Assembly: GCA_945874665.1 (NCBI GenBank)
Contig: CAMCHJ010000012.1
Location: 1 to 59,915, forward strand
Source: Chitinophaga pinensis
GTDB lineage: Bacteria; Bacteroidota; Bacteroidia; UBA7662
Reading direction: 5' to 3'
Length of the DNA stretch: 59,915 nucleotides
The stretch's first letter is position 1; the number at the start of each line of letters is the position of its first letter. Of the stretch, positions 1-59,915 are shown in pieces. A program made the position numbers and the translations under genes. The notes below the pieces were generated by a model. The model searched no databases, was not told where the DNA came from, and worked only from the letters and a program-made list of their open reading frames with translations.

Positions 1-352
1 CTCCTGCTTCCAAAGAGCCAGAAAAAGTAACCCTCAACGCCTTTATTAACTCGGCAGGCACTTGTTCATCGAGTTGATAATACGGCAAATGCCCCTTTAG
101 TGCTTCATCGCGCTCCTGTTCAATTTGGGAAGTAGCCTTGTACACAGGATAGTCGAAAGGGGCAATCAAATCTTTATAACCCCAAGGCTTGTTAAGCTCG
201 TATTGATAGCGGAAATTAATTTTATGGGGCAGCAAAAGGGTAATCACCATGGCTGTACTGGCCAATAAAACAATGCGCAATATAGATTTCCCCTGCAATC
301 TAAAAAACGCAGTAACTATTTGAAACAAGGCTTGGAGGGAAAATGGCTTCAT
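1..352 (-). CDS. HDIG-type 7TM-HD phosphodiesterase (PgpH-like), N-terminal fragment
   Basis: The first 117 codons of a gene that runs off the left edge. The ATG is at 352-350. A short basic N-terminus precedes one membrane helix (about residues 22-40, rich in L, I and V). An extracytoplasmic stretch follows that contains NKPWGYKDLIAPFDYPVYK. This matches the start of the 7TM receptor extracellular domain of PgpH/YqfF proteins, in which the phrase for a periplasmic segment after the first helix is well conserved in Bacteroidota. Full-length members carry seven more membrane helices and a C-terminal HD domain that hydrolyses cyclic dinucleotides, mainly c-di-AMP in characterised relatives. Neither the HD domain nor the later helices are in this window, so the assignment rests on the N-terminal part. 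The gene is divergent from the thiolase at 429. Confidence 0.72.
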   Translation of the reverse strand, partial: MKPFSLQALFQIVTAFFRLQGKSILRIVLLASTAMVITLLLPHKINFRYQYELNKPWGYKDLIAPFDYPVYKATSQIEQERDEALKGHLPYYQLDEQVPAELIKALRVTFSGSLEAG

Positions 353-428
353 AATCGGACTCAAATGGGGCAAATAAACGCTAACTTTGTGCTGCAAGTT
401 AATCTGATTTGATCAAAATTTAACCTTT

Positions 429-1607
429 ATGAAAGAAGTGTATATTGTAGCGGCGGCCCGCACGCCCATCGGAAGTTTCAATGGCACCCTCGCAGCAGTT
501 GCTGCCACACAGCTTGGCGCCATTGCCATCAAAAAAGCCATGGAAAACATCAAACTCGATCCTACTCAGGTCGATGAGTTGTACATGGGCAATGTAATTG
601 CCGCCAACCTTGGTCAAGCACCAGCCACACAAGCTGGTATTTTTGCAGGCATCAGCAACACCACTCCTTTTACTACAGTTAATAAAGTTTGCGCAAGTGG
701 AATGAAGGCCATTATGTTAGGCGCTCAAAGCATCCAACTCGGACAAAACGAGGTGGTCATTGCCGGCGGCATGGAAAGCATGAGCAATGTGCCGTATTAC
801 CTCGACAAAGCCCGCAACGGCATGCGCTTAGGGCATGGCCAAATCATCGATGGCATTCTCAAAGACGGTCTCACCGACGTTTACAACAACTATCACATGG
901 GCAACGCGGCAGAATTGTGTGCTACTGAAATGCACATTTCACGCGAAGCGCAAGATGCTTACGCCATTACTTCTTACACCCGCGCCGCTGACGCTTGGGC
1001 CGCTGGCAAGTTTGATGCGGAGATTGCGCCGGTTGAAATACAGGTGAAGGGCAAAGATCCTGTAGTAGTACGAGAAGACGAAGATTTCCGCAAAGTGAGC
1101 TTCGACAAATTGCCTGGTTTACGACCAGTTTTTGACAAAAATGGCACAGTAACCGCTGCCAACGCTTCTAACCTCAACGATGGCGCCTCGGCTGTAATTT
1201 TGATGAGTAAAGAAAAATGCGAAGCCCTCGGCCTGAAGCCCTTGGCCAAAATTATTGGCTATGCCGACGCGCAACAAGCCCCTGAGTGGTTTACTACCGC
1301 CCCAGCAAAAGCCATTCCTTTGGCCATGGCGCGTGCGGGTGTTAAACCCGCGGATGTAGATTTTTACGAAATCAACGAGGCTTTTTCGGTGGTTTGTTTG
1401 GCCAACAACCAATTGCTCAACCTAGATCCAGCAAAAGTGAACGTATATGGTGGTGGTGTATCCATTGGCCACCCCATAGGCAGTTCCGGCGCCCGCATCG
1501 TAGCTACCCTTTGCAGCGTTTTACACCAAGAAGGTGGCAAAATTGGCGTTGCAGGTATTTGTAACGGCGGAGGCGGCGCAAGCGCCATCGTTATCGAAAA
1601 GCTCTAA
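429..1607 (+). CDS. acetyl-CoA C-acetyltransferase (thiolase II)
   Basis: A 392-residue biosynthetic-type thiolase that condenses or cleaves two acetyl-CoA and acetoacetyl-CoA in the cytoplasm. All signature residues are present. The acyl-accepting Cys88 lies in NKVCASGMKA, His348 in GHPIGSSGAR, and the proton-relay Cys378 in CNGGGGAS. NEAF lies in the usual loop near residue 319. The length matches tetrameric thiolase II (390-395 residues). It stands alone, divergent from the HDIG gene, and ends in a strong terminator, so it is probably monocistronic. Sequence cannot separate a degradative role from a biosynthetic one (ketone body, mevalonate or fatty acid side routes). Confidence 0.95.
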   Translation: MKEVYIVAAARTPIGSFNGTLAAVAATQLGAIAIKKAMENIKLDPTQVDELYMGNVIAANLGQAPATQAGIFAGISNTTPFTTVNKVCASGMKAIMLGAQSIQLGQNEVVIAGGMESMSNVPYYLDKARNGMRLGHGQIIDGILKDGLTDVYNNYHMGNAAELCATEMHISREAQDAYAITSYTRAADAWAAGKFDAEIAPVEIQVKGKDPVVVREDEDFRKVSFDKLPGLRPVFDKNGTVTAANASNLNDGASAVILMSKEKCEALGLKPLAKIIGYADAQQAPEWFTTAPAKAIPLAMARAGVKPADVDFYEINEAFSVVCLANNQLLNLDPAKVNVYGGGVSIGHPIGSSGARIVATLCSVLHQEGGKIGVAGICNGGGGASAIVIEKL

Positions 1608-1623
1608 GACCTTTTTTCTTACC

Positions 1624-1663
1624 AAAAAAGCCTTCTCCTTTAACAGGAGAAGGCTTTTTTTTT
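1624..1663. terminator. bidirectional intrinsic terminator
   Basis: A perfect 10-bp stem, GCCTTCTCCT / AGGAGAAGGC, has a five-base loop and is flanked by an A run on the left and nine T on the right. It lies between the convergent thiolase and lipoprotein genes and can stop both transcripts. Confidence 0.9.
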
Positions 1664-1681
1664 GGACTGCCGAATGCTGCT

Positions 1682-2056
1682 CTACAGCGTTACATTGAGG
1701 TTACCACTTACGTAAGAGATGTGACACTCATCGGCACTGATACCATAACTTTCGTTCACTACCAACGAATCGTTGATGAAGCCTCTGAAGATGAAATTTT
1801 CGGTGCGCCCTTCAAGAACCATCTGATAGCTGTCATCTAAAATGGGATAAACACCCGCTTGTCCACCCACATTTTCCTGACTTATGCGAATCGTATCGCC
1901 AGTGGCAGGTCGGAAGGTATAATAGGAGGTTAAGGCGGGACCAGTTACCATTACTGTCACCGTTCTAAACTCCATGGTGCAGGCAATCGAATCTTCCTCA
2001 CACGAGGAAGCAGTAGTGAGCAAAAGCAGGAGCACTAAAAATCTACTGAAATTCAT
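1682..2056 (-). CDS. small secreted lipoprotein, function unknown
   Basis: A 124-residue protein starting at the ATG 2056-2054. The ORF stays open 132 bases further upstream, but only this start gives a lipoprotein signal: MNFSRF, a leucine-rich core, then TTASSC with the lipidated Cys at about residue 19. The mature part is short, probably mostly beta, with two further cysteines (in IACTM and DECHI) that could form a disulfide. It contains phrases such as DTIRI and FINDSLVVN. I do not recognise a family. It lies between two convergently or divergently placed enzyme genes and has no evident partner. The upstream spacer of about 130 bases is shared with the beta-lactamase-like gene on the other strand. 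Confidence 0.65.
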   Translation of the reverse strand: MNFSRFLVLLLLLTTASSCEEDSIACTMEFRTVTVMVTGPALTSYYTFRPATGDTIRISQENVGGQAGVYPILDDSYQMVLEGRTENFIFRGFINDSLVVNESYGISADECHISYVSGNLNVTL

Positions 2057-2186
2057 GTGTATTATTTTAAACACACAAAGAACGTATTCATCCAGGTAAA
2101 AGTACCGACTGAAAAGAAATTTTATCGAAATCAAAATGGACTTCAGAGGCCAACAATATATCAAAGAAACTACCGAAATTGGCGCC

Positions 2187-3707
2187 ATGAAAAAGCACCT
2201 TTTCCTATTGCTTATGCTGGTTACCCCAGCGGCATTAATGGCTCAAAAAGTAGATCACAAAAAATTAGATGCCTATTTCGAACAGGCACGCATCGCCTGG
2301 AATACCCCGGGAATGGCGGTAGGCATCGTAAAAGACGGGCAACTTGTATTTGCCAAAGGCTATGGCGAAAAGGCCTTAGGCAAAGGTGAGCAGCCCGACG
2401 AGAACACCCTCTTTGCGATTGCTTCAAACTCTAAAGCCTTTACTTCAGCAGCCATTGCCCTGTTGGTGCAAGAAGGTAAATTAAGTTGGAACGATAAAGT
2501 AAAAGACCACCTACCCTATTTTGAGTTGTACGACCCCATTGTAACACACATGACCACCATCCGCGATATTTTATCGCACCGCGTAGGTCTGGGTACCTTT
2601 AGCGGCGATGTGATGTGGTATTTGTCGGAGCTTTCAGCTGAGGAGATGATTAAACGCGCCAAACACATCGAAAAAGCTTATGAATTTCGCGCCGGCTACG
2701 GTTATTCAAACGTCATGTACATCACCGCAGGCGAAATAATCACCAAAGTAACTGGAAAAAGCTGGGGGGAGTTTGTACAAGAGCGATTCCTACAGCCGCT
2801 GGGCATGCATCGCAGCATTTATTTATTGGCTGATTTGGAGAAAAAAGGCAATTATGCGACGCCGCACGGACTGCAAGCAGGGGTTAATAGCGCTATCCCG
2901 TGGGCAAATTGGGAACGTGTTGCAGCCACTGGTGGCTTGATCAGCTCGGTGAAAGACCTTTCAAACTGGCTGGTTTTTAACATGAACCACGGCGTTTGGG
3001 GCAAAGATACCCTGCTCACCAAAGGTTCACGAAACATCATGTGGACGCCGCATAACAATTTTGCGGTAGACCATACCAATCCAGCCAAAACAGGTAATTT
3101 AATGGGCTATGGCCTCGGTTGGCAACTCAGTGACTACAAAGGGCACTTCAGAGTGAGTCATACTGGTGGCTATGATGGCATGATTTCAGCCATTCAACTT
3201 TTTCCAAACGAAAAACTCGGCATCATTGTGCTTACAAATGGCCTCAGGGCACCCATTGGTGCACTACCCAACTACATTGCCGATGCCTACTTAACAGGCA
3301 AAAACAGCAAAGACTGGTCTAAAGACATGCTCGCCAATCGCGAACGTTCAGAAAAATCAGACACCCGGATTGCCGACCGAAAGGCCGCCAGGGTACTCAA
3401 TACACAACCAGCACTTACAAAAGCGCAAATGACAGGCACTTACCAAAGTAAACTATATGGCAAAATAGAAGTAAAACAGGTAGGTGATGTATTAAAAGTA
3501 GTTTACGAGCATACACCCTCCTACAATTGCAGCTTGCGTCATTGGCATTACGATACTTGGGAAATTGTTTGGGATGTGCCACAGGCGTGGTTTGAGCACG
3601 GTACCATCAAGTTCAATTACGACAATAATATGAACATACTTGGCTTGGAGTACGACGTGCCAAATGATGACATCTTTTTTGAAGAAATTAAGGCGTTAAA
3701 ACAATGA
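2187..3707 (+). CDS. serine beta-lactamase-like hydrolase (class C / DD-peptidase fold)
   Basis: A 506-residue exported protein. The ATG at 2187 is preferred over the upstream in-frame ATG at 2136 because it opens directly into a signal peptide (MKKHLF, hydrophobic core, cleavage near LMAQ). The three motifs of the penicillin-binding/beta-lactamase fold are in order: S80-N-S-K83 (nucleophile and general base), Y173-S-N175, and H325-T-G327. A C-terminal domain of roughly 110 residues resembles the DUF3471 extension common in Bacteroidota homologues. Members include esterases, D-aminopeptidases and cell-wall-modifying enzymes. True beta-lactamase activity should not be assumed. The gene is followed by about 90 bases and then the subtilase pair, on the same strand. 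Confidence 0.88.
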   Translation: MKKHLFLLLMLVTPAALMAQKVDHKKLDAYFEQARIAWNTPGMAVGIVKDGQLVFAKGYGEKALGKGEQPDENTLFAIASNSKAFTSAAIALLVQEGKLSWNDKVKDHLPYFELYDPIVTHMTTIRDILSHRVGLGTFSGDVMWYLSELSAEEMIKRAKHIEKAYEFRAGYGYSNVMYITAGEIITKVTGKSWGEFVQERFLQPLGMHRSIYLLADLEKKGNYATPHGLQAGVNSAIPWANWERVAATGGLISSVKDLSNWLVFNMNHGVWGKDTLLTKGSRNIMWTPHNNFAVDHTNPAKTGNLMGYGLGWQLSDYKGHFRVSHTGGYDGMISAIQLFPNEKLGIIVLTNGLRAPIGALPNYIADAYLTGKNSKDWSKDMLANRERSEKSDTRIADRKAARVLNTQPALTKAQMTGTYQSKLYGKIEVKQVGDVLKVVYEHTPSYNCSLRHWHYDTWEIVWDVPQAWFEHGTIKFNYDNNMNILGLEYDVPNDDIFFEEIKALKQ

Positions 3708-3746
3708 TGCCTGCCTAAGATCGCGGTAACCCTTGCGCTTGAAAAC

Positions 3747-3776
3747 TTGGAAAAATCCGATTTATCTCTTATTTTG
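3747..3776 (+). promoter_or_regulatory. candidate Bacteroidota promoter for the subtilase pair
   Basis: TTGG at 3747-3750 and TTATTTTG at 3769-3776, 18 bases apart, resemble the TTTG / TAnnTTTG promoter with one mismatch in each element. The ATG at 3799 is 22 bases downstream. Confidence 0.35.
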
Positions 3777-3798
3777 AACGCTTTAAACGTATTTAGGA

Positions 3799-6474
3799 AT
3801 GAGATATATTTTAATGTCCATATTGGTTTTGTTCATTTTTCAGCAAGCACAAGGCCAAAATGCGAACATAGGCAGCAAACTACGGCAATGGTTGACCGAA
3901 AAGCCAACTGCTCAAGAGCAGCAGGCGATCATGATTACCTTTACTGCACAAGTGCCAACCGTTGAACTACTTCATCAATACGAAAAAAACCAAACCCCTT
4001 TAGACCAACGCGCACGGCAAATCTTATCCGCCACCTTGGCGTTGTCGGCAACCACACAAGCCCTTTATCTGCCACAATTCGAGAGCATCAAAACCTTGCC
4101 AAGTGCCTCTTTGGAAGTGGTTTCGTTTTTTTCGATTGCCAATGCAGTCGAAATAAAAGCCAATGTCGTGGCAATTAATGCCCTACAGCAGTTAACAGGT
4201 ATCCTAGATATTGAGTTGAGTGCAGCGTATGCCTTTATGCTCGACAAACCCACAGCCGAAGCGCCCTCAGTCGAAACTCCTAATGGAAAAGAACAAGGTC
4301 TTACGGTGATTGGTGCTCCTGCCCTATGGCAAATGGGTTACACAGGCCGTTCTAAAAAAGCCATGCTCGTAGATACGGGGGTATGGCCAGATCATCCTGC
4401 TATTCAAGGCAAATTTTTAGGCAATCGCCTAGGCTTGAACAGTACATGGTTTGGCTATGATGAAGTTACCCCACGCGATAAAGTAGGTACGCATGGCACC
4501 CATGTAATTGGCACAGTACTTGGTTTAGATACCGCCACTAACGATACCATAGGTGTTGCATTTGGCGCCTATTTTATTGCCACAGACCCGATTGTTACAG
4601 ATATTTCACAAGTAAAGCCTTGGTCAGAGCTGATTCGTGCTTTTGAATGGGCAATTAATCCTGATGGCGATTCAACTACCACTGCCGATATTCCGGATGT
4701 GATCAATAACAGTTGGGGACGTGCCAATGCTGGTATGGACTCCCTTTGTGGACATCCGATGATTGTGCAGGCCTTTTCGGCAGTAGAAGCGGCTGGTATT
4801 GCCAACGTTTTTTCAGCAGGAAACAATGGTCCAGGCGTTTCTACGGGCGGTGTACCGGCACAATTGGTGCTTGATACGCTCAATTTATTCGCTATAGGTG
4901 CCTTGGATGGCAATAATGCTGCCTTTCCGATTGCGGGGTTTTCGAGTCGCGGACCAACCACTTGTCCTGCACCTGGCACCTCCCTCGCCATCAAGCCTGA
5001 AGTATCAGCTCCCGGCGTAAATGTGCGTTCGGCTAACGGAAGATCAGGATATGGCACCAAATCTGGCACAAGCATGGCCGCTCCTCATGTAAGCGGTGCG
5101 GTTTTATTGTTAAAAGAAGCCTTTCCAAATTTATCAGGCCGTCAAATTTTGAATGCGCTTTACCAAACCGCCATTGATTTAGGGAATCCAGGAGAAGACA
5201 ATGTGTTTGGTCGTGGACTTATTAGTTTACCAGCAGCATTTAACTTTTTGGCCGCTTCGCATACGCCAACCCCACCGGCAAGTAGGGCATATGATTTGGC
5301 AATTGCTGGGATCGACAGTCCAGCGACCCATCAAATCGGACAAGACTGCTCCGCACAAATGCCTCAAATCAGTAGGCAACAGTTTCGGGTTAAAATAACC
5401 AATGTAGGCGATAGTACAGTCCATGGATTTTGGTTGTTTTATCAGATTTCGGGCGGTCAAACCGATTCAATTAGTAACACGCAGTCATTAGCACCAGGAC
5501 AAAGCACCCTGCTCACTACTCCAAGTTTGGCTTTACAAACGTCAGGATGGGCCTTTCCCAATCGTTTAACACTAGAGGTGAGAGCCTTTCAAGGTGTTAC
5601 CGAAAGTGATCAAATCAATAATCGTTGGGTTTTGGAATTTCCTACTCGCGACGGACAAAATTTACCACTGCTTGAAACCTTTGATACCACTCGTCAGGCA
5701 GGTCAGGCTCGATTAAACGACTGGACAATCCGAGACCTTACTGGCGATGATCTAACTTGGAAATTTTACCCAGTGCAAGGAGCTTCAACCACTACCTATG
5801 CCGCTGGCATGCGCATGCGAGATGTTTCTTCGCGATTAGGTCAACTTGACGAATTGATAACTCCTCCCCTCTATTTCCCCCCCATGCAACCTGGAAGCGC
5901 AGCCCGACCACTTTTGCAATTTCAAATGGCTTATGCGTCAAGGACGGGAAACTTTAGAGATTCATTAACCATTTCCGTTTCATGGGATTGTGGGCAAACC
6001 TTTGTGCCCGTGTACAGTACGGGCGGCGACAGCATGCGCACGTTTCAAGGTGTAAATCCGAGTTTAGCAACGCACTGGCGCTCGGTAGCTGTAGATCACC
6101 CGCTACTATCCCCAACGCAATCCAATAACGCTGTTTACCTAAAATTCACCACAAGAAGTGATTTTGGCGGAAACCTATATTTAACCAATATCAGTTACCT
6201 CGATCAGGGTATGTCGCTGCCAACAAACCAGGAAAGCCCAACTTTGCAGCTCTTCCCTAATCCAACTGGTGACTTATTACAAATTAACGCGGGAGAAAAC
6301 GTTTTGCATCGCGTTGAAATTGTCGACCTGCTTGGCCGCCAACACTTACAGAAGGTACTCAATGAAGGTGAGCATAAAATGGAACTATCCGTAGCAATGC
6401 TGCCTCCTGGCACATATTTATTAAAAGCAGCTACACGACAAGGCCCCATTGTTAAACGATTTATCAAAAAGTGA
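3799..6474 (+). CDS. subtilisin-like (S8) serine protease with T9SS sorting domain
   Basis: An 891-residue secreted protease. The signal peptide is MRYILMSILVLFIFQQAQGQ. A propeptide-like region runs to about residue 160, then the S8 catalytic domain. The triad is visible: Asp192 in LVDTGVWPDHP, His232 in GTHGTHVIGT and Ser425 in SGTSMAAPHVSGA. The oxyanion Asn lies in VINNSWG or SAGNNGP. After residue 490 come beta-rich repeat modules and a CARDB-like segment. The last 75 residues are a type A sorting domain (LFPNPTGD ... LLGRQ ... GTYLLKA ... VKRFIKK), which directs export through the type IX secretion system and anchoring at the cell surface. The downstream paralogue begins on its stop codon, so the two are co-transcribed. 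Confidence 0.95.
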   Translation: MRYILMSILVLFIFQQAQGQNANIGSKLRQWLTEKPTAQEQQAIMITFTAQVPTVELLHQYEKNQTPLDQRARQILSATLALSATTQALYLPQFESIKTLPSASLEVVSFFSIANAVEIKANVVAINALQQLTGILDIELSAAYAFMLDKPTAEAPSVETPNGKEQGLTVIGAPALWQMGYTGRSKKAMLVDTGVWPDHPAIQGKFLGNRLGLNSTWFGYDEVTPRDKVGTHGTHVIGTVLGLDTATNDTIGVAFGAYFIATDPIVTDISQVKPWSELIRAFEWAINPDGDSTTTADIPDVINNSWGRANAGMDSLCGHPMIVQAFSAVEAAGIANVFSAGNNGPGVSTGGVPAQLVLDTLNLFAIGALDGNNAAFPIAGFSSRGPTTCPAPGTSLAIKPEVSAPGVNVRSANGRSGYGTKSGTSMAAPHVSGAVLLLKEAFPNLSGRQILNALYQTAIDLGNPGEDNVFGRGLISLPAAFNFLAASHTPTPPASRAYDLAIAGIDSPATHQIGQDCSAQMPQISRQQFRVKITNVGDSTVHGFWLFYQISGGQTDSISNTQSLAPGQSTLLTTPSLALQTSGWAFPNRLTLEVRAFQGVTESDQINNRWVLEFPTRDGQNLPLLETFDTTRQAGQARLNDWTIRDLTGDDLTWKFYPVQGASTTTYAAGMRMRDVSSRLGQLDELITPPLYFPPMQPGSAARPLLQFQMAYASRTGNFRDSLTISVSWDCGQTFVPVYSTGGDSMRTFQGVNPSLATHWRSVAVDHPLLSPTQSNNAVYLKFTTRSDFGGNLYLTNISYLDQGMSLPTNQESPTLQLFPNPTGDLLQINAGENVLHRVEIVDLLGRQHLQKVLNEGEHKMELSVAMLPPGTYLLKAATRQGPIVKRFIKK

Positions 6475-9095
6475 TGCTAAGAAAAATACTATGCCTCGTT
6501 TTCATAGCCAGCCTTAGTTTAGCTGCGTCCGCCCAGAGTGCCTGGCTTCACCCAGCGCTTGAAAATTTAGTTCAGCAAAACCAAGAAGGTACCCTGCGCA
6601 TAGGCATGGTGCTTCATGAACAAGTGAATGCCTTGCAATTGAAATATGACATGGCTGCTGCGGGTTTAACCGTGCAAGAACGTGCCAAAACCGTGATACA
6701 GCATGCCTATGCACTGCAAGCTGCTCATCAGAGGCCGTTTTTAGTAAAGTTGGAAGGCAAATACCCTGAAATTCAAATTAAACATGCTTTCTGGATTGCT
6801 AATCTGGTTATTGTTGAGATGCCTGTAGCCTTGGTACCTGAGTTACAACGAGAACCAGAAGTTGCTTGGCTGTTTGCAGATGAAAGCTTTGAAACAGCGC
6901 TCATTGAACCCACTGAGGTAGAAGTACTCGAACACGGACCAGAAGTGGTGAATGGTCGTGAGCCAGGCCTTAACGTTATCAATGCCCCTGCACTATGGGC
7001 CTTGGGCTATACAGGCCGAAACCGGAAGGCGTTTACGGTCGATACAGGTACTTGGACCGATCACCCGGCCTTGAAACATCGGTTTTTGGGTAATTATCGC
7101 CCGCTGTCGGAAGGCTGGTTTAGTTTAGAGAGCCGCTTTCCTATTGACCGTCCCTCGCACCACGGCACCCACGTAAACGGCACCATTTTAGGTTTAGACA
7201 CCGCCACCAACGACACCATCGGGGCGGCTTTCAATGCCTATTTCATGGCCTCAAATCCACTTACGCATAGTAATCTTACGCCTTTGAGCATCAATTTATT
7301 GAGCTTTGAGTGGGCCATGAATCCGGATGGCGATACCGCTACCACCAACGACATTCCTGATGTGATTAACAACAGCTGGGGACAAGCAGGTGCAGCCGAC
7401 ACCAGCATTTGCATAAGCTGGGCTACCCAAATTTTCGATATGGTTGAGGCGGCAGGCGTGGCCATCGTGTTTTCTGCTGGCAACGAAGGTCCTAATGCAT
7501 CTACCGTAAAACACCCGCAATTTGTAAACACCAACAACGTCAATATCTTCTCTATTGGCGCCATTGATGGCAATTCAGCGGCCCTGCCCATTGCCAACTT
7601 TTCGAGTCGCGGTCCCAGTTTGTGCGGTGGCACCGGCTCACTTTTGGTAAAACCTGAAGTAGTGGCCCCTGGGGTGAACGTACGCTCTGCCTATGGAAAA
7701 ACTGGTTACGCCAATTTATCTGGCACTTCCATGAGCAGTCCGCATGTCTCTGGCGCCATCGTTTTGCTCAAAGAAGCTTTTCCGTACCTGGGAGGCGATA
7801 GTTTGATGTATGCCCTTTACCAATCGGCCATCGATATGGGCGCTCCGGGTGAAGACAACACCTTTGGTCGCGGTCGCATTGATGTGCTCGCCGCCTTCAA
7901 CTACCTCAGCAATAACCATACGCCGGTAGCACCGCGAAGTGGTTACGATTTGGCAGTGAAGCAACTCACACTCCCCGCTGCTGAAAGCTTTTGCGTGAAC
8001 ACGTCTCCAAATGGCATTACGGCACAGTTAATATTGACGAACCAAGGCGACAGCAACATTACCAATGCCACCATTAACTATCGTGTAAATGCTGGGAACT
8101 GGCAAACAGTAGCCTTTACTGGAACTTTGGCTGTGGGTGCCAATTCTGCAAGTATTGCCTTACCCGCCATTCCCTTAACCCCAGGCTGGAACGAATTGCA
8201 AGTGCGCACACAGCTCTCAGGCACAAACCCAGAAATAGACGAGATCAATAATTTTCGTTCAACAAGTTTTTACGTGCTCGACACCGATACCTTGGCGATC
8301 AATAACAATCCCAGCAGCTATGCCATCAAGGCGGAAGATTTTGTGACAGACAGCAGTCTGCGCATCATAGACCGCGACAACGACGACATAAGCTGGGACA
8401 CTGCTACCGTGGCTGGCTTAACTCGCGATAGCAAAGCCTTTGTAATGCGACATGGCACTTACGGTGCTCGTCTAAGGCAGCGCGACGATTTGGTGACCCA
8501 ACAGTATTTTGGAGGCACAGGAATTGGTGAAGGTTTTGAAGCGTTGAGCTTCAAGCTAGCCTATCGCAACCGCAATTCGGCTTTTCGCGATAGTCTACGG
8601 GTTACGGTTGAATGCGACTGCGGCGCCAATGTACGTACGCTCTACTACAGTGGAGGAGACAGCATGAAAACCTATCTCACAGGTACCGCACCGACAGATG
8701 CCAGCCATTGGAGAAACTTTGAATTCAGGAACCTCACCCTCATGAGCGGTCCTTGCTTCATTCGTTTTACTTCGGTAAACGACTTTGGTGGAAACCTATT
8801 CATCGGAGATATGCAGGTTAGGACCAGCACTACTTCTGACGTACAAATTCTCACCCAAAGCCAAGTCAACATCTACCCTAACCCATTCAGCAGCCAAATA
8901 ACGGTGGCAACCGAAGCAGGTCACTTGCTCCAGTCAATTGAAATCACCGACCTGGCTGGCCGCCGTTTGTATGTGCGCGAAAAGCTGCAGTCCGCCCGAT
9001 TTGAAGTACAAACCGACTATCTACCCAGCGGTTTCTATCTGGTTCGTGCAAAAACAGCACAAGGAACTGTCGTTAAACGACTCGTAAAGCAATAA
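6474..9095 (+). CDS. second subtilisin-like (S8) protease with T9SS sorting domain
   Basis: An 873-residue paralogue of the preceding protease. The ATG at 6474 overlaps the previous stop by one base (TGATG), which suggests translational coupling. A GTG three bases upstream is also in frame but would add only one residue. The signal peptide is MLRKILCLVFIASLSLAASAQ. The triad is Asp190 (TVDTGTWTDHP), His230 (HHGTHVNGT) and Ser419 (SGTSMSSPHVSG). It shares with its neighbour the unusual LGLDTATNDTIG stretch and a beta-rich C-terminal half. It ends in a type A sorting domain (IYPNPFSSQ ... DLAGRRL ... SGFYLVRA ... VKRLVKQ). The expected product is a surface or released endopeptidase. The substrate cannot be read from sequence. 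Confidence 0.95.
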   Translation: MLRKILCLVFIASLSLAASAQSAWLHPALENLVQQNQEGTLRIGMVLHEQVNALQLKYDMAAAGLTVQERAKTVIQHAYALQAAHQRPFLVKLEGKYPEIQIKHAFWIANLVIVEMPVALVPELQREPEVAWLFADESFETALIEPTEVEVLEHGPEVVNGREPGLNVINAPALWALGYTGRNRKAFTVDTGTWTDHPALKHRFLGNYRPLSEGWFSLESRFPIDRPSHHGTHVNGTILGLDTATNDTIGAAFNAYFMASNPLTHSNLTPLSINLLSFEWAMNPDGDTATTNDIPDVINNSWGQAGAADTSICISWATQIFDMVEAAGVAIVFSAGNEGPNASTVKHPQFVNTNNVNIFSIGAIDGNSAALPIANFSSRGPSLCGGTGSLLVKPEVVAPGVNVRSAYGKTGYANLSGTSMSSPHVSGAIVLLKEAFPYLGGDSLMYALYQSAIDMGAPGEDNTFGRGRIDVLAAFNYLSNNHTPVAPRSGYDLAVKQLTLPAAESFCVNTSPNGITAQLILTNQGDSNITNATINYRVNAGNWQTVAFTGTLAVGANSASIALPAIPLTPGWNELQVRTQLSGTNPEIDEINNFRSTSFYVLDTDTLAINNNPSSYAIKAEDFVTDSSLRIIDRDNDDISWDTATVAGLTRDSKAFVMRHGTYGARLRQRDDLVTQQYFGGTGIGEGFEALSFKLAYRNRNSAFRDSLRVTVECDCGANVRTLYYSGGDSMKTYLTGTAPTDASHWRNFEFRNLTLMSGPCFIRFTSVNDFGGNLFIGDMQVRTSTTSDVQILTQSQVNIYPNPFSSQITVATEAGHLLQSIEITDLAGRRLYVREKLQSARFEVQTDYLPSGFYLVRAKTAQGTVVKRLVKQ

Positions 9096-9121
9096 ATTTG
9101 CAGTCAATAAGTTAATCACCC

Positions 9122-10054
9122 ATGCGCCTAACCCTCTTCGTTTGCCTGCTTTTGGGCAGCACCCTCGCCTTTGCTCAAAAAAACAAAGACGCCAGCGTGC
9201 TCCGCACCGATTTTGATGCCAGTTTATACGAAGAGCAGTTGCGGCTCACAGAGCTGATGTATTGGTCGCAGCACGGCGACAGCACTTTTGACCGTAACGA
9301 TGCCAATTACCTCTTTATACGAGGATTGGTGCGGGCTTTAAGAACCGAAGGTGCTTTTGATTTCCCCTTCGATTCGCTGCGCTACATTTCTAAATTGTAC
9401 ACACCAGACCGCAAATACCGGCTATTCACTTGGCATGTAAAGCAAGAGTTTGGTACTTACCGGCACTTTGGCTGCATTTTGTCGAACGAGCCAGGAGCGC
9501 CCATTTTGCCCTTAATCGATCAAAGTGATGTATATATGGGCCGCGACGACACTGCACTCACCAACAAAACTTGGTACGGCGCTGCTTATTTTCAAATTGT
9601 ACCTGAAATCATCAAAATTAAAGGCATTAGCTATTATACGCTCATCGGCTACGATCCACATGAACCCTTTTCCCAACGAAAAATGATTGATTTTTTGTGG
9701 TTTGATAAGGTAGGTACACCACATTTTGGTGCTCCCTTGCTTGAAACACCTACCGGTATTAAACACCGCTTTTACATTGAATATGCCAGCGATGTGATGG
9801 TGCAGCTGCGTTACGACCTCGATGCTAAGAAAATTGTATATGATCACCTGATTCCGCGCAACAACGAAAATGCCGGTTTGGGCTTCGATGATGTGCCTGA
9901 TGGCAGTTTTAATGCCTTTCTTTTAAATAGGAAAAAGTGGCGTTTTGAGGATAATACCGACATTCGATTGCAATTTGGCTCCCCTGAACCAGAGAAAAAG
10001 CCAGCCGCAACATCTAAAAAACCTCAATCAGGTTTACTACCCCCCGAAAACTAA
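9122..10054 (+). CDS. secreted protein of unknown function
   Basis: A 310-residue protein with a clear signal peptide (MRLTLFVCLLLGSTLAFAQ). It starts 26 bases after the protease pair on the same strand and could share their transcript. The mature part is aromatic- and aspartate-rich with phrases such as GDSTFDRNDANY, YRLFTWHV, YYTLIGYDPH and IEYASDVMVQLRYD. The C-terminus is rich in K, P and S and likely disordered. The composition suggests a beta-strand-rich periplasmic or surface protein. It resembles a conserved hypothetical group of Bacteroidota that I know only by its general look, and no enzymatic motif is evident. There is no sorting domain, so T9SS export is not indicated. Confidence 0.6.
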   Translation: MRLTLFVCLLLGSTLAFAQKNKDASVLRTDFDASLYEEQLRLTELMYWSQHGDSTFDRNDANYLFIRGLVRALRTEGAFDFPFDSLRYISKLYTPDRKYRLFTWHVKQEFGTYRHFGCILSNEPGAPILPLIDQSDVYMGRDDTALTNKTWYGAAYFQIVPEIIKIKGISYYTLIGYDPHEPFSQRKMIDFLWFDKVGTPHFGAPLLETPTGIKHRFYIEYASDVMVQLRYDLDAKKIVYDHLIPRNNENAGLGFDDVPDGSFNAFLLNRKKWRFEDNTDIRLQFGSPEPEKKPAATSKKPQSGLLPPEN

Positions 10055-10798
10055 CTACGCCCGCAACCAAGAGCACACAATACCAGTAGCCACGGCCGCA
10101 TTCAGCGACTCAGCTGCACCAAAAGCCGGTATAGTGAGTAAATGCCCTGCCTGCGCTTGCAAATGAGCTGAAAGTCCAAAGGACTCGCTCCCCACCAGCA
10201 CCACGCCACCATCCGCAAACTGCGTTTTACGTAAGTCTTCACCCCCAAGCACCGTAGCATAAACACGATTGCTAGCCTCTTCAGCTAAAAAAGCAGTTAA
10301 ATCAGCATACCGTACCGGCACCCTAAATACCGAACCCATCGACGACTGCACACATTTTTGATTCCACATTTCAACGGTGTCAGGCGAGCAAATAACCCCG
10401 GCCAGTCCAAACCAATCAGCGATGCGAATAATGGTACCCAAATTACCCGGATCCTTGATCTGATCGAGCGCCAAAACAAAATTAGCATCACCTGCCTGCC
10501 AGCTCCAAGGCAACTCTTGCTGCTTAAAAACTGCTAAAACCGGTGAAGGACTGCTCAATTGCGTCATTTTTTCCATCTCCACTTCAGTAATTTCAGATAA
10601 ATTTTGCACCGAAAAAAGAGCTGGCAAATCATGCTTTTTATACCAATCTGACCTGATTATCAGGCGGTCACACAACCAACCTGCACCCAAAGCCTCCAAT
10701 ACACCCTTCTCTCCTTCCACAATAAAAAGCCCAGTTTCTTGCCGAAACTTCTTGAGTTTTAAGGAAGCAATTATCTTTACCTCTACCTTGCTTAACAT
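10055..10798 (-). CDS. TrmH/SpoU-family RNA 2'-O-methyltransferase
   Basis: A 247-residue SPOUT methyltransferase. The start is the ATG at 10798-10796 (MLSKVEVKII). Longer open frame upstream runs across the divergent TamL-like gene and is noise. The N-terminal 90 residues form a substrate-binding domain (FIVEGEKGVLEAL is typical). The SPOUT knot then shows three motifs: DQIKDPGNLGTIIRIADWFG, VGSESFGLS and IPAFGAAESLNAAVATGI. Motif 2 reads GSES where most members read GNEG, so the SAM-pocket loop is somewhat unusual. The likely target is a ribose in 23S rRNA or tRNA. The pair with the divergent TamL-like gene recurs in Bacteroidota and supports the call. Confidence 0.88.
   Translation of the reverse strand: MLSKVEVKIIASLKLKKFRQETGLFIVEGEKGVLEALGAGWLCDRLIIRSDWYKKHDLPALFSVQNLSEITEVEMEKMTQLSSPSPVLAVFKQQELPWSWQAGDANFVLALDQIKDPGNLGTIIRIADWFGLAGVICSPDTVEMWNQKCVQSSMGSVFRVPVRYADLTAFLAEEASNRVYATVLGGEDLRKTQFADGGVVLVGSESFGLSAHLQAQAGHLLTIPAFGAAESLNAAVATGIVCSWLRA
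10772..10779 (+). promoter_or_regulatory. candidate -7 element for the TamL-like gene
   Basis: TATCTTTA differs from TAnnTTTG in its last base. It lies inside the divergent methyltransferase gene, 20 bases before the TTG at 10800. If it is real, the ATG at 10752 would be upstream of the transcript and cannot be the start. Confidence 0.3.
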
Positions 10799-10799
10799 C

Positions 10800-13160
10800 T
10801 TGTCGTTTTTGAGACCATATCTCTTTGTTTTAATGCTGCTCACCTCGCTCTTGCTAGGCGCGTGCAGCATTACTAAAACCTTACACGAAGATGAGGTTTT
10901 AGTTAAGAAGAACAAGGTTTCGGGTATTGATAAAAAAGCGATCGGCGAAATGAAGCTGCTCATTCGTCCGCGTGCTAACAGAAAATTCATGGGCCTCTTT
11001 CGAGTAAAAGCTTCGGTATACCAGCGAACGAGTAAAGGCCGCCAAACCAAATTTAAGGAAAGTCTTCGCAACAGTTTCGGCGAGCCGCCTGCTATTATTG
11101 ACTCTGGAGGAGTACGTGAAAGCACTGCCAACATACAGCGCTATTTGGCCGATAAAGGCTATTTTAAGGGGACGGTAGCCCTTGAAATCATTCCCACAAG
11201 ACGCAATCCAAAAAAGGCAACAGTGCATTATAAGATTACGCCAGGTCCACAATATACCTTTCGTAAAATTGAATTTGAACCAACAAAATCGCAAATCGAT
11301 GCGTTTGTGGCCTTTCACATGGAGCAGAGCAATAGCTTTATGCTCACACCTAACATGGCCTTTGATGCGGATAAAATGGCTGCAGAGCGTACCCAAATAG
11401 CCAATTATTTAAGGGAAATGGGCTTCTTTTACTTCAACCGCGACCTCATTTATTTTGAAGTCGACACAGCACTCGGTAATCAGCAAGTAGACGTACAACT
11501 TAAAATAAAACGTCCCAAAGAGCCTTTTGTCTTCGAGCAATTTGCCTTCGACTCCATTTTTGTGAATGTGGACTACCAAGCGTACCAAAATCAAAACGAT
11601 ACCTTGGTACACGACACCCTTCGACTAAAGGACTACATATTCATCGACCGAAGTCCACAAAGCATCCGCAAAGACATTCTGGTGCAAAACATGCTTTTCA
11701 AAAAAGACCTCCTCTTTTCAGAGTCGGCCATGCGTCTCACCCAAAGCCGCATAGCTGATTTAAAGGTGTTTGGCTACAACAACATACGGCTGCAGCCAAA
11801 CGACTCCTTGCGAAAGCTCAACATCTTCGTAAACCTCACCCCCGCCAACCGCCGGCAGTTGAAGCTCGAAAGTGAAGTTTCGACCAATAGCATCTCACTT
11901 TTTGGCATCGCGGGCAGCATTACCGAAACCAGGCGCAACCTCTTCAAAGGCGCCGAAATGCTTGAAATCAGGGCCAATGCTGGTATTGAGTCGCAGCAAA
12001 ACGTGACGGCGACCGATGTGCTATCGCGCACCACTTTCAATACCTTGGAGTATGGCCTCAGCGCGTCGATTACCACACCACGTTTTTTATGGCCATTTCA
12101 CAACTGGAACGAGCGTTTTTACACGGCACCCCGCACCCGATTTGGTGTCCGCTATAACCGCCAAATCCGCCTGGATTTCACGCGCGAAATCCTGCAAGCC
12201 AATGTGGGCTACCTCTGGATGAACAAATCGAGGGAGCGATATGAGTTTTTCCCTGCGGAAATTTCCTTGGCCCGTACGGCTCGCATCAGCGATAATTTGA
12301 GCGCTTTATTAGAGCAATTCAAGGATCCATTTTTGCAATTCAGCTTTACCAATTACATCAACTTGGCCACAAGATTTGCCTATTCGGTCGATAACTTGAC
12401 ACGCAGAGGAACTTTTATGCGGGTAAACTTCGAATATGCCGGCAATACTTTACATGCCTTGTACAATGTATTTGATTTTCAAACAGACGAACAATTCAGG
12501 CGTTTTTTAGGTCTCCCATATTTCCAATATGTGCGCTCAGACATCGAATATCGAAAATACTGGAAGCATAATGAGGCATCCACCCTTGCTAGTCGCATTT
12601 TTGTAGGCGTAGGTTTACCCTTGCAAAACTCTATCATTATGCCGCTCGAAAAGCGCTATTTTGCTGGAGGAACCAACAGCATACGGGCTTGGTTGGCACG
12701 GTCACTGGGGCCAGGTGGCTTCGGAGGCTATGGACAGCGGCTCGATCAATTTGGTGAAATACGACTCGAAGGGAACCTCGAAGAACGCTTCCCAATCATC
12801 GGCAATTTCCAAGGAGCATTTTTTATCGATGCCGGTAATATTTGGACGCTCAAGGATACGACAGCTATTAAGCGTGACCTTTCCAATTTTCAAATCAATC
12901 GATTTTACAAAGAAATTGCCATTGGCACAGGCTTCGGTCTGCGATACGATTTTGAGTATTTTGTTTTCCGGGTTGATATCGGTATCAAAGCACATGACCC
13001 TGCCTTCAATCCAGGCAACCGTTGGGTGATTAATAAACTATTCGACCGTGATTGGATTCGCACAGACTGGCGTAGCGATTTAAACATAGCCTTGCCCGAA
13101 AACAGCACGCTTCGTTATCCATTTACCAGCTTTAACGTTGGTATTAATTATCCCTTCTGA
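10800..13160 (+). CDS. TamL-like lipoprotein of the BamA/TamA outer-membrane assembly family
   Basis: An Omp85-family protein of about 786 residues with a lipoprotein signal, the form called TamL in Bacteroidota. The start is uncertain. ATG 10833 leaves too short a signal and no basic residue. TTG 10800 gives a good one (LSFLRPYLFVLMLLTSLLLGAC, lipidated Cys at about residue 22). ATG 10752 overlaps the divergent gene. POTRA-like segments occupy the first 350 residues. The 16-strand barrel follows, with GGTNSIRAW as the variant of the VRGF lid motif, FIDAGNIW in a late strand, and a terminal Phe (GINYPF). TamL works with a TamB-type partner to insert proteins or move lipid across the periplasm. 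I do not see tamB in this window. Confidence 0.85.
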   Translation: MSFLRPYLFVLMLLTSLLLGACSITKTLHEDEVLVKKNKVSGIDKKAIGEMKLLIRPRANRKFMGLFRVKASVYQRTSKGRQTKFKESLRNSFGEPPAIIDSGGVRESTANIQRYLADKGYFKGTVALEIIPTRRNPKKATVHYKITPGPQYTFRKIEFEPTKSQIDAFVAFHMEQSNSFMLTPNMAFDADKMAAERTQIANYLREMGFFYFNRDLIYFEVDTALGNQQVDVQLKIKRPKEPFVFEQFAFDSIFVNVDYQAYQNQNDTLVHDTLRLKDYIFIDRSPQSIRKDILVQNMLFKKDLLFSESAMRLTQSRIADLKVFGYNNIRLQPNDSLRKLNIFVNLTPANRRQLKLESEVSTNSISLFGIAGSITETRRNLFKGAEMLEIRANAGIESQQNVTATDVLSRTTFNTLEYGLSASITTPRFLWPFHNWNERFYTAPRTRFGVRYNRQIRLDFTREILQANVGYLWMNKSRERYEFFPAEISLARTARISDNLSALLEQFKDPFLQFSFTNYINLATRFAYSVDNLTRRGTFMRVNFEYAGNTLHALYNVFDFQTDEQFRRFLGLPYFQYVRSDIEYRKYWKHNEASTLASRIFVGVGLPLQNSIIMPLEKRYFAGGTNSIRAWLARSLGPGGFGGYGQRLDQFGEIRLEGNLEERFPIIGNFQGAFFIDAGNIWTLKDTTAIKRDLSNFQINRFYKEIAIGTGFGLRYDFEYFVFRVDIGIKAHDPAFNPGNRWVINKLFDRDWIRTDWRSDLNIALPENSTLRYPFTSFNVGINYPF

Positions 13161-13175
13161 TCTTTTTACAGAAGT

Positions 13176-13207
13176 TTTGTGATTTTTCAATCTTTCGCTT
13201 ATCTTTG
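13176..13207 (+). promoter_or_regulatory. Bacteroidota-type promoter for rplU-rpmA
   Basis: TTTG at 13176-13179 and TATCTTTG at 13200-13207 are 20 bases apart, a perfect match to the TTTG-N19/20-TAnnTTTG consensus of the phylum's primary sigma factor. The rplU ATG is 22 bases downstream. Confidence 0.8.
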
Positions 13208-13229
13208 CAGTTCTAAAATTCGCACGAAT

Positions 13230-13538
13230 ATGTTTGCTATTGTTGACATTCAAGGACAACAATTTAAGGTTTCTAAGAACCAACACGTTTATGTGCATCG
13301 TTTGCCAGCCGAAGAAGGTACCACCATTACCCTCGACAAAGTGCTGTTAGTAAATGATGACAAAGGCGTATCAGTTGGCGCACCTTATGTGTCCGGTACT
13401 ACCATCTCAGCCAAAGTTGTCTCTCACCTGAAAGGCGACAAAGTGCTGGTATTCAAGAAAAAACGTCGTAAAGGCTATCAGAAGATGAACGGTCATCGCC
13501 AGTCTTTCACGAAAATCACCATCGAATCAATCGGTTAA
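13230..13538 (+). CDS. rplU: 50S ribosomal protein L21
   Basis: A 102-residue protein that binds 23S rRNA in the large subunit. MFAIVDIQGQQFKVSKNQ is the canonical start. An in-frame ATG at 13179 is rejected because it overlaps the promoter elements and adds non-conserved residues. The KKRRKGYQKMNGHRQSFTKI block near the C-terminus is the L21 signature. It forms the usual rplU-rpmA operon with L27, 17 bases downstream, under one promoter and one terminator. Confidence 0.97.
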   Translation: MFAIVDIQGQQFKVSKNQHVYVHRLPAEEGTTITLDKVLLVNDDKGVSVGAPYVSGTTISAKVVSHLKGDKVLVFKKKRRKGYQKMNGHRQSFTKITIESIG

Positions 13539-13555
13539 AACAGGAGAAATAATCC

Positions 13556-13834
13556 ATGGCCCACAAGAAAGGCGTCGGTAGTTCGAAGAACGGACGCGAA
13601 TCAGAAAGCAAACGACTTGGCGTAAAGATCTTTGGTGGTCAGTACGCTGCAAGCGGTAATATCATTGTTCGTCAGCGTGGCACCAAACACCACCCTGGTC
13701 TGAACGTAGGAATCGGTAAAGACCATACCCTCTTCGCTTTGGTAGATGGTAAGGTTGAGTTCCGCAAGGGTCATTCAGACCGTTCTTTCGTTTCTGTAGT
13801 TCCTGTAGCTGTTGAGGTTGCAGAAGCAAACTAA
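13556..13834 (+). CDS. rpmA: 50S ribosomal protein L27
   Basis: A 92-residue large-subunit protein whose N-terminus reaches the peptidyl transferase centre. It begins [16 protein letters not shown] directly, without the cleavable N-terminal extension seen in Firmicutes. It carries the conserved [12 protein letters not shown], the [15 protein letters not shown] block and FRKG. An AGGAG sequence at 13542-13546, about ten bases before the ATG, is one of the few clear Shine-Dalgarno sites in this window and fits strong translation. It is the second gene of the rplU-rpmA operon. Confidence 0.97.
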
Positions 13835-13845
13835 AATCTAACGCA

Positions 13846-13883
13846 CAAAAAAGCCTCATTCTTTAACGAATGAGGCTTTTTTT
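13846..13883. terminator. bidirectional terminator after rpmA
   Basis: A 10-bp stem, AGCCTCATTC / GAATGAGGCT, with a TTTAAC loop, is preceded by AAAAA and followed by TTTTTTT. It ends the L21/L27 operon and can also stop the facing polyprenyl synthase operon. Confidence 0.9.
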
Positions 13884-13930
13884 ATGTCAAAACACAGCCG
13901 TCCAGTAAAGTGGCTATGAGCTAGGTTATT

Positions 13931-14923
13931 TTATTCCTCACGCGCAATGAGGTACTGAGCAAAAGCTTTAAGTTTGGCCTTGGCCTGTTTGTCGGCACCT
14001 TCAATACTATCCAAAGCCTCAAAGGCCTGCTGCAAAAGCGACTCCATTTCCTTTTCGGCCAATTCGCGAATGCCAAGACTTCTAAACAAATGGGTAACTT
14101 CTAGCACCTTGGCTTCAGAATCTGGGGCTGCATACCAGCTATTGAGTGCCATGCGGGTAGTTTGATCCGCAATTTCCATCGCCTTTACTCGCAAATAAGT
14201 GTTTTTATTAGCGAGAATATCTCCACCCGGTTTTTTTCCGAACTTCTCGGGGTCTCCAAATACGTCTAATAGGTCATCTTGCACTTGAAAGGCCAAACCC
14301 GTATACAAACCAAAGTCGTAAGCATGTTGCTGGTCGGTGGGCTGTGCACCACACTGAATAGCGCCCATTTTCATGGCTGCGCCTAATAAGACTGAGGTTT
14401 TGAGCTTAATCATGCGCATGTACTCTTCGGTGGTTACTCGCTCCCTGCCTTGGAAATCCATATCATACTGCTGCCCTTCACATACCTCTAACGCCACTTT
14501 ATTGATCTCCTTCAACAAAGCGGGAAGTTGCTCAGGGGCAGCGACCAAAAGCTGTTGATAAGCCAAAACCATGAGGGCATCACCTGAAAGTATGGCCACA
14601 TTGGTATCATATTTTTCATGTACTGTTTGCTTGCCGCGACGTAAAGGCGCATTGTCCATGATATCGTCGTGCAGCAAGGTAAAGTTGTGAAACAGCTCCA
14701 CGGCCAAAGCCGAGGGTATAGCTGCTGCTGCTTCATGCCCAAACAATTCAGCCGAGAGCAAGGCCAGTACCGGCCGCAAACGCTTACCACCAATGCCCAT
14801 AAAATAGCTGATGGGTTCGTACAATCGCACAGGATGTTCTGGCAAATCTAAATTGCTCACCTTTTGATGCACAAGGTGCTGCAAAATGGCAATATGTTGC
14901 TTTATTTCAGTATTGTCACTCAT
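13931..14923 (-). CDS. trans-polyprenyl diphosphate synthase
   Basis: A 330-residue prenyltransferase that extends allylic diphosphates with isopentenyl diphosphate. Both aspartate-rich motifs are present: DDIMD at residues 86-90 and DDLLD at 216-220, with GKRLRP near residue 46. The ATG at 14923 is chosen because it overlaps the end of rnr by eight bases (coupled reading frame). The upstream in-frame start would overlap more and adds non-conserved residues. The length and second-motif context resemble the geranylgeranyl/farnesyl to solanesyl branch, so the product could feed menaquinone side chains or carotenoids. Chain length cannot be settled by eye. It is the last gene of the ABC-rnr-prenyl synthase run. 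Confidence 0.9.
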   Translation of the reverse strand: MSDNTEIKQHIAILQHLVHQKVSNLDLPEHPVRLYEPISYFMGIGGKRLRPVLALLSAELFGHEAAAAIPSALAVELFHNFTLLHDDIMDNAPLRRGKQTVHEKYDTNVAILSGDALMVLAYQQLLVAAPEQLPALLKEINKVALEVCEGQQYDMDFQGRERVTTEEYMRMIKLKTSVLLGAAMKMGAIQCGAQPTDQQHAYDFGLYTGLAFQVQDDLLDVFGDPEKFGKKPGGDILANKNTYLRVKAMEIADQTTRMALNSWYAAPDSEAKVLEVTHLFRSLGIRELAEKEMESLLQQAFEALDSIEGADKQAKAKLKAFAQYLIAREE

Positions 14924-17072
14924 TTTTTGCTTCTGGTAAATATTCAAAATCTACTTGTCTGGTGCGAAGATCGGCTTTTTTGAGTTCCACTTGTACTTTT
15001 TGGCCCAAGCGTATTTTGCGGCCCGAGCGATTCGCTACCACGCAGTACTCGTCTTCATCAAAGAAATATTTATCATCTCGCATGGCGGCAAAACGCACCA
15101 TGCCTTCGCAATGGTTGTAATCAATAACAACGTAGAAGCCAAAGTCAGTGATGCTCCCCACAATTCCTTCGAACACCTCGCCAATTTGATCTTTGATCAT
15201 TTCAATCTGTTTGTACTTAGTAGACGCACGCTCGGCCTGTGTAGCCGCACGCTCCCTTTCACTGCAGTGCATGCAGTCCTTTTCAAGCTGCTCCTGCTGC
15301 ACGGGCTTGGCGCTGGCCATGTACATATCGAGTAAACGGTGTACCAATACGTCGGGATAACGGCGAATCGGTGAAGTAAAGTGGCTGTAATGCTGGAAGG
15401 CCAAGCCGTAGTGTCCAATATTTTTGGTAGTGTAGATGGCCTTGGCCATGGTGCGAATGGCCATCGACTCAATAATATCGGCTTCCTCTTTGCCTTCAAG
15501 ATCCTCTACGAGCTTGTTGAACGACGCGCTTATTTCTTTTCGGCCCTTGGTGTTGATTTCGTAGCCGAAACGTTCCACGAAGCGCGCAAAGGTGCGTAGG
15601 CGGTCCATATCTGGGGCGTCGTGCACGCGGTACACAAAAGAAGCACGGAATTGACCGCCGGATAATGCCGACACGTAGGCCGAAACCATGCGATTGGCTA
15701 ATAACATGAAGTCTTCCACTAACATATGAGCGTCTTTACGCTCTTTTACGAATACAGAAAGCGGCTTGCCATTCTCATCGAGTTTGAACTTGAGCTCTTC
15801 TGACTCGAATCGGATAGAACCGCGGCGGAAGCGCTCATCACGCAATTCGTGGGCAAGTTTATTGAGCAATAATACTTCTTTGGCAAAGGGCCCTTCTTTG
15901 GTTTCGATCACCGCTTGAACGTCATCGTACGTAAAGCGGTGGTCTGAATGAATAATGGTGCGGCCAAACCACTCGCCCACAATGTCGCCCGAGGGCGTGA
16001 TCTTAAAAACGGCGGAATAACAGAGTTTGTCTTCCTTTGGCCGCAACGAACATACCATATTGCTGAGGTTTTCAGGCAGCATGGGCACCACGCGGTCAAC
16101 AAGATATACGGAAGTAGCACGGCGGTAAGCTTCTTTGTCGAGCGGACTCCCCGGCGTTACATAATGAGATACGTCGGCAATGTGGATGCCGATTTCATAA
16201 TCTCCGTTATCGAGGTACTCAATCGATAAAGCATCGTCAAAATCTTTAGCATCATCAGGATCGATGGTGAAGGTGGTGATTTTCCTAAAATCGCGTCTTT
16301 TATCGATTTCTGCCTGCTCAATTTTTAAGCTGTACTTTTCCGCTTGGGCAATCACCTCAGGAGGAAACTGCAATGGGAAGCCAAATTCGGCGGTAATTGA
16401 CATCATTTCGGTATCATGATCGCCAGGTGAGCCTAAAATTTCGGTAATCTCACCCAAGGGATTGTCGCGGTGAGCCGGCCAGTCCGTAAGCTTCACAATC
16501 ACTTTTTGTCCGTGCTTCGCACCCATCAGCTTGTCGCGTGGTACTAAAAAGTCAATACCCATGTCTTTGCTGTCGGGCGTTACAAATGACACACTGTCGG
16601 TGATGGCAATAACACCTACAAAAAATTCTCTAAAACGGCTTACAATTTCTACAACTTCGGCTTCGCGTTTGCCTTGTCCGCCACGTCCCTGTTTTACCTT
16701 CACCCGCACTGTATCATTGGGCAACGCATTGTTGAGTTTGCTTTCAGGAATAAAAATATCAGCTTCATCTGCTTCTGTGATTAAAAAACCAAAGCCCTTA
16801 GCAGTGATTGAAACTTTGCCTTCAATTGTTTCTTCTTTTTTACGAAGTCGAAATGACCCCGGCCGCATTTCTTCTAGCATTTCTTGGGCAAACATTTTTT
16901 CAACAACCTGTTGCACCATGGCACGTCCCATTTCATCGGTAATGCTTAGTTTGGCCGCAATTTCTTTGTAATTGTAGGATTTGTCATTTTTGGAAGCGCG
17001 GTAAATCCGCAATACCTCGTCCGACAAATTGATAAGTTCCTTCTTTAGTTTATTATTAGGTGCTTTTGCCAT
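14916..17072 (-). CDS. rnr: ribonuclease R (RNase II family 3'-5' exoribonuclease)
   Basis: A 718-residue processive exoribonuclease that degrades structured RNA and takes part in rRNA and tmRNA-linked quality control. From the N-terminus: a winged-helix-like segment, two cold-shock-type OB folds (ITAKGFGFLI is typical), the RNB catalytic domain with the four-Asp signature DPDDAKDFDDALSI, and a C-terminal S1 domain (GIVGSITDFGFYVVI). HYGLAFQHYSHFTSPIRRYPD is the conserved RNB segment near residue 560. The basic C-terminal tail of enterobacterial RNase R is missing, as is usual in Bacteroidota. It begins two bases after the ABC ATPase ends and overlaps the prenyl synthase start by eight bases. 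Confidence 0.95.
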   Translation of the reverse strand: MAKAPNNKLKKELINLSDEVLRIYRASKNDKSYNYKEIAAKLSITDEMGRAMVQQVVEKMFAQEMLEEMRPGSFRLRKKEETIEGKVSITAKGFGFLITEADEADIFIPESKLNNALPNDTVRVKVKQGRGGQGKREAEVVEIVSRFREFFVGVIAITDSVSFVTPDSKDMGIDFLVPRDKLMGAKHGQKVIVKLTDWPAHRDNPLGEITEILGSPGDHDTEMMSITAEFGFPLQFPPEVIAQAEKYSLKIEQAEIDKRRDFRKITTFTIDPDDAKDFDDALSIEYLDNGDYEIGIHIADVSHYVTPGSPLDKEAYRRATSVYLVDRVVPMLPENLSNMVCSLRPKEDKLCYSAVFKITPSGDIVGEWFGRTIIHSDHRFTYDDVQAVIETKEGPFAKEVLLLNKLAHELRDERFRRGSIRFESEELKFKLDENGKPLSVFVKERKDAHMLVEDFMLLANRMVSAYVSALSGGQFRASFVYRVHDAPDMDRLRTFARFVERFGYEINTKGRKEISASFNKLVEDLEGKEEADIIESMAIRTMAKAIYTTKNIGHYGLAFQHYSHFTSPIRRYPDVLVHRLLDMYMASAKPVQQEQLEKDCMHCSERERAATQAERASTKYKQIEMIKDQIGEVFEGIVGSITDFGFYVVIDYNHCEGMVRFAAMRDDKYFFDEDEYCVVANRSGRKIRLGQKVQVELKKADLRTRQVDFEYLPEAKNE

Positions 17073-17074
17073 AA

Positions 17075-18811
17075 TTAATCAAATTTAGCTTCAGGAATAG
17101 CTTCAATGAGCTTGCGCGTATAATCAGTTTGTGGATGCTGATACAAAGCATCTGCCTCCTGCAACTCTTCACATTTGCCTGCTTTCAAAACCATTACCCG
17201 ATCCGAAAGGTGTTTAACCACCGATAAATCGTGCGAAATAAATATATAAGTTAAACCTAGTTCCATTTGTAAACTTTTAAGCAAGTTTAACACTTGAGCT
17301 TGTACTGACACATCCAGTGCAGAAACCGACTCATCACAAACTATAAATTCTGGCTCCATGGCCAAGCAACGAGCAATCACAATACGTTGCCTTTGCCCAC
17401 CACTAAACTCATGCGGATACTTGCGTAACGCATTTGCCGGCATGCTCACTTGATCGAGTAATTCAGCTAATCGTTTTGGTCTTTCAGCCGCTGATTTCCG
17501 CAGTCCATGTACGCTAATCGGCTCCTCCAAAGCTTGTCCGATGGTCATGCGGGGATTTAAACTGCCAAACGGATCCTGGAAAATAACTTGTACTTTTCGA
17601 CGAAAGCGTTTGCGTTCCGCTCCCGACATGGCCGTGTACAGTACCCCGTCATAACTCAAACTACCCGAAGTTGGTTCCTGCAAACCCGCCACCAGTTTAC
17701 CGATCGTGCTTTTGCCCGAACCTGACTCACCCACTAATCCCAGCGTTTCGTGCGGAAATACATCAAAACTTACTCCATCCACCGCTTTTACATAATGCTG
17801 CTGCTGCCAAAACACAGACTTATTTGAATACCAAAGCTTCAAATCACGCACCTGCAACAGAGGCTGTTGCTGGTAAAGCGCATTTAAGCGTTCTTCGCGG
17901 GAGGCGGCACTCACCATCGGCAAGCTCAAGACCGCATCTAAAGGCGCATCCATATAATCCTTCACCGTGAGTAAGCGCTCATACCGCTGCGCTAAAGCGG
18001 GACGGCAGGCCAATAATCCTCTTGTATAGTTGCTTTGTGGTCGCGTAAAAACCGCTTCCACGCTACCAAATTCCATTTGTTTGCCTTGATACATCACCAA
18101 TACCTCGTCAGCCATGCGGGCAATCACTCCCAAGTCATGGGTAATAAAAATCACAGCCAGCCCCCTACTGGCACTCAGCTCCCGCAGTAGCGCCAAAATG
18201 GTGGACTGCACCGTTACATCCAAAGCTGTTGTTGGCTCATCGGCAATAAGCAAGGCGGGATTGCACGACAAGGCCATCGCAATCATCACCCGTTGACGCT
18301 GACCACCGCTCAACTCGTGCGGATAAGCTGCAAGCAAGGCCTCCGGTCGTGGTAACTGTACTTCCATAAATAAGTCCAGAACCTGCTGCTGCACCTCCTT
18401 TTCTGATAAATGCACCTGATGCAAACGAATGGCTTCTGCTACTTGCTCACCACAGCGCATCACTGGATTGAGCGCCGACATAGGCTCTTGAAAAATCATG
18501 GCCATACCTTTTCCACGCAAAGCACGATGTGCATCTTTGGGCAAACCAACCAGATCAACTGAAACCTCCTCCGCCCTAAATTCGATACTACCCGTTTCAA
18601 TGCGTGAAAAATCCTTCGGCAACAGCCCCATGATGGCAAGCGAGGTCACCGACTTACCCGAACCAGACTCTCCTACAATCCCCAGAACCTTTCCTGGAAA
18701 AAGCTCAAAGCTTATATCATGCGTGACTTTATGGAAGGCACCCGCATTTAAAAAGGCAACTGATAGGTTTTGGACCCTCAGTAACGGCAGCGGATTTACT
18801 TCTTTAGTCAT
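17075..18811 (-). CDS. fused two-domain peptide ABC transporter ATP-binding protein
   Basis: A 578-residue protein with two complete ATPase domains of the oligo/dipeptide (Opp/Dpp, YejF-like) type in one chain. Each half has a Walker A GESGSGKS, a signature LSGGQRQR or FSGGQRQR, and a Walker B ending in DEP or DES. The C-terminal zinc- or peptide-importer extension (YTRGLL / YTRKLIEAIP) follows each. The fusion replaces the usual DppD-DppF pair and powers import of peptides or related solutes. Its membrane and binding-protein partners are not in this window. It is the first gene of a minus-strand operon with rnr and the prenyl synthase. A TTATTTTG element at 18826-18819 lies only seven bases before the ATG. 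Confidence 0.93.
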   Translation of the reverse strand: MTKEVNPLPLLRVQNLSVAFLNAGAFHKVTHDISFELFPGKVLGIVGESGSGKSVTSLAIMGLLPKDFSRIETGSIEFRAEEVSVDLVGLPKDAHRALRGKGMAMIFQEPMSALNPVMRCGEQVAEAIRLHQVHLSEKEVQQQVLDLFMEVQLPRPEALLAAYPHELSGGQRQRVMIAMALSCNPALLIADEPTTALDVTVQSTILALLRELSASRGLAVIFITHDLGVIARMADEVLVMYQGKQMEFGSVEAVFTRPQSNYTRGLLACRPALAQRYERLLTVKDYMDAPLDAVLSLPMVSAASREERLNALYQQQPLLQVRDLKLWYSNKSVFWQQQHYVKAVDGVSFDVFPHETLGLVGESGSGKSTIGKLVAGLQEPTSGSLSYDGVLYTAMSGAERKRFRRKVQVIFQDPFGSLNPRMTIGQALEEPISVHGLRKSAAERPKRLAELLDQVSMPANALRKYPHEFSGGQRQRIVIARCLAMEPEFIVCDESVSALDVSVQAQVLNLLKSLQMELGLTYIFISHDLSVVKHLSDRVMVLKAGKCEELQEADALYQHPQTDYTRKLIEAIPEAKFD

Positions 18812-18818
18812 GCTTTAG

Positions 18819-18826
18819 CAAAATAA
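18819..18826 (-). promoter_or_regulatory. candidate -7 element for the ABC-rnr operon
   Basis: On the minus strand the sequence reads TTATTTTG, one mismatch from TAnnTTTG, and ends seven bases before the ATG at 18811. A transcript starting here would have an almost absent leader. Confidence 0.3.
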
Positions 18827-18990
18827 CAGCTTTTATGGCAGTAGGTGTGAAAAGCATCTTAAATTTTTGGTTAAAACGAAAATAAGTGACTTAAATCACT
18901 CAGATAGCCTGTAAATTCATATTTAATTCATTTTGGAGATACGTTTTTCAATCAAAAGCAGTTCTGATGAAGGAAAAGAATGATAATAAG

Positions 18991-19020
18991 TTTGTCATCC
19001 AAACCTTTAGCTTAATTTTG
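18991..19020 (+). promoter_or_regulatory. Bacteroidota-type promoter
   Basis: TTTG at 18991-18994 and TAATTTTG at 19013-19020 match the consensus elements with an 18-base spacer, one short of usual. The ATG at 19051 is 30 bases downstream. The rest of the 18812-19050 spacer shows no other feature I can support. Confidence 0.6.
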
Positions 19021-19050
19021 CACCCAAATAGCTTTAAAGCCGCATAAAAC

Positions 19051-19953
19051 ATGACTGACGAGAAAAAACCGAATTCCAAGAGGCTTGCCCTCATCATTGT
19101 AATCATTTTACTCCTGCTTTTGAACGGTGTTTTCATTTACGTTTGGAATACAAACCGGGTCCTGAAAGAAGAATCGCAACGCCTGCTACTTCAAAAAGAA
19201 GTTGAATTTCAAAAGACAGTGGGTGAACTTAACCTTTTTAAAGGTAAAAATGCACAACTAGACAGCCTGGTAGAAGCTGCTAACATCGAATTAGCTAGCA
19301 AAAGTGCTTCCCTCGATAGTTTGCTTAAAATCAACAAATTGTCGGCCCAACAAATCGAAAGATTTAAGCGCGAAAACGGTAAGTTGAACTACTACAAAAA
19401 GATTTACCTCCAAAAAATTGATTCTTTAATCAAGGCAAACGAGTATTTGCAAGTTGAAAACCGCTCACTCAAAGCTTCCATCAAATCGGAACAACGCAAA
19501 ACAGAACAACTCACCGACGAAAATGTAATGCTAAATAACAAAGTAGCCCTAGGTGCGGTGCTCAAAGTTTCGAATTTAGCCTTAGAGGGTATCAGAATGC
19601 GTTCTGGCGGCAAAGAAGTATCCACTACACGCGCTCGTAACGTTGAAAAAATCAAAGCGTGTTTTACATTAAGCGAAAATCGCGTTGCTAACAGGGGTAA
19701 TAAAAATATCTACTTGCGTGTGATTAGTCCGGAAGGTTCTTCCCTCTGGATTGAAGATGCTGGCTCTGGTAAATTTATGGCAGCTGGTCAAGAGACACTC
19801 TACACAGCCAAAGCAACCGTAGATTATCAGCAAGAAGAATTACCAATATGTATTTACTGGACTAAAGGCTCTCCCTTCACTGAAGGCTTGTACAAAGCCG
19901 AAGTGTATGCGGATGGCATTTTGATTGGCGAATCCAGCTTTGAACTGCGCTAA
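19051..19953 (+). CDS. membrane-anchored coiled-coil protein, function unknown
   Basis: A 300-residue protein. A charged N-terminus (MTDEKKPNSKR) is followed by one membrane helix (about residues 12-32), then a long heptad-rich coiled coil to about residue 165, rich in K, E, Q and L. The remaining 130 residues look like a compact beta domain (IYLRVISPEGSSLW, ICIYWTKGSPFTEGLYKAEVYADG). The likely topology is a single-pass protein with the coiled coil and beta domain in the periplasm. It looks like a conserved Bacteroidota hypothetical with an envelope-spacer architecture. No catalytic motif is visible. It is monocistronic between its own promoter and terminator. Confidence 0.65.
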   Translation: MTDEKKPNSKRLALIIVIILLLLLNGVFIYVWNTNRVLKEESQRLLLQKEVEFQKTVGELNLFKGKNAQLDSLVEAANIELASKSASLDSLLKINKLSAQQIERFKRENGKLNYYKKIYLQKIDSLIKANEYLQVENRSLKASIKSEQRKTEQLTDENVMLNNKVALGAVLKVSNLALEGIRMRSGGKEVSTTRARNVEKIKACFTLSENRVANRGNKNIYLRVISPEGSSLWIEDAGSGKFMAAGQETLYTAKATVDYQQEELPICIYWTKGSPFTEGLYKAEVYADGILIGESSFELR

Positions 19954-19972
19954 GTGAAAGCTTAATAAATTT

Positions 19973-19998
19973 TAAACCTCCCATGGGAGGTTTTTTTT
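19973..19998. terminator. intrinsic terminator
   Basis: AACCTCC, a CATG loop and GGAGGTT, followed by eight T, end the coiled-coil gene. The preceding A/T stretch is weaker for the opposite strand. Confidence 0.85.
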
Positions 19999-20025
19999 AT
20001 GCCATTTTTGGGCGATTTTGCCCTG

Positions 20026-20949
20026 TTAAGCTTCCGAACCACCAGGCCCCAAACGCTTGTTTACGTAAACAGCAATCATGTCACGCAAACTTTCAATTTC
20101 CTTCGCTTTTTCCAACTTTTTCTCCTCCTGATAAGATCCAATAAGGTTGTTACAAACGCGCGTTACAATTTCAAATACAGAGCAAGACTTATAAAAACGA
20201 GCCTCAGGGTCCTTTTTGATGAGCAACAAAAACTGATCTATTTCCTTTTTACCAAACACCATTCCCTTATTAAATGGATTGATGTAAAAAAGGGCTTCAC
20301 GTTGTTCTATAGGCAGACTTTCGGCCTCCTCCGAATCGTCGAGGTAAGCCAAAACAAAGTGCTGTGGCAAGTTGATACCATAAATAGGCACATTTAAACG
20401 CTGCGCAATGATCATATAGAGCACACAAAGACTGATAGGATTGCCTTTGCGAGACTCAAGTACTTTATTGATAAAACTATTCTGTGGGTCATTATAATGG
20501 TCAGTGTTACCTGAAAACCCATGAATACGAAAAAAGATGTGGTTCAAAATCCGTACTTTTTCGAGTGCGGTGAGGTAATAATTCATCTCCATCCAAGCAT
20601 CAATCCGTATCGATTCGATGTGATTACGCACGCGACTCTCTTGCAAATCGGGATATTGATAGCGCGCAATGATAAGCATAGCTTGCAGCAAATCATGCCG
20701 ACTGTTTTCTAACCACGCGTGAAGTTCATCATGCGTGTGCTGAAACTGAATTTTATGGATGATGTTTTCGATGCGCTCTTGCAGCTGCAAATCGCGTAAA
20801 TCTTCCCAAGCATGCTCTAGGCGAGGAATAATTTCGTTTCCATACGACATAAGTTGCTCGGTAACATGCGCCACCACCTCTTCATCGCTGTCATCGAGCA
20901 ATGAAATGAGGGCTTTTAGCCTTTCGTCTGTTACGTTTTCGTCGTTCAT
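20026..20949 (-). CDS. SirB1/transglutaminase-like family protein
   Basis: A 307-residue cytoplasmic protein. The first 75 residues look like HEAT-type helical repeats (acidic, DDSDEEVVAHVTEQL). The central part holds the Transglut_core2 signature KGNPISLCVLYMIIAQRL followed by VPIYGINLPQHFVLAYLDD. These supply a Cys and a His at the positions of the transglutaminase catalytic residues. Proteins of this SirB1 type are widespread. Their biochemical role is not established, and the name reflects fold similarity only. The gene ends convergent with the coiled-coil gene and lies 50 bases downstream of topA, in reverse order. Confidence 0.82.
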   Translation of the reverse strand: MNDENVTDERLKALISLLDDSDEEVVAHVTEQLMSYGNEIIPRLEHAWEDLRDLQLQERIENIIHKIQFQHTHDELHAWLENSRHDLLQAMLIIARYQYPDLQESRVRNHIESIRIDAWMEMNYYLTALEKVRILNHIFFRIHGFSGNTDHYNDPQNSFINKVLESRKGNPISLCVLYMIIAQRLNVPIYGINLPQHFVLAYLDDSEEAESLPIEQREALFYINPFNKGMVFGKKEIDQFLLLIKKDPEARFYKSCSVFEIVTRVCNNLIGSYQEEKKLEKAKEIESLRDMIAVYVNKRLGPGGSEA

Positions 20950-20998
20950 GTGTTAATAAGGTGAAGCAACAAAAAATCGTTCAGAGAATATCGACAAA

Positions 20999-23347
20999 TT
21001 ATCCCCGTTTTTTGGCGCGGGGACTCTTCTTAGCAGGCTTGCTCTCGGGTGTATTCGTAATGATCTCTAAACAAGCCTCTAAAGTCAACCCTTGGGCATC
21101 GGTGCCTTTAGGGATTTTGTAATTCTTTTTGTTTTGGGTGATGTAAGGGCCATACATGCCGTTCAATACCTGCACACCTTCGGTCGCATAGTCGTGAATC
21201 ATGCGGTTAGCATCCTTGGCCCGCTTTTCTAGAATGAGTTCTATAGCCTCCTCCGAAGTGATGGCCAAGGGATCTTGCTCTTTTTTAAGCGATACAAATT
21301 TACCATCATGACGCACATAAGGTCCAAAACGACCTACGCCAATCACCATGTCTTTTTCTTCAAACATACCCACTTCGCGCGGCAATTTAAACAGCTCCAT
21401 GGCATCTTCGAAAGTAAGCTGCTCAATGTGCATCCCTTGTCGTAAATTAGCATACAAAGGCTTGGCTTCAGCATCTTCAAGGTTGGTTTTAACCGCAATG
21501 GGACCAAAACGACCCATTCGAACTGAAACCTGCCAGCCCGAGATTGGATCAGCGCCCAAAATACGCTCACCGGTAATGCGTTCACTGTTCTCAATGGTAT
21601 CTTCTACGTTGGCATGAAAAGGCCTGTAAAAGGTATCAATCATTTGCTTCCAATCTAAATTACCGGCTGCAATGTGGTCAAACTCTTCTTCCACATTTGC
21701 CGTAAACTGAAAATCCATCACCTTTGGAAAATGCTCCAATAAAAAGTCATTTACCAACATACCGATGTCGGTAGGTGCTAATTTACCTTTGTCAGCACCA
21801 GTGGTTTCAGTCTTTTCATGTCTAGTAATGTTTTCACTTTCAAGCTCCAGCACCAAAAAATTACGCTGGAATCCTTCAATCTCCGTCCGTTCAACATACT
21901 CACGCTTCTGAATAGTACTTATCGTTGGTGCATAGGTTGAAGGACGACCGATACCCAATTCTTCCAGTTTTTTTACCAAACTAGCTTCGGTGTAGCGGCT
22001 GGGTGGACGGCTATAGCGCTGTGTAGCGGTGATACTGCGGGCCAATAGCGCCTCTCCTTTGGTAACAGCAGGGAGATTGTTCGAGGTATCCTCATCGCCA
22101 GCTTCATCATCATCCGACTCCAAATACACCTTCAAAAAGCCTTCAAACTGAATGATTTCGCCTTCAGCTTGAAAAAACTGATTGAGGCCATCGGGCCTGA
22201 TTTTTAAGACTGTTTTTTCGATTTCAGCCTCACTCATCTGCGAGGCAATGGCGCGCTTCCATATCAATTCGTATAAAGAAACAAGGTCTTTTTCCCCTTC
22301 AATTGTGTGATTTTCGAAGTATGTAGGACGAATGGCTTCGTGAGCCTCTTGCGCTGATGCTGATTTCGTTTTAAACTGGCGTTGTTTGTGAAACTCCTTG
22401 CCATAGGCACTTGTGATTTCATTGCGGGCACCCTCTTGAGCGGTTTGCGATAAATTAACGCTGTCGGTACGCATATAAGTAATAAAACCAGCCTCGTACA
22501 GCTGCTGTGCCATGCGCATCGTTTTGGTTACCGAAAAACGTAACTTCCGGGAAGCCTCCTGTTGTAAAGTAGAAGTGGTAAATGGTGGTGCTGGCGACTT
22601 CTTCAATGGTCGCTTTTCAACGCTATCTATCGTAAAGCCTTTGCCAACTAATTGTTTGAGGAAAGCTTCGGCTTCTGCCTCGGTTTGAAAGCGCTCAGGC
22701 AATTCAGATTTGATTTGATGCTTACTTTTACCTGAAGCTACCGTAAAAATGGCGTTTACCCGAAAGGCTGCCGTCGAATTAAAAGCCTGCACTTCCCGTT
22801 CTCTATCTACCACAAGTCTTACTGAAACTGACTGTACCCTACCAGCTGACAATGAAGGCTTTACTTTCCTCCACAAAACTGGTGATATTTCAAATCCCAC
22901 CAAACGATCTAAGACACGGCGGGCTTGTTGTGCATTCACTAAATTATAATCGATACCTCGAGGCTGCTCAATGGCGCTTAAAATAGCTGGTTTTGTAATC
23001 TCGTGAAAAACGATGCGTTTGATTTTTTCTTCTTTGAGCTTCAAAACTTCCTTCAGATGCCAAGAAATGGCCTCTCCTTCTCGGTCCTCATCCGAGGCCA
23101 ACCATACTACTTCAGCTTGATCGGCTAACTTCTTGAGTTCTGCAACAACCGTTTTTTTATCTACTGAAACCTCATAAACTGGCTCAAATTGCTCTTCAAC
23201 GAGCACCCCTTTATTGCCTTTTTTCAGGTCTCTGATATGCCCAAAGCTCGATTTTACCATAAACTCCTTGCCAAGGAAACCCTCAATTGTTTTTGCCTTG
23301 GCTGGCGACTCCACAATAACCAAATTCTTCACCATCTGATGCTTCAC
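20999..23347 (-). CDS. topA: DNA topoisomerase I
   Basis: A 782-residue type IA topoisomerase that relaxes negative supercoils. The N-terminal Toprim domain begins VIVESPAKAKTIEGFLG and holds the acidic cluster ASDEDREGEAISWHL. The active-site Tyr is in FITYMRTDSVNLS. GIGRPSTYAPTI is the conserved segment after it. The C-terminus has the repeated TopoI C-repeats (GRFGPYVRHDGKF, GMYGPYITQNKKNYKIPKG) and a lysine-rich tail, with no Cys4 zinc ribbons of the E. coli type, as expected in Bacteroidota. An internal start at MVKNLVIVES, four codons in, fits the family N-terminus better and may be the real one. Confidence 0.97.
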   Translation of the reverse strand: MKHQMVKNLVIVESPAKAKTIEGFLGKEFMVKSSFGHIRDLKKGNKGVLVEEQFEPVYEVSVDKKTVVAELKKLADQAEVVWLASDEDREGEAISWHLKEVLKLKEEKIKRIVFHEITKPAILSAIEQPRGIDYNLVNAQQARRVLDRLVGFEISPVLWRKVKPSLSAGRVQSVSVRLVVDREREVQAFNSTAAFRVNAIFTVASGKSKHQIKSELPERFQTEAEAEAFLKQLVGKGFTIDSVEKRPLKKSPAPPFTTSTLQQEASRKLRFSVTKTMRMAQQLYEAGFITYMRTDSVNLSQTAQEGARNEITSAYGKEFHKQRQFKTKSASAQEAHEAIRPTYFENHTIEGEKDLVSLYELIWKRAIASQMSEAEIEKTVLKIRPDGLNQFFQAEGEIIQFEGFLKVYLESDDDEAGDEDTSNNLPAVTKGEALLARSITATQRYSRPPSRYTEASLVKKLEELGIGRPSTYAPTISTIQKREYVERTEIEGFQRNFLVLELESENITRHEKTETTGADKGKLAPTDIGMLVNDFLLEHFPKVMDFQFTANVEEEFDHIAAGNLDWKQMIDTFYRPFHANVEDTIENSERITGERILGADPISGWQVSVRMGRFGPIAVKTNLEDAEAKPLYANLRQGMHIEQLTFEDAMELFKLPREVGMFEEKDMVIGVGRFGPYVRHDGKFVSLKKEQDPLAITSEEAIELILEKRAKDANRMIHDYATEGVQVLNGMYGPYITQNKKNYKIPKGTDAQGLTLEACLEIITNTPESKPAKKSPRAKKRG

Positions 23348-23484
23348 CTTTATTAATTCGATTGCAAATTAAAGGATAAGATATTGGAAAGGACAATTTC
23401 GCAGCAAAAACATAAAAAGTTGCGCAAATCGTAGTGATTTAGGATTGATTGAAAATAGCTACTTTTACAATTATTTTTTACCTC

Positions 23485-24210
23485 ATGTCAGAGCAGCCAA
23501 TTAAAAAATTATCCATCGTTATACCAGCCTACAACGAAGGCAGGTATATCCACAATATCTTAAACAAGGTTAAAGACGTAGAACTGATTGGAAATGTTCA
23601 AAAGGAGCTCATTTTAGTGAACGATTGTTCTAAAGACGATACCGAAGAGGCCATTCTTGAGTTTATTGCTGCTCACCCAGAAATGGACATGAAGTACTAT
23701 AAACACGAAGTAAATAAAGGAAAAGGTGCCGCTTTGCACACCGGTATAAGCAAGGCCACTGGCGAGTTTTTGATTATTCAGGATGCCGATTTAGAATACG
23801 ACCCACAAGAATACAACGTGCTGCTTAAACCGGTAATCAACGGCGTGGCCGATGTGGTCTATGGATCGCGCTTCATTGGCGGTAATCCACACCGCATCCT
23901 GTTCTTTTGGCACACTATAGGCAATAAATTCCTGACTTTTTTAAGCAATATGTTTACTAATCTGAATCTTACAGACATGGAAACTTGCTATAAGTTGTTT
24001 AGAACTGATACCATTCAGTCCCTGTCGTTGAAGGAACATCGTTTTGGCTTTGAGCCCGAAGTAACCTCAAAAATTGCCAGAATTCCCAACATCCGCATTT
24101 ACGAAGTGGGCATTTCATACTACGGCCGCACTTACGCTGAGGGCAAAAAAATAAGCTGGAGAGATGGATTTCGGGCTATTTACTGTATCTTGAAGTACAA
24201 TTTATTCTAA
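23485..24210 (+). CDS. family 2 glycosyltransferase (dolichol/undecaprenyl-phosphate mannose synthase-like)
   Basis: A 241-residue cytoplasmic-face transferase with a GT-A fold: [12 protein letters not shown] at the N-terminus, [10 protein letters not shown] for nucleotide contact, and the metal-binding [18 protein letters not shown] is the usual Bacteroidota form of the loop. The ATG at 23485 is chosen over an in-frame ATG 36 bases upstream because it leads straight into the conserved strand. Relatives load a sugar onto a polyprenyl phosphate, which then serves as donor for membrane GT-C enzymes. The next gene, starting on its stop codon, is exactly such a GT39 enzyme, so the pair probably forms a two-step glycosylation unit. 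The glycan acceptor is unknown. Confidence 0.9.
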
Positions 24211-25835
24211 TGAACAGTCGCCTTGGGCAATTGCTTTGGGTGCTTCTCCCCTCGTTTTTGCTCCTGATTTGGGCCGGCATGCAGGTGGATGTGATGGAGG
24301 TAGATTCAGCGCAATATGCCTCCATTGCCCGTGAAATGCTGCACAATGGCTCGTGGTTGGAGATTTACGAGCACAACCAAACCTACAATTCAAAGGGCTT
24401 CCCTGATAAACCACCACTTGTATTTTGGACTGGAGCAGCGGGTATGTGGCTTTTTGGCGAAAATAACTTCGGGTTTAAGTTTTTTTCTGTTTTAGCTGCA
24501 TTGATCGGCATTTATTCGGTTAGTCGCTGGGCGCAGCTGCTCTACGGCCAGGTGGCAAAAGTACCAGCCATGCTTTTTGCTGGCTTTAATGTTGGCATGT
24601 TGCTCATGCTGCAAGACATCCGGACCGATACCCTACTTGTGGGTATGTTAGCCCTAAGTATTTGGCAATTAGAAACCTACTTGCGATCATCAAGCAAAGC
24701 AGCTTTTATATTGGCCTTTGTGGCTTTGGCCTTGGCTATGCTGGCGAAAGGACCGATTGCTTTGGTGGCGTTGATAGCAGCTTTTGGGGGCGATATATTG
24801 GTGCGTAGCGACTGGCAGCGTCTGTTTCGCAAAGAATGGCTGCTAGGCTTAGCAATCGTATTGTTGCTGCTGAGTCCGATGCTCTACGGCTTATACCACC
24901 AATGGGGCTGGGAAAAAGGAATCAAATATTACTTTTGGACACAGAGTTTTGGTCGAATTACCGGCGAAAACGTATGGAAAAACGACCTCGGGCCACTGTT
25001 TTTGGTAGAAACCTATTTGTGGGCTTATTTACCATGGGTGCCTTTGTTACTGTTGGCGATTTGGACAACGATTCGCCAAAAAGCGAGCTTTTTTCGCAGA
25101 GCGGGTGGTTGGGTAGCTCCTTTTGGCTTTGTGCTGTTGTTTGTAGCTATGTCTACCAGTCAGTATAAGCTTCCGCATTACATCTACATTGTTTGGCCGT
25201 TTGCAGCGGTTTGGCTCACAGGCTGGTGGGTGCAGCTTCAGAACAAATCAATAGCGCAAAACCTGCTAGCAGCTTTAACCTTGGTGCTTTTTGCCGTTTC
25301 AGCCATGGTGCTGTTTCATTTTTCAGAGGCAAACATTGGGTGGGGCGCTTTGTTGAGTTTGGCGTTTATACTGATGGCTTGGTTTTATTGGAAGTCGGCA
25401 GATACTGACCTCAAGCTCTTTGGTCCGGCGAGCATGGCCCTTCTTTATTTTGGGATGGTGGCTAATTTTTGGTTTTATCCTAAATTAACAACTTACCAAG
25501 CACCCAGTATTGGTGGCAAGTTTCTTCATGAACTTCCAGTGCACCAGCCAGTGTTTATCTATGAAATCGCTGATGAAAGCATTCATTCACTTCATTTTTA
25601 TGCAGGTATGGTATTGCCACGCATTTGGAAACTGACTGAATTGCTTCCCAACACCTCCTCTGTAATTTATACCACCAGGATTGGTTTTCAAAAGGCGCAG
25701 CGTTCGGGTGTTCAACTTAAAGTGCTAGCAGAGTTGCCTTTTTACTCCAGTACCCAATTGACAACGCGTTTTCTAAATCCCGCCACGCGTGAAGAAACCT
25801 TAGAAAAGCACTACATCCTATTGGTGAGTCCTTAA
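24210..25835 (+). CDS. GT39-family membrane glycosyltransferase (ArnT/PMT-like)
   Basis: A 541-residue polytopic membrane protein with about a dozen hydrophobic helices. The first periplasmic loop carries VDSAQYASIAREML, with the acidic residue used by GT-C enzymes such as ArnT. FPDKPPLVFWTGAAGMWLFG is the conserved region just after. It takes a polyprenyl-phosphate sugar and transfers it to lipid A, protein or another envelope acceptor. The ATG overlaps the previous stop by one base (TAATG), supporting joint synthesis with the GT2 enzyme that may supply its donor. The C-terminal 110 residues form a soluble domain. Confidence 0.85.
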   Translation: MNSRLGQLLWVLLPSFLLLIWAGMQVDVMEVDSAQYASIAREMLHNGSWLEIYEHNQTYNSKGFPDKPPLVFWTGAAGMWLFGENNFGFKFFSVLAALIGIYSVSRWAQLLYGQVAKVPAMLFAGFNVGMLLMLQDIRTDTLLVGMLALSIWQLETYLRSSSKAAFILAFVALALAMLAKGPIALVALIAAFGGDILVRSDWQRLFRKEWLLGLAIVLLLLSPMLYGLYHQWGWEKGIKYYFWTQSFGRITGENVWKNDLGPLFLVETYLWAYLPWVPLLLLAIWTTIRQKASFFRRAGGWVAPFGFVLLFVAMSTSQYKLPHYIYIVWPFAAVWLTGWWVQLQNKSIAQNLLAALTLVLFAVSAMVLFHFSEANIGWGALLSLAFILMAWFYWKSADTDLKLFGPASMALLYFGMVANFWFYPKLTTYQAPSIGGKFLHELPVHQPVFIYEIADESIHSLHFYAGMVLPRIWKLTELLPNTSSVIYTTRIGFQKAQRSGVQLKVLAELPFYSSTQLTTRFLNPATREETLEKHYILLVSP

Positions 25836-25840
25836 CTTTG
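25833..25840 (+). promoter_or_regulatory. candidate -7 element for the tRNA nucleotidyltransferase
   Basis: TAACTTTG is an exact TAnnTTTG match overlapping the GT39 stop codon, eight bases before the ATG at 25849. No clear -33 element is seen. Confidence 0.35.
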
Positions 25841-25848
25841 CGCCTCGC

Positions 25849-27258
25849 ATGCCCAAAACAATCGACCTGCCAACCGACCTCTTCGCTCCCATTCAAAAAA
25901 TGGCTGCTGAACGAAATACGCCCTGTTACGTGGTGGGCGGCTATGTGCGCGATTTGTTGCTGGGGCGAAATAATAAAGACATTGATGTTTTGGTGATTGG
26001 CGGAGGCATCGAATTCGCACAAGCACTAAGCACCCAACTGCCTGGAAAGCCGCCCGTAGCTATCTTTAAAAGTTACGGCACGGCAATGATTCGCTTGCCA
26101 GATTTAGAATTGGAATTTGTTGGCGCCCGCAAAGAGTCCTACCGACTCGACTCGCGCAATCCACTTGTAGAAGATGGTAGTTTGGAGGATGATTTGGCCC
26201 GCCGCGATTTCACGATCAACGCCATGGCCATTGAACTTTTTCCTCATTACGGAAACCTGGTTGATTTGTATCAAGGCGAAACTGATCTCGAAAACCGACG
26301 GTTGATAACACCACTCGAGCCCAACATTACCTTCAGCGACGATCCATTGCGGATGATGCGAGCCATCAGGTTTGCTACCCAACTTCAATTTACCATCGAT
26401 CCGGTAACCCTACGCGCCATCAAAGCCAATGCCGAGCGACTCGAAATTGTGTCTATGGAGCGCATTGCGGATGAACTCAACAAAATAATCTTGGCTCCAA
26501 AACCAAGTATCGGCTTTCGTTTGCTGTTCGACACGGGTATTTTGAACCTCATTTTCCCTGAAATGGCTGCTTTACATGGGGTAAAAACCATTGACGGGTT
26601 TTCGCACAAGGATAATTTTTACCATACGCTCAAGGTGCTCGACAACATCTCAATCTTTACAGATGATTTGTGGCTGCGCTGGTCGGCCATCCTTCATGAC
26701 ATTGCGAAGCCTCCTACCCAGCGTTTTGAGCCTAAAATTGGCTGGACATTCCATGGACACGAAGAACTCGGTGCTAAAATGGTCCCAAAAATCTTTCGAC
26801 GCCTCAAATTGCCCTTGCACGAAGAGATGCGCAGGGTACAAAAGCTGGTTAAGCTGCACTTGCGGCCAATTGCGCTCACCAAAACAGTCGTAACAGATTC
26901 AGCCGTTCGTCGTCTCATTTTTGAAGTTGGCGAAGACATCGATTCGCTCATGAAACTCTGTCGTGCCGACATTACCTCCAAGAATGAATTAAAAGTTCAA
27001 CGATATTTACAGAACTTCGTTATTTTAGAGGAGAAACTACAAGCCGTTGTGGCGTCTGATCGGGTTCGTCTTTGGCAACCCCCAATAACCGGTAACGACA
27101 TCATGAACTGCTTCGGAATCAGGGCAAGTAGAGAAGTTGGCATCATCAAAAACACCATCAAAGATGCTATTCTCGCAGGCGAAATAGAAAATGATAAAAC
27201 CCAAGCTTGGGAGTTAATGATTAAAAAAGGAAAAGAATTAGGGCTGACACAATCTTAA
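25849..27258 (+). CDS. CCA tRNA nucleotidyltransferase / poly(A) polymerase family with HD domain
   Basis: A 469-residue class II nucleotidyltransferase. The head domain shows VVGGYVRDLLLGRNNKDIDVLVIGGG, with the two catalytic carboxylates in DID. Next comes DDLARRDFTINAMAIEL, then the neck with DDPLRMMRAIRFATQL. An HD domain follows (WSAILHDIAKPPTQ, then GHEELGAKM). Bacteroidota enzymes of this layout add or repair the 3'-CCA of tRNA. The tRNA-Arg in this window indeed has no encoded CCA, so such an enzyme is needed. A restricted A-adding or C-adding activity cannot be excluded. Confidence 0.92.
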   Translation: MPKTIDLPTDLFAPIQKMAAERNTPCYVVGGYVRDLLLGRNNKDIDVLVIGGGIEFAQALSTQLPGKPPVAIFKSYGTAMIRLPDLELEFVGARKESYRLDSRNPLVEDGSLEDDLARRDFTINAMAIELFPHYGNLVDLYQGETDLENRRLITPLEPNITFSDDPLRMMRAIRFATQLQFTIDPVTLRAIKANAERLEIVSMERIADELNKIILAPKPSIGFRLLFDTGILNLIFPEMAALHGVKTIDGFSHKDNFYHTLKVLDNISIFTDDLWLRWSAILHDIAKPPTQRFEPKIGWTFHGHEELGAKMVPKIFRRLKLPLHEEMRRVQKLVKLHLRPIALTKTVVTDSAVRRLIFEVGEDIDSLMKLCRADITSKNELKVQRYLQNFVILEEKLQAVVASDRVRLWQPPITGNDIMNCFGIRASREVGIIKNTIKDAILAGEIENDKTQAWELMIKKGKELGLTQS

Positions 27259-27265
27259 TTGTTCC

Positions 27266-27273
27266 TATTTTTG
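27266..27273 (+). promoter_or_regulatory. candidate -7 element
   Basis: TATTTTTG matches TAnnTTTG exactly and lies 20 bases before the ATG at 27294. A -33 element is not evident. Confidence 0.4.
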
Positions 27274-27293
27274 GCGCAAAATCAAACATAAAT

Positions 27294-28010
27294 ATGGCCA
27301 TATATCGCTTTCATGTCGAGATTGAAGACTACGAAGGAATCAGCAGAGAAATTGATGTAAAATCGACCCAAACGTTCGAAGAGTTACACTATGCCATTCT
27401 TCGTGCCTATAATTTTGACGTGAAGCACCCCGCCTCCTTCTTCTACAGCGACGATTTGTGGCATATGGAAGATGAGATTGCCTTCAAAGACATGCAATAC
27501 AGTGTAATCAACAATCCGATGCCGATGAACAAAACACGCATCAGCGACTACATTGATGATCCTCACCAGCGCTTTTTGTATGTTTATCAGTCTGATGAGG
27601 GCTGGGCGTTTTTAGTAGAGCTCTACAGCATCGACACTGGTAACGGTGATGGCGGCACGTATCCGCGTATGGTTAAATCCGCAGGTGAGGCGCCAAAGCA
27701 ATATCCGGTAAAAACCATCATCAAGCCTAAGGTTGACGAGAAAATAGCGCCAATTATGGATGTTTTGGAGGATGATACTGAAGAAGCTGCCGACGAATTG
27801 GTGGTTTTCGAGTCGCTTGAAGCCGGTACCAAAAGCGGAAAATCTGCCAACATTGATTTAGATTTAACCATTGACGACGAGGAGGATTTGAGCAGCGAGG
27901 AGGACGAAGAAGAGGAGCTCGACGACGAAGACGAATCTGATGATGACGATGATTTTAGCGGCGGCGGTCGCAAAGGTCGCGGCAATAACTACGATGATGA
28001 CGATTATTAA
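27294..28010 (+). CDS. PRiA4_ORF3-like protein with acidic C-terminal tail
   Basis: A 238-residue protein. Residues 1-130 match the PRiA4_ORF3 / IS1096 TnpR-like fold: MAIYRFHVEIEDYEGISREI, then TFEELHYAILRAYNFD and HPASFFYSDD, ending in FLYVYQSDEGWAF. The family is found both in mobile elements and as stand-alone chromosomal genes, and its molecular role is not known. The last 50 residues form an acidic tail of D, E and S runs closing in a GGGRKGRG-type patch and DDDDY. Such a tail can mimic nucleic acid or bind basic proteins. The gene is monocistronic between a -7 element and a terminator, so nothing in the context marks it as part of a mobile element. Confidence 0.8.
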   Translation: MAIYRFHVEIEDYEGISREIDVKSTQTFEELHYAILRAYNFDVKHPASFFYSDDLWHMEDEIAFKDMQYSVINNPMPMNKTRISDYIDDPHQRFLYVYQSDEGWAFLVELYSIDTGNGDGGTYPRMVKSAGEAPKQYPVKTIIKPKVDEKIAPIMDVLEDDTEEAADELVVFESLEAGTKSGKSANIDLDLTIDDEEDLSSEEDEEEELDDEDESDDDDDFSGGGRKGRGNNYDDDDY

Positions 28011-28015
28011 CAACG

Positions 28016-28039
28016 AGCCGGGTTTTGCCCGGCTTTTTT
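28016..28039 (+). terminator. intrinsic terminator
   Basis: AGCCGGG, a TTTTG loop and CCCGGCT, followed by six T, lie directly after the acidic-tail gene and only a dozen bases before miaA. Confidence 0.9.
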
Positions 28040-28050
28040 AATAGCCTTTG

Positions 28051-28968
28051 ATGCCTTCAAAACCCTTGCTCGTAGTAGTGGTTGGTCCCACCGCCAGCGG
28101 AAAAACGGCCTTGGCCATTTCCTTGGCGCAAGCGTTGGGTACCGAAATCCTATCTTTTGATTCGCGGCAATTTTACCGGGAGCTTCAAATTGGAGCGGCC
28201 ATTCCCACTGTTGAAGAGCGCGCACAAGTAAAGCATCATTTTATTGCCGACCGCTCGTTTACCGAACACTTGAGTGCTGGTGCTTTTGAGCGGCAAGGCA
28301 ATGAACGCTTGCAGCAGCTTTTCGAAAAGCAACAAGTGGTGGTAGCTGTAGGCGGTTCTGGTTTATTTGCCCAGGCTTTGATAGCTGGCTTTGACGATAT
28401 TGTTGTTAAAAACGAAGCCTCTAGGGCGCACTGGCGGCAAGTTTGGGAACAAGATGGTATTGGCGTACTGCAAGCCTCTTTACTGGCGAGAGACCCGCTG
28501 TATGCCACTCAGGTGGATATGCAGAACCACCAGCGACTCATCCGTGCCTTGGAAGTAATCGACAGTACAGGCCAGCCCTATAGTCATTTTCGTTTGCGCA
28601 AGCAAAAAACACGGCCATACGAAACGATGTGGATTGGTATCGACATCAACCGGACTACGCTGCACCACCGCATCGACGAGCGTGTTTTAGCCATGATGGA
28701 GGCCGGTTTAGAAGCTGAAGCACGTGGCCTTTACCCCTATCGTGCGGCAGAAAGTTTGATTACGGTTGGCTACCGCGAGCTTTTTGCGCATTTTGATGGG
28801 GAATATCCTTTAGAAGAAGCCATCCGCTTAATTCAGCGCAACACCCGTCATTTTGCTAGGCGCCAGCTTACTTGGTTCCGCAAAAACGACAAAATACAAT
28901 GGTTTGAGCCGCAGCAGGAGACAGAAATCTTAGAATTGATACGTAGTTTTGAGACTTCTGATCATTGA
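28051..28968 (+). CDS. miaA: tRNA dimethylallyltransferase
   Basis: A 305-residue enzyme that adds a dimethylallyl group to A37 of tRNAs reading UNN codons. The P-loop is VVGPTASGKTALA, FDSRQFYREL holds the catalytic Asp/Arg region, and DMQNHQRLIRALEV and RNTRHFARRQLTWFR are the conserved tRNA-binding segments. The ATG at 28051 is preferred over the TTG one codon upstream. The stop overlaps the start of rsmE by one base (TGATG). With rsmE, mnmD and the nucleotidyltransferase nearby, this stretch is rich in RNA-modification genes. Confidence 0.95.
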   Translation: MPSKPLLVVVVGPTASGKTALAISLAQALGTEILSFDSRQFYRELQIGAAIPTVEERAQVKHHFIADRSFTEHLSAGAFERQGNERLQQLFEKQQVVVAVGGSGLFAQALIAGFDDIVVKNEASRAHWRQVWEQDGIGVLQASLLARDPLYATQVDMQNHQRLIRALEVIDSTGQPYSHFRLRKQKTRPYETMWIGIDINRTTLHHRIDERVLAMMEAGLEAEARGLYPYRAAESLITVGYRELFAHFDGEYPLEEAIRLIQRNTRHFARRQLTWFRKNDKIQWFEPQQETEILELIRSFETSDH

Positions 28969-29681
28969 TGGAATATTACTACCAATCAAATTTGCCTGCT
29001 TCTGGCCAGTTCCTTTTAGAGGCGGAAGAAGCTTTTCACGCCGTTAAAACCCGTCGTAGAAAAGTAGGAGATCACATTCACCTAACGAATGGCGCTGGCA
29101 CTGTGGCTGAAGTGCAATTGGTTCAGGCTGATGCGCGTAAATGCGAGGTTGTGATTGTAAGATCGAGCTTTCAAACACCCTTTTCACCCTTATTTAGGCT
29201 TGCTGTTTCGCCGTTGAAGCAAGAAGCTCGTTTTGAATGGCTCCTTGAAAAAGCTGTTGAAATAGGTGTAAGCGACATCATCCCCTTGCAGTGTGAACGC
29301 ACTGAAAAAGTACACCTAAAATTCCCAAGGCTCGAGCGGCTCATGATTGCGGCCATGAAACAATCGCTAAAAGCTTATTTGCCAAAGTTGCACCCGGTAA
29401 CGAGTTTTAAGGCTTTGAGCGTAACCTTCGATCAGCAGCATTATCTCGCCCATTGCCTTCCATCCGAAAAAACGCTGCTGTTGCCCTCTGGTGTTCAAAA
29501 TGGTGCTACTTTGCTGATTGGTCCTGAAGGAGATTTCAGTGAATCAGAAATTGAGTTGGCACTTAAAATGGGAGCGCAGGCCATATCTTTGGGTGAAGCG
29601 CGCTTAAGAACGGAAACCGCAGCTTTGGTGGCATTAAGTCAGGCACATCATTCATTTCAAATCAAAAGCACAAATGTTTAA
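28968..29681 (+). CDS. rsmE: 16S rRNA m3U1498 methyltransferase
   Basis: A 237-residue SPOUT enzyme that methylates N3 of U1498 in 16S rRNA. An N-terminal PUA-like domain (KTRRRKVGDHIHLTNG) is followed by the knot with LLEKAVEIGVSDIIPLQCERTEK, LLIGPEGDFSESEIELA and SLGEARLRTETAALVAL. These are the signature blocks of the family. The ATG overlaps the miaA stop by one base. A TTG three bases upstream is also in frame but unlikely. The 3' end overlaps the DUF4159 gene by eight bases, so three genes form a tight operon. Confidence 0.95.
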   Translation: MEYYYQSNLPASGQFLLEAEEAFHAVKTRRRKVGDHIHLTNGAGTVAEVQLVQADARKCEVVIVRSSFQTPFSPLFRLAVSPLKQEARFEWLLEKAVEIGVSDIIPLQCERTEKVHLKFPRLERLMIAAMKQSLKAYLPKLHPVTSFKALSVTFDQQHYLAHCLPSEKTLLLPSGVQNGATLLIGPEGDFSESEIELALKMGAQAISLGEARLRTETAALVALSQAHHSFQIKSTNV

Positions 29682-30336
29682 GAAATATACTTTGTTACTT
29701 TTTTGTGCATTTGGACTAAGTCTTGTTGTAAATGCGCAATCGTACCCCTACAAAATTGGAAAACTTAAGTACAGAGGAGGCGGCGACTGGTACGCCAATC
29801 CCACTTCCCTCCATAATCTGATTAAATTCATGAATCAGGAACTCGGCACCAACATCGATCCACAAGAAGCGGTGGTCGATGTGGCTAGTCCAGAATTATT
29901 CCGATACCCTTTTGTGCACATGACTGGCCATGGTAACGTAGTTTTTTCACGCGAAGACGCTGAAAACCTGCGTAATTACCTCACCTCTGGTGGTTTTTTG
30001 CACATCGACGACAATTATGGCATGGATCCCTTCATCAGAACCGAAATAAAAAAGGTGTTTCCTGAAGCCGAATGGGTAGAACTTCCCTTCAACCACCCTA
30101 TTTATCAGCAAAAATTCAAATTCAGCGGCGGCCTCCCCAAAATCCACGAGCACAACGGCAAACCTGCCCAAGGCTTTGGCCTGTTCCACAACGGCAAACT
30201 GGTGGTATTTTACACCTATGAATGCGACCTAGGCAATGGCTGGGAAGATGAAGAGGTGCACAAAGACCCTAAAGAAACACGGCTGAAGGCGCTACAAATG
30301 GGGGCTAACATGCTGCAATATGTATTTTTAAACTAA
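29674..30336 (+). CDS. exported DUF4159 protein
   Basis: A 220-residue protein with a signal peptide (MFKKYTLLLFCAFGLSLVVNAQ). The mature part fits DUF4159: KLKYRGGGDWYANPTSL, PFVHMTGHGNVVFS, SGGFLHIDDNYGMDPF, PIYQQKFKFSGGLPKIHEH. The fold of this domain resembles a glutamine amidotransferase-like or ThuA-type Rossmann arrangement, but no activity is established. It starts inside the end of rsmE (eight-base overlap). In other Bacteroidota it accompanies MoxR-type and von Willebrand domain genes; here it rides with RNA-modification genes instead. Confidence 0.85.
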   Translation: MFKKYTLLLFCAFGLSLVVNAQSYPYKIGKLKYRGGGDWYANPTSLHNLIKFMNQELGTNIDPQEAVVDVASPELFRYPFVHMTGHGNVVFSREDAENLRNYLTSGGFLHIDDNYGMDPFIRTEIKKVFPEAEWVELPFNHPIYQQKFKFSGGLPKIHEHNGKPAQGFGLFHNGKLVVFYTYECDLGNGWEDEEVHKDPKETRLKALQMGANMLQYVFLN

Positions 30337-30340
30337 GCGT

Positions 30341-31378
30341 TCAGCTAGTTTTGGCTGCCCAGCTTCGACCCACTTTGGCTACTGCTTTTACAAGTGATGG
30401 TCCCGCGTAAACAAAGCCCGTATAAAGCTGCACCAAACTAGCGCCAGCTTCGAACTTGGCTTGTGCTTGTTGTGGCGTCATGACGCCTCCAACTCCAATA
30501 ATCGGAAATCGACCTGCTGATTTGTCGTGTAACTGTTGCTGCAAACGCGTAGAAGGCTCAAATGCTGGCTTGCCACTCAATCCTCCTGCCCCAATTGCGG
30601 CAACAATAGCAGCCTCACTGTTCAAAGCTGCCCTCGAAACGGTGGTATTGGTAGCTACCACACCAGCTATTTTCGACGAAATCACAATCTCCACGATGTC
30701 ATCTACCTGACCTTCGGTTAGGTCTGGAGCAATTTTTAGGAAGATTGGCTTCGGACTGTCTTTCGCATCATTCAAAGCCTGTAAACGCGTTAATAGGGCA
30801 GTCAAGGGCTCTTTTTCTTGCAATTCACGTAGGTTAGGAGTATTGGGTGAACTTACATTTACGGTGAAATAATCAACGTAGGGATGCAGTTTTTCGAAGC
30901 AAATCTCGTAATCCTGTACGGCCAATTCATTAGGAGTTACTTTGTTTTTGCCAATATTACCACCAATCACCAAGCCTTTTGGCCGATTTTTAAGCTTTCC
31001 GACTGCATAATCTACCCCTTTGTTGTTAAAACCGAGGCGATTAATAAGTGCTTGATCGGCTGGCAACCTAAACAAACGTGGCAACTCATTACCCGGCTGT
31101 GGCAAAGGCGTAACCGTACCAATTTCCATATGACCAAAGCCCAAGGCCTTGAATACATCCATAAAACGGGCATCTTTATCAAAACCAGCGGCTAATCCCA
31201 CACGGTTTGGAAAGCGAATACCCGCAACTTCTACTGGATCCTTTACCCGACGGTATAAGAGCTTGAAAATCCATGCCGTAAGCAAAAACCTGCAAAAAAA
31301 CTGCAGCAAATGCATGGTAACATAGTGCGCTCTTTCGGGCGGCAACAAAAAGAGGATGAATCGAATGAAGTTAAACAT
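30341..31378 (-). CDS. pyrD: dihydroorotate dehydrogenase (quinone), class 2
   Basis: A 345-residue FMN enzyme of the inner membrane that oxidises dihydroorotate to orotate in pyrimidine synthesis and passes electrons to quinone. The N-terminal amphipathic helix (MFNFIRFILFLLPPERAH) marks class 2. Further signatures are NRVGLAAGFDKDA, GTVTPLPQPGN, TVNVSSPNTPNLRELQ with the catalytic Ser, and GGLSGKPAFEPS and PIIGVGGV for phosphate binding. It overlaps the end of mnmD by eight bases, so it is translated from the same message. It runs convergent with the DUF4159 gene with only four bases between. Confidence 0.96.
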   Translation of the reverse strand: MFNFIRFILFLLPPERAHYVTMHLLQFFCRFLLTAWIFKLLYRRVKDPVEVAGIRFPNRVGLAAGFDKDARFMDVFKALGFGHMEIGTVTPLPQPGNELPRLFRLPADQALINRLGFNNKGVDYAVGKLKNRPKGLVIGGNIGKNKVTPNELAVQDYEICFEKLHPYVDYFTVNVSSPNTPNLRELQEKEPLTALLTRLQALNDAKDSPKPIFLKIAPDLTEGQVDDIVEIVISSKIAGVVATNTTVSRAALNSEAAIVAAIGAGGLSGKPAFEPSTRLQQQLHDKSAGRFPIIGVGGVMTPQQAQAKFEAGASLVQLYTGFVYAGPSLVKAVAKVGRSWAAKTS

Positions 31379-32060
31379 GTTTTGGTTTGGTTATGCGCAT
31401 CATTTCACGCTTTCCTGGTGGACCTGGTAATTTTTCAGCTTGCAACCCCAAAGCCAAAAACTGTCTTCGGATGTAGCCACGAATGCAATAAGTAACCAGC
31501 ACCCCGCCAGGAGCCAACAGTGAAGCTACTTTGGCAATGCTCGCTTCCTCCCACATGCCGACTTGACTCACAGGCGAAAAAGCATCGTAAAAAATAAGGT
31601 CGAAGCACTGCTCACTTTCAAATTCTAAAAGTGGTTTTTGAAGCACATTGGCTTCAAAATTTGCTTGCTGCCAAGCTGCACCCGTTAACAATTGAGGGTA
31701 AGCAGTAACATAGTTATTGAACAAGTCAGCACCTATAAATTCATTGTAATTTAGATCCTTTAGTATTTCAATATCAATTGGATATGGCTCTAGACCTGTA
31801 TAATTAATTGAACAATCAGCTTGCAAAGCATAACGAGCAGCTAATACCAGATTAAGACCTGTTCCAACACCTACTTCTAAAAGGCGAAGAGTGGCTGTTG
31901 CCGAGGCTTGAAGCTGCAACCCGGCAGCTACAAACACATGCATCGACTCTGTGTAAGCGCCAAAAATACTGTGATAGTGCTCTCCAGTTATATTGTTGCG
32001 CAAACTGTGGGAGCCATCGCGGGTAAGTACCAAGCTGGGTTTAACGGTTGCAATAATCAC
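31371..32060 (-). CDS. mnmD: tRNA (mnm5s2U34) methyltransferase
   Basis: A 229-residue SAM-dependent methyltransferase (DUF752 type) acting on the wobble uridine of tRNAs for Lys, Glu, Gln and others. TRDGSHSLRNNITGEHYHS is the typical start, followed by the SAM site LLEVGVGTGLNLVLAA and DLIFYDAFSP. It is the stand-alone methyltransferase, not fused to MnmC1. The start is GTG at 32060, needed to keep the conserved N-terminus. A TAAATTTG element ends four bases before it. It is the first gene of mnmD-pyrD. Confidence 0.9.
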   Translation of the reverse strand: MIIATVKPSLVLTRDGSHSLRNNITGEHYHSIFGAYTESMHVFVAAGLQLQASATATLRLLEVGVGTGLNLVLAARYALQADCSINYTGLEPYPIDIEILKDLNYNEFIGADLFNNYVTAYPQLLTGAAWQQANFEANVLQKPLLEFESEQCFDLIFYDAFSPVSQVGMWEEASIAKVASLLAPGGVLVTYCIRGYIRRQFLALGLQAEKLPGPPGKREMMRITKPKHV

Positions 32061-32064
32061 GCTG

Positions 32065-32072
32065 CAAATTTA
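32065..32072 (-). promoter_or_regulatory. candidate -7 element for mnmD-pyrD
   Basis: On the minus strand the bases read TAAATTTG, an exact TAnnTTTG match, ending four bases before the GTG start. The mRNA may be leaderless. Confidence 0.4.
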
Positions 32073-32167
32073 AGCGAAGTTTTACGCTTGGCTTCATCCT
32101 TTTTACGCTTTTACAATTATAGGAGTGCATGCTACTTAATGCTTACGGAATGGTATTTTTGTTCCAC

Positions 32168-33433
32168 ATGAACAACGCTCCTCTCGCCGAACGCATGCGG
32201 CCTAAAAAGCTCGATGACTATGTTGGTCAAATGCACCTAGTGGGCCCTGGAGGCATTATTAGGCGGATGATTGAGCAGCAAAATTTGCCTTCTTTGCTAT
32301 TTTGGGGACCACCCGGAGTAGGAAAAACTACTTTGGCACAACTCATAGCCCAGTCGATGAAGCGTCCTTTTCATGTACTCAGTGCAGTTCAAGCCGGCGT
32401 AAAAGACATCCGAGAGGTCATTGGTAGCGGTGGCGGCATGTTTGCACCCGTGTTGTTCATCGACGAAATCCATCGTTTTAGTAAGAGTCAGCAAGATGCC
32501 CTGCTAGCCGCTGTCGAAAAGGGTCAGGTTACCCTGATTGGGGCCACCACTGAAAACCCCTCTTTTGAAGTAAATGCAGCGCTTTTAAGTCGCTGCCAAG
32601 TTTACCTACTCGAAAGTTTAAGCAAAGACGAGCTCTTGCAAATTGTACACCAGGCGCTCGAAAAGGATGAATACTTACGCAAACGGAACATCAAAATAGC
32701 CGAATACCAGGTGTTGTTGCAACTAAGCGGTGGGGATGCCCGCAAGTTGCTGAATCTCGTGGAGTTGGTTGTAGATAGCCACGCCCCGGACCAAGCTACC
32801 AATATTACCGACGAGCTGGTGCTGGCCTGCGCCCAGCAACACATAGCACGTTATGACAAATCAGGTGAACAGCACTACGACATTGTTTCGGCATTCATCA
32901 AATCATTGCGGGGAAGCGATCCAAATGCTGCTGTTTACTATTTAGCACGCATGATTGTAGGCGGTGAAGAGCCCACCTTTATTGCACGGCGCATGTTAAT
33001 TATGGCATCGGAAGACATCGGTAATGCCAACCCTACTGCCATGATCTTAGCCAAAAGCTGCATGGATGCCGTTAAAATGCTCGGCTACCCGGAAGCCAGG
33101 ATTGTACTATCGCAAACCGCCATTTATTTGGCAACTTCTGCCAAAAGCAATGCCAGCTATATAGCCATAGATGCTGCGATCGATTTGGTTAAAAAAACAG
33201 GTGATCTAGCTGTTCCTTTGCACCTGCGCAACGCGCCCACCAAACTCATGAGGGAGATTGGCTATGGAAAAGGCTATCAATATAGTCACGATGGTCCAGG
33301 TAATTTTATCCGACAAGAGTTTTTACCCGACGAGATCATGGGTGCACTTTTATTCGACCCGGGTAGTAATCCACGTGAAAAGGAAATGCGCGAACAGCTC
33401 AAAAAATGGTGGGGCGATAAGTACAAATATTGA
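32168..33433 (+). CDS. rarA: replication-associated recombination protein A (MgsA/RarA)
   Basis: A 421-residue AAA+ ATPase related to clamp loaders, acting at stalled replication forks. The Walker A is GPPGVGKTTLA, the Walker B FIDEIHRFSKSQQDALL, sensor 1 IGATTENPSFEVN, and the arginine finger region LLSRCQVY. The family-specific C-terminal domain shows YLARMIVGGEEPTFIARRM and EDIGNANP. The start is placed at ATG 32168 (MNNAPLAERMRPKKLDDYVGQ), which aligns with the family N-terminus. In-frame starts up to 39 bases upstream are less likely. Confidence 0.95.
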   Translation: MNNAPLAERMRPKKLDDYVGQMHLVGPGGIIRRMIEQQNLPSLLFWGPPGVGKTTLAQLIAQSMKRPFHVLSAVQAGVKDIREVIGSGGGMFAPVLFIDEIHRFSKSQQDALLAAVEKGQVTLIGATTENPSFEVNAALLSRCQVYLLESLSKDELLQIVHQALEKDEYLRKRNIKIAEYQVLLQLSGGDARKLLNLVELVVDSHAPDQATNITDELVLACAQQHIARYDKSGEQHYDIVSAFIKSLRGSDPNAAVYYLARMIVGGEEPTFIARRMLIMASEDIGNANPTAMILAKSCMDAVKMLGYPEARIVLSQTAIYLATSAKSNASYIAIDAAIDLVKKTGDLAVPLHLRNAPTKLMREIGYGKGYQYSHDGPGNFIRQEFLPDEIMGALLFDPGSNPREKEMREQLKKWWGDKYKY

Positions 33434-33605
33434 TACATCATCACTTTAGGGATTTTCTAAATGCTGAAACATGCTCTAAATACACTTGATGCAGCAGTTA
33501 GTTAATTTTTCTACATTAAATTTTAGCCTATGTAATGCAGGTAACATAGTAAGTGTGTTTAATACTTGAATTTTGTTGTAGAAAAAATAAACACCCATCA
33601 AAAAC

Positions 33606-33887
33606 ATGAAAACTATCAAAGAAATGCTGCAAGTGCCACAGGCCACCATTATTGATGTACGCAGTCCGATGGAATATGCCAGCGGCCACGTTGACGGTGC
33701 TGTTAACATTCCCGTAGATGAGATTGCCCATGAAGTGGACCAACTTAACTCGCTCACGCCTCCTTACATTTTGTATTGCCGCAGTGGCGCACGCAGCAGC
33801 ATGGCAGCGCATTACATGACGCAAGCTGGCTTCAAAGAAGTATACAATGCAGGTAGTTTAGCTGACATCCGCATCTTAATGATGTAA
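33606..33887 (+). CDS. rhodanese-like domain protein
   Basis: A 93-residue single-domain rhodanese. ATIIDVRSPMEYASGHVDGAVNIPVDE is the typical N-terminal half, and the active-site loop is CRSGARS with the sulfur-carrying Cys. No signal peptide is visible, so it is cytoplasmic, probably a sulfur carrier or transferase. The small two-helix membrane protein starting 48 bases downstream is a common companion of such rhodaneses. An inverted GTGTTTA / TAAACAC pair at 33554-33595 lies just upstream and could be a regulatory site, but it is short. Confidence 0.92.
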   Translation: MKTIKEMLQVPQATIIDVRSPMEYASGHVDGAVNIPVDEIAHEVDQLNSLTPPYILYCRSGARSSMAAHYMTQAGFKEVYNAGSLADIRILMM

Positions 33888-33935
33888 TTGCAAGGTTAAT
33901 TTTCTATTTATTGCATCCTCCCCAAATTTAATACA

Positions 33936-34157
33936 ATGAAATACTGGTTTAACTTAGGTAATTGGCGTTATGTAATTGGCGTTTTGCTTGGCGCTGCAAC
34001 TGGCTATGGCTACTGGTATTTTTATGGATGTGTGAATGGTTGTACCATCACGGGTTCGGCCTTAAACAGTAGTTTATATTTTGCCTTTATGGGCTTTTTA
34101 TTGGTAGGGATGTTTAAACCCGAACAAAAAAAGCCTGTTTCGGAAGACCCCAGCTAA
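33936..34157 (+). CDS. small two-helix membrane protein (DUF6132-like)
   Basis: A 73-residue protein with two hydrophobic segments (about 11-30 and 44-60) joined by a loop holding two cysteines (GCVNGCTITGS). The C-terminal tail is short, charged and proline-containing. The CxxxC loop and the GSALNSSLYFAFMGFLLVG helix resemble the DUF6132/YgaP-type family found beside rhodaneses. It may anchor or receive sulfur from the upstream rhodanese at the membrane, but this is inference from context. A terminator follows. Confidence 0.72.
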   Translation: MKYWFNLGNWRYVIGVLLGAATGYGYWYFYGCVNGCTITGSALNSSLYFAFMGFLLVGMFKPEQKKPVSEDPS

Positions 34158-34183
34158 AAAGCCTGAAATCCACTCGCTTATTT

Positions 34184-34210
34184 AATCCGGCTTCGTGCCG
34201 GATTTTTCTT
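34184..34210 (+). terminator. intrinsic terminator
   Basis: AATCCGGC, a TTCGT loop and GCCGGATT, followed by a T-rich run, end the rhodanese operon. Confidence 0.85.
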
Positions 34211-34473
34211 TTTACATCAGATTTACACGCTCAGTACCTTTACATGCTGGCAATTTCTTGGCAAATAGCTTTTTTACAACTTTAGTATTTTACAAACTAC
34301 CTCTAGTATTTAACTAATTTGCTGTTATTTATAGCATTGGTAAAGTGTAAGTGATGCCTGGTTGCCTTTTTCACGTTGCCTTTACTTTTATCTTTTCCAA
34401 AAGCTATTTTGCATCGGCCATAGCGTTAATTACTAGTTAGCGAAAATAGAGCACCCCCCTTTTGCATCGTTAC
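34211..34473. other. AT-rich spacer with repeated TAGTATTT motifs
   Basis: No gene is seen in the 316 bases between 34157 and 34474 beyond the terminator. The spacer has two copies of a TAGTATTT core (TTTAGTATTT at 34281 and CTAGTATTTAA about 22 bases later), the second inside a TAGT-N5-ACTA dyad. A TTAATTACTAGTTAG stretch lies near 34425. The meaning is unknown. It lies downstream of both flanking operons, so promoter function is not obvious. Confidence 0.4.
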
Positions 34474-35715
34474 CTAAGAACGCCTATTCGCTAGCAAAGG
34501 CGGCGGTTCCCCGTTAAACGGATTACTCCTGCCGATGGTAGTAGCCATGATACCAGATGCCCGCAATACCGCCCTGTCGCCATAACGATCTCGGATTTTA
34601 TCCATGGCCGAGTATAGACTAATGAGCTCTTCCGTATCGTCAAACAAACTAATTTGATAACCTCCTTGTACCAAATCGCTGTAACGGAGTCCAATCAAAC
34701 GCACCAGCAAGCGCTTGTTGTACAGTTTATCAAACAACTCCAACACTTTAGGAATCAGTAAATGATCGGCTGAGGTATACGGAATATGCTGTTGCAAGGT
34801 ATAGGTGTTGAAATCGGAATAACGCACTTTTACCATGATACAAGAGGTGAGTTTGTGACCTCGACGCAGCTGAAAAGCCAAATTCTCGGCCATGGCTGTT
34901 AAAATGCCCTTGAGCTTTTGCACATCGGTAGTGTCGCGGTCAAAGGTGCGCTCGGTGGAAATAGATTTGCGTTCGTGAAAGGGCTCAACAGGACTGTTGT
35001 CGATGCCATTTGCCTTTTTCCAGAGTTGGTTGCCGTGCTGACCAAAAACACGCTGCAACAAATCAACAGGCATTTCTTGCAGCGTACCTACATAACGAAC
35101 CCCCAATCCCCGTAAAGTCTGGTACATTTTATCCCCTACCATCGGGATTTTTTTCACCGAAAGTGGCGCCAAAAATGGTTTTTCAGTCCCTTTTTGAATG
35201 TGAATTTGGTTGTTGGGCTTGGCCTCACCTGTGGCTACTTTAGAAACGGTTTTATTACCTGACATGCCAAAAGAAATGGGCAAACCCGACTCTCGCATCA
35301 CCTTCTGCCGCAGCTCACTGGCCAGCTTAAAACAGCCAAAAAAGCGATCCATACCTGTTAAATCTACATAAAACTCGTCAATAGACGTCTTTTCAAACAA
35401 CGGCACCTCACGTTCTACAATGTCGGTAACTAACTTGCTGTATTTCGTATAATTGGCTGAATTACCGCGAATTACTACTGCTTCGGGACAAAGATTGCGT
35501 GCCATTTTCATGGCCATGCCCGAATGCACACCAAAAGCGCGCGCTTCATAGCTGCAGGAAGCCACTACCCCCCGGTCGCTGGTGCCTCCAATTAAAATCG
35601 GACGGTGCTGCAAACGACTGTCCAACAGCCGCTCCACCGATACAAAAAAAGTATCTAAATCCATGTGCACAATAGTTCTATCGATCTGTGCATCCACTTC
35701 TGCTCGTTTTTTCAC
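34474..35715 (-). CDS. dinB: Y-family DNA polymerase (DinB-like)
   Basis: A 413-residue translesion polymerase. HMDLDTFFVSVERL supplies the first catalytic Asp pair and the aromatic steric gate. KTSIDEFYVDLTGMDRFFG holds the Asp-Glu pair. SFGMSGNKTVSKVAT and a HhH region (KIPMVGDKMYQTLRGLGVRYVG) follow, then the little-finger domain. A QISLF sequence near residue 362, before a helical tail, fits the beta-clamp-binding consensus. It is the last gene of the S24 regulator-dnaE-dinB run, 72 bases after dnaE. With DnaE and a self-cleaving repressor upstream it most likely acts in SOS mutagenesis. In this role it resembles ImuB, except that its catalytic acids are intact. Confidence 0.92.
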   Translation of the reverse strand: MKKRAEVDAQIDRTIVHMDLDTFFVSVERLLDSRLQHRPILIGGTSDRGVVASCSYEARAFGVHSGMAMKMARNLCPEAVVIRGNSANYTKYSKLVTDIVEREVPLFEKTSIDEFYVDLTGMDRFFGCFKLASELRQKVMRESGLPISFGMSGNKTVSKVATGEAKPNNQIHIQKGTEKPFLAPLSVKKIPMVGDKMYQTLRGLGVRYVGTLQEMPVDLLQRVFGQHGNQLWKKANGIDNSPVEPFHERKSISTERTFDRDTTDVQKLKGILTAMAENLAFQLRRGHKLTSCIMVKVRYSDFNTYTLQQHIPYTSADHLLIPKVLELFDKLYNKRLLVRLIGLRYSDLVQGGYQISLFDDTEELISLYSAMDKIRDRYGDRAVLRASGIMATTIGRSNPFNGEPPPLLANRRS

Positions 35716-35787
35716 TTATTTCCCTCCTTTTTCAAATCTCAACACCAGCCTTGACATCATCTGTCAGTTCCATTTCACTGGCTTGCC

Positions 35788-38763
35788 TTAACCTGCCAGT
35801 CGTCCTGACTGCCGCTCAGCATAACGTGGATCTTCCACAATGGCCAGCTTCTCTAAGCGCGATACTTCTACAATCTGACAGTCAAATTCTTCTGTAACCC
35901 GTCCCCAAAGCGCATAAATACCCCTGCCTCTGAAAGGATAACGCATAGCTACAGGCGGAAAATGTACCGAATCCACGTACTCCCCAGCCTGATCAATAAA
36001 GGTTCCAAACTGCATCCGATCGCCTTTGGCTGTGCGGGTGTCTTTTACTGTGACCAAATACCCCACCACACACACGCTTTTGCCCACAAATTGCTTTAAA
36101 TCGGCAGCAGGAACATTGGGTGGTGGTTTATCGAGGAGCAAGTTAAACGGACTACATAACGGGAAGCCCAGCAATTCAAGCTCATCAAAGGCATCTTCAA
36201 GCGAAACATGATCAAGCGGAGGCAGTACATAGTCCTTGTTATTTACCACAAAAAGCTCAGGTACCGGCTGCTGTGCATTTTTAGGCGCCGCACCCAAATA
36301 TGCTTCCCACAGAAGTTCTTTTTTACTTTTTCCGGTAAATCGAAAAGCGCCCATGCGTATCAAAAGCGACAACTGCTCGACCGAAACGGAAAGTCGTTTG
36401 CAAAAATCGGTTAACGATACAAATGCCCCACCAGTTTCCCTAGCTGCCAATAGCTGTGCTACCAATTGAATTTCTAGTCCTTTAATCATCCCCATTCCTA
36501 ACCACAACACCTCTCCGCGCACTACTACCTCCAAACCACTTTGGTTCACACAAGGTGCCTCTACCAAGGCCCCTTGCATGCGCGCTTCATGCACATAATG
36601 CTCAGCACTGTAAAAGCCTCCCGCATTGTTTAGCGTAGCAGCCATGTACTCAATGGGGTAATATGCCTTTAGAAAAAGGCTTTGGTAACTCTCCACCGCA
36701 TATGAGGCAGAGTGTCCTTTGGCAAAGGCATATCCAGCAAAACTTTCGATTTGTCGCCAAATCTCCTTGCTCATGGCCTCTTCATGCCCCTTCTGCTGGC
36801 AATTATCAAAGAATTTTTGCCGTACCTGCTCAAATTCGTCTCGCCCTCTAAACTTACCACTCATACCCCGGCGAAGTACATCAGCCTCCGCCAACGACAA
36901 ACCCGCAAAATAGTGAGCTACCTTAATCACATCCTCCTGATACACCATTACCCCATAAGTTTCAGGCATAATCTTCAACATTACCGGATGCGCCTCCTTT
37001 CTGCGCTCAGGAAAACGGTAGCGTAAAATATAGGTACGCATCATACCCGAATTTGACACCCCAGGACGAATCACCGAGCTGGCAGCCACCAAACCCAAAT
37101 AATCATCTACACGCAACTTACGCATGAGCATGCGCATGGCCGGCGACTCCACATAAAAACAACCAATCGCGCGTGCCGTTCGCAGCATTTCTTTGATGCG
37201 CTCATCTGTTTTAAAACGGTTGATGTCATGCACGTCAAAAGCCTCAGCATCAGGCTTGTTGTAAGCAATTATGTCGAGTGATTCACGTATTTTACCCAGC
37301 CCTCGCTGACTCAAAATATCGAATTTATACAAGCCCGCATCTTCAGCAACCACCATGTCGAACATCGTGGTAGGAAACCCTTTTGGTGGTAAAAATGTAG
37401 CCGAAAAAGCAGTTATCGGCCTATCGGCAATCAATATCCCGCCGGCATGTATGCTCAAGTGATTAGGAATGTTCTGTAAAAGTGAGGCGTACTGCAAAAG
37501 CAGCTGAGCAGTACGATCAAGGGCGTTTACATCAAATTTTCCCTCGGATAAGCGGTCAATTTCTTCCTTCGGCAAGCCAAACACCTTACCCAACTCCCGC
37601 ACCACGGCTTTAAATTGAAACGTGATGTAGGTCCCTAATAAAGCCACGTAAGGAAACCGACTGAAAATGAACCGAATCACATCATCACGATCAGACCATG
37701 AAAAATCAATGTCAAAATCGGGTGGATTGCGCCTATACAAATTGATGAAGCGCTCGAAGTATAAATCGAGCTCGATAGGATCTACATCGGTAATGCGTAG
37801 CACATAAGCCACCAAACTGTTGGCACCACTGCCCCGTCCTACATAAAAATACCGCTTCGAACGTGCATACTTCAGGATTTTCCAATTGATCAAAAAATAC
37901 GACACATAGCGCTTCTGCCGAATAATTTCCAACTCCTTTTCTAAACGTGACAAAACTTGCTCGCTTGGCTTGGGATAGCGATAGGCAAGCTGACTGTAGC
38001 ACAAATGCTTCATTAAACGGAAATCAAGTTGCTCATTGTCTGTGTAACTCTTCAGGTTTTTATGCGGAAACTGCTCCCCATACTCAAAGCTGATGCGGCA
38101 GCTGTCGAGCAGCACCCGCGTGTTGTAAATGAGCTCTGGGAAATCAGAAAAACAGTCCAAAAGCTTTTCTAAAGGCATCCAGCAGTTTTCGAGCGCCCCA
38201 ATTTCGGTTTCGGGAAGCTTACTCAACAAGCAATTATTGTCGATGGCCCGCAGCAAACGGTGCACATTCCAGTCTTGCTTACTGCTAAAAGTAGTAGGCT
38301 GCAACATCACCGCTTGGTGGAGCGGGTATTTTTTAGGATGCACGCGAATGTGGTTCAAATCACGCAAACCGATGCCTAAACGTTCATACGGCCTTAACTT
38401 GTGGCCATCCCAATTGCTGAGCGGATACACAACCACCGCCTGCTCAAAATCGGGTGCACGTAACGGAAAGTCATTACCAGTATGCAAATACGCAGTCAAA
38501 AAATCGCAAATTTCCTGATAACCAGCATTATTTAACGCCAGCACCACGTATAAAGACTGCACACCCTGCCTAAAATCTACCCCAACCACTGGCCTTACGC
38601 CAAACTTGGGCGCCAAACGTACAAAGTCTAATACAGCCGACGTACTATTTATGTCAGTAAGCGCCAAGCAATCAATACCCGCTGTTTTGGCCTGTTCTAG
38701 TACTTTTATTGGTGATAATAGCCCGTATTTGAGACTAAACCAGCTGTGCACATTGATGTACAT
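35788..38763 (-). CDS. error-prone-type DNA polymerase III alpha subunit (DnaE2-like)
   Basis: A 991-residue C-family polymerase, shorter than a replicative DnaE (about 1160). The N-terminal PHP domain (residues 1-240) has lost metal ligands: INVHS stands where most read HLHVHS, and LTDINS where most read LTDHG. The polymerase acids are intact, in PDFDIDF at 348-354 and in KFDIL (Asp482). IHAGGILI and HhH segments follow. An OB fold lies near residues 885-965 (VVGYLVTVKDTRTAKGDRMQFGTF). The chain ends soon after it, without a tau-binding tail. Placed between a LexA-like S24 protein and dinB, it fits the damage-inducible DnaE2 class rather than the replicase. Confidence 0.9.
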   Translation of the reverse strand: MYINVHSWFSLKYGLLSPIKVLEQAKTAGIDCLALTDINSTSAVLDFVRLAPKFGVRPVVGVDFRQGVQSLYVVLALNNAGYQEICDFLTAYLHTGNDFPLRAPDFEQAVVVYPLSNWDGHKLRPYERLGIGLRDLNHIRVHPKKYPLHQAVMLQPTTFSSKQDWNVHRLLRAIDNNCLLSKLPETEIGALENCWMPLEKLLDCFSDFPELIYNTRVLLDSCRISFEYGEQFPHKNLKSYTDNEQLDFRLMKHLCYSQLAYRYPKPSEQVLSRLEKELEIIRQKRYVSYFLINWKILKYARSKRYFYVGRGSGANSLVAYVLRITDVDPIELDLYFERFINLYRRNPPDFDIDFSWSDRDDVIRFIFSRFPYVALLGTYITFQFKAVVRELGKVFGLPKEEIDRLSEGKFDVNALDRTAQLLLQYASLLQNIPNHLSIHAGGILIADRPITAFSATFLPPKGFPTTMFDMVVAEDAGLYKFDILSQRGLGKIRESLDIIAYNKPDAEAFDVHDINRFKTDERIKEMLRTARAIGCFYVESPAMRMLMRKLRVDDYLGLVAASSVIRPGVSNSGMMRTYILRYRFPERRKEAHPVMLKIMPETYGVMVYQEDVIKVAHYFAGLSLAEADVLRRGMSGKFRGRDEFEQVRQKFFDNCQQKGHEEAMSKEIWRQIESFAGYAFAKGHSASYAVESYQSLFLKAYYPIEYMAATLNNAGGFYSAEHYVHEARMQGALVEAPCVNQSGLEVVVRGEVLWLGMGMIKGLEIQLVAQLLAARETGGAFVSLTDFCKRLSVSVEQLSLLIRMGAFRFTGKSKKELLWEAYLGAAPKNAQQPVPELFVVNNKDYVLPPLDHVSLEDAFDELELLGFPLCSPFNLLLDKPPPNVPAADLKQFVGKSVCVVGYLVTVKDTRTAKGDRMQFGTFIDQAGEYVDSVHFPPVAMRYPFRGRGIYALWGRVTEEFDCQIVEVSRLEKLAIVEDPRYAERQSGRLAG

Positions 38764-38785
38764 TCCCCCCTCCTTTTTGCATCTA

Positions 38786-39574
38786 CTACTTATTTGTACC
38801 CTGGACTTGCCCTACCAATGTTCGCAATTCACCCAACAATTGCTGCCACTCTGATACTGCTCCAGCATCGCCAGGTGTAGGTAGTTTGAAACTCAAATAG
38901 CCTAATCCTTTCCATACTTCTAATACCTCATCTGCTTGCAGGCGATAAGGTGCGTAAGCGGGATTGTCGGAACGAAGCTCTAAATAACCTTGCTCTAAGT
39001 GATTTATGACGCGCTTATAAACAACCCCTTCACCTTTGGAAACCAGAATGCAGGACTGATAATCACGCAATGACCGCCAATCTTGCACATACTCGGCAAT
39101 GATGTACGAACCATCAGGAACGGGAACCATGCTATCCCCCTTAATTTGAAATAATCGGTACGATCGCTCAGCCCGCAACTCGGTTACAGGTAGACTAAAA
39201 GCCGGTAATTTGGCTACAAAGTCAGTATCTCTGTGGCCATCCAAATAACCTGCAGCTGCTTGCACCGGCACCACACTAATTTGCTCCTCACCAGCTGCTT
39301 GCACCGCCACAGGCAAAATACGCAGGCGTTTGCCAGCCACATCAACGCTAGAACGTTGCCCTGCTGTCTTCAAAATATCTTGCTGCAGCAACGCATCGAT
39401 GCTGCAGCCAAATAAATCGGCTAGCGATAAAAGAACCGTTAAACGCGGCTCTGCTCGCCCTTCCTCGTAAGCTCCCAAGGCCGACCGCGTTACACCAATG
39501 CGCACCGCAAGCTCCTCTTGGGTAAGCCCCAAGACTTTTCTCTTGCCTTTGATATTTGCCTTTAACTGTTCCAT
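38786..39574 (-). CDS. XRE-type repressor with S24 (LexA/UmuD-like) self-cleavage domain
   Basis: A 262-residue regulator. Residues 6-62 are an XRE helix-turn-helix (LTQEELAVRIGVTRSALGAYEEGR). A linker with the candidate cleavage site AAA-G at Ala108-Gly109 leads into a peptidase S24 domain with the Ser148 nucleophile (KGDSMVPVPDGS) and Lys187 (VVYKRV). This is the architecture of lambda CI and of LexA-like repressors that cleave themselves when RecA is activated. It starts the operon containing dnaE (22 bases downstream) and dinB, so the likely role is damage-relieved control of that operon. A dyad-rich region directly upstream of its ATG is the candidate operator. Confidence 0.93.
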   Translation of the reverse strand: MEQLKANIKGKRKVLGLTQEELAVRIGVTRSALGAYEEGRAEPRLTVLLSLADLFGCSIDALLQQDILKTAGQRSSVDVAGKRLRILPVAVQAAGEEQISVVPVQAAAGYLDGHRDTDFVAKLPAFSLPVTELRAERSYRLFQIKGDSMVPVPDGSYIIAEYVQDWRSLRDYQSCILVSKGEGVVYKRVINHLEQGYLELRSDNPAYAPYRLQADEVLEVWKGLGYLSFKLPTPGDAGAVSEWQQLLGELRTLVGQVQGTNK

Positions 39575-39578
39575 TTAT

Positions 39579-39617
39579 TTAGAATGCTAATTTAATTGGT
39601 TTTCTAATTTTATTAGC
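39579..39617. promoter_or_regulatory. candidate operator of the S24 repressor
   Basis: Two overlapping dyads lie just before the repressor ATG. TTAG-AATG-CTAA is at 39579-39590. A larger inverted repeat opens with GCTAAT at 39586 and closes with ATTAGC at 39617, with a nearly matching 14-base arm on each side. The half-sites CTAATTTAATT and CTAATTTTATT also form a direct repeat. This is typical of autoregulated XRE/S24 repressors and could also control the divergent pseudogene. Confidence 0.5.
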
Positions 39618-39666
39618 AAAAAAGGACTCATAGTTTTCCACAACCTTGCTTTCTTTTATTTTAGAT

Positions 39667-40331
39667 ATGTTTTTGTCTTTGTTTCTAATTTCAAATCATA
39701 CTACTAAATCTAAACCACTAAACATCAAGACAGTCATTATAGGCGGTAATTTTGTAGGATTCATCGCGGCCCTAGAGCTTAAGCGAAAGGCAGGTCTAGA
39801 TGTAAACATCACCGGATCGACCGCTCACCTTATTTCCTATTCATCCCTTCCCTCATCTGGGTGCCCTTCAGAAGAAGAAACATTAAAGACATCCAAATCA
39901 GAAGGGATAATATATTTAAAAGAAAAGGGATTCGCTTTCTAGAAGCCGAAGCCCTCAAAGTGGACACAATTAACCAAACCGTCATTACTTCTGAAGGCGA
40001 TGTAAGCTACGACCACCTCGTGATTGCTTCTGGTCCGAAAGTCAATTTCGACATTGCACCTGGCGTAAAAGACCACTCCTATTATATAGGTACCCCACTG
40101 CACGCCAAAAGACTCGCACAAAACTTGACGACTTTTTACAAAACCCCGGTCCAGCAGTCATCGCCGCCTCACAAGACGCAGGCTGTATAGGTGCAGCTTA
40201 CGAGTTTTATTCAACCGCGAAAAAGGAGTACGCCAAAAAGTAGACCTTTATTGGGTAACCCCAGAACCCTGCCTCGGTCACTTCGGAATCGATGGCATGC
40301 CGGGTGGCAAAACGAGGTCGGGCTTTTATTA
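39667..40331 (+). pseudogene. degraded SQR-type FAD/NAD(P)-dependent oxidoreductase
   Basis: About 200 codons of a sulfide:quinone reductase-like flavoprotein can be rebuilt across three frames. Frame 1 reads IKTVIIGGNFVGFIAALELKR. A missing base near 39814 shifts to a frame reading DRSPYFLFIPSLIWVPFRRR and later EGDVSYDHLVIASGPK. A base lost in an A run near 40121 leads to DDFLQNPGPAVIAAS and GCIGAAYEF. A base lost in a T run near 40210 leads to REKGVRQKVDLYWVTPEPC and LGHFGIDGMPGGK. The message then stops at 40331 where a whole enzyme would continue for about 180 residues. The Rossmann glycine motif is also altered (GGNFVG for GGGFGG). Three one-base deletions plus 3' loss make this a pseudogene, unless the deletions are assembly errors. 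Confidence 0.85.
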
Positions 40332-40362
40332 AAAAAGCCGGACATTTTCATGTCCGGCTTTT
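40331..40362. terminator. terminator of tRNA-Arg, facing the pseudogene
   Basis: A 10-bp stem, AGCCGGACAT / ATGTCCGGCT, has a TTTC loop. On the minus strand it is followed by six U just after the tRNA 3' end. The plus strand has a shorter T run. Confidence 0.88.
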
Positions 40363-40363
40363 G

Positions 40364-40437
40364 TGGTCTCGTAGGGATTCGAACCCCAAACCTCCTGATC
40401 CGTAGTCAGGTGCTCTATCCAGTTGAGCTACGAAACC
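40364..40437 (-). tRNA. tRNA-Arg (anticodon ACG)
   Basis: A 74-base cloverleaf on the minus strand: acceptor stem GGTTTCG / CGAGACC, D arm GCTC-AACTGGATA-GAGC, anticodon stem CCTGA / TCAGG around the loop CTACGGA (anticodon ACG, read as ICG after deamination), and a T loop TTCGAAT. The discriminator base is A, and the 3' CCA is not encoded, so it must be added by the nucleotidyltransferase. Confidence 0.96.
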
Positions 40438-40459
40438 ATGACTTGCGTCGTTTGGACTG

Positions 40460-40467
40460 CAAAGATA
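40460..40467 (-). promoter_or_regulatory. -7 element for tRNA-Arg
   Basis: On the minus strand TATCTTTG is an exact TAnnTTTG match, 22 bases before the tRNA 5' end. A clear -33 TTTG is not found at the right distance. Confidence 0.5.
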
Positions 40468-40594
40468 ATGGTTCAGTGAATATTTAAGAGCGCTAAGTCA
40501 ATATTTTTTGAAATAAAACCAAACATGCTGTCGCGCGTGGGTGTCAGAAGTAAAAAGGTACCCAACATACTGAAAGCGCAATTTTTAACAAACA

Positions 40595-40620
40595 AGCCTT
40601 AAAACAAGGCTATTTTTATT
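40595..40620 (+). terminator. orphan terminator-like hairpin
   Basis: AGCCTT, an AAAAC loop and AAGGCT, followed by ATTTTTATT. No annotated plus-strand gene lies just upstream, so it may end a small RNA or leftover readthrough from the pseudogene region. Confidence 0.45.
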
Positions 40621-40692
40621 CGACCATGTGGATAACTGCCCAAATAAGCACCTAATCCCAGTATATTTCCACAAATAATCAGCAAATAGCTA

Positions 40693-40720
40693 TTGTATAC
40701 AATCCAAATGCGTATTTTCA
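40693..40720 (+). promoter_or_regulatory. candidate promoter of the Hc1-like gene
   Basis: TTG at 40693-40695 and TATTTTCA at 40713-40720 approximate the TTTG / TAnnTTTG elements. The ATG is 20 bases downstream. The same TATTTTCA octamer precedes adenine deaminase. Confidence 0.3.
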
Positions 40721-40739
40721 ACCGACTAATAATTAAAAT

Positions 40740-40913
40740 ATGGAACAGTTCAAAGTATTACACGACATGCTTATGTCATTGGAAAAAGATTTCCAAAAAT
40801 TCTATGATGCAGGTAACAACGCAGCGGGTACACGCGTACGTAAAGGCCTCCAGGATCTCAAGACCCAGTGTCAAGAAATTCGTCTCGACGTTCAAAACCG
40901 TAAGAACGCTTAG
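40740..40913 (+). CDS. Hc1-like histone H1 family protein
   Basis: A 57-residue protein that short-ORF filters would miss. The start is MEQFKVLHDMLMSLEKDFQKFYD, followed by AGNNAAGTRVRKGLQDLKT and a lysine/arginine-ended tail, QNRKNA. The KFYD-GN-AAGTRVRKG-Q-LK pattern is the hallmark of the small histone H1/Hc1-like proteins of Bacteroidota. These bind DNA and may compact or protect the nucleoid. Full chlamydial Hc1 has a long basic C-terminal tail that is absent here. It lies between tRNA-Arg and the SRAP gene, with its own weak promoter and a strong terminator. Confidence 0.88.
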   Translation: MEQFKVLHDMLMSLEKDFQKFYDAGNNAAGTRVRKGLQDLKTQCQEIRLDVQNRKNA

Positions 40914-40927
40914 AACTAATGCATGAG

Positions 40928-40963
40928 CCCCGTCTTGAAAAACCAAGACGGGGTTTATTTTTA
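40928..40963 (+). terminator. intrinsic terminator
   Basis: CCCCGTCTTG, an AAAAAC loop and CAAGACGGGG, then TTTATTTTTA. It ends the Hc1-like gene only four bases before the SRAP start codon, so the SRAP gene either has a promoter inside this region or depends on incomplete termination. Confidence 0.88.
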
Positions 40964-40967
40964 TAAC

Positions 40968-41789
40968 ATGTGTGGTCGCTATACACTTGTTTCTAAAATT
41001 GAAGTTATCGAGAAGCGCTTTCAAGCTAAAGCCAACTTTTCGCAATACTCCAATCCAAATATCAGCGCAGCCGACCTAGCTCCAGTTATCACTAGCGGCA
41101 ATCCACAAACCATTTGCCTTATGCATTTCGGCATGCAGCCTCCTTGGGCCACGAAAAGCATGCTTCTTTTAAACGCCCGATCTGAGGGCGACCATAATCC
41201 CGAAAACAGCACGCTTTACCATGGTGCCTTAGGGATTATTCAAAAACCTGCCTTTCGCAAACCTATCCGGCAACAACGTTGCTTGGTATTGGCTGATGCC
41301 TTTATTGAAGGCCCCGAAGCGCAACGGCTTCAACAACCGTATTTGGTGTACCCAAACGAACGGGAGTCGCCCTTTGCCTTTGCCGGCATTTGGGAGTGTT
41401 GGCAGGACCTAAAAAGCGGCGAAATTAGAAATGGCTTCGCTATTATTACCGGCCCAGCCATGCCTGTTGTAGCCAGCTTTAAACACCACCGCTCCCCAAT
41501 TGTGCTACCCCAAGGTGAGGAACACACCTGGCTTGACCCTGATTTACCACTGGCAGAAGTCACCGCTTTGCTCAAAGCTCCGGCAGAGCTCCACTGGAAT
41601 ACATACCCAATCAGCACTGCCATTAAACAAGCAGCGAATAAATCGCTCGATTTATTGCAGCCCGTAGGACCACCCTTGCTGCCTGAGCTGAGCTTTGTTT
41701 TTTCGCAAAAACTTCAACTCAGTGGCATGGGGGCCAGTCCTGCGAGAACCAGGCGTGCTGCCGACAATGATCAATTAAGTCTATTCTAA
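40968..41789 (+). CDS. SRAP (HMCES/YedK-type) abasic-site sensor with C-terminal clamp motif
   Basis: A 273-residue protein that forms a thiazolidine crosslink to abasic sites in single-stranded DNA. The start is fixed at ATG 40968 because the N-terminal Cys2 (MCGRY) must become residue 1 after Met removal. An in-frame ATG 45 bases upstream would bury it. Further active-site residues are Asn69 (LLNARSEG), Glu143 (FAGIWE) and the His173/174 pair (KHHRSPIV). It is longer than YedK (222), and the extra C-terminus ends exactly in DQLSLF followed by the stop. QLSLF is a consensus beta-clamp-binding motif. It lies beside the SOS mutagenesis operon and the Hc1-like gene, which fits a role in DNA damage tolerance. 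Confidence 0.93.
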   Translation: MCGRYTLVSKIEVIEKRFQAKANFSQYSNPNISAADLAPVITSGNPQTICLMHFGMQPPWATKSMLLLNARSEGDHNPENSTLYHGALGIIQKPAFRKPIRQQRCLVLADAFIEGPEAQRLQQPYLVYPNERESPFAFAGIWECWQDLKSGEIRNGFAIITGPAMPVVASFKHHRSPIVLPQGEEHTWLDPDLPLAEVTALLKAPAELHWNTYPISTAIKQAANKSLDLLQPVGPPLLPELSFVFSQKLQLSGMGASPARTRRAADNDQLSLF

Positions 41790-41793
41790 TGGC

Positions 41794-42597
41794 TCACGCT
41801 ACCCTTGGCGGATAATCATCCTCAGGCAAAGCACCCAGCAATTTGGGAATGCGAAACTTAGAAGGTGTGTAGCCAAAATGCTCCCTGAATTTAGTACTGA
41901 AGTAAGAAACGCTTCTGAAACCCGTCAATATGGCCACTTCAGTTACATTACCTCGCTTTTCGGCCAAGAGCTCAAAAGCAACCTTCATGCGGAAGTCTCT
42001 GATGTATTGTTTAGGAGAACAGCCAGATAAGCGTGAGACACGCCTATCCAACTGACTTACGCTTAAAGACATAGATTCAGCCATGCCGCTTACGCTCACC
42101 TCTACATCCGACACATGCCCTCTGATAAATCGATTTAACCGTTGCATAAAAAACTCATCTTCAGCTTCCAGGTTGATATATTCTTTTGGGAGAAGCGTTT
42201 GTCGTTTAGCAAATAAGAATGTAGCATCGCGATTTCTTATTACAGATTTTACAACTGTATGCAGTACATCAAGGCCAAAAGGCTTCTCGATACAAACGTC
42301 TGCCCCTGCCTCATAACATTCTTGTTGCAACTCCCAATACTGTCGGTGCAAAAGTGTAACAATTGGAAGGTGTTTTAGCTTCACACTGTTGCGGATCTCT
42401 TTGATAAAACCGCCAGGAGGCAATTTCTCCGGAGATACTGAGAATAAGACAAGATGAGCTGGATGATACAGCATATACTGCAAGGCTACAGCTGGATGGT
42501 CAAATTCTTTTACAAAAAAATCTTGACGTAAATGAGCAACTACAATTTTTCGAAATGCTTCATTTGACTCTACGAAAATAATAGCGTTTGATTTCAT
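41794..42597 (-). CDS. AraC-family regulator with degenerate receiver domain
   Basis: A 267-residue regulator. Residues 1-120 have a receiver fold: the first strand IIFVES, Thr81 in IVTLLHR and Lys105 in IEKPFG. The acidic pair is E10-S11 and the phospho-acceptor position is Ser53 (LVLFSVSP in place of LVLLDVMMP), so it cannot be phosphorylated in the usual way. Residues 160-255 are an AraC-type double HTH (SVSQLDRRVSRLSGCSPKQY, VTEVAILTGFRSVSYFSTKF, FGYTPSKFR). It is divergent from adenine deaminase across 131 bases that hold a direct repeat, so it may control that gene. It ends four bases from the SRAP gene, convergently. Confidence 0.88.
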   Translation of the reverse strand: MKSNAIIFVESNEAFRKIVVAHLRQDFFVKEFDHPAVALQYMLYHPAHLVLFSVSPEKLPPGGFIKEIRNSVKLKHLPIVTLLHRQYWELQQECYEAGADVCIEKPFGLDVLHTVVKSVIRNRDATFLFAKRQTLLPKEYINLEAEDEFFMQRLNRFIRGHVSDVEVSVSGMAESMSLSVSQLDRRVSRLSGCSPKQYIRDFRMKVAFELLAEKRGNVTEVAILTGFRSVSYFSTKFREHFGYTPSKFRIPKLLGALPEDDYPPRVA

Positions 42598-42679
42598 GAG
42601 ACTTTAGTTTATTTGAGTTAATTACCGGAATTGTGACTAGCAAATTATTAAGCGCATAGCATGAAATCAAATTTTTACC

Positions 42680-42701
42680 CTATACAATTTTCTATACAAT
42701 T
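42680..42701. repeat. 12-base-period direct repeat upstream of ade
   Basis: CTATACAATT occurs at 42680-42689 and again at 42692-42701. The two copies lie between the divergent AraC-type regulator and adenine deaminase, immediately before the candidate -7 element of the latter, where an activator would contact RNA polymerase. Confidence 0.6.
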
Positions 42702-42705
42702 CAGA

Positions 42706-42713
42706 TATTTTCA
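42706..42713 (+). promoter_or_regulatory. candidate -7 element for ade
   Basis: TATTTTCA, two mismatches from TAnnTTTG, 15 bases before the ATG at 42729. The place of a -33 element is taken by the direct repeat, which suggests activator dependence. Confidence 0.35.
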
Positions 42714-42728
42714 CCACTTTAGTAGGAC

Positions 42729-44363
42729 ATGAGTAGGACAATGATTGGAGAGCTGGTTGATCTGTATAATCGAGAAATATACCCAGCAGAAATTACCATA
42801 GAAAATGGCGTAATAATCGATATAAAAAGGGTTGACAAAATAAAAGTATCTTCTGGATACATTTTGCCAGGATTTGTTGATGCGCATATTCATATCGAAA
42901 GTTCGATGCTTACTCCATCTGCATTTGCGGCAGAAGCTGTGCGCTTTGGAACAATAGCTACTGTATCTGATCCGCATGAAATATCCAATGTTTTAGGCAT
43001 CGAGGGTGTATATTTTATGATGGACAATGGTAGGACATGCCCATTCAAATTCAATTTTGGAGCTCCTTCGTGTGTGCCTGCAACGCAATTTGAATCGAGC
43101 GGTGCAGTGCTCGATGCAGAGGCGGTTTTGCAACTTTTGCAGCATCCCGAAATCAAATATTTGAGCGAAATGATGAACTATCCAGGCGTACTTTTCGAAG
43201 ATCCTGAGGTGATGCGCAAGCTGAAACATGCTCAAAATCTAGGTAAACCAATCGATGGACATGCCCCTGGTCTCACGGGAACTCAGGCTTTAAAATACAT
43301 TCAGGCGGGTATCAGTACCGATCATGAGTGCTTTACGCTAGAGGAAGCCGTTTTTAAAGCTGATCATGGTATGAAAATCCTGATTCGCGAAGGCTCCGCC
43401 GCCAGAAATTTCGAGGCCCTGCACCCCATCCTAAAGAGTCACCCTGAAGCCGTAATGTTTTGCAGTGACGACAAACATCCTGACGAATTGCTACTTGGAC
43501 ATATCAATTTGCTCGTAAAACGTGCGCTAACCCATGGATACGACCTGTTTGACGTACTTCGAGCGGCTTGCATCCATCCTGTAACGCATTATAAACTCGA
43601 GGTAGGCACGCTGCGCGTGGGTGATGCTGCAGACTTTATAGTTGTAGAAGATCTGAACGACTTTCAAATAAGGGAAACCTGGATTGATGGCAGCTGTGTA
43701 TATGCCAATGGAGAAGTTCACTTTTCAAGTCCTACGCCAACCCCTATCAATACCTTCGTGACCCCTCTTTTCGAATTAAAAGACTTAGAAGTGAAGGCCA
43801 CATCCTCTCATATAAAGGTGATTGAAGCTATTGACGGGCAGATTGTAACCGGCCAAAACACTTATCCAGCTAAAATAGAAGCGGGACTAGCCGTTTGTGA
43901 CGAAAGTCGCGATCTACTGAAATTAGTAGTCGTAAACCGCTACCAGCCAGCCAAAGCCTCCGTTGCGTTCATCCGAGGATTCGGACTGCGACAAGCTGCT
44001 TTAGCTGGTACGGTAGCCCATGATTCGCACAACATTGTAGCAGTTGGGTCGAGTGACGCCCTGCTTTATGAAGCCATTCAACTGGTTATTCAAATGCAAG
44101 GTGGCTTGAGCGCTGTTCATGCGCAACAAACAGCCATGCTTCCCCTTGAAGTGGCTGGATTGATGAGTACAAAGTCGTGCAAAGCCGTAGCTGAGGACTA
44201 CTTAAAGCTAGATCACATGATAAAATCAGCTGGTTGCAAGCTTCGCGCCCCCTATATGACCCTGTCTTTTATGGCACTTTTGGTGATACCCGACCTTAAG
44301 CTCAGTGATTTAGGCCTTTTTGATGGTAAAAAATTCGAATTCACGCCTCTTTTTGAAGCATAA
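42729..44363 (+). CDS. ade: adenine deaminase
   Basis: A 544-residue amidohydrolase converting adenine to hypoxanthine in purine salvage. Signatures are ELVDLYNREIYPAEITIENG at the start, the metal site GFVDAHIHIESSM, DPHEISNVLG, GHAPGLTGTQAL, and the CSDDKHPDEL segment. The C-terminal domain has AHDSHNIVAVGSSD. Length and order match the AdeC-type enzyme. It is divergent from the AraC-type regulator and separated by one base from the downstream alpha/beta hydrolase, so the two probably form an operon. Confidence 0.95.
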   Translation: MSRTMIGELVDLYNREIYPAEITIENGVIIDIKRVDKIKVSSGYILPGFVDAHIHIESSMLTPSAFAAEAVRFGTIATVSDPHEISNVLGIEGVYFMMDNGRTCPFKFNFGAPSCVPATQFESSGAVLDAEAVLQLLQHPEIKYLSEMMNYPGVLFEDPEVMRKLKHAQNLGKPIDGHAPGLTGTQALKYIQAGISTDHECFTLEEAVFKADHGMKILIREGSAARNFEALHPILKSHPEAVMFCSDDKHPDELLLGHINLLVKRALTHGYDLFDVLRAACIHPVTHYKLEVGTLRVGDAADFIVVEDLNDFQIRETWIDGSCVYANGEVHFSSPTPTPINTFVTPLFELKDLEVKATSSHIKVIEAIDGQIVTGQNTYPAKIEAGLAVCDESRDLLKLVVVNRYQPAKASVAFIRGFGLRQAALAGTVAHDSHNIVAVGSSDALLYEAIQLVIQMQGGLSAVHAQQTAMLPLEVAGLMSTKSCKAVAEDYLKLDHMIKSAGCKLRAPYMTLSFMALLVIPDLKLSDLGLFDGKKFEFTPLFEA

Positions 44364-44364
44364 A

Positions 44365-45051
44365 ATGCAAAAATTACTGCTTCTACATGGCGCTTTAGGT
44401 TGTAAAAACGATTTTGACGCAATCCAAAAGCTGCTTTCAACACATTACGATTGCTACACGCTAGATTTTATCGGCCATGGAAGTGAAGCTGCTTCAGAAA
44501 TTCCCCTGAGTATTTCTTCCTTAGCCCACCAAACCAAAGTCTTTGTTGAACTACATCAACTTCAAAATGCCTTCGTATTTGGTTACAGCATGGGCGGATA
44601 TGTGGCCAGCTATCTACACAAGCAAACAGGCTATTTTTCTAAAATATACACATTAGGCACGAAGTTTATTTGGCACTTAGAAAGCGCGCAAAAGGAAGCT
44701 GGCTTGCTGAACCCTGCCACTATTGCTGAAAAAGTTCCTGACTACGCGGCAAAACTGATAAATAAGCATGGTGCAAATCACTGGGGTGGTCTATTGCAAA
44801 AAACCGCTACCATGATGCAAGAACTTAGTCAGCATCCTGCTTTATCCTTGTCAGATTTTAAAGCTATTTCATGTGTCATGGCCATCGGCTTAGGCGATCA
44901 AGACAAAATGATCCCATTGGAAGATGCCATAGCGATAAAAAACGCACACCCGAATGCATGTCTTGACATTTTACCCTTTACCCAGCATCCCATCGACAGG
45001 GTTACAACTGAACTATTAGTGCAGCGTTTAAGCTACTTTTTCAATCTCTAG
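44365..45051 (+). CDS. alpha/beta hydrolase
   Basis: A 228-residue soluble hydrolase. MQKLLLLHGALGCKNDF supplies the oxyanion loop. The nucleophile elbow is GYSMGGY (Ser near residue 76), the Asp is in GLGDQDKMIP and the His in FTQHPIDR. The ATG at 44365 is right after the ade stop. Longer in-frame starts lie inside ade. The family includes esterases and MenH-type enzymes, and the substrate cannot be inferred. The tie to adenine salvage is positional only. Confidence 0.85.
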   Translation: MQKLLLLHGALGCKNDFDAIQKLLSTHYDCYTLDFIGHGSEAASEIPLSISSLAHQTKVFVELHQLQNAFVFGYSMGGYVASYLHKQTGYFSKIYTLGTKFIWHLESAQKEAGLLNPATIAEKVPDYAAKLINKHGANHWGGLLQKTATMMQELSQHPALSLSDFKAISCVMAIGLGDQDKMIPLEDAIAIKNAHPNACLDILPFTQHPIDRVTTELLVQRLSYFFNL

Positions 45052-45251
45052 TCGTTTATCATGCTGAAAGCGAAGCTTGAGCACCAGGGCTTAAGATACC
45101 CAAACAAAAAATCCGAATAAGACTACAAGAGCAGTGCCCCACCGACCCGTGAACAACAAAGGGGGTAAAACCTAGGGAGCTTTACAGTTGGGGGATGTTA
45201 CTACAGCCACAAAAGCCTAACAGGGCTTACTATTTTCATCCTCCGTTTAGA

Positions 45252-46490
45252 TTATATAAACGTGCCATTTAACATGGTACGGATTACTTTTTTTTCACCA
45301 AAAGCGTATGGCAAATACGCCAAAGAGGGTAAAGCACGTGTAACAGCGAGATTTGCCCTCTTTTTGATGGCAATACTCCCCACTTCCGCTGCACAATCCA
45401 TGGCAGCTGCGGCATTAATTGTAGCCGCATTCAGGGCTTCTTCTGGCAATAACCGCTGTTGAATACAAGCGAGCGCCATGTTTAATTCAGGATTGATAGA
45501 CGGGGACGAACCAGGATTATAATCACTTGCAATGGCAAGACCTACACCCCGATCAATCATGGCACGTGCAGGTGCATAGGGAATACGCAAATAAAACGAA
45601 CAACCTGGCAAAACCGTAGCCATGGTATTGCTGCCTTGCAAAGCCACTAAATCTTCCTCTTCCATTACCTCGAGGTGATCAACAGACAAGGCACCGTGCT
45701 GAACTGCCGCCTTTACGCCACCTAAAGCATTAAACTGATTTACATGCACCTTGGCTTTTAGGCCATATTTATCCCCGGCAGCAATCACCGCTACCATATC
45801 TTCTACACTGAAATAATTAGTTTCGCAAAACACATCCACAAAATCAGCCAAACCTTCTGCCGCTACTTGTGGAATGAGCCGATCGATAACTAAATTTACG
45901 TAAGCCGCCTTGTTGTTTTTAAATTCTCGCGGGATGGCATGGAGTCCCAAACACGTAGCCTTAACCAATACCGAAGATGTTTCTTTAAGCTTTCGAATTA
46001 CGCGGAGCATTTTAAGCTCATCGGCCAGCGTTAAACCGTAACCACTTTTGATTTCGATAGCACCGATGCCTTGTAAAGCTGCTTGCTGCAATCGCCAAGC
46101 ACTTTGCTCGTACAAAATAGCTTCATCCATTTTTTGCAATTTAGCAGCGGAGTTCAAGATGCCTCCTCCATTTGCAGCAATTTGCTCATAACTCAAGCCG
46201 TTGAGTTTGTCTATAAACTCACCTTCACGACTGGCAGCGAATACCAAATGTGTGTGCGGATCGCAAAAAGCTGGAAACACCCAAGCGCCTTTCAGGTCCA
46301 CTATTTCAACACCAGCTGTAGCTTCAGGAAGTTCAGTCATGGCACCAAAATCAGCAATAAACTGCCCCTCCGTAAGCAACCATGCGTTGTCAATTTGATT
46401 TATTTGACGCATTTCTACGCCTTTTTTTAAACCACCGCCTGGATTATCGATGCCTAAAAGGCAACCTATGTTTGTGAGTAATTTCGCCAT
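45252..46490 (-). CDS. hutI: imidazolonepropionase
   Basis: A 412-residue amidohydrolase that opens imidazolone-5-propionate to formiminoglutamate in histidine degradation. The metal motif is FCDPHTHLVFAASREGEF. EIKSGYGLTLADELKMLRV, HVNQFNALGGVKAA, SVDHLEVMEEEDL and ASDYNPGSSPS are all typical of HutI. No other hut gene is in this window. It begins right after the icd terminator and is convergent with the alpha/beta hydrolase. The 200 bases between them show no supported feature. Confidence 0.95.
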   Translation of the reverse strand: MAKLLTNIGCLLGIDNPGGGLKKGVEMRQINQIDNAWLLTEGQFIADFGAMTELPEATAGVEIVDLKGAWVFPAFCDPHTHLVFAASREGEFIDKLNGLSYEQIAANGGGILNSAAKLQKMDEAILYEQSAWRLQQAALQGIGAIEIKSGYGLTLADELKMLRVIRKLKETSSVLVKATCLGLHAIPREFKNNKAAYVNLVIDRLIPQVAAEGLADFVDVFCETNYFSVEDMVAVIAAGDKYGLKAKVHVNQFNALGGVKAAVQHGALSVDHLEVMEEEDLVALQGSNTMATVLPGCSFYLRIPYAPARAMIDRGVGLAIASDYNPGSSPSINPELNMALACIQQRLLPEEALNAATINAAAAMDCAAEVGSIAIKKRANLAVTRALPSLAYLPYAFGEKKVIRTMLNGTFI

Positions 46491-46496
46491 AATAGC

Positions 46497-46530
46497 AAAA
46501 ATGCCACCTTTTCAGATGGCATTTTAATTT
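46497..46530 (-). terminator. terminator between icd and hutI
   Basis: AAAATGCCA and TGGCATTTTA arms surround a ten-base loop with T-rich flanks on both sides. It lies in the 41-base gap after icd. The loop is larger than usual, so strength is uncertain. Confidence 0.6.
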
Positions 46531-46531
46531 T

Positions 46532-47986
46532 TTATTGACCTTGTGCGAGTGAATACCCGCGTTCGCCGTCGAAGTTATACAAATGTTCAGTTTTGATGAA
46601 ATCAAAGCCATTTTTAGAGAACATCGCCAATTGATGCAACACATCGGCATGGGTAATGGGCGTTTTGCCATCTACCGTTTCAAACCTGCAGCGCCAGTGA
46701 TCGGTACAAAATATGCCTGGAAGTGCGTTTGGATAAACCTTCACCCCCCGGTTGGAAATCACAACCAAGCGTAATTTGTCGCTTACCAATTTGTCGAGTT
46801 GTTGCCCCAATTCATTAGCAGTACCATTGTTCCAGTCCAAGAAAATATCCACCCCCATGAGTTCCTTTTTCTCGGTACTGTACATCAACTGCCAGCTTGA
46901 AGGATTGATGCGGTTCACATTTTCGGCAAACTGAACAGGTTCCATTCGTTCTGGCAGCTGTCCCAACCGCTCAATCACCGCATCAGCAAAAGCCTGTGTG
47001 CCAACCAGTTTTTTACTCATGCCCTCTTTATAGATATCAGCAGTATGAATACCTGCCTCCAAAGTACGCAACCAAGCATTTTGGATTTTACTAGCAATTT
47101 TAGGCTGGTTGATGTGCACCAACATCATAATGGCAGACAAGATTAAACCTGATGGATTGGCAATATCTTGACCAGCAATGGTAGGTGCAGATCCATGAAT
47201 GGCCTCAAACATAGCGCATTTATCACCAACGTTTGAACTACCACCAATACCCACAGAACCACTCACTTGTGCGGCCACATCGGAAATAATATCACCATAC
47301 AAGTTTTGCGTTACAATTACGTCGAACATTTCTGGACTATCAGCCAAACGCGCGGCACCTATATCGATGATCATGCTATCTGCCTGAATATCGGTGTACT
47401 CCTCCGCAATTCGATCGAAAATGCGGTGAAATACGCCATCCGTGAGCTTCATGATGTTGTCTTTCACAAAGCAAGTCACCTTTTTACGCTTGTTGTTTCG
47501 CGCATATTCAAAGGCATATCGAATTATTTTCTCAGAACCAGGCTCAGAAATAAGCTTCAAGCACTGATAAACTTGATGTGTTTGACGGTGTTCGATGCCA
47601 GCATAGAGGTCTTCTTCATTTTCACGAATAATCACCACATCCATTTTTGGAAAGCGCGTGAATACGTAGGGTGAATAAGAAACACAAGGGCGCACATTGG
47701 CAAATAAACCGAGTGTTTTGCGGGCAGTCACGTTCAGGGACTTATAGCCACCGCCAAAGGGCGTAGTAATAGGCGATTTCAGGAAAATTTTTGTGCGTAA
47801 TAACGACTCCCAAGAAGCATCCGAAATGCCTGAACTGTTACCGGAGAGATATACTTTTTCGCCAATTTCAATCGTTTCAATATCGATTTGGGCATCTGCA
47901 GCCTCCAAAACTCTCAAGGTGGCCTTCATGATTTCAGGACCAATGCCGTCCCCGTAAGCAACTGTGATAGCTGTTTTATTTGACAT
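46532..47986 (-). CDS. icd: NADP-dependent isocitrate dehydrogenase, Thermus type
   Basis: A 484-residue TCA-cycle enzyme. AYGDGIGPEIM opens the fold. KSPITTPFGGGYKSLNVTARK supplies the isocitrate-binding Ser and Arg residues. IIRENEEDLYAGIEH, DIGAARLADSPEMFDVIVTQNLYGDI with the metal Asp, and GSAPTIAGQDIANPSG for cofactor follow. The C-terminal 130 residues (VDIFLDWNNGTANELGQQL ... FDGERGYSLAQGQ) are the extra domain found in Thermus-like and Bacteroidota enzymes but not in E. coli. It is read toward hutI, with a -7 element TATTTTTG at 48022-48015. Confidence 0.95.
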   Translation of the reverse strand: MSNKTAITVAYGDGIGPEIMKATLRVLEAADAQIDIETIEIGEKVYLSGNSSGISDASWESLLRTKIFLKSPITTPFGGGYKSLNVTARKTLGLFANVRPCVSYSPYVFTRFPKMDVVIIRENEEDLYAGIEHRQTHQVYQCLKLISEPGSEKIIRYAFEYARNNKRKKVTCFVKDNIMKLTDGVFHRIFDRIAEEYTDIQADSMIIDIGAARLADSPEMFDVIVTQNLYGDIISDVAAQVSGSVGIGGSSNVGDKCAMFEAIHGSAPTIAGQDIANPSGLILSAIMMLVHINQPKIASKIQNAWLRTLEAGIHTADIYKEGMSKKLVGTQAFADAVIERLGQLPERMEPVQFAENVNRINPSSWQLMYSTEKKELMGVDIFLDWNNGTANELGQQLDKLVSDKLRLVVISNRGVKVYPNALPGIFCTDHWRCRFETVDGKTPITHADVLHQLAMFSKNGFDFIKTEHLYNFDGERGYSLAQGQ

Positions 47987-48014
47987 AAGGTGTATCTATG
48001 TATAGAATGTGCCG

Positions 48015-48022
48015 CAAAAATA
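48015..48022 (-). promoter_or_regulatory. candidate -7 element for icd
   Basis: The minus strand reads TATTTTTG, an exact TAnnTTTG match, 28 bases before the icd start. No good -33 was found. Confidence 0.45.
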
Positions 48023-48094
48023 CGGCGCAAAGCCCACAAAGTGAAGTAGAATTGGAACAAAAGGCAGGTAGAAATCTGTAATTCACCAAGCAAC

Positions 48095-48125
48095 TTGACA
48101 CATTTATCTTCCTTCTTTAATTTCG
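48095..48125 (+). promoter_or_regulatory. candidate promoter of the HtrA protease
   Basis: TTG at 48095-48097 and TAATTTCG at 48118-48125 with a 20-base spacer, one mismatch from TAnnTTTG. The ATG at 48144 is 18 bases downstream. Confidence 0.5.
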
Positions 48126-48143
48126 CATTCAAAAGCTAGTTCC

Positions 48144-49592
48144 ATGTCGAAAGTAATTTTCAAATATTCAGCATTTGTCCTATTGGCCGCAGCAGCAGGC
48201 TATGCAGGTGGACGGGTAGGTAGCTCACAAAACGACACCACCCTGATCAATGACGCTGGCCTAAATTTCAGGGACAACATTCAAACAGTAAACAACAGTT
48301 ATAGCGACGGTGTCGATCATCCTGTGAACTTTGTAACTGCTTCAGAAAGAAGTACGCCTGCTGTTGTTTACATCAAAACTACCGCAAATGTGCCCCAGCG
48401 TTCATTTAACGACTGGTTTTTTGGCGATGCTTTTGGTACAGGAAAAGACAACCTCGTGATTAACTCTGGCTCAGGGGTAATCGTTTCACAAGACGGCTAT
48501 ATCGTAACCAACAACCATGTGGTTGAAAAAGCGGTAAAATTGGAGGTCATCCTCACTGATAAATCCTCTTATGAAGCCACATTGGTTGGCACTGATCCTT
48601 CTTCCGACTTGGCCTTACTCAAAATTGAGGCTAAAAATTTGCCAGCGATTGCCTTTACCAATTCTAACAATCTTAAAGTTGGAGAATGGGTTCTGGCTGT
48701 GGGAAATCCGTTTAACCTTACTTCAACAGTTACTGCTGGTATAGTGAGTGCCAAAGGCCGTAACTTAAATATGCTTAACAACATATTCCCTATCGAAAGC
48801 TTCATCCAAACCGATGCAGCCATCAATCCAGGAAATTCTGGGGGTGCCTTGGTAAATATCGAAGGCGATTTAGTTGGTATCAATACCGCTATTTTATCTC
48901 GCACAGGTGCTTATAACGGCTATGGATTTGCCATTCCTGCCAATATAGTACAGAAGGTTATACGAGATTTAAAAGAATTTGGAGCCGTCCAAAAAGCTTT
49001 TTTTGGAGCTGATGTAGTAGATCTGAATGCCAAAATGAAAGAAAAGGCAAAATTGAGCTCTCTAAAAGGCGTTTACATTTCAAGCATTGCAAGCTATGGT
49101 CCTGCCAACGATGCCGGCATGCGTGAAGGAGATGTTGTGATTGAGTTGAACGGCTCAGTAATCAACAGCAAAGCTAATTTCGACGAACAATTGAGCTATT
49201 ATCGGCCTGGAGAGAAAATTACTTTAGTTTATTTTCGTGACGGCAAACAGCAAAGCATTAGTTTAAAACTGACCAATATTGAAGGGACATTAGACATGCT
49301 TAAAAACGAAAGTGTCAGTTCGGCGAAGATGGGAGCGGATTTTGAGTCTGTTGGCAAATTTGAAAAAGACAAACTGAAAATCACTAATGGCGTACGCATC
49401 AGCAACATCACACAGGGCTATGTGCGCAGATTGGGCCTGCGTGAAGGCTTTATCATTACACACATCAATAAAATAGAGGTCACTAAGGCCGAACAATGCA
49501 TCGATTTACTTGAAAACATACGCGGTCAAGTAAGCGTAGAGGGTATTGACCAAAATGGACGGAAAGCATTTTATTCATATTATTCCTATTGA
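48144..49592 (+). CDS. HtrA/DegQ-type periplasmic serine protease
   Basis: A 482-residue quality-control protease. The N-terminal membrane helix or uncleaved signal is FKYSAFVLLAAAAGYAGG. The trypsin-like triad is His in IVTNNHVVEKA, Asp in SSDLALLKIE and Ser in INPGNSGGALVN. Two PDZ domains follow (ISSIASYGPANDAGMREGDVVIELNG and ISNITQGYVRRLGLREGFIITHIN), the layout of DegP/DegQ. It degrades or refolds damaged envelope proteins. An extracytoplasmic stress promoter is not recognised. A standard-type promoter is seen instead. Confidence 0.95.
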   Translation: MSKVIFKYSAFVLLAAAAGYAGGRVGSSQNDTTLINDAGLNFRDNIQTVNNSYSDGVDHPVNFVTASERSTPAVVYIKTTANVPQRSFNDWFFGDAFGTGKDNLVINSGSGVIVSQDGYIVTNNHVVEKAVKLEVILTDKSSYEATLVGTDPSSDLALLKIEAKNLPAIAFTNSNNLKVGEWVLAVGNPFNLTSTVTAGIVSAKGRNLNMLNNIFPIESFIQTDAAINPGNSGGALVNIEGDLVGINTAILSRTGAYNGYGFAIPANIVQKVIRDLKEFGAVQKAFFGADVVDLNAKMKEKAKLSSLKGVYISSIASYGPANDAGMREGDVVIELNGSVINSKANFDEQLSYYRPGEKITLVYFRDGKQQSISLKLTNIEGTLDMLKNESVSSAKMGADFESVGKFEKDKLKITNGVRISNITQGYVRRLGLREGFIITHINKIEVTKAEQCIDLLENIRGQVSVEGIDQNGRKAFYSYYSY

Positions 49593-49687
49593 TTTATAGC
49601 CTGTAAAAGGCATTTGTATACTTCTGCTTGAATATTTTATATAGCATAATGGTTTTATTTATAGATTACACCAGAAATCCAACTACT

Positions 49688-50326
49688 ATGGCCATCAAAA
49701 CCTTACCTCTTGCGGCGCTGCTCACAGTGAGCTTGCTTGCATTTTCACAGAAATCTGACGCGCAGCGCGTCTCCGACCATTACATCAAAAGCATGTTTGT
49801 TAAAAATGCTGCTGATGAAAAAATGAGCTATGCAACCAAAGATCTGGTTTACATAGAAAACAAGGACAAAACGTCGTTTGAAATGGTTGCCTACAAGGAT
49901 TTAGGTGTTGGCAAAAAGAACCTCATCATTGGCAAACACCATGTGCCTGCCAAGCATACCATTAATGATCAAAATGCTGATTTTGAGCAAGTTAGCATGA
50001 CTACAAGCAAGGATGAAAGCAAATTTCATGCAGAACATTTTACACCAATCAGTTATCAATTTATTTCTATCGACGAAAGCGAGGCCAAAAATTTACTGGA
50101 AAAAGTAAGTCAATTGCGGACAAATTACATCGACGGAGATACAGTTAAAGTGAAAAATGAAACTCATTTCCATCAATACCGATTGAACGACAATTTGATG
50201 GTTAGCATGAGCATAGGCGAGAACGGTAGCTCTGCTAAATATTTTGAACTTTGGATTGGAAAGCGTAAAGAAATCATTAAAAGCGATAAATTTATTCTTT
50301 ACCTCAATGAGTTTTTAGCTTACTAA
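49688..50326 (+). CDS. secreted protein of unknown function
   Basis: A 212-residue protein. ATG 49688 starts a good signal peptide (MAIKTLPLAALLTVSLLAFSQKSDAQ). An in-frame ATG 60 bases upstream would put 20 extra residues before it and is rejected. The mature part is mixed charged, with VSDHYIKSMFVKNAADEKMSYATKD and a pattern of alternating hydrophobics toward a C-terminal ILYLNEFLAY. I recognise no family, lipidation signal or sorting domain. It follows the HtrA protease on the same strand with 95 bases between, and ends in its own terminator. Confidence 0.6.
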   Translation: MAIKTLPLAALLTVSLLAFSQKSDAQRVSDHYIKSMFVKNAADEKMSYATKDLVYIENKDKTSFEMVAYKDLGVGKKNLIIGKHHVPAKHTINDQNADFEQVSMTTSKDESKFHAEHFTPISYQFISIDESEAKNLLEKVSQLRTNYIDGDTVKVKNETHFHQYRLNDNLMVSMSIGENGSSAKYFELWIGKRKEIIKSDKFILYLNEFLAY

Positions 50327-50338
50327 ATGATTGAACAT

Positions 50339-50372
50339 AAAAAAACCGGCATCGTTAAATGCCGGTTTTTTT
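50339..50372. terminator. bidirectional terminator
   Basis: A 9-bp stem, AACCGGCAT / ATGCCGGTT, with a CGTTAA loop, A run before and T run after. It separates the convergent unknown protein and floA. Confidence 0.9.
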
Positions 50373-50383
50373 ATGCCTTTAAA

Positions 50384-51370
50384 TTAGCTATTCTTTGATT
50401 TTGTAGACCCAGCAGGACGGGCGATAGAATCGCGCATCTCAGTATCCGATTTGATGTTTTGCATACGGTAGTAGTCCATCACACCGAGCTGACCGTTTCT
50501 AAAGGCTTCGGCCATGGCAATTGGAATCTGAGCTTCGGCCTCAATTACCTTCGCACGTGCCTCTTGAGCCAAGGCCACATGTTCCTGCTCCAAGGCCACC
50601 GCCATAGCACGACGCTCTTCGGCTCTTGCTTGTGCGATTTTCTTATCTGCTTCAGCTTGGTCTGTTTGCAACACCGCACCAATGTTCTTACCCACATCTA
50701 CGTCTGCAATGTCAATAGAGAGGATTTCAAACGCAGTTCCAGCGTCAAGCCCTTTCGACAACACTACTTTCGAAATCTGATCTGGATTTTCGAGTACTTC
50801 TTTGTGGTTGATGGCAGAGCCAATCGACGAAACCACACCTTCGCCAACACGTGCCAAGATGGTTTCTTCACCGGCACCACCCACCAATTGTTTGATGTTA
50901 GCACGTACAGTAACCCTCGCTTTGGCAATCAACTGAATGCCATCCTTGGCCACGGCTGTTACTGGAGGCGTATCAATTACTTTCGGATTTACCGACATCT
51001 GAACAGCTTCAAAAACATCACGACCTGCCAAATCGATGGCTGTGGCTGCTTTAAAATCTAAGGCAATGTTGGCCTTCTCTGCAGAAATCAAAGCACGTAT
51101 CACATTGTTAACATGACCGCCAGCAAGATAATGCGTTTCTACTTCATTAGCCGTTACACTCAAACCTGCCTTGGTTGAGGTAATGAGTGCATTAACAACA
51201 ATGCTTGGCGGAACCTTACGGATACGCATCAAGATTAAATCGAGGATGCTGATTTTCACACCTGAAAAAACCGCCGTTATCCAAAGGTTCACTGGTACAA
51301 AATACAAAAACACGAAGAGCAGGAAGACCACGCCTCCGATACCCAACAACAAAAAGGTTAAATCTGACAT
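50384..51370 (-). CDS. floA: flotillin-like protein FloA
   Basis: A 328-residue SPFH-domain scaffold of membrane microdomains. The N-terminal hydrophobic hairpin is [21 protein letters not shown]. Then come the SPFH core ([45 protein letters not shown]) and a coiled-coil of E/A/Q repeats ([21 protein letters not shown]). In Bacillus the FloA homologue is encoded beside NfeD-type YqeZ, and the same pairing is kept here: the nfeD gene is immediately upstream. It is the last gene of the long minus-strand run. Confidence 0.93.
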
Positions 51371-51377
51371 ATATTAT

Positions 51378-51848
51378 TCAATTGGTTTTAACATAAATTT
51401 TATTGCCTTCCCGGCGAATCACTTTGATAGACTGACCGGCTGATGCGAAGCCAGTAATGCACTCAACTTCTCTAATTCTTTTTCCAAAACGAGCTGTACC
51501 TGTAGGACGTAAAGCGCTTAAAGCCAAACCAATTTCATCCAAAACAACTGGGTTTCCCTCCTTTTCCTCAGCATCATTGGCTTTGCTGTTAATGGCATCC
51601 GTTAACTGAAATTTCTCCCAAAACCGTGACCGAAAGCTACGAATGAGCACTACTGCACTTACACTGATGGTCAAAACCAGAGCAATATTACCAGCCAGAA
51701 AACCAAACGCATCATAAGTAAACCATACGCCTGCCCCCAAAAATAGCAGCCCTGCAATACCAACAACCGTCACGCCTGGAACTACAAACAACTCTGCAAA
51801 TAGCAGCAGTAATCCCAATAAAATCAGAAAAACACTAGTAAGTATCAT
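51378..51848 (-). CDS. NfeD-family membrane protein
   Basis: A 156-residue protein of the short NfeD type. Hydrophobic helices occupy the first 75 residues (VFLILLGLLLLFAELFVVPGVTVVGIAGLLFLG), and a C-terminal OB fold follows (IGLALSALRPTGTARFGKRIREVECITGFASAGQSIKVIRREG). It lacks the N-terminal ClpP-like protease domain of long forms. NfeD proteins partner with flotillins in membrane organisation, and floA follows seven bases downstream. Transcription probably enters from upstream genes. Confidence 0.9.
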   Translation of the reverse strand: MILTSVFLILLGLLLLFAELFVVPGVTVVGIAGLLFLGAGVWFTYDAFGFLAGNIALVLTISVSAVVLIRSFRSRFWEKFQLTDAINSKANDAEEKEGNPVVLDEIGLALSALRPTGTARFGKRIREVECITGFASAGQSIKVIRREGNKIYVKTN

Positions 51849-51871
51849 TTGGCTATGAAATTACGCCTAAA

Positions 51872-52573
51872 TCAATCAATATCCATCATATTGCGTAAAA
51901 GTTCATCCATTTTTTCAACACCAGTTGTAGCAGGCATTGCAAGCCGTTGAAGGTTAGGAATATTAGCAGCATTAACCGCATTAGGATCGACCAAAAACTT
52001 TGGTATTGAGGCGCTCGCTTCGTACAACAAACCCGCTGCAGGGTACACTTGCAAGGAAGTGCCAATCACCGCAAAAGCAGCCGCTTGTTGTACCCAGCGC
52101 TGTGCTTGGTCCATCATTGGAACGGCTTCACCGAACCAAACAATGTTAGGCCGTAATTGACTGCCATCGCTCGCTAAATGCCCCAAACGAACATCTTGGA
52201 GGTACGGAGTAATCAACTTCGGATTTTTAACCGAGCGTAATTCGCTCAATTTGCCATGTAAGTGCAAAACCTGAGTGCTTCCTGCCCTTTCGTGTAAATC
52301 ATCGACGTTTTGGGTGATGATGCGCACTTCAAATTGCCTTTCCATGGCAGCCAAGGCCAGATGACCTGCATTCGGTTGGGCCAGAGCAGCTGCTTCGCGT
52401 CGATTGTTATAAAACGAAAGTACCAAAGCAGGATTGCGGTGCCAGCCTTCAATCGAAGCCACTTCCATAACATCATGCCCCTCCCACATACCACCAGCGC
52501 CTCTAAACGTAGCTAAACCACTTTCGGCACTGATGCCTGCGCCGGTTAAAACGACCACAATCGGCTTACTCAA
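51872..52573 (-). CDS. SIR2-family NAD-dependent deacylase without cysteines
   Basis: A 233-residue sirtuin. GAGISAESGLATFRG is the NAD site, TQNVDDLHERAG and VLHLHGKL give the catalytic His, and GTSLQVYPAAGL is the typical later loop. A Tyr-x-x-Arg pair (FYNNRR) is placed like the desuccinylase/deglutarylase signature of CobB and SIRT5. The whole chain has no cysteine, so the structural zinc site is missing. The small domain instead reads LSELRSVKNPKLITPYLQDVRL. It is translated with a 4-base overlap with the NlpC gene. It probably removes acyl groups from lysines, but substrate preference is inferred. Confidence 0.9.
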   Translation of the reverse strand: MSKPIVVVLTGAGISAESGLATFRGAGGMWEGHDVMEVASIEGWHRNPALVLSFYNNRREAAALAQPNAGHLALAAMERQFEVRIITQNVDDLHERAGSTQVLHLHGKLSELRSVKNPKLITPYLQDVRLGHLASDGSQLRPNIVWFGEAVPMMDQAQRWVQQAAAFAVIGTSLQVYPAAGLLYEASASIPKFLVDPNAVNAANIPNLQRLAMPATTGVEKMDELLRNMMDID

Positions 52574-53100
52574 CGTAATCGCCCTCCTAGTTTTTTCTTT
52601 TGACGATAATATACATCTTCCATATGGTCGATGCGAACCCCTTTACTGGTGGAGGCATGTACAAAACGACCGTTTTGGAGATAAATGCCTACATGCGTAA
52701 TTTTTCCTGCTGAACTGAGCTCAAAAAAAACCAAATCCCCTGTTTTGAGCTTCCTGATTGGCAATGCACGAGCATCTGCATGTAAACCTTGCGTGGTACG
52801 AGCAACTTGTTTCCCGTAAATTTGGCTGTAAAATTGCACCACAAAGCCCGAGCAATCCACTCCTTTTTGCGTATTTCCCCCCAAACGATGTGGCACGCCC
52901 CACCAAGCATCTATAAATTTGTAAATTTCAACTTGATTACCGGCAGGTTGTTCGCCCAGGTACGTAGCATACTTCTCTAAGAGGACCTGGTTATTGGCCT
53001 GCTCCTGCCGTTTCCTTTTTTTGGTGGCGCCGCATCCCGACAATAAAAGCACTGCAGCGAGCAACCAAAGAAAATTCTTTTGAACCAAAAAATGGGCCAT
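52570..53100 (-). CDS. NlpC/P60-family lipoprotein peptidase
   Basis: A 176-residue lipoprotein. The signal ends in LLSGC (lipidated Cys near residue 23), with a basic KKRKRQEQ stretch after it. The NlpC/P60 catalytic Cys is in KGVDCSGFVVQFY, His in ITHVGIYL, and the third polar residue in RFVHASTSKG. WWGVPHRLGGNT precedes the Cys. Such enzymes cut the peptide bridges of peptidoglycan. It ends by overlapping the sirtuin start by four bases. It is one of several cell-envelope genes in the run. Confidence 0.92.
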   Translation of the reverse strand: MAHFLVQKNFLWLLAAVLLLSGCGATKKRKRQEQANNQVLLEKYATYLGEQPAGNQVEIYKFIDAWWGVPHRLGGNTQKGVDCSGFVVQFYSQIYGKQVARTTQGLHADARALPIRKLKTGDLVFFELSSAGKITHVGIYLQNGRFVHASTSKGVRIDHMEDVYYRQKKKLGGRLR

Positions 53101-53115
53101 AGGCTGTAAATAAAG

Positions 53116-53475
53116 CTAAACCTCTCTGTTTACAGCAGCGATTGAAAAAGCGGGTACACATACAGACCAGTATTCAACGGCTTCCTCAAAAGGATTACTG
53201 TAACGTACCCTAGATCCCTTGTGAATGAGGATGGTTTGACCAGCACGTAGCACAACCACCTCCCCATCTATTTCAAAGTGTTTGCGACCCCGGATCACGA
53301 TGGTGACTTCGTCGAACGCAGGCTGTTGGTGCGGCTCTGACCAGCCCGGTGGCGCTATCATATGTGCAATACTAAAGTTTGATTGGCGATTACTGGCCAA
53401 TCCGAAGTGCTCCTCAATCAACTTACCGTCGGTAGTAGGCACTACAAAAGGCTGCTCAGATACTTGATATGGCAT
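53116..53475 (-). CDS. cupin-domain protein
   Basis: A 119-residue single cupin barrel. The first motif is EPHQQPAFDEVTIVIRGRKHFEIDGE with the metal-site His and acidic residue, and a second strand set follows (LRAGQTILIHKGSRVRYSNP). Small cupins of this kind can bind metal and a small substrate or act as sensors. The function is not defined. It sits 15 bases before the NlpC gene and ten bases after the M48 peptidase in a co-directional run. Confidence 0.85.
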   Translation of the reverse strand: MPYQVSEQPFVVPTTDGKLIEEHFGLASNRQSNFSIAHMIAPPGWSEPHQQPAFDEVTIVIRGRKHFEIDGEVVVLRAGQTILIHKGSRVRYSNPFEEAVEYWSVCVPAFSIAAVNREV

Positions 53476-53485
53476 ATAAATAGCT

Positions 53486-54292
53486 TTAAGGTTGTGCGTA
53501 ATCGGCCGCGTATTTTTTAGCCACTGGGATGTATGCTTTCAAATCAGCAACTCTGGTTTTGCTGTTGGGGTGAGAACTCATAAAAACCGGAGGTTCCTCA
53601 CCACCGCTCAAAGCGCCCATCCGCTCCCAAAAAGCAGGCGCTTTATCTGGGTTAAAGCCTGCCATCGCCATAAATACCAATCCCAACCGATCGGCTTCGG
53701 TTTCATGTTTTCGGCTAAAGGGCAAAAGAACGCCTAGTTGCGCACCTACGCCGTAAGCTTGCATGAATAGGTTCTGCGTTTGTTCTGTTTGACTAGTAGT
53801 TGCCACGGACAAAGCAGCTGCGCCTAACTGAGCCATCATCCCCTGACTCATCCGCTCATTGCCATGCTGAGCCACGGCATGTGCTATTTCGTGCCCCATC
53901 ACTACCGCTAAACCATCATCGTCTTGACAAATGGGCAAAATACCCGTATAAAAAACCACTTTTCCACCAGGCATGCACCAAGCATTCACCAGTGAGTCTT
54001 GAACCAAGTTAAACTCCCAAGCAAAGTCGTTGATTTTTGATTCAAGCTTGTTTTGTCGATAGTAATTTTCAACTGCATTGGCTATTTGTTTTCCTATGCG
54101 CTGCACGCGCTCGGCATCCCGGGTTCCATTTACAACCTTGTTTACGCTCAAAAACTTACGATATTCTTGGTCACTGAGCAGCACAAGCTCTGATTCTTTG
54201 ATTAAAGTAACTTGTTTCCGGCCCGTTATCGCCACTCTTTTGCAAGCAGTCAGCATCAAAAGCAGCACAAGTACAATCGCTAAATTCTTCAT
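53486..54292 (-). CDS. M48-family metallopeptidase lipoprotein (YcaL/LoiP-like)
   Basis: A 268-residue protease at the envelope. ATG 54292 is chosen: MKNLAIVLVLLLMLTAC is a full lipoprotein signal with a LMLTAC lipobox, while the start 21 bases upstream adds a poor leader and overlaps clpS. The zinc site is VMGHEIAHAVAQHGNERM, with the third ligand in KHETEADRLGL. Relatives degrade misassembled outer-membrane proteins such as LptD or cut peptidase substrates under stress. It follows clpS by four bases. Confidence 0.92.
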   Translation of the reverse strand: MKNLAIVLVLLLMLTACKRVAITGRKQVTLIKESELVLLSDQEYRKFLSVNKVVNGTRDAERVQRIGKQIANAVENYYRQNKLESKINDFAWEFNLVQDSLVNAWCMPGGKVVFYTGILPICQDDDGLAVVMGHEIAHAVAQHGNERMSQGMMAQLGAAALSVATTSQTEQTQNLFMQAYGVGAQLGVLLPFSRKHETEADRLGLVFMAMAGFNPDKAPAFWERMGALSGGEEPPVFMSSHPNSKTRVADLKAYIPVAKKYAADYAQP

Positions 54293-54296
54293 GGTT

Positions 54297-54626
54297 TTAT
54301 TCAATAAATGCACTCAGCCCTTGCTCTAACAAGGCTTCACACTTGGGTTGCAATTGCTCAAAGCTACCTGTTTTAACTTGGCATTTGCCTTTATAATGAG
54401 TAATCCAAGCACATTGTTCAGCTTGAATGGCTGAATGCTCGCAATACTTAATCAAGCATTTAATGACATGATCAAAAGTATTGACTTCATCATTGTAAAG
54501 CACTATGGAGAGGCTTTCGGACGCATCTTCCAATACCAATACCTCAGATTCATACGCTTGCCATTCTTTGGGAAGTGCTGCCTTAAAGACTTCGTTTGGA
54601 CGAAAATATTCGAATGGTTTTTTCAT
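54297..54626 (-). CDS. clpS: ATP-dependent Clp protease adaptor ClpS
   Basis: A 109-residue N-degron adaptor that delivers proteins with destabilising N-terminal residues to ClpAP/ClpCP. SIVLYNDEVNTFDHVIKCLIKYCEHS is the core, and AEQCAWITHYKGKCQVKTGSFEQLQPKCEALLEQGLSAFIE matches the family to its end. The 5' part overlaps plsY by 44 bases in another frame. No later in-frame ATG exists, but the conserved core starts only near residue 40, so a non-ATG start further in remains possible. Confidence 0.92.
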   Translation of the reverse strand: MKKPFEYFRPNEVFKAALPKEWQAYESEVLVLEDASESLSIVLYNDEVNTFDHVIKCLIKYCEHSAIQAEQCAWITHYKGKCQVKTGSFEQLQPKCEALLEQGLSAFIE

Positions 54627-55233
54627 TACCAGCTTTCAATCTTTCAATATTCTTACGATGTGTGAACAAAATTAATCCAAATTGCAGTATCGCAAATACA
54701 ATCAAGGCTGTTCTATCATCTTTAAACAAAAACACCACCCCTAGAATAAAGGCAAACGAGGCCACTATGCTTCCGAGTGACACATAACTCCAAATGCCGT
54801 AAGTGATAGCGAAAATCACAAAGCTGATGCCCGCAGCGGCGGGATGCAGGCCGATGATCATGCCAAACATCGTTGCCACGCCTTTTCCACCTCTGAATCC
54901 AGCAAAAACAGGGAATAAATGACCTAAAACAGCCAGTGAACCACACAAGATTTTGACCAAGACAAAACTACTTGTATCGCGCTCGAGCAGGTCAGGATAT
55001 AAATGGATCAGTGATGTAGCTGTAACGCCTTTAAGGATATCTATCAACAATACGGGTACAGCCGCTTTGCTCCCCAAAACCCGGTAGGTGTTGGTGGCGC
55101 CGGCATTGTGACTTCCATGCTCACGTACGTCGATACCATAAAACAGCTTCCCCGTCCAGACAGCTGTAGGTATTGAGCCCAATAAATAAGCTATAATGTA
55201 TAAGGGTAAAACTCCTAAGTCAAACATAATCAT
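54583..55233 (-). CDS. plsY: acyl-phosphate:glycerol-3-phosphate acyltransferase
   Basis: A 216-residue integral membrane enzyme making lysophosphatidic acid from acyl-phosphate. The motifs are GSHNAGATNTYRVLG (a variant of GSxNxGATN) in the first loop, GFRGGKGVATMFG in the second and HRKNIERLKAG at the end. Five or so helices are seen. The ATG at 55233 directly abuts the stop of the large secreted protein. A second in-frame ATG lies two codons in. The 3' end overlaps clpS. Confidence 0.94.
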   Translation of the reverse strand: MIMFDLGVLPLYIIAYLLGSIPTAVWTGKLFYGIDVREHGSHNAGATNTYRVLGSKAAVPVLLIDILKGVTATSLIHLYPDLLERDTSSFVLVKILCGSLAVLGHLFPVFAGFRGGKGVATMFGMIIGLHPAAAGISFVIFAITYGIWSYVSLGSIVASFAFILGVVFLFKDDRTALIVFAILQFGLILFTHRKNIERLKAGNEKTIRIFSSKRSL

Positions 55234-58200
55234 CTATTCTCCAAGCCAGTTCGAGTGCCGGGTCACCAGTCGGTCACGGTTTTGGGTTATGCCCATCGAC
55301 ACCTTATTTTCAACTCCTTTTTTCTTTTTCTTACCTAAGCCTGTTTTGGTAGCATCGTTAAACTCCATCATGCTCGAAATAGGATATATGCGGTTATTGC
55401 GGTAGTTAAAGAAAAAATAAACTTCACTGCTAGGTTCTAAGAGCAGATTAAAACTTCGGCCTGTGGGTAAAATTTGAATTTCAAAAATACCATTCAATCG
55501 TTTACCAACAGTTTCGCCATTCATATTTGCCAACCCAATGGTCTCTTTAGATCGGAAAGACCTTGTATCGCTATCCCAGCTAAGATCGATATTGCTCAAA
55601 ACAAAAAGGTAATCGGTCCCCTCGGAATTAGGTATGGTGCCGAAGTTTTCGATCGAAGTAATGACGCGGTCGACAGCTTTACCCGTTAACAAATTCCCAA
55701 AAGCCGCTTTTACATAATCTTGGTCATTGTTCACATCCTCTGTACCAAAAGAATAATCGACCAATTGGTTGTAAAAAATCTTCAAGGCATCATCAGGTAG
55801 CAGTGCATCGATGAGTACGCTAAGCAAAAAATCGGTTTTCCCTTCGAGATATTTGTGCGAGATTTCACCCCCACTAGCGAATCGAATAGCATCTTTATCG
55901 AAGCCTAAGCGAATTTTTCCTTTAGCGGTAACTTGCTTAGAGGCAGGATTGAGCATTAACGTATTCCCAAATCCCTCTCCTTGTAAAATCAGCTTCTCAG
56001 GACCAATTTCATACACTTTCGTGGCTTCAGTAAAGCGTACTACGCCTGATGCTTCAAGTAGTACCGAGTCTTGACTAGCCATTTTAGAACCTCCAAATGC
56101 TGCATATATCTGCCAATTGGCCTGGTTCAACATCAAGCCAGCGAACATTTTTCGGTTCAAGTCATCCTTAAATTCAGGCACCTGTATGTACGTTTCTTGC
56201 GGATCAAAATCACTGTTATAGCGGAAAGGACTGTTACGAATGGTGTCTGGCAGCTCCGTTAATCTCACCAAACCATTGAAGGTAATCGCCTTTTTAGCAC
56301 TGCTCACGGCCACACCGCCGCTAAAACCGAAGCCAGGGTTAAGCATAAAGTTCGAATCGGGCGAAATGGTACCGCTCGCCACCGAAATGCCGTTAATGTT
56401 TGGCCGTATGATGTCTAAGAAAATGGCTTGCTTTTGCTTATTGCTGTTTACATAATCGTAGATGCCTGCTGCCTCATAGCGCTTTCTACCTAAAATATCC
56501 ACACTCGCACGATACACTTGGTGTTCTTGCTTAAGCGAATCAAAAACAAGACGTGCGTTTTTCAACGGCATCATTTTAGCTTCTTTGGTCACAAGTGCCT
56601 TGCCGCTGTCGGGCAATACAATGGCATCTGCTGTGCGCATTTCTGGAATACCGCGTAAGTCCAAATCAAAGATGTTCAAATCCATGGCGCCAAATGCTGC
56701 CTTAAAATTAAAGCCATCCATACCTGGGTGCTCAGAGCGGAAGGTGGTTTTGGGCATTTTTAAGTCCTTAGTGGCTCCTAAAACCAATTTGTTGTTACGC
56801 AAATCCCACTCCAAATCCTGCAATTTGGCACTGTACTCATTATAGGGGAGTTCTACTCGGGTTTCGCCAGTGCGGTTGCGAAAAGTGCCGTATCGCTTTG
56901 TAAAATCAACTTCCCCTTCTAAATCATCGGTTTTGAGGGCTAACAAATCTGGCGTATTCGACGCTATTTCGAGTCTGAGTTGCTCCGAAAAAGCCTTTTG
57001 TTGCGCCATAGCAAAGCTGCGACTGGTGATTTTATCGCGACCATATAAAAGCGTGCCGCTGGCATACAGCTGCTTGGGCGTATAGGTTAGGTCTCCTTCA
57101 AAAAGCGCTATCCCATCATACACTTCAAAGGCAGCTGCACCACGGTAAACCAGCATTGAGTCGGCTTTCGCCTTCCACAACATCGCCACGTTTTCTCCTG
57201 TTAAGGTGGGATAAGAGGTAGATTGGTAACTGCCTTTTTTAATGGCATATTTATCGAGTTGCGCCGAGGTGTTTTCTGGTCTGAAAATAAAATTGTTCGA
57301 TTCACTCATTGAAGTGAGGTACTGCAATTTGCCATAGCCATGCAAGCCTTGTTTATCCAAGGTGATGTTGTTGAAATAAGTGCCTTTGCCTCCATAGGTT
57401 AGATAGCCCGCTTCAGGTGTGAAAGCGGCAAAACCAAGTGATAAATCATCTTGAAATCGTAGCTTTTCTTGAAAGTTTGGGAAAATGCCTGATACCAAGG
57501 TGCCGTTTAATTGTAAACGACTGGTGGAACCTGCGAAATCAAGACTGTCAAGTATAAAAGGCTCCACCTTAAAGTAAAAAAGCTCACGTTTATAGGCGCC
57601 GTTTTGGATATCTGGACGATCGTAATACACATACGATGATTCCATGCTTTCAAAATAAGGATAACGATAAATTGGACTGCGGCTCGACCTATTTCTTGGG
57701 TCATCTATATACAAAGTTCCTGTAATATTTTCCAAAGCATTCTGAATGCGCGCCAAAACAGGCTGACCACGTGGGTCTATTTCACCTGTCATGATTTGAA
57801 AACGCAATGAATCGACTTCCTGCATTTTTATTTTGAAATTTTCGTAGTCAAAAGTGAACCCTTCTCCATAAAAATCAAGCGTGCCTACGTGCACATGACC
57901 AGCAAACTCGATTCCGCGGTTTTTTGTAATGAGCATTTTGCGCTCGCGTGGTACTGCAAAAACCGTGTGCGTATCACTCATAATTACCACATTAACACCG
58001 TTGATCTGCAACTCCCGCGTAGAAATATTCAGCATCGCATTGCTCTCTAAATTGGTTTTCGATACAAATTTGATGACATCAAAGTCTATCCGGCCCGAGC
58101 TAGCGTAATTGTAGTGATAAAGCTTCTTCAAGAGCGTCACCTCCTCCTGCTCTCGGTCATAATATATAAAACCCTGATTGGCCAGGTCGATAAGCAGCTG

Positions 58201-59643
58201 TCGAACCGAATTCAGGGGTAATTTCATAAAATCCGCAAAGCCGTCGGCGGGAAAATATTGCTCTCCAACCTGTCTGCCATATTGAAAGAGGCGCACCAGC
58301 GGGTTATACGTAGCATAGCCTTGTGCTGCCAAATACTCCCTTTGGTCATAATAATCCTTCGACGTAAATACGGCAATGGCTTCGCTTAAGCCCGTTTGCA
58401 TCTTAAATTCAATGTACGGATCATCAATTTTCCAGCTCATCACTTCACAATAGGTATCAAGCTGGTGATAGGAATTGGAAAATGGGATTTTATTGATGGA
58501 TCCTGGCTCCAAGAATAGTAACAGCTTGCGGTCAGCCGTTGTAAAACGCATGGCAATGCCCGGATGATAAATGCTATCCTTATTCAGGAGTACATTTACT
58601 TGGGCATTATCAGAAAAAATTTCAGTTTTTCGGATGGCAAACTGCTGTGAGGTAGCCTTAACCGTAGTAGTGTCGTTTTTATAGATAAGCACTTCTGCAG
58701 GTTCCTCTCGCGTACCTACCGCTAGGTAGCGATTTCCGTTTAAGGCATACCTGCCGCGAATGCTCACGTTTTTGAAGATGTTGTTGAGCACCAACGCTCC
58801 TTCATAAGATGAAAAACGTGGATAACTGGTGTTTTCTTCTGCTAAATTGGCCGTGCATTTATCCTGGAGGTAACCCGGAATAAATCTCCCAAGACTCTTG
58901 TTGTAGAAGTCAACAGAATCAGCAGCTATCTGAAACTGCTTCAGGTTGAGGTTGTAGCCTTTCAGGTTGGCATAAATCGAATCGGTAGGAAATTTGGCCC
59001 GCTGCCAATCGATGGTACCACCGTCTCCTTCGAAACGCTGATCGACTGGGTACCAAATGCCAGTTGTGCCTCTAATGACGATAGAGTCATTAAAGTAGAT
59101 GCATCTTAAATCAGCAATTGGCAGCTTTACTAAAACCTGATTGTCTTCAAATTCAAATTTATAATCAGGTGCATAAAACTCCCATTTTATGGCATTAGAG
59201 AGATAAATAGCACTAGAGCCAAAAAAATCGATGCTTGATTTTAGATATTGATCGATCGAGCGCTGGTTCAAGCCCATCACCTTGGTGTAAATAGTGTGCC
59301 ATTCATAAAAGCGTTTGGCAGAAACATCTACGGTCTTAACTTTTTGCAATAGCTCCAAATAATTCCCGAAGTATGGATAAATCGGCAAGCGTTTGCGCTT
59401 CATCTCGTTGGCAGCTTTCATTATGGCATCGCGCTGCGCATCAATGTACTCACTGCTCCAAGAATTACTAAAATCTGAAGCCAATTTTTTATAATCGTCA
59501 CGCTTCGAGGCCGTCATTTGCTCTGTCAATTCCTTGATAAACAACTCGTAATTATTAGAAAAGGACGTATTCGATTGAGCAGAGGCCTTCATACCAAGCA
59601 AAAACACCAAAAGCAAAAACGAAAGTGAGAATCTCAACGACAT
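55234..59643 (-). CDS. very large secreted protein, function unknown
   Basis: A protein of 1,469 residues. ATG 59643 starts a signal peptide (MSLRFSLSFLLLVFLLGMKASAQ). The 63 upstream in-frame bases overlap prmA and are rejected. After a helical N-terminal 130 residues the chain becomes strand-rich, with recurrent elements such as RGRYALNGNRYLAVGTRE, ITGTLYIDDPRNR, LYASGTLLYGRDKI, VTAKGKIRLGFDKD and FEGDLTY. The pattern of short strands separated by turns is reminiscent of LptD/TamB-type beta-groove or translocation-related periplasmic proteins. I recognise no defined domain, catalytic motif, lipobox or sorting domain. It sits between prmA and plsY with no spacing on either side, so it is part of a co-transcribed envelope run. 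Confidence 0.7.
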   Translation of the reverse strand: MSLRFSLSFLLLVFLLGMKASAQSNTSFSNNYELFIKELTEQMTASKRDDYKKLASDFSNSWSSEYIDAQRDAIMKAANEMKRKRLPIYPYFGNYLELLQKVKTVDVSAKRFYEWHTIYTKVMGLNQRSIDQYLKSSIDFFGSSAIYLSNAIKWEFYAPDYKFEFEDNQVLVKLPIADLRCIYFNDSIVIRGTTGIWYPVDQRFEGDGGTIDWQRAKFPTDSIYANLKGYNLNLKQFQIAADSVDFYNKSLGRFIPGYLQDKCTANLAEENTSYPRFSSYEGALVLNNIFKNVSIRGRYALNGNRYLAVGTREEPAEVLIYKNDTTTVKATSQQFAIRKTEIFSDNAQVNVLLNKDSIYHPGIAMRFTTADRKLLLFLEPGSINKIPFSNSYHQLDTYCEVMSWKIDDPYIEFKMQTGLSEAIAVFTSKDYYDQREYLAAQGYATYNPLVRLFQYGRQVGEQYFPADGFADFMKLPLNSVRQLLIDLANQGFIYYDREQEEVTLLKKLYHYNYASSGRIDFDVIKFVSKTNLESNAMLNISTRELQINGVNVVIMSDTHTVFAVPRERKMLITKNRGIEFAGHVHVGTLDFYGEGFTFDYENFKIKMQEVDSLRFQIMTGEIDPRGQPVLARIQNALENITGTLYIDDPRNRSSRSPIYRYPYFESMESSYVYYDRPDIQNGAYKRELFYFKVEPFILDSLDFAGSTSRLQLNGTLVSGIFPNFQEKLRFQDDLSLGFAAFTPEAGYLTYGGKGTYFNNITLDKQGLHGYGKLQYLTSMSESNNFIFRPENTSAQLDKYAIKKGSYQSTSYPTLTGENVAMLWKAKADSMLVYRGAAAFEVYDGIALFEGDLTYTPKQLYASGTLLYGRDKITSRSFAMAQQKAFSEQLRLEIASNTPDLLALKTDDLEGEVDFTKRYGTFRNRTGETRVELPYNEYSAKLQDLEWDLRNNKLVLGATKDLKMPKTTFRSEHPGMDGFNFKAAFGAMDLNIFDLDLRGIPEMRTADAIVLPDSGKALVTKEAKMMPLKNARLVFDSLKQEHQVYRASVDILGRKRYEAAGIYDYVNSNKQKQAIFLDIIRPNINGISVASGTISPDSNFMLNPGFGFSGGVAVSSAKKAITFNGLVRLTELPDTIRNSPFRYNSDFDPQETYIQVPEFKDDLNRKMFAGLMLNQANWQIYAAFGGSKMASQDSVLLEASGVVRFTEATKVYEIGPEKLILQGEGFGNTLMLNPASKQVTAKGKIRLGFDKDAIRFASGGEISHKYLEGKTDFLLSVLIDALLPDDALKIFYNQLVDYSFGTEDVNNDQDYVKAAFGNLLTGKAVDRVITSIENFGTIPNSEGTDYLFVLSNIDLSWDSDTRSFRSKETIGLANMNGETVGKRLNGIFEIQILPTGRSFNLLLEPSSEVYFFFNYRNNRIYPISSMMEFNDATKTGLGKKKKKGVENKVSMGITQNRDRLVTRHSNWLGE

Positions 59644-59644
59644 G

Positions 59645-59915
59645 CTAAATTTTAGTAAATAAGACGGTGGCCCAATTGTTTTCGCTGCTTTCGCACTTAA
59701 ACGCAAAGCTATTTAACGCAGCATGCTCCTTAATCATATTTACATCTTCGGTATAAAAACCGCTGCACATCAACGCAGCACCCGCACGGCAATGCTCAGC
59801 ATAACGCGCAATGTCATTAAGAATGATGTTTCGGTTAATATTAGCCAAAATAACATCATATGTCCCCTTCATGTTCAAAGCTGTACCCAGCTCCACTTCC
59901 ATCACAACCTCATTG
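59645..59915 (-). CDS. prmA: ribosomal protein L11 methyltransferase, C-terminal part
   Basis: The 3' portion of a gene that starts beyond the right edge. The visible residues are about 90. They include TYDVILANINRNIILNDIARYAEH, whose NxNxN-type motif is the conserved catalytic-side segment of PrmA, and MCSGFYTEDVNMIKEH, then the family's usual end with AFKCESSENNWATVLF. The enzyme trimethylates several amino groups of L11. The ORF stays open to the edge. The stop is one base before the start of the large secreted protein, so the gene probably heads this operon. Confidence 0.88.
   Translation of the reverse strand, partial: NEVVMEVELGTALNMKGTYDVILANINRNIILNDIARYAEHCRAGAALMCSGFYTEDVNMIKEHAALNSFAFKCESSENNWATVLFTKI

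Follow-up and report, generated by a model that had tools for sequence, protein, structure and literature searches.

Known counterparts of the protein analysed here include human HMCES and Escherichia coli YedK (SRAP, DUF159). In addition to its SRAP domain, human HMCES has a C-terminal extension whose PIP-type motif presumably contacts the sliding clamp PCNA. YedK has 222 aa and carries neither a tail nor a clamp motif. Bacterial beta-clamp motifs follow the consensus Q-aliphatic-x-[L/M]-[F/L]; QLxLF is the class with the highest affinity, and several known motifs of this class are C-terminal (2024 review, PMC11139829). Pol II, Pol IV, Pol III alpha and Hda have such short linear motifs in disordered or terminal segments (PMC11139829). 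SRAP genes adjoining LexA, DinB, ImuB, DnaE2 or UmuC genes in SOS operons were reported in 2013, without mention of a clamp motif (PMC3765255). A Bacteroidetes DnaE2B–PolY–RecA association module was proposed in 2026 (PMC12926913).

The window, that is, the whole 59,915-nucleotide stretch of Chitinophaga pinensis DNA that was analysed, encodes an SRAP protein that shares with YedK the SRAP fold, the catalytic Cys2, Asn, Arg, Glu and His residues and, presumably, AP-site crosslinking, but extends about 50 residues further and ends in QLSLF. With HMCES it shares the SRAP domain; however, whereas the HMCES motif is of the PIP type and directed to PCNA, the motif found here belongs to the bacterial beta-clamp type and seems to have arisen independently, which suggests convergent evolution with the HMCES–PCNA pair. 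The motif resembles those of the polymerases and Hda in being a QLxLF-type element in a probably disordered, terminal segment. In contrast to known clamp-binding repair proteins and polymerases, the effector domain in this case is a presumed AP-site crosslinker. From these comparisons, we propose that the tail most likely tethers an SRAP abasic-site shield to beta-clamps at forks and gaps. How a bacterial SRAP finds AP sites at forks is apparently not addressed in the literature that we found, and a conserved clamp motif would be a direct answer. Two sliding-clamp reviews do not mention an SRAP protein, and our search of open-access papers returned no report linking SRAP with the sliding clamp, DnaN or QLxLF, in agreement with a preliminary description of this locus, which knew of no account of the arrangement but allowed that it may exist in related species.

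The SRAP protein and its tail

The gene and its C-terminal features are as follows.

40968..41789, plus strand: SRAP (YedK/HMCES-type abasic-site crosslinking) protein of 273 aa with a C-terminal tail (Pfam SRAP, active-site residues, Foldseek)
41685..41789, plus strand: C-terminal tail, about residues 240-273, comprising a conserved GMG..ARxRR stretch, a variable linker and the clamp motif (low pLDDT, alignments)
41772..41786, plus strand: QLSLF, beta-clamp-binding-type motif, residues 269-273, adjoining the stop codon (sequence, subfamily conservation, QLxLF consensus)

The translation of 40968-41789 starts with MCGRYT and ends with RAADNDQLSLF, directly followed by TAA. The program-made open reading frame opens at 40923; we placed the start at 40968 because the catalytic cysteine must be residue 2. 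The Pfam SRAP profile (PF02586) matched residues 1-221 over profile positions 1-213 of 214 with 131.9 bits (cut-off 27.1), leaving a tail of about 50 residues beyond the domain. The HMCES/YedK-type assignment of the preliminary description, its length and DQLSLF-stop ending, and the extra tail relative to the 222 residues of the YedK model were thereby confirmed. The gene is present in a single copy in the 2.29-Mb genome. Across 46 relatives, residues C2, N69, R71, E114 and H173/H174 show no or almost no variation, and the YedK active-site residues align with C2, N69, R71, E114 and the histidine of the HHR sequence.

An AlphaFold2 model, built with the 46 window and locus sequences as alignment input, predicted the SRAP fold with a mean pLDDT of 86.5 and values of approximately 85-97 for most of the domain. 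Foldseek matched it to SRAP structures, namely BT_1218 (2f20; E 9e-17), HMCES (7e-16) and YedK (2e-14). From residue 241 on, pLDDT fell to 42-55 over the last four blocks and to below 50 for the last five residues, and the motif thus lies in an accessible, low-confidence terminus. According to the model, the protein consists of an SRAP domain followed by a tail that is probably disordered and has QLSLF as its last residues. The stretch GMG..[ST].AR.RR (window 41715-41760 and orthologues) is conserved in most tails; it precedes the variable linker and is separate from the clamp motif.

QLSLF satisfies the beta-clamp consensus cited above, as the preliminary description had stated. Several relatives deviate at position 2, which is often Gly, Ser or Arg and then lies outside the strict aliphatic consensus. 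The same genome offers two motifs for comparison. Its replicative polymerase DnaE has QTSLF at its clamp site, at residue 1193 and shortly after HHH_6. The PolY encoded in the window has an internal QISLF, and QxxLF is near-invariant at that position in 58 orthologues. The SRAP motif differs from both in the second residue alone. DnaN is a single-copy protein in this genome; it aligned over its whole length with solved clamps, and the pocket segments ATD-x-H-x-L, KYPDY and the C-terminal MP, read by eye, are retained. This comparative evidence supports the interpretation of QLSLF as a clamp motif.

Conservation of the terminal motif

Conservation was analysed in a subfamily set of 85 distinct proteins. 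The 80 genome loci used were, of 297, the 80 whose SRAP scored highest in similarity to that of the window. A Q..[LIM]F sequence was present within the last 10 residues of 57 of the 85 members (best 80 of 297 loci plus others, a ranking that mildly favours tailed SRAPs), and a further 4 of 85 had QxxLxF. Background frequencies were much lower: 5 of 520 other open reading frames (250 aa or longer) in these loci and 7 of 684 in a wider set had such ends, and at least five of these background matches were radical SAM proteins of the PA0069 type. Composition-shuffled tails gave a mean of 0.31 matches and a maximum of 4 (2000 draws). The Fisher p value for 57/85 versus 7/684 was about 1e-56, a figure inflated by the relatedness of the sequences. 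The closest homologues retain the motif: same-genus relatives with 80% and 58% identity end with EQLSLF and QQLKLF, respectively.

Identity at the fixed motif positions is set by the search pattern and is not evidence; codon changes and linker variation are. The motif-bearing tails contain 20 different pentapeptides, the commonest being QGSLF. Between GMG and the motif lie 8 to 39 residues (15 distinct values), and the 12 positions preceding the motif have a pairwise identity of only 0.09-0.24. Motif codons are mixed (Q, CAA 43/CAG 14; L, six codons; F, TTC 32/TTT 25). In a tree built from the SRAP domain with the tail excluded, every deep branch contains the motif, and motif presence requires 8 changes. 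Taken together, these results show the pattern of a selected short linear motif. The expectation that a terminal QLxLF would be kept in long-tailed Bacteroidota SRAPs, and would not be missing from close homologues, is therefore borne out.

The motif is kept in ~70% of the subfamily, and about a quarter of the members lack it. A clade of tail-less 259-aa proteins looks like one loss on the SRAP-domain tree. This clade retains the full operon, and the tail is thus not essential to SRAP function there; recruitment in tail-less members with complete operons must proceed by another route or be dispensable. Compensation by DnaE2 for the loss of the SRAP tail was ruled out, since the DnaE2 alignment has no consistent clamp motif and no correlation was seen. 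One locus (L007) has a tandem pair of SRAP genes, the first of which stops early and has no clamp motif.

The preliminary description had asked about the motif in Bacteroidota members with long tails. It is indeed kept in the long-tailed subfamily, but shorter SRAPs of the phylum carry it too at lower frequency, which rules out a restriction to long-tailed members: among 86 other Bacteroidota SRAPs, 10 end with QxxLF and 33 with [LIM]F followed by at most 2 further residues (background 7/684 and 16/684 open reading frames, respectively). The motif is not a general SRAP feature across bacteria either, as 13 of 14 SRAPs of other phyla and a phage lack it. Judged by these counts, the terminal clamp-type motif is mainly a Bacteroidota trait. 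A Leptospira plasmid SRAP (L231), whose gene overlaps a Y-family polymerase gene, ends with QELLF and is a possible independent case outside Bacteroidota. Viral contigs scanned with a short SRAP yielded one weak match.

The LexA-like/PolY/DnaE2 neighbourhood

The neighbouring features in the window are as follows.

34474..35715, minus strand: Y-family DNA polymerase (PolY), with the internal QISLF ~60 residues from the C-terminus (Pfam IMS/IMS_C)
35788..38763, minus strand: DnaE2-type error-prone polymerase, 991 aa (Pfam PHP, DNA_pol3_alpha, finger, HHH_6)
38786..39574, minus strand: LexA-like XRE/S24 regulator, which opens the PolY/DnaE2 cluster (Pfam HTH_3, Peptidase_S24)
40923..40958, plus strand: hairpin resembling an intrinsic terminator, shortly before the SRAP start codon (15-bp stem, T-run)

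At 65 of 83 subfamily loci, at least one of the LexA-like, PolY and DnaE2 genes lies near the SRAP gene, and all three do so in 41; DnaE2 is present in 64 loci of the set. The usual gene order is LexA–PolY–SRAP–DnaE2, with intergenic gaps mostly below 110 bp between PolY and SRAP and mostly below 50 bp between SRAP and DnaE2. Because most subfamily loci encode these four proteins together, SRAP seems to belong to the DnaE2B/PolY damage-tolerance cassette of Bacteroidota. The module proposed in 2026 likewise has DnaE2 and an active PolY encoded together in Bacteroidota; however, the available excerpt of that paper lists neither an SRAP nor a LexA-like gene, (PMC12926913), whereas most of the loci analysed here have SRAP placed between PolY and DnaE2. 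With a clamp motif, SRAP would join a translesion-synthesis cassette in which the polymerases rely on the same site of the clamp.

The window itself has a divided arrangement. The LexA–DnaE2–PolY genes occupy the minus strand (34474-39574); SRAP follows about 1.4 kb away on the plus strand and does not belong to the same operon. A CTAAT-N3-ATTAG palindrome lies upstream of the LexA-like gene of the window (region 39575-39720). The regions upstream of LexA-like genes at 51 loci contained this palindrome in 13 cases and TGCTA-N7-TAGCA in 11; these are candidate operators of the LexA-like regulator. No such palindrome or shared operator was seen upstream of the window SRAP gene. Window positions 40741-40967 hold a 57-aa product, histone-like by eye and without a Pfam match, which ends just before the terminator-like hairpin. 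The SRAP start codon follows shortly after the T-run of this hairpin, and a similar layout was seen at two other loci (L032 and L033).

Proposed clamp tethering and its alternatives

The mechanism that we propose as the most likely builds on the presumed shielding activity of the SRAP domain, in which Cys2 would crosslink AP sites in single-stranded DNA. Through its flexible tail the protein would insert QLSLF into the hydrophobic DnaN pocket, like the motifs of DnaE and PolY in this cell. Docking would concentrate the shield at replication forks, at post-replicative gaps and on clamps left on DNA. The clamp-held SRAP could then cap template AP sites while competing or cooperating with the neighbouring PolY and DnaE2 translesion polymerases for the clamp, and its use of the clamp might be in competition or in rotation with DnaE, PolY and DnaE2. 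We infer clamp binding, recruitment and an effect on the fate of AP sites from the conserved motif and its setting. Points that speak against this mechanism are the subfamily members devoid of the motif, the frequent Gly, Ser or Arg at its second position and, in the window, the location of SRAP outside the operon with no LexA-like palindrome ahead of it.

Three other explanations fit the data less well than a clamp tether; notably, roughly half of the members have residues trailing the motif, and unrelated proteins share it. One is that the tail serves as a tag at the C-terminus for degradation or regulation, read for instance by ClpXP, and gives rapid turnover of SRAP or its crosslinks. Proteolysis is frequent among DNA-damage proteins, and in 30 of 58 cases the motif forms the very end of the protein. 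However, in 27 of the remaining 28 it is followed by 1-5 residues (D, SN, GS, DNEVI, DDEK), which a degron that requires a free end would not tolerate; moreover, the juxta-domain QRRLF forms of some members are internal, and Q, L and F match the clamp-motif positions of DnaE and PolY in the same genome. We therefore consider a tag improbable.

We give an equally small chance to the idea that the motif merely resembles a clamp motif and binds another partner in the cassette, such as PolY, DnaE2 or RecA. The conserved operon with PolY and DnaE2 would accommodate such a partner, and the GMG..ARxRR stretch could provide a second contact. Against this, the motif fits the known positions of the clamp consensus and its type recurs in other SRAPs of the phylum as well as in the unrelated PA0069 radical SAM proteins, and the clamp would be what all of these have in common. 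A chance or composition effect in a hydrophilic tail, producing a terminal QLSLF that binds nothing, would suit the fast evolution of the linker and the quarter of the subfamily devoid of the motif, but it is very improbable and as an origin of the motif was ruled out by the background open reading frames (57/85 versus about 1%) and the shuffled tails (mean 0.3), by the exchange of synonymous codons for Q, L and F while the residues stay, and by persistence of the motif across linkers of 8 to 39 residues.

Clamp tethering also allows a broader model, which we put forward tentatively as somewhat likelier to fail than to hold. The AP-site shield of Bacteroidota might be a clamp-tethered member of a LexA/PolY/SRAP/DnaE2 mutasome, in which SRAP, PolY and the replicase, with their near-identical motifs, compete for one DnaN pocket. 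Clamp occupancy would then decide between capping by SRAP and error-prone bypass, and the system would be an independently evolved bacterial counterpart of HMCES–PCNA control.

The motif may also serve as a sequence signature for further unrecognised clamp clients, as the radical SAM proteins illustrate. Five non-SRAP proteins with the motif, encoded beside DnaE2, belong to the PA0069 family (NF033668), and all five have a clamp-type end; in some loci the gene lies downstream of DnaE2. PA0069-family genes were found at loci L045:13001-14062, L060, L065, L092, L100 and L186-L217, and none was found in the window genome. These observations suggest that the PA0069 family is a second unrecognised clamp client, which some genomes link with the repair cassette described above; this uncharacterised family is possibly a clamp-recruited DNA-repair enzyme. 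In a wider Bacteroidota sample, 15 of 17 family members end with QxxLF, and elsewhere the ends are QLRLF in Aeromonas and QLTMF in Azospirillum.
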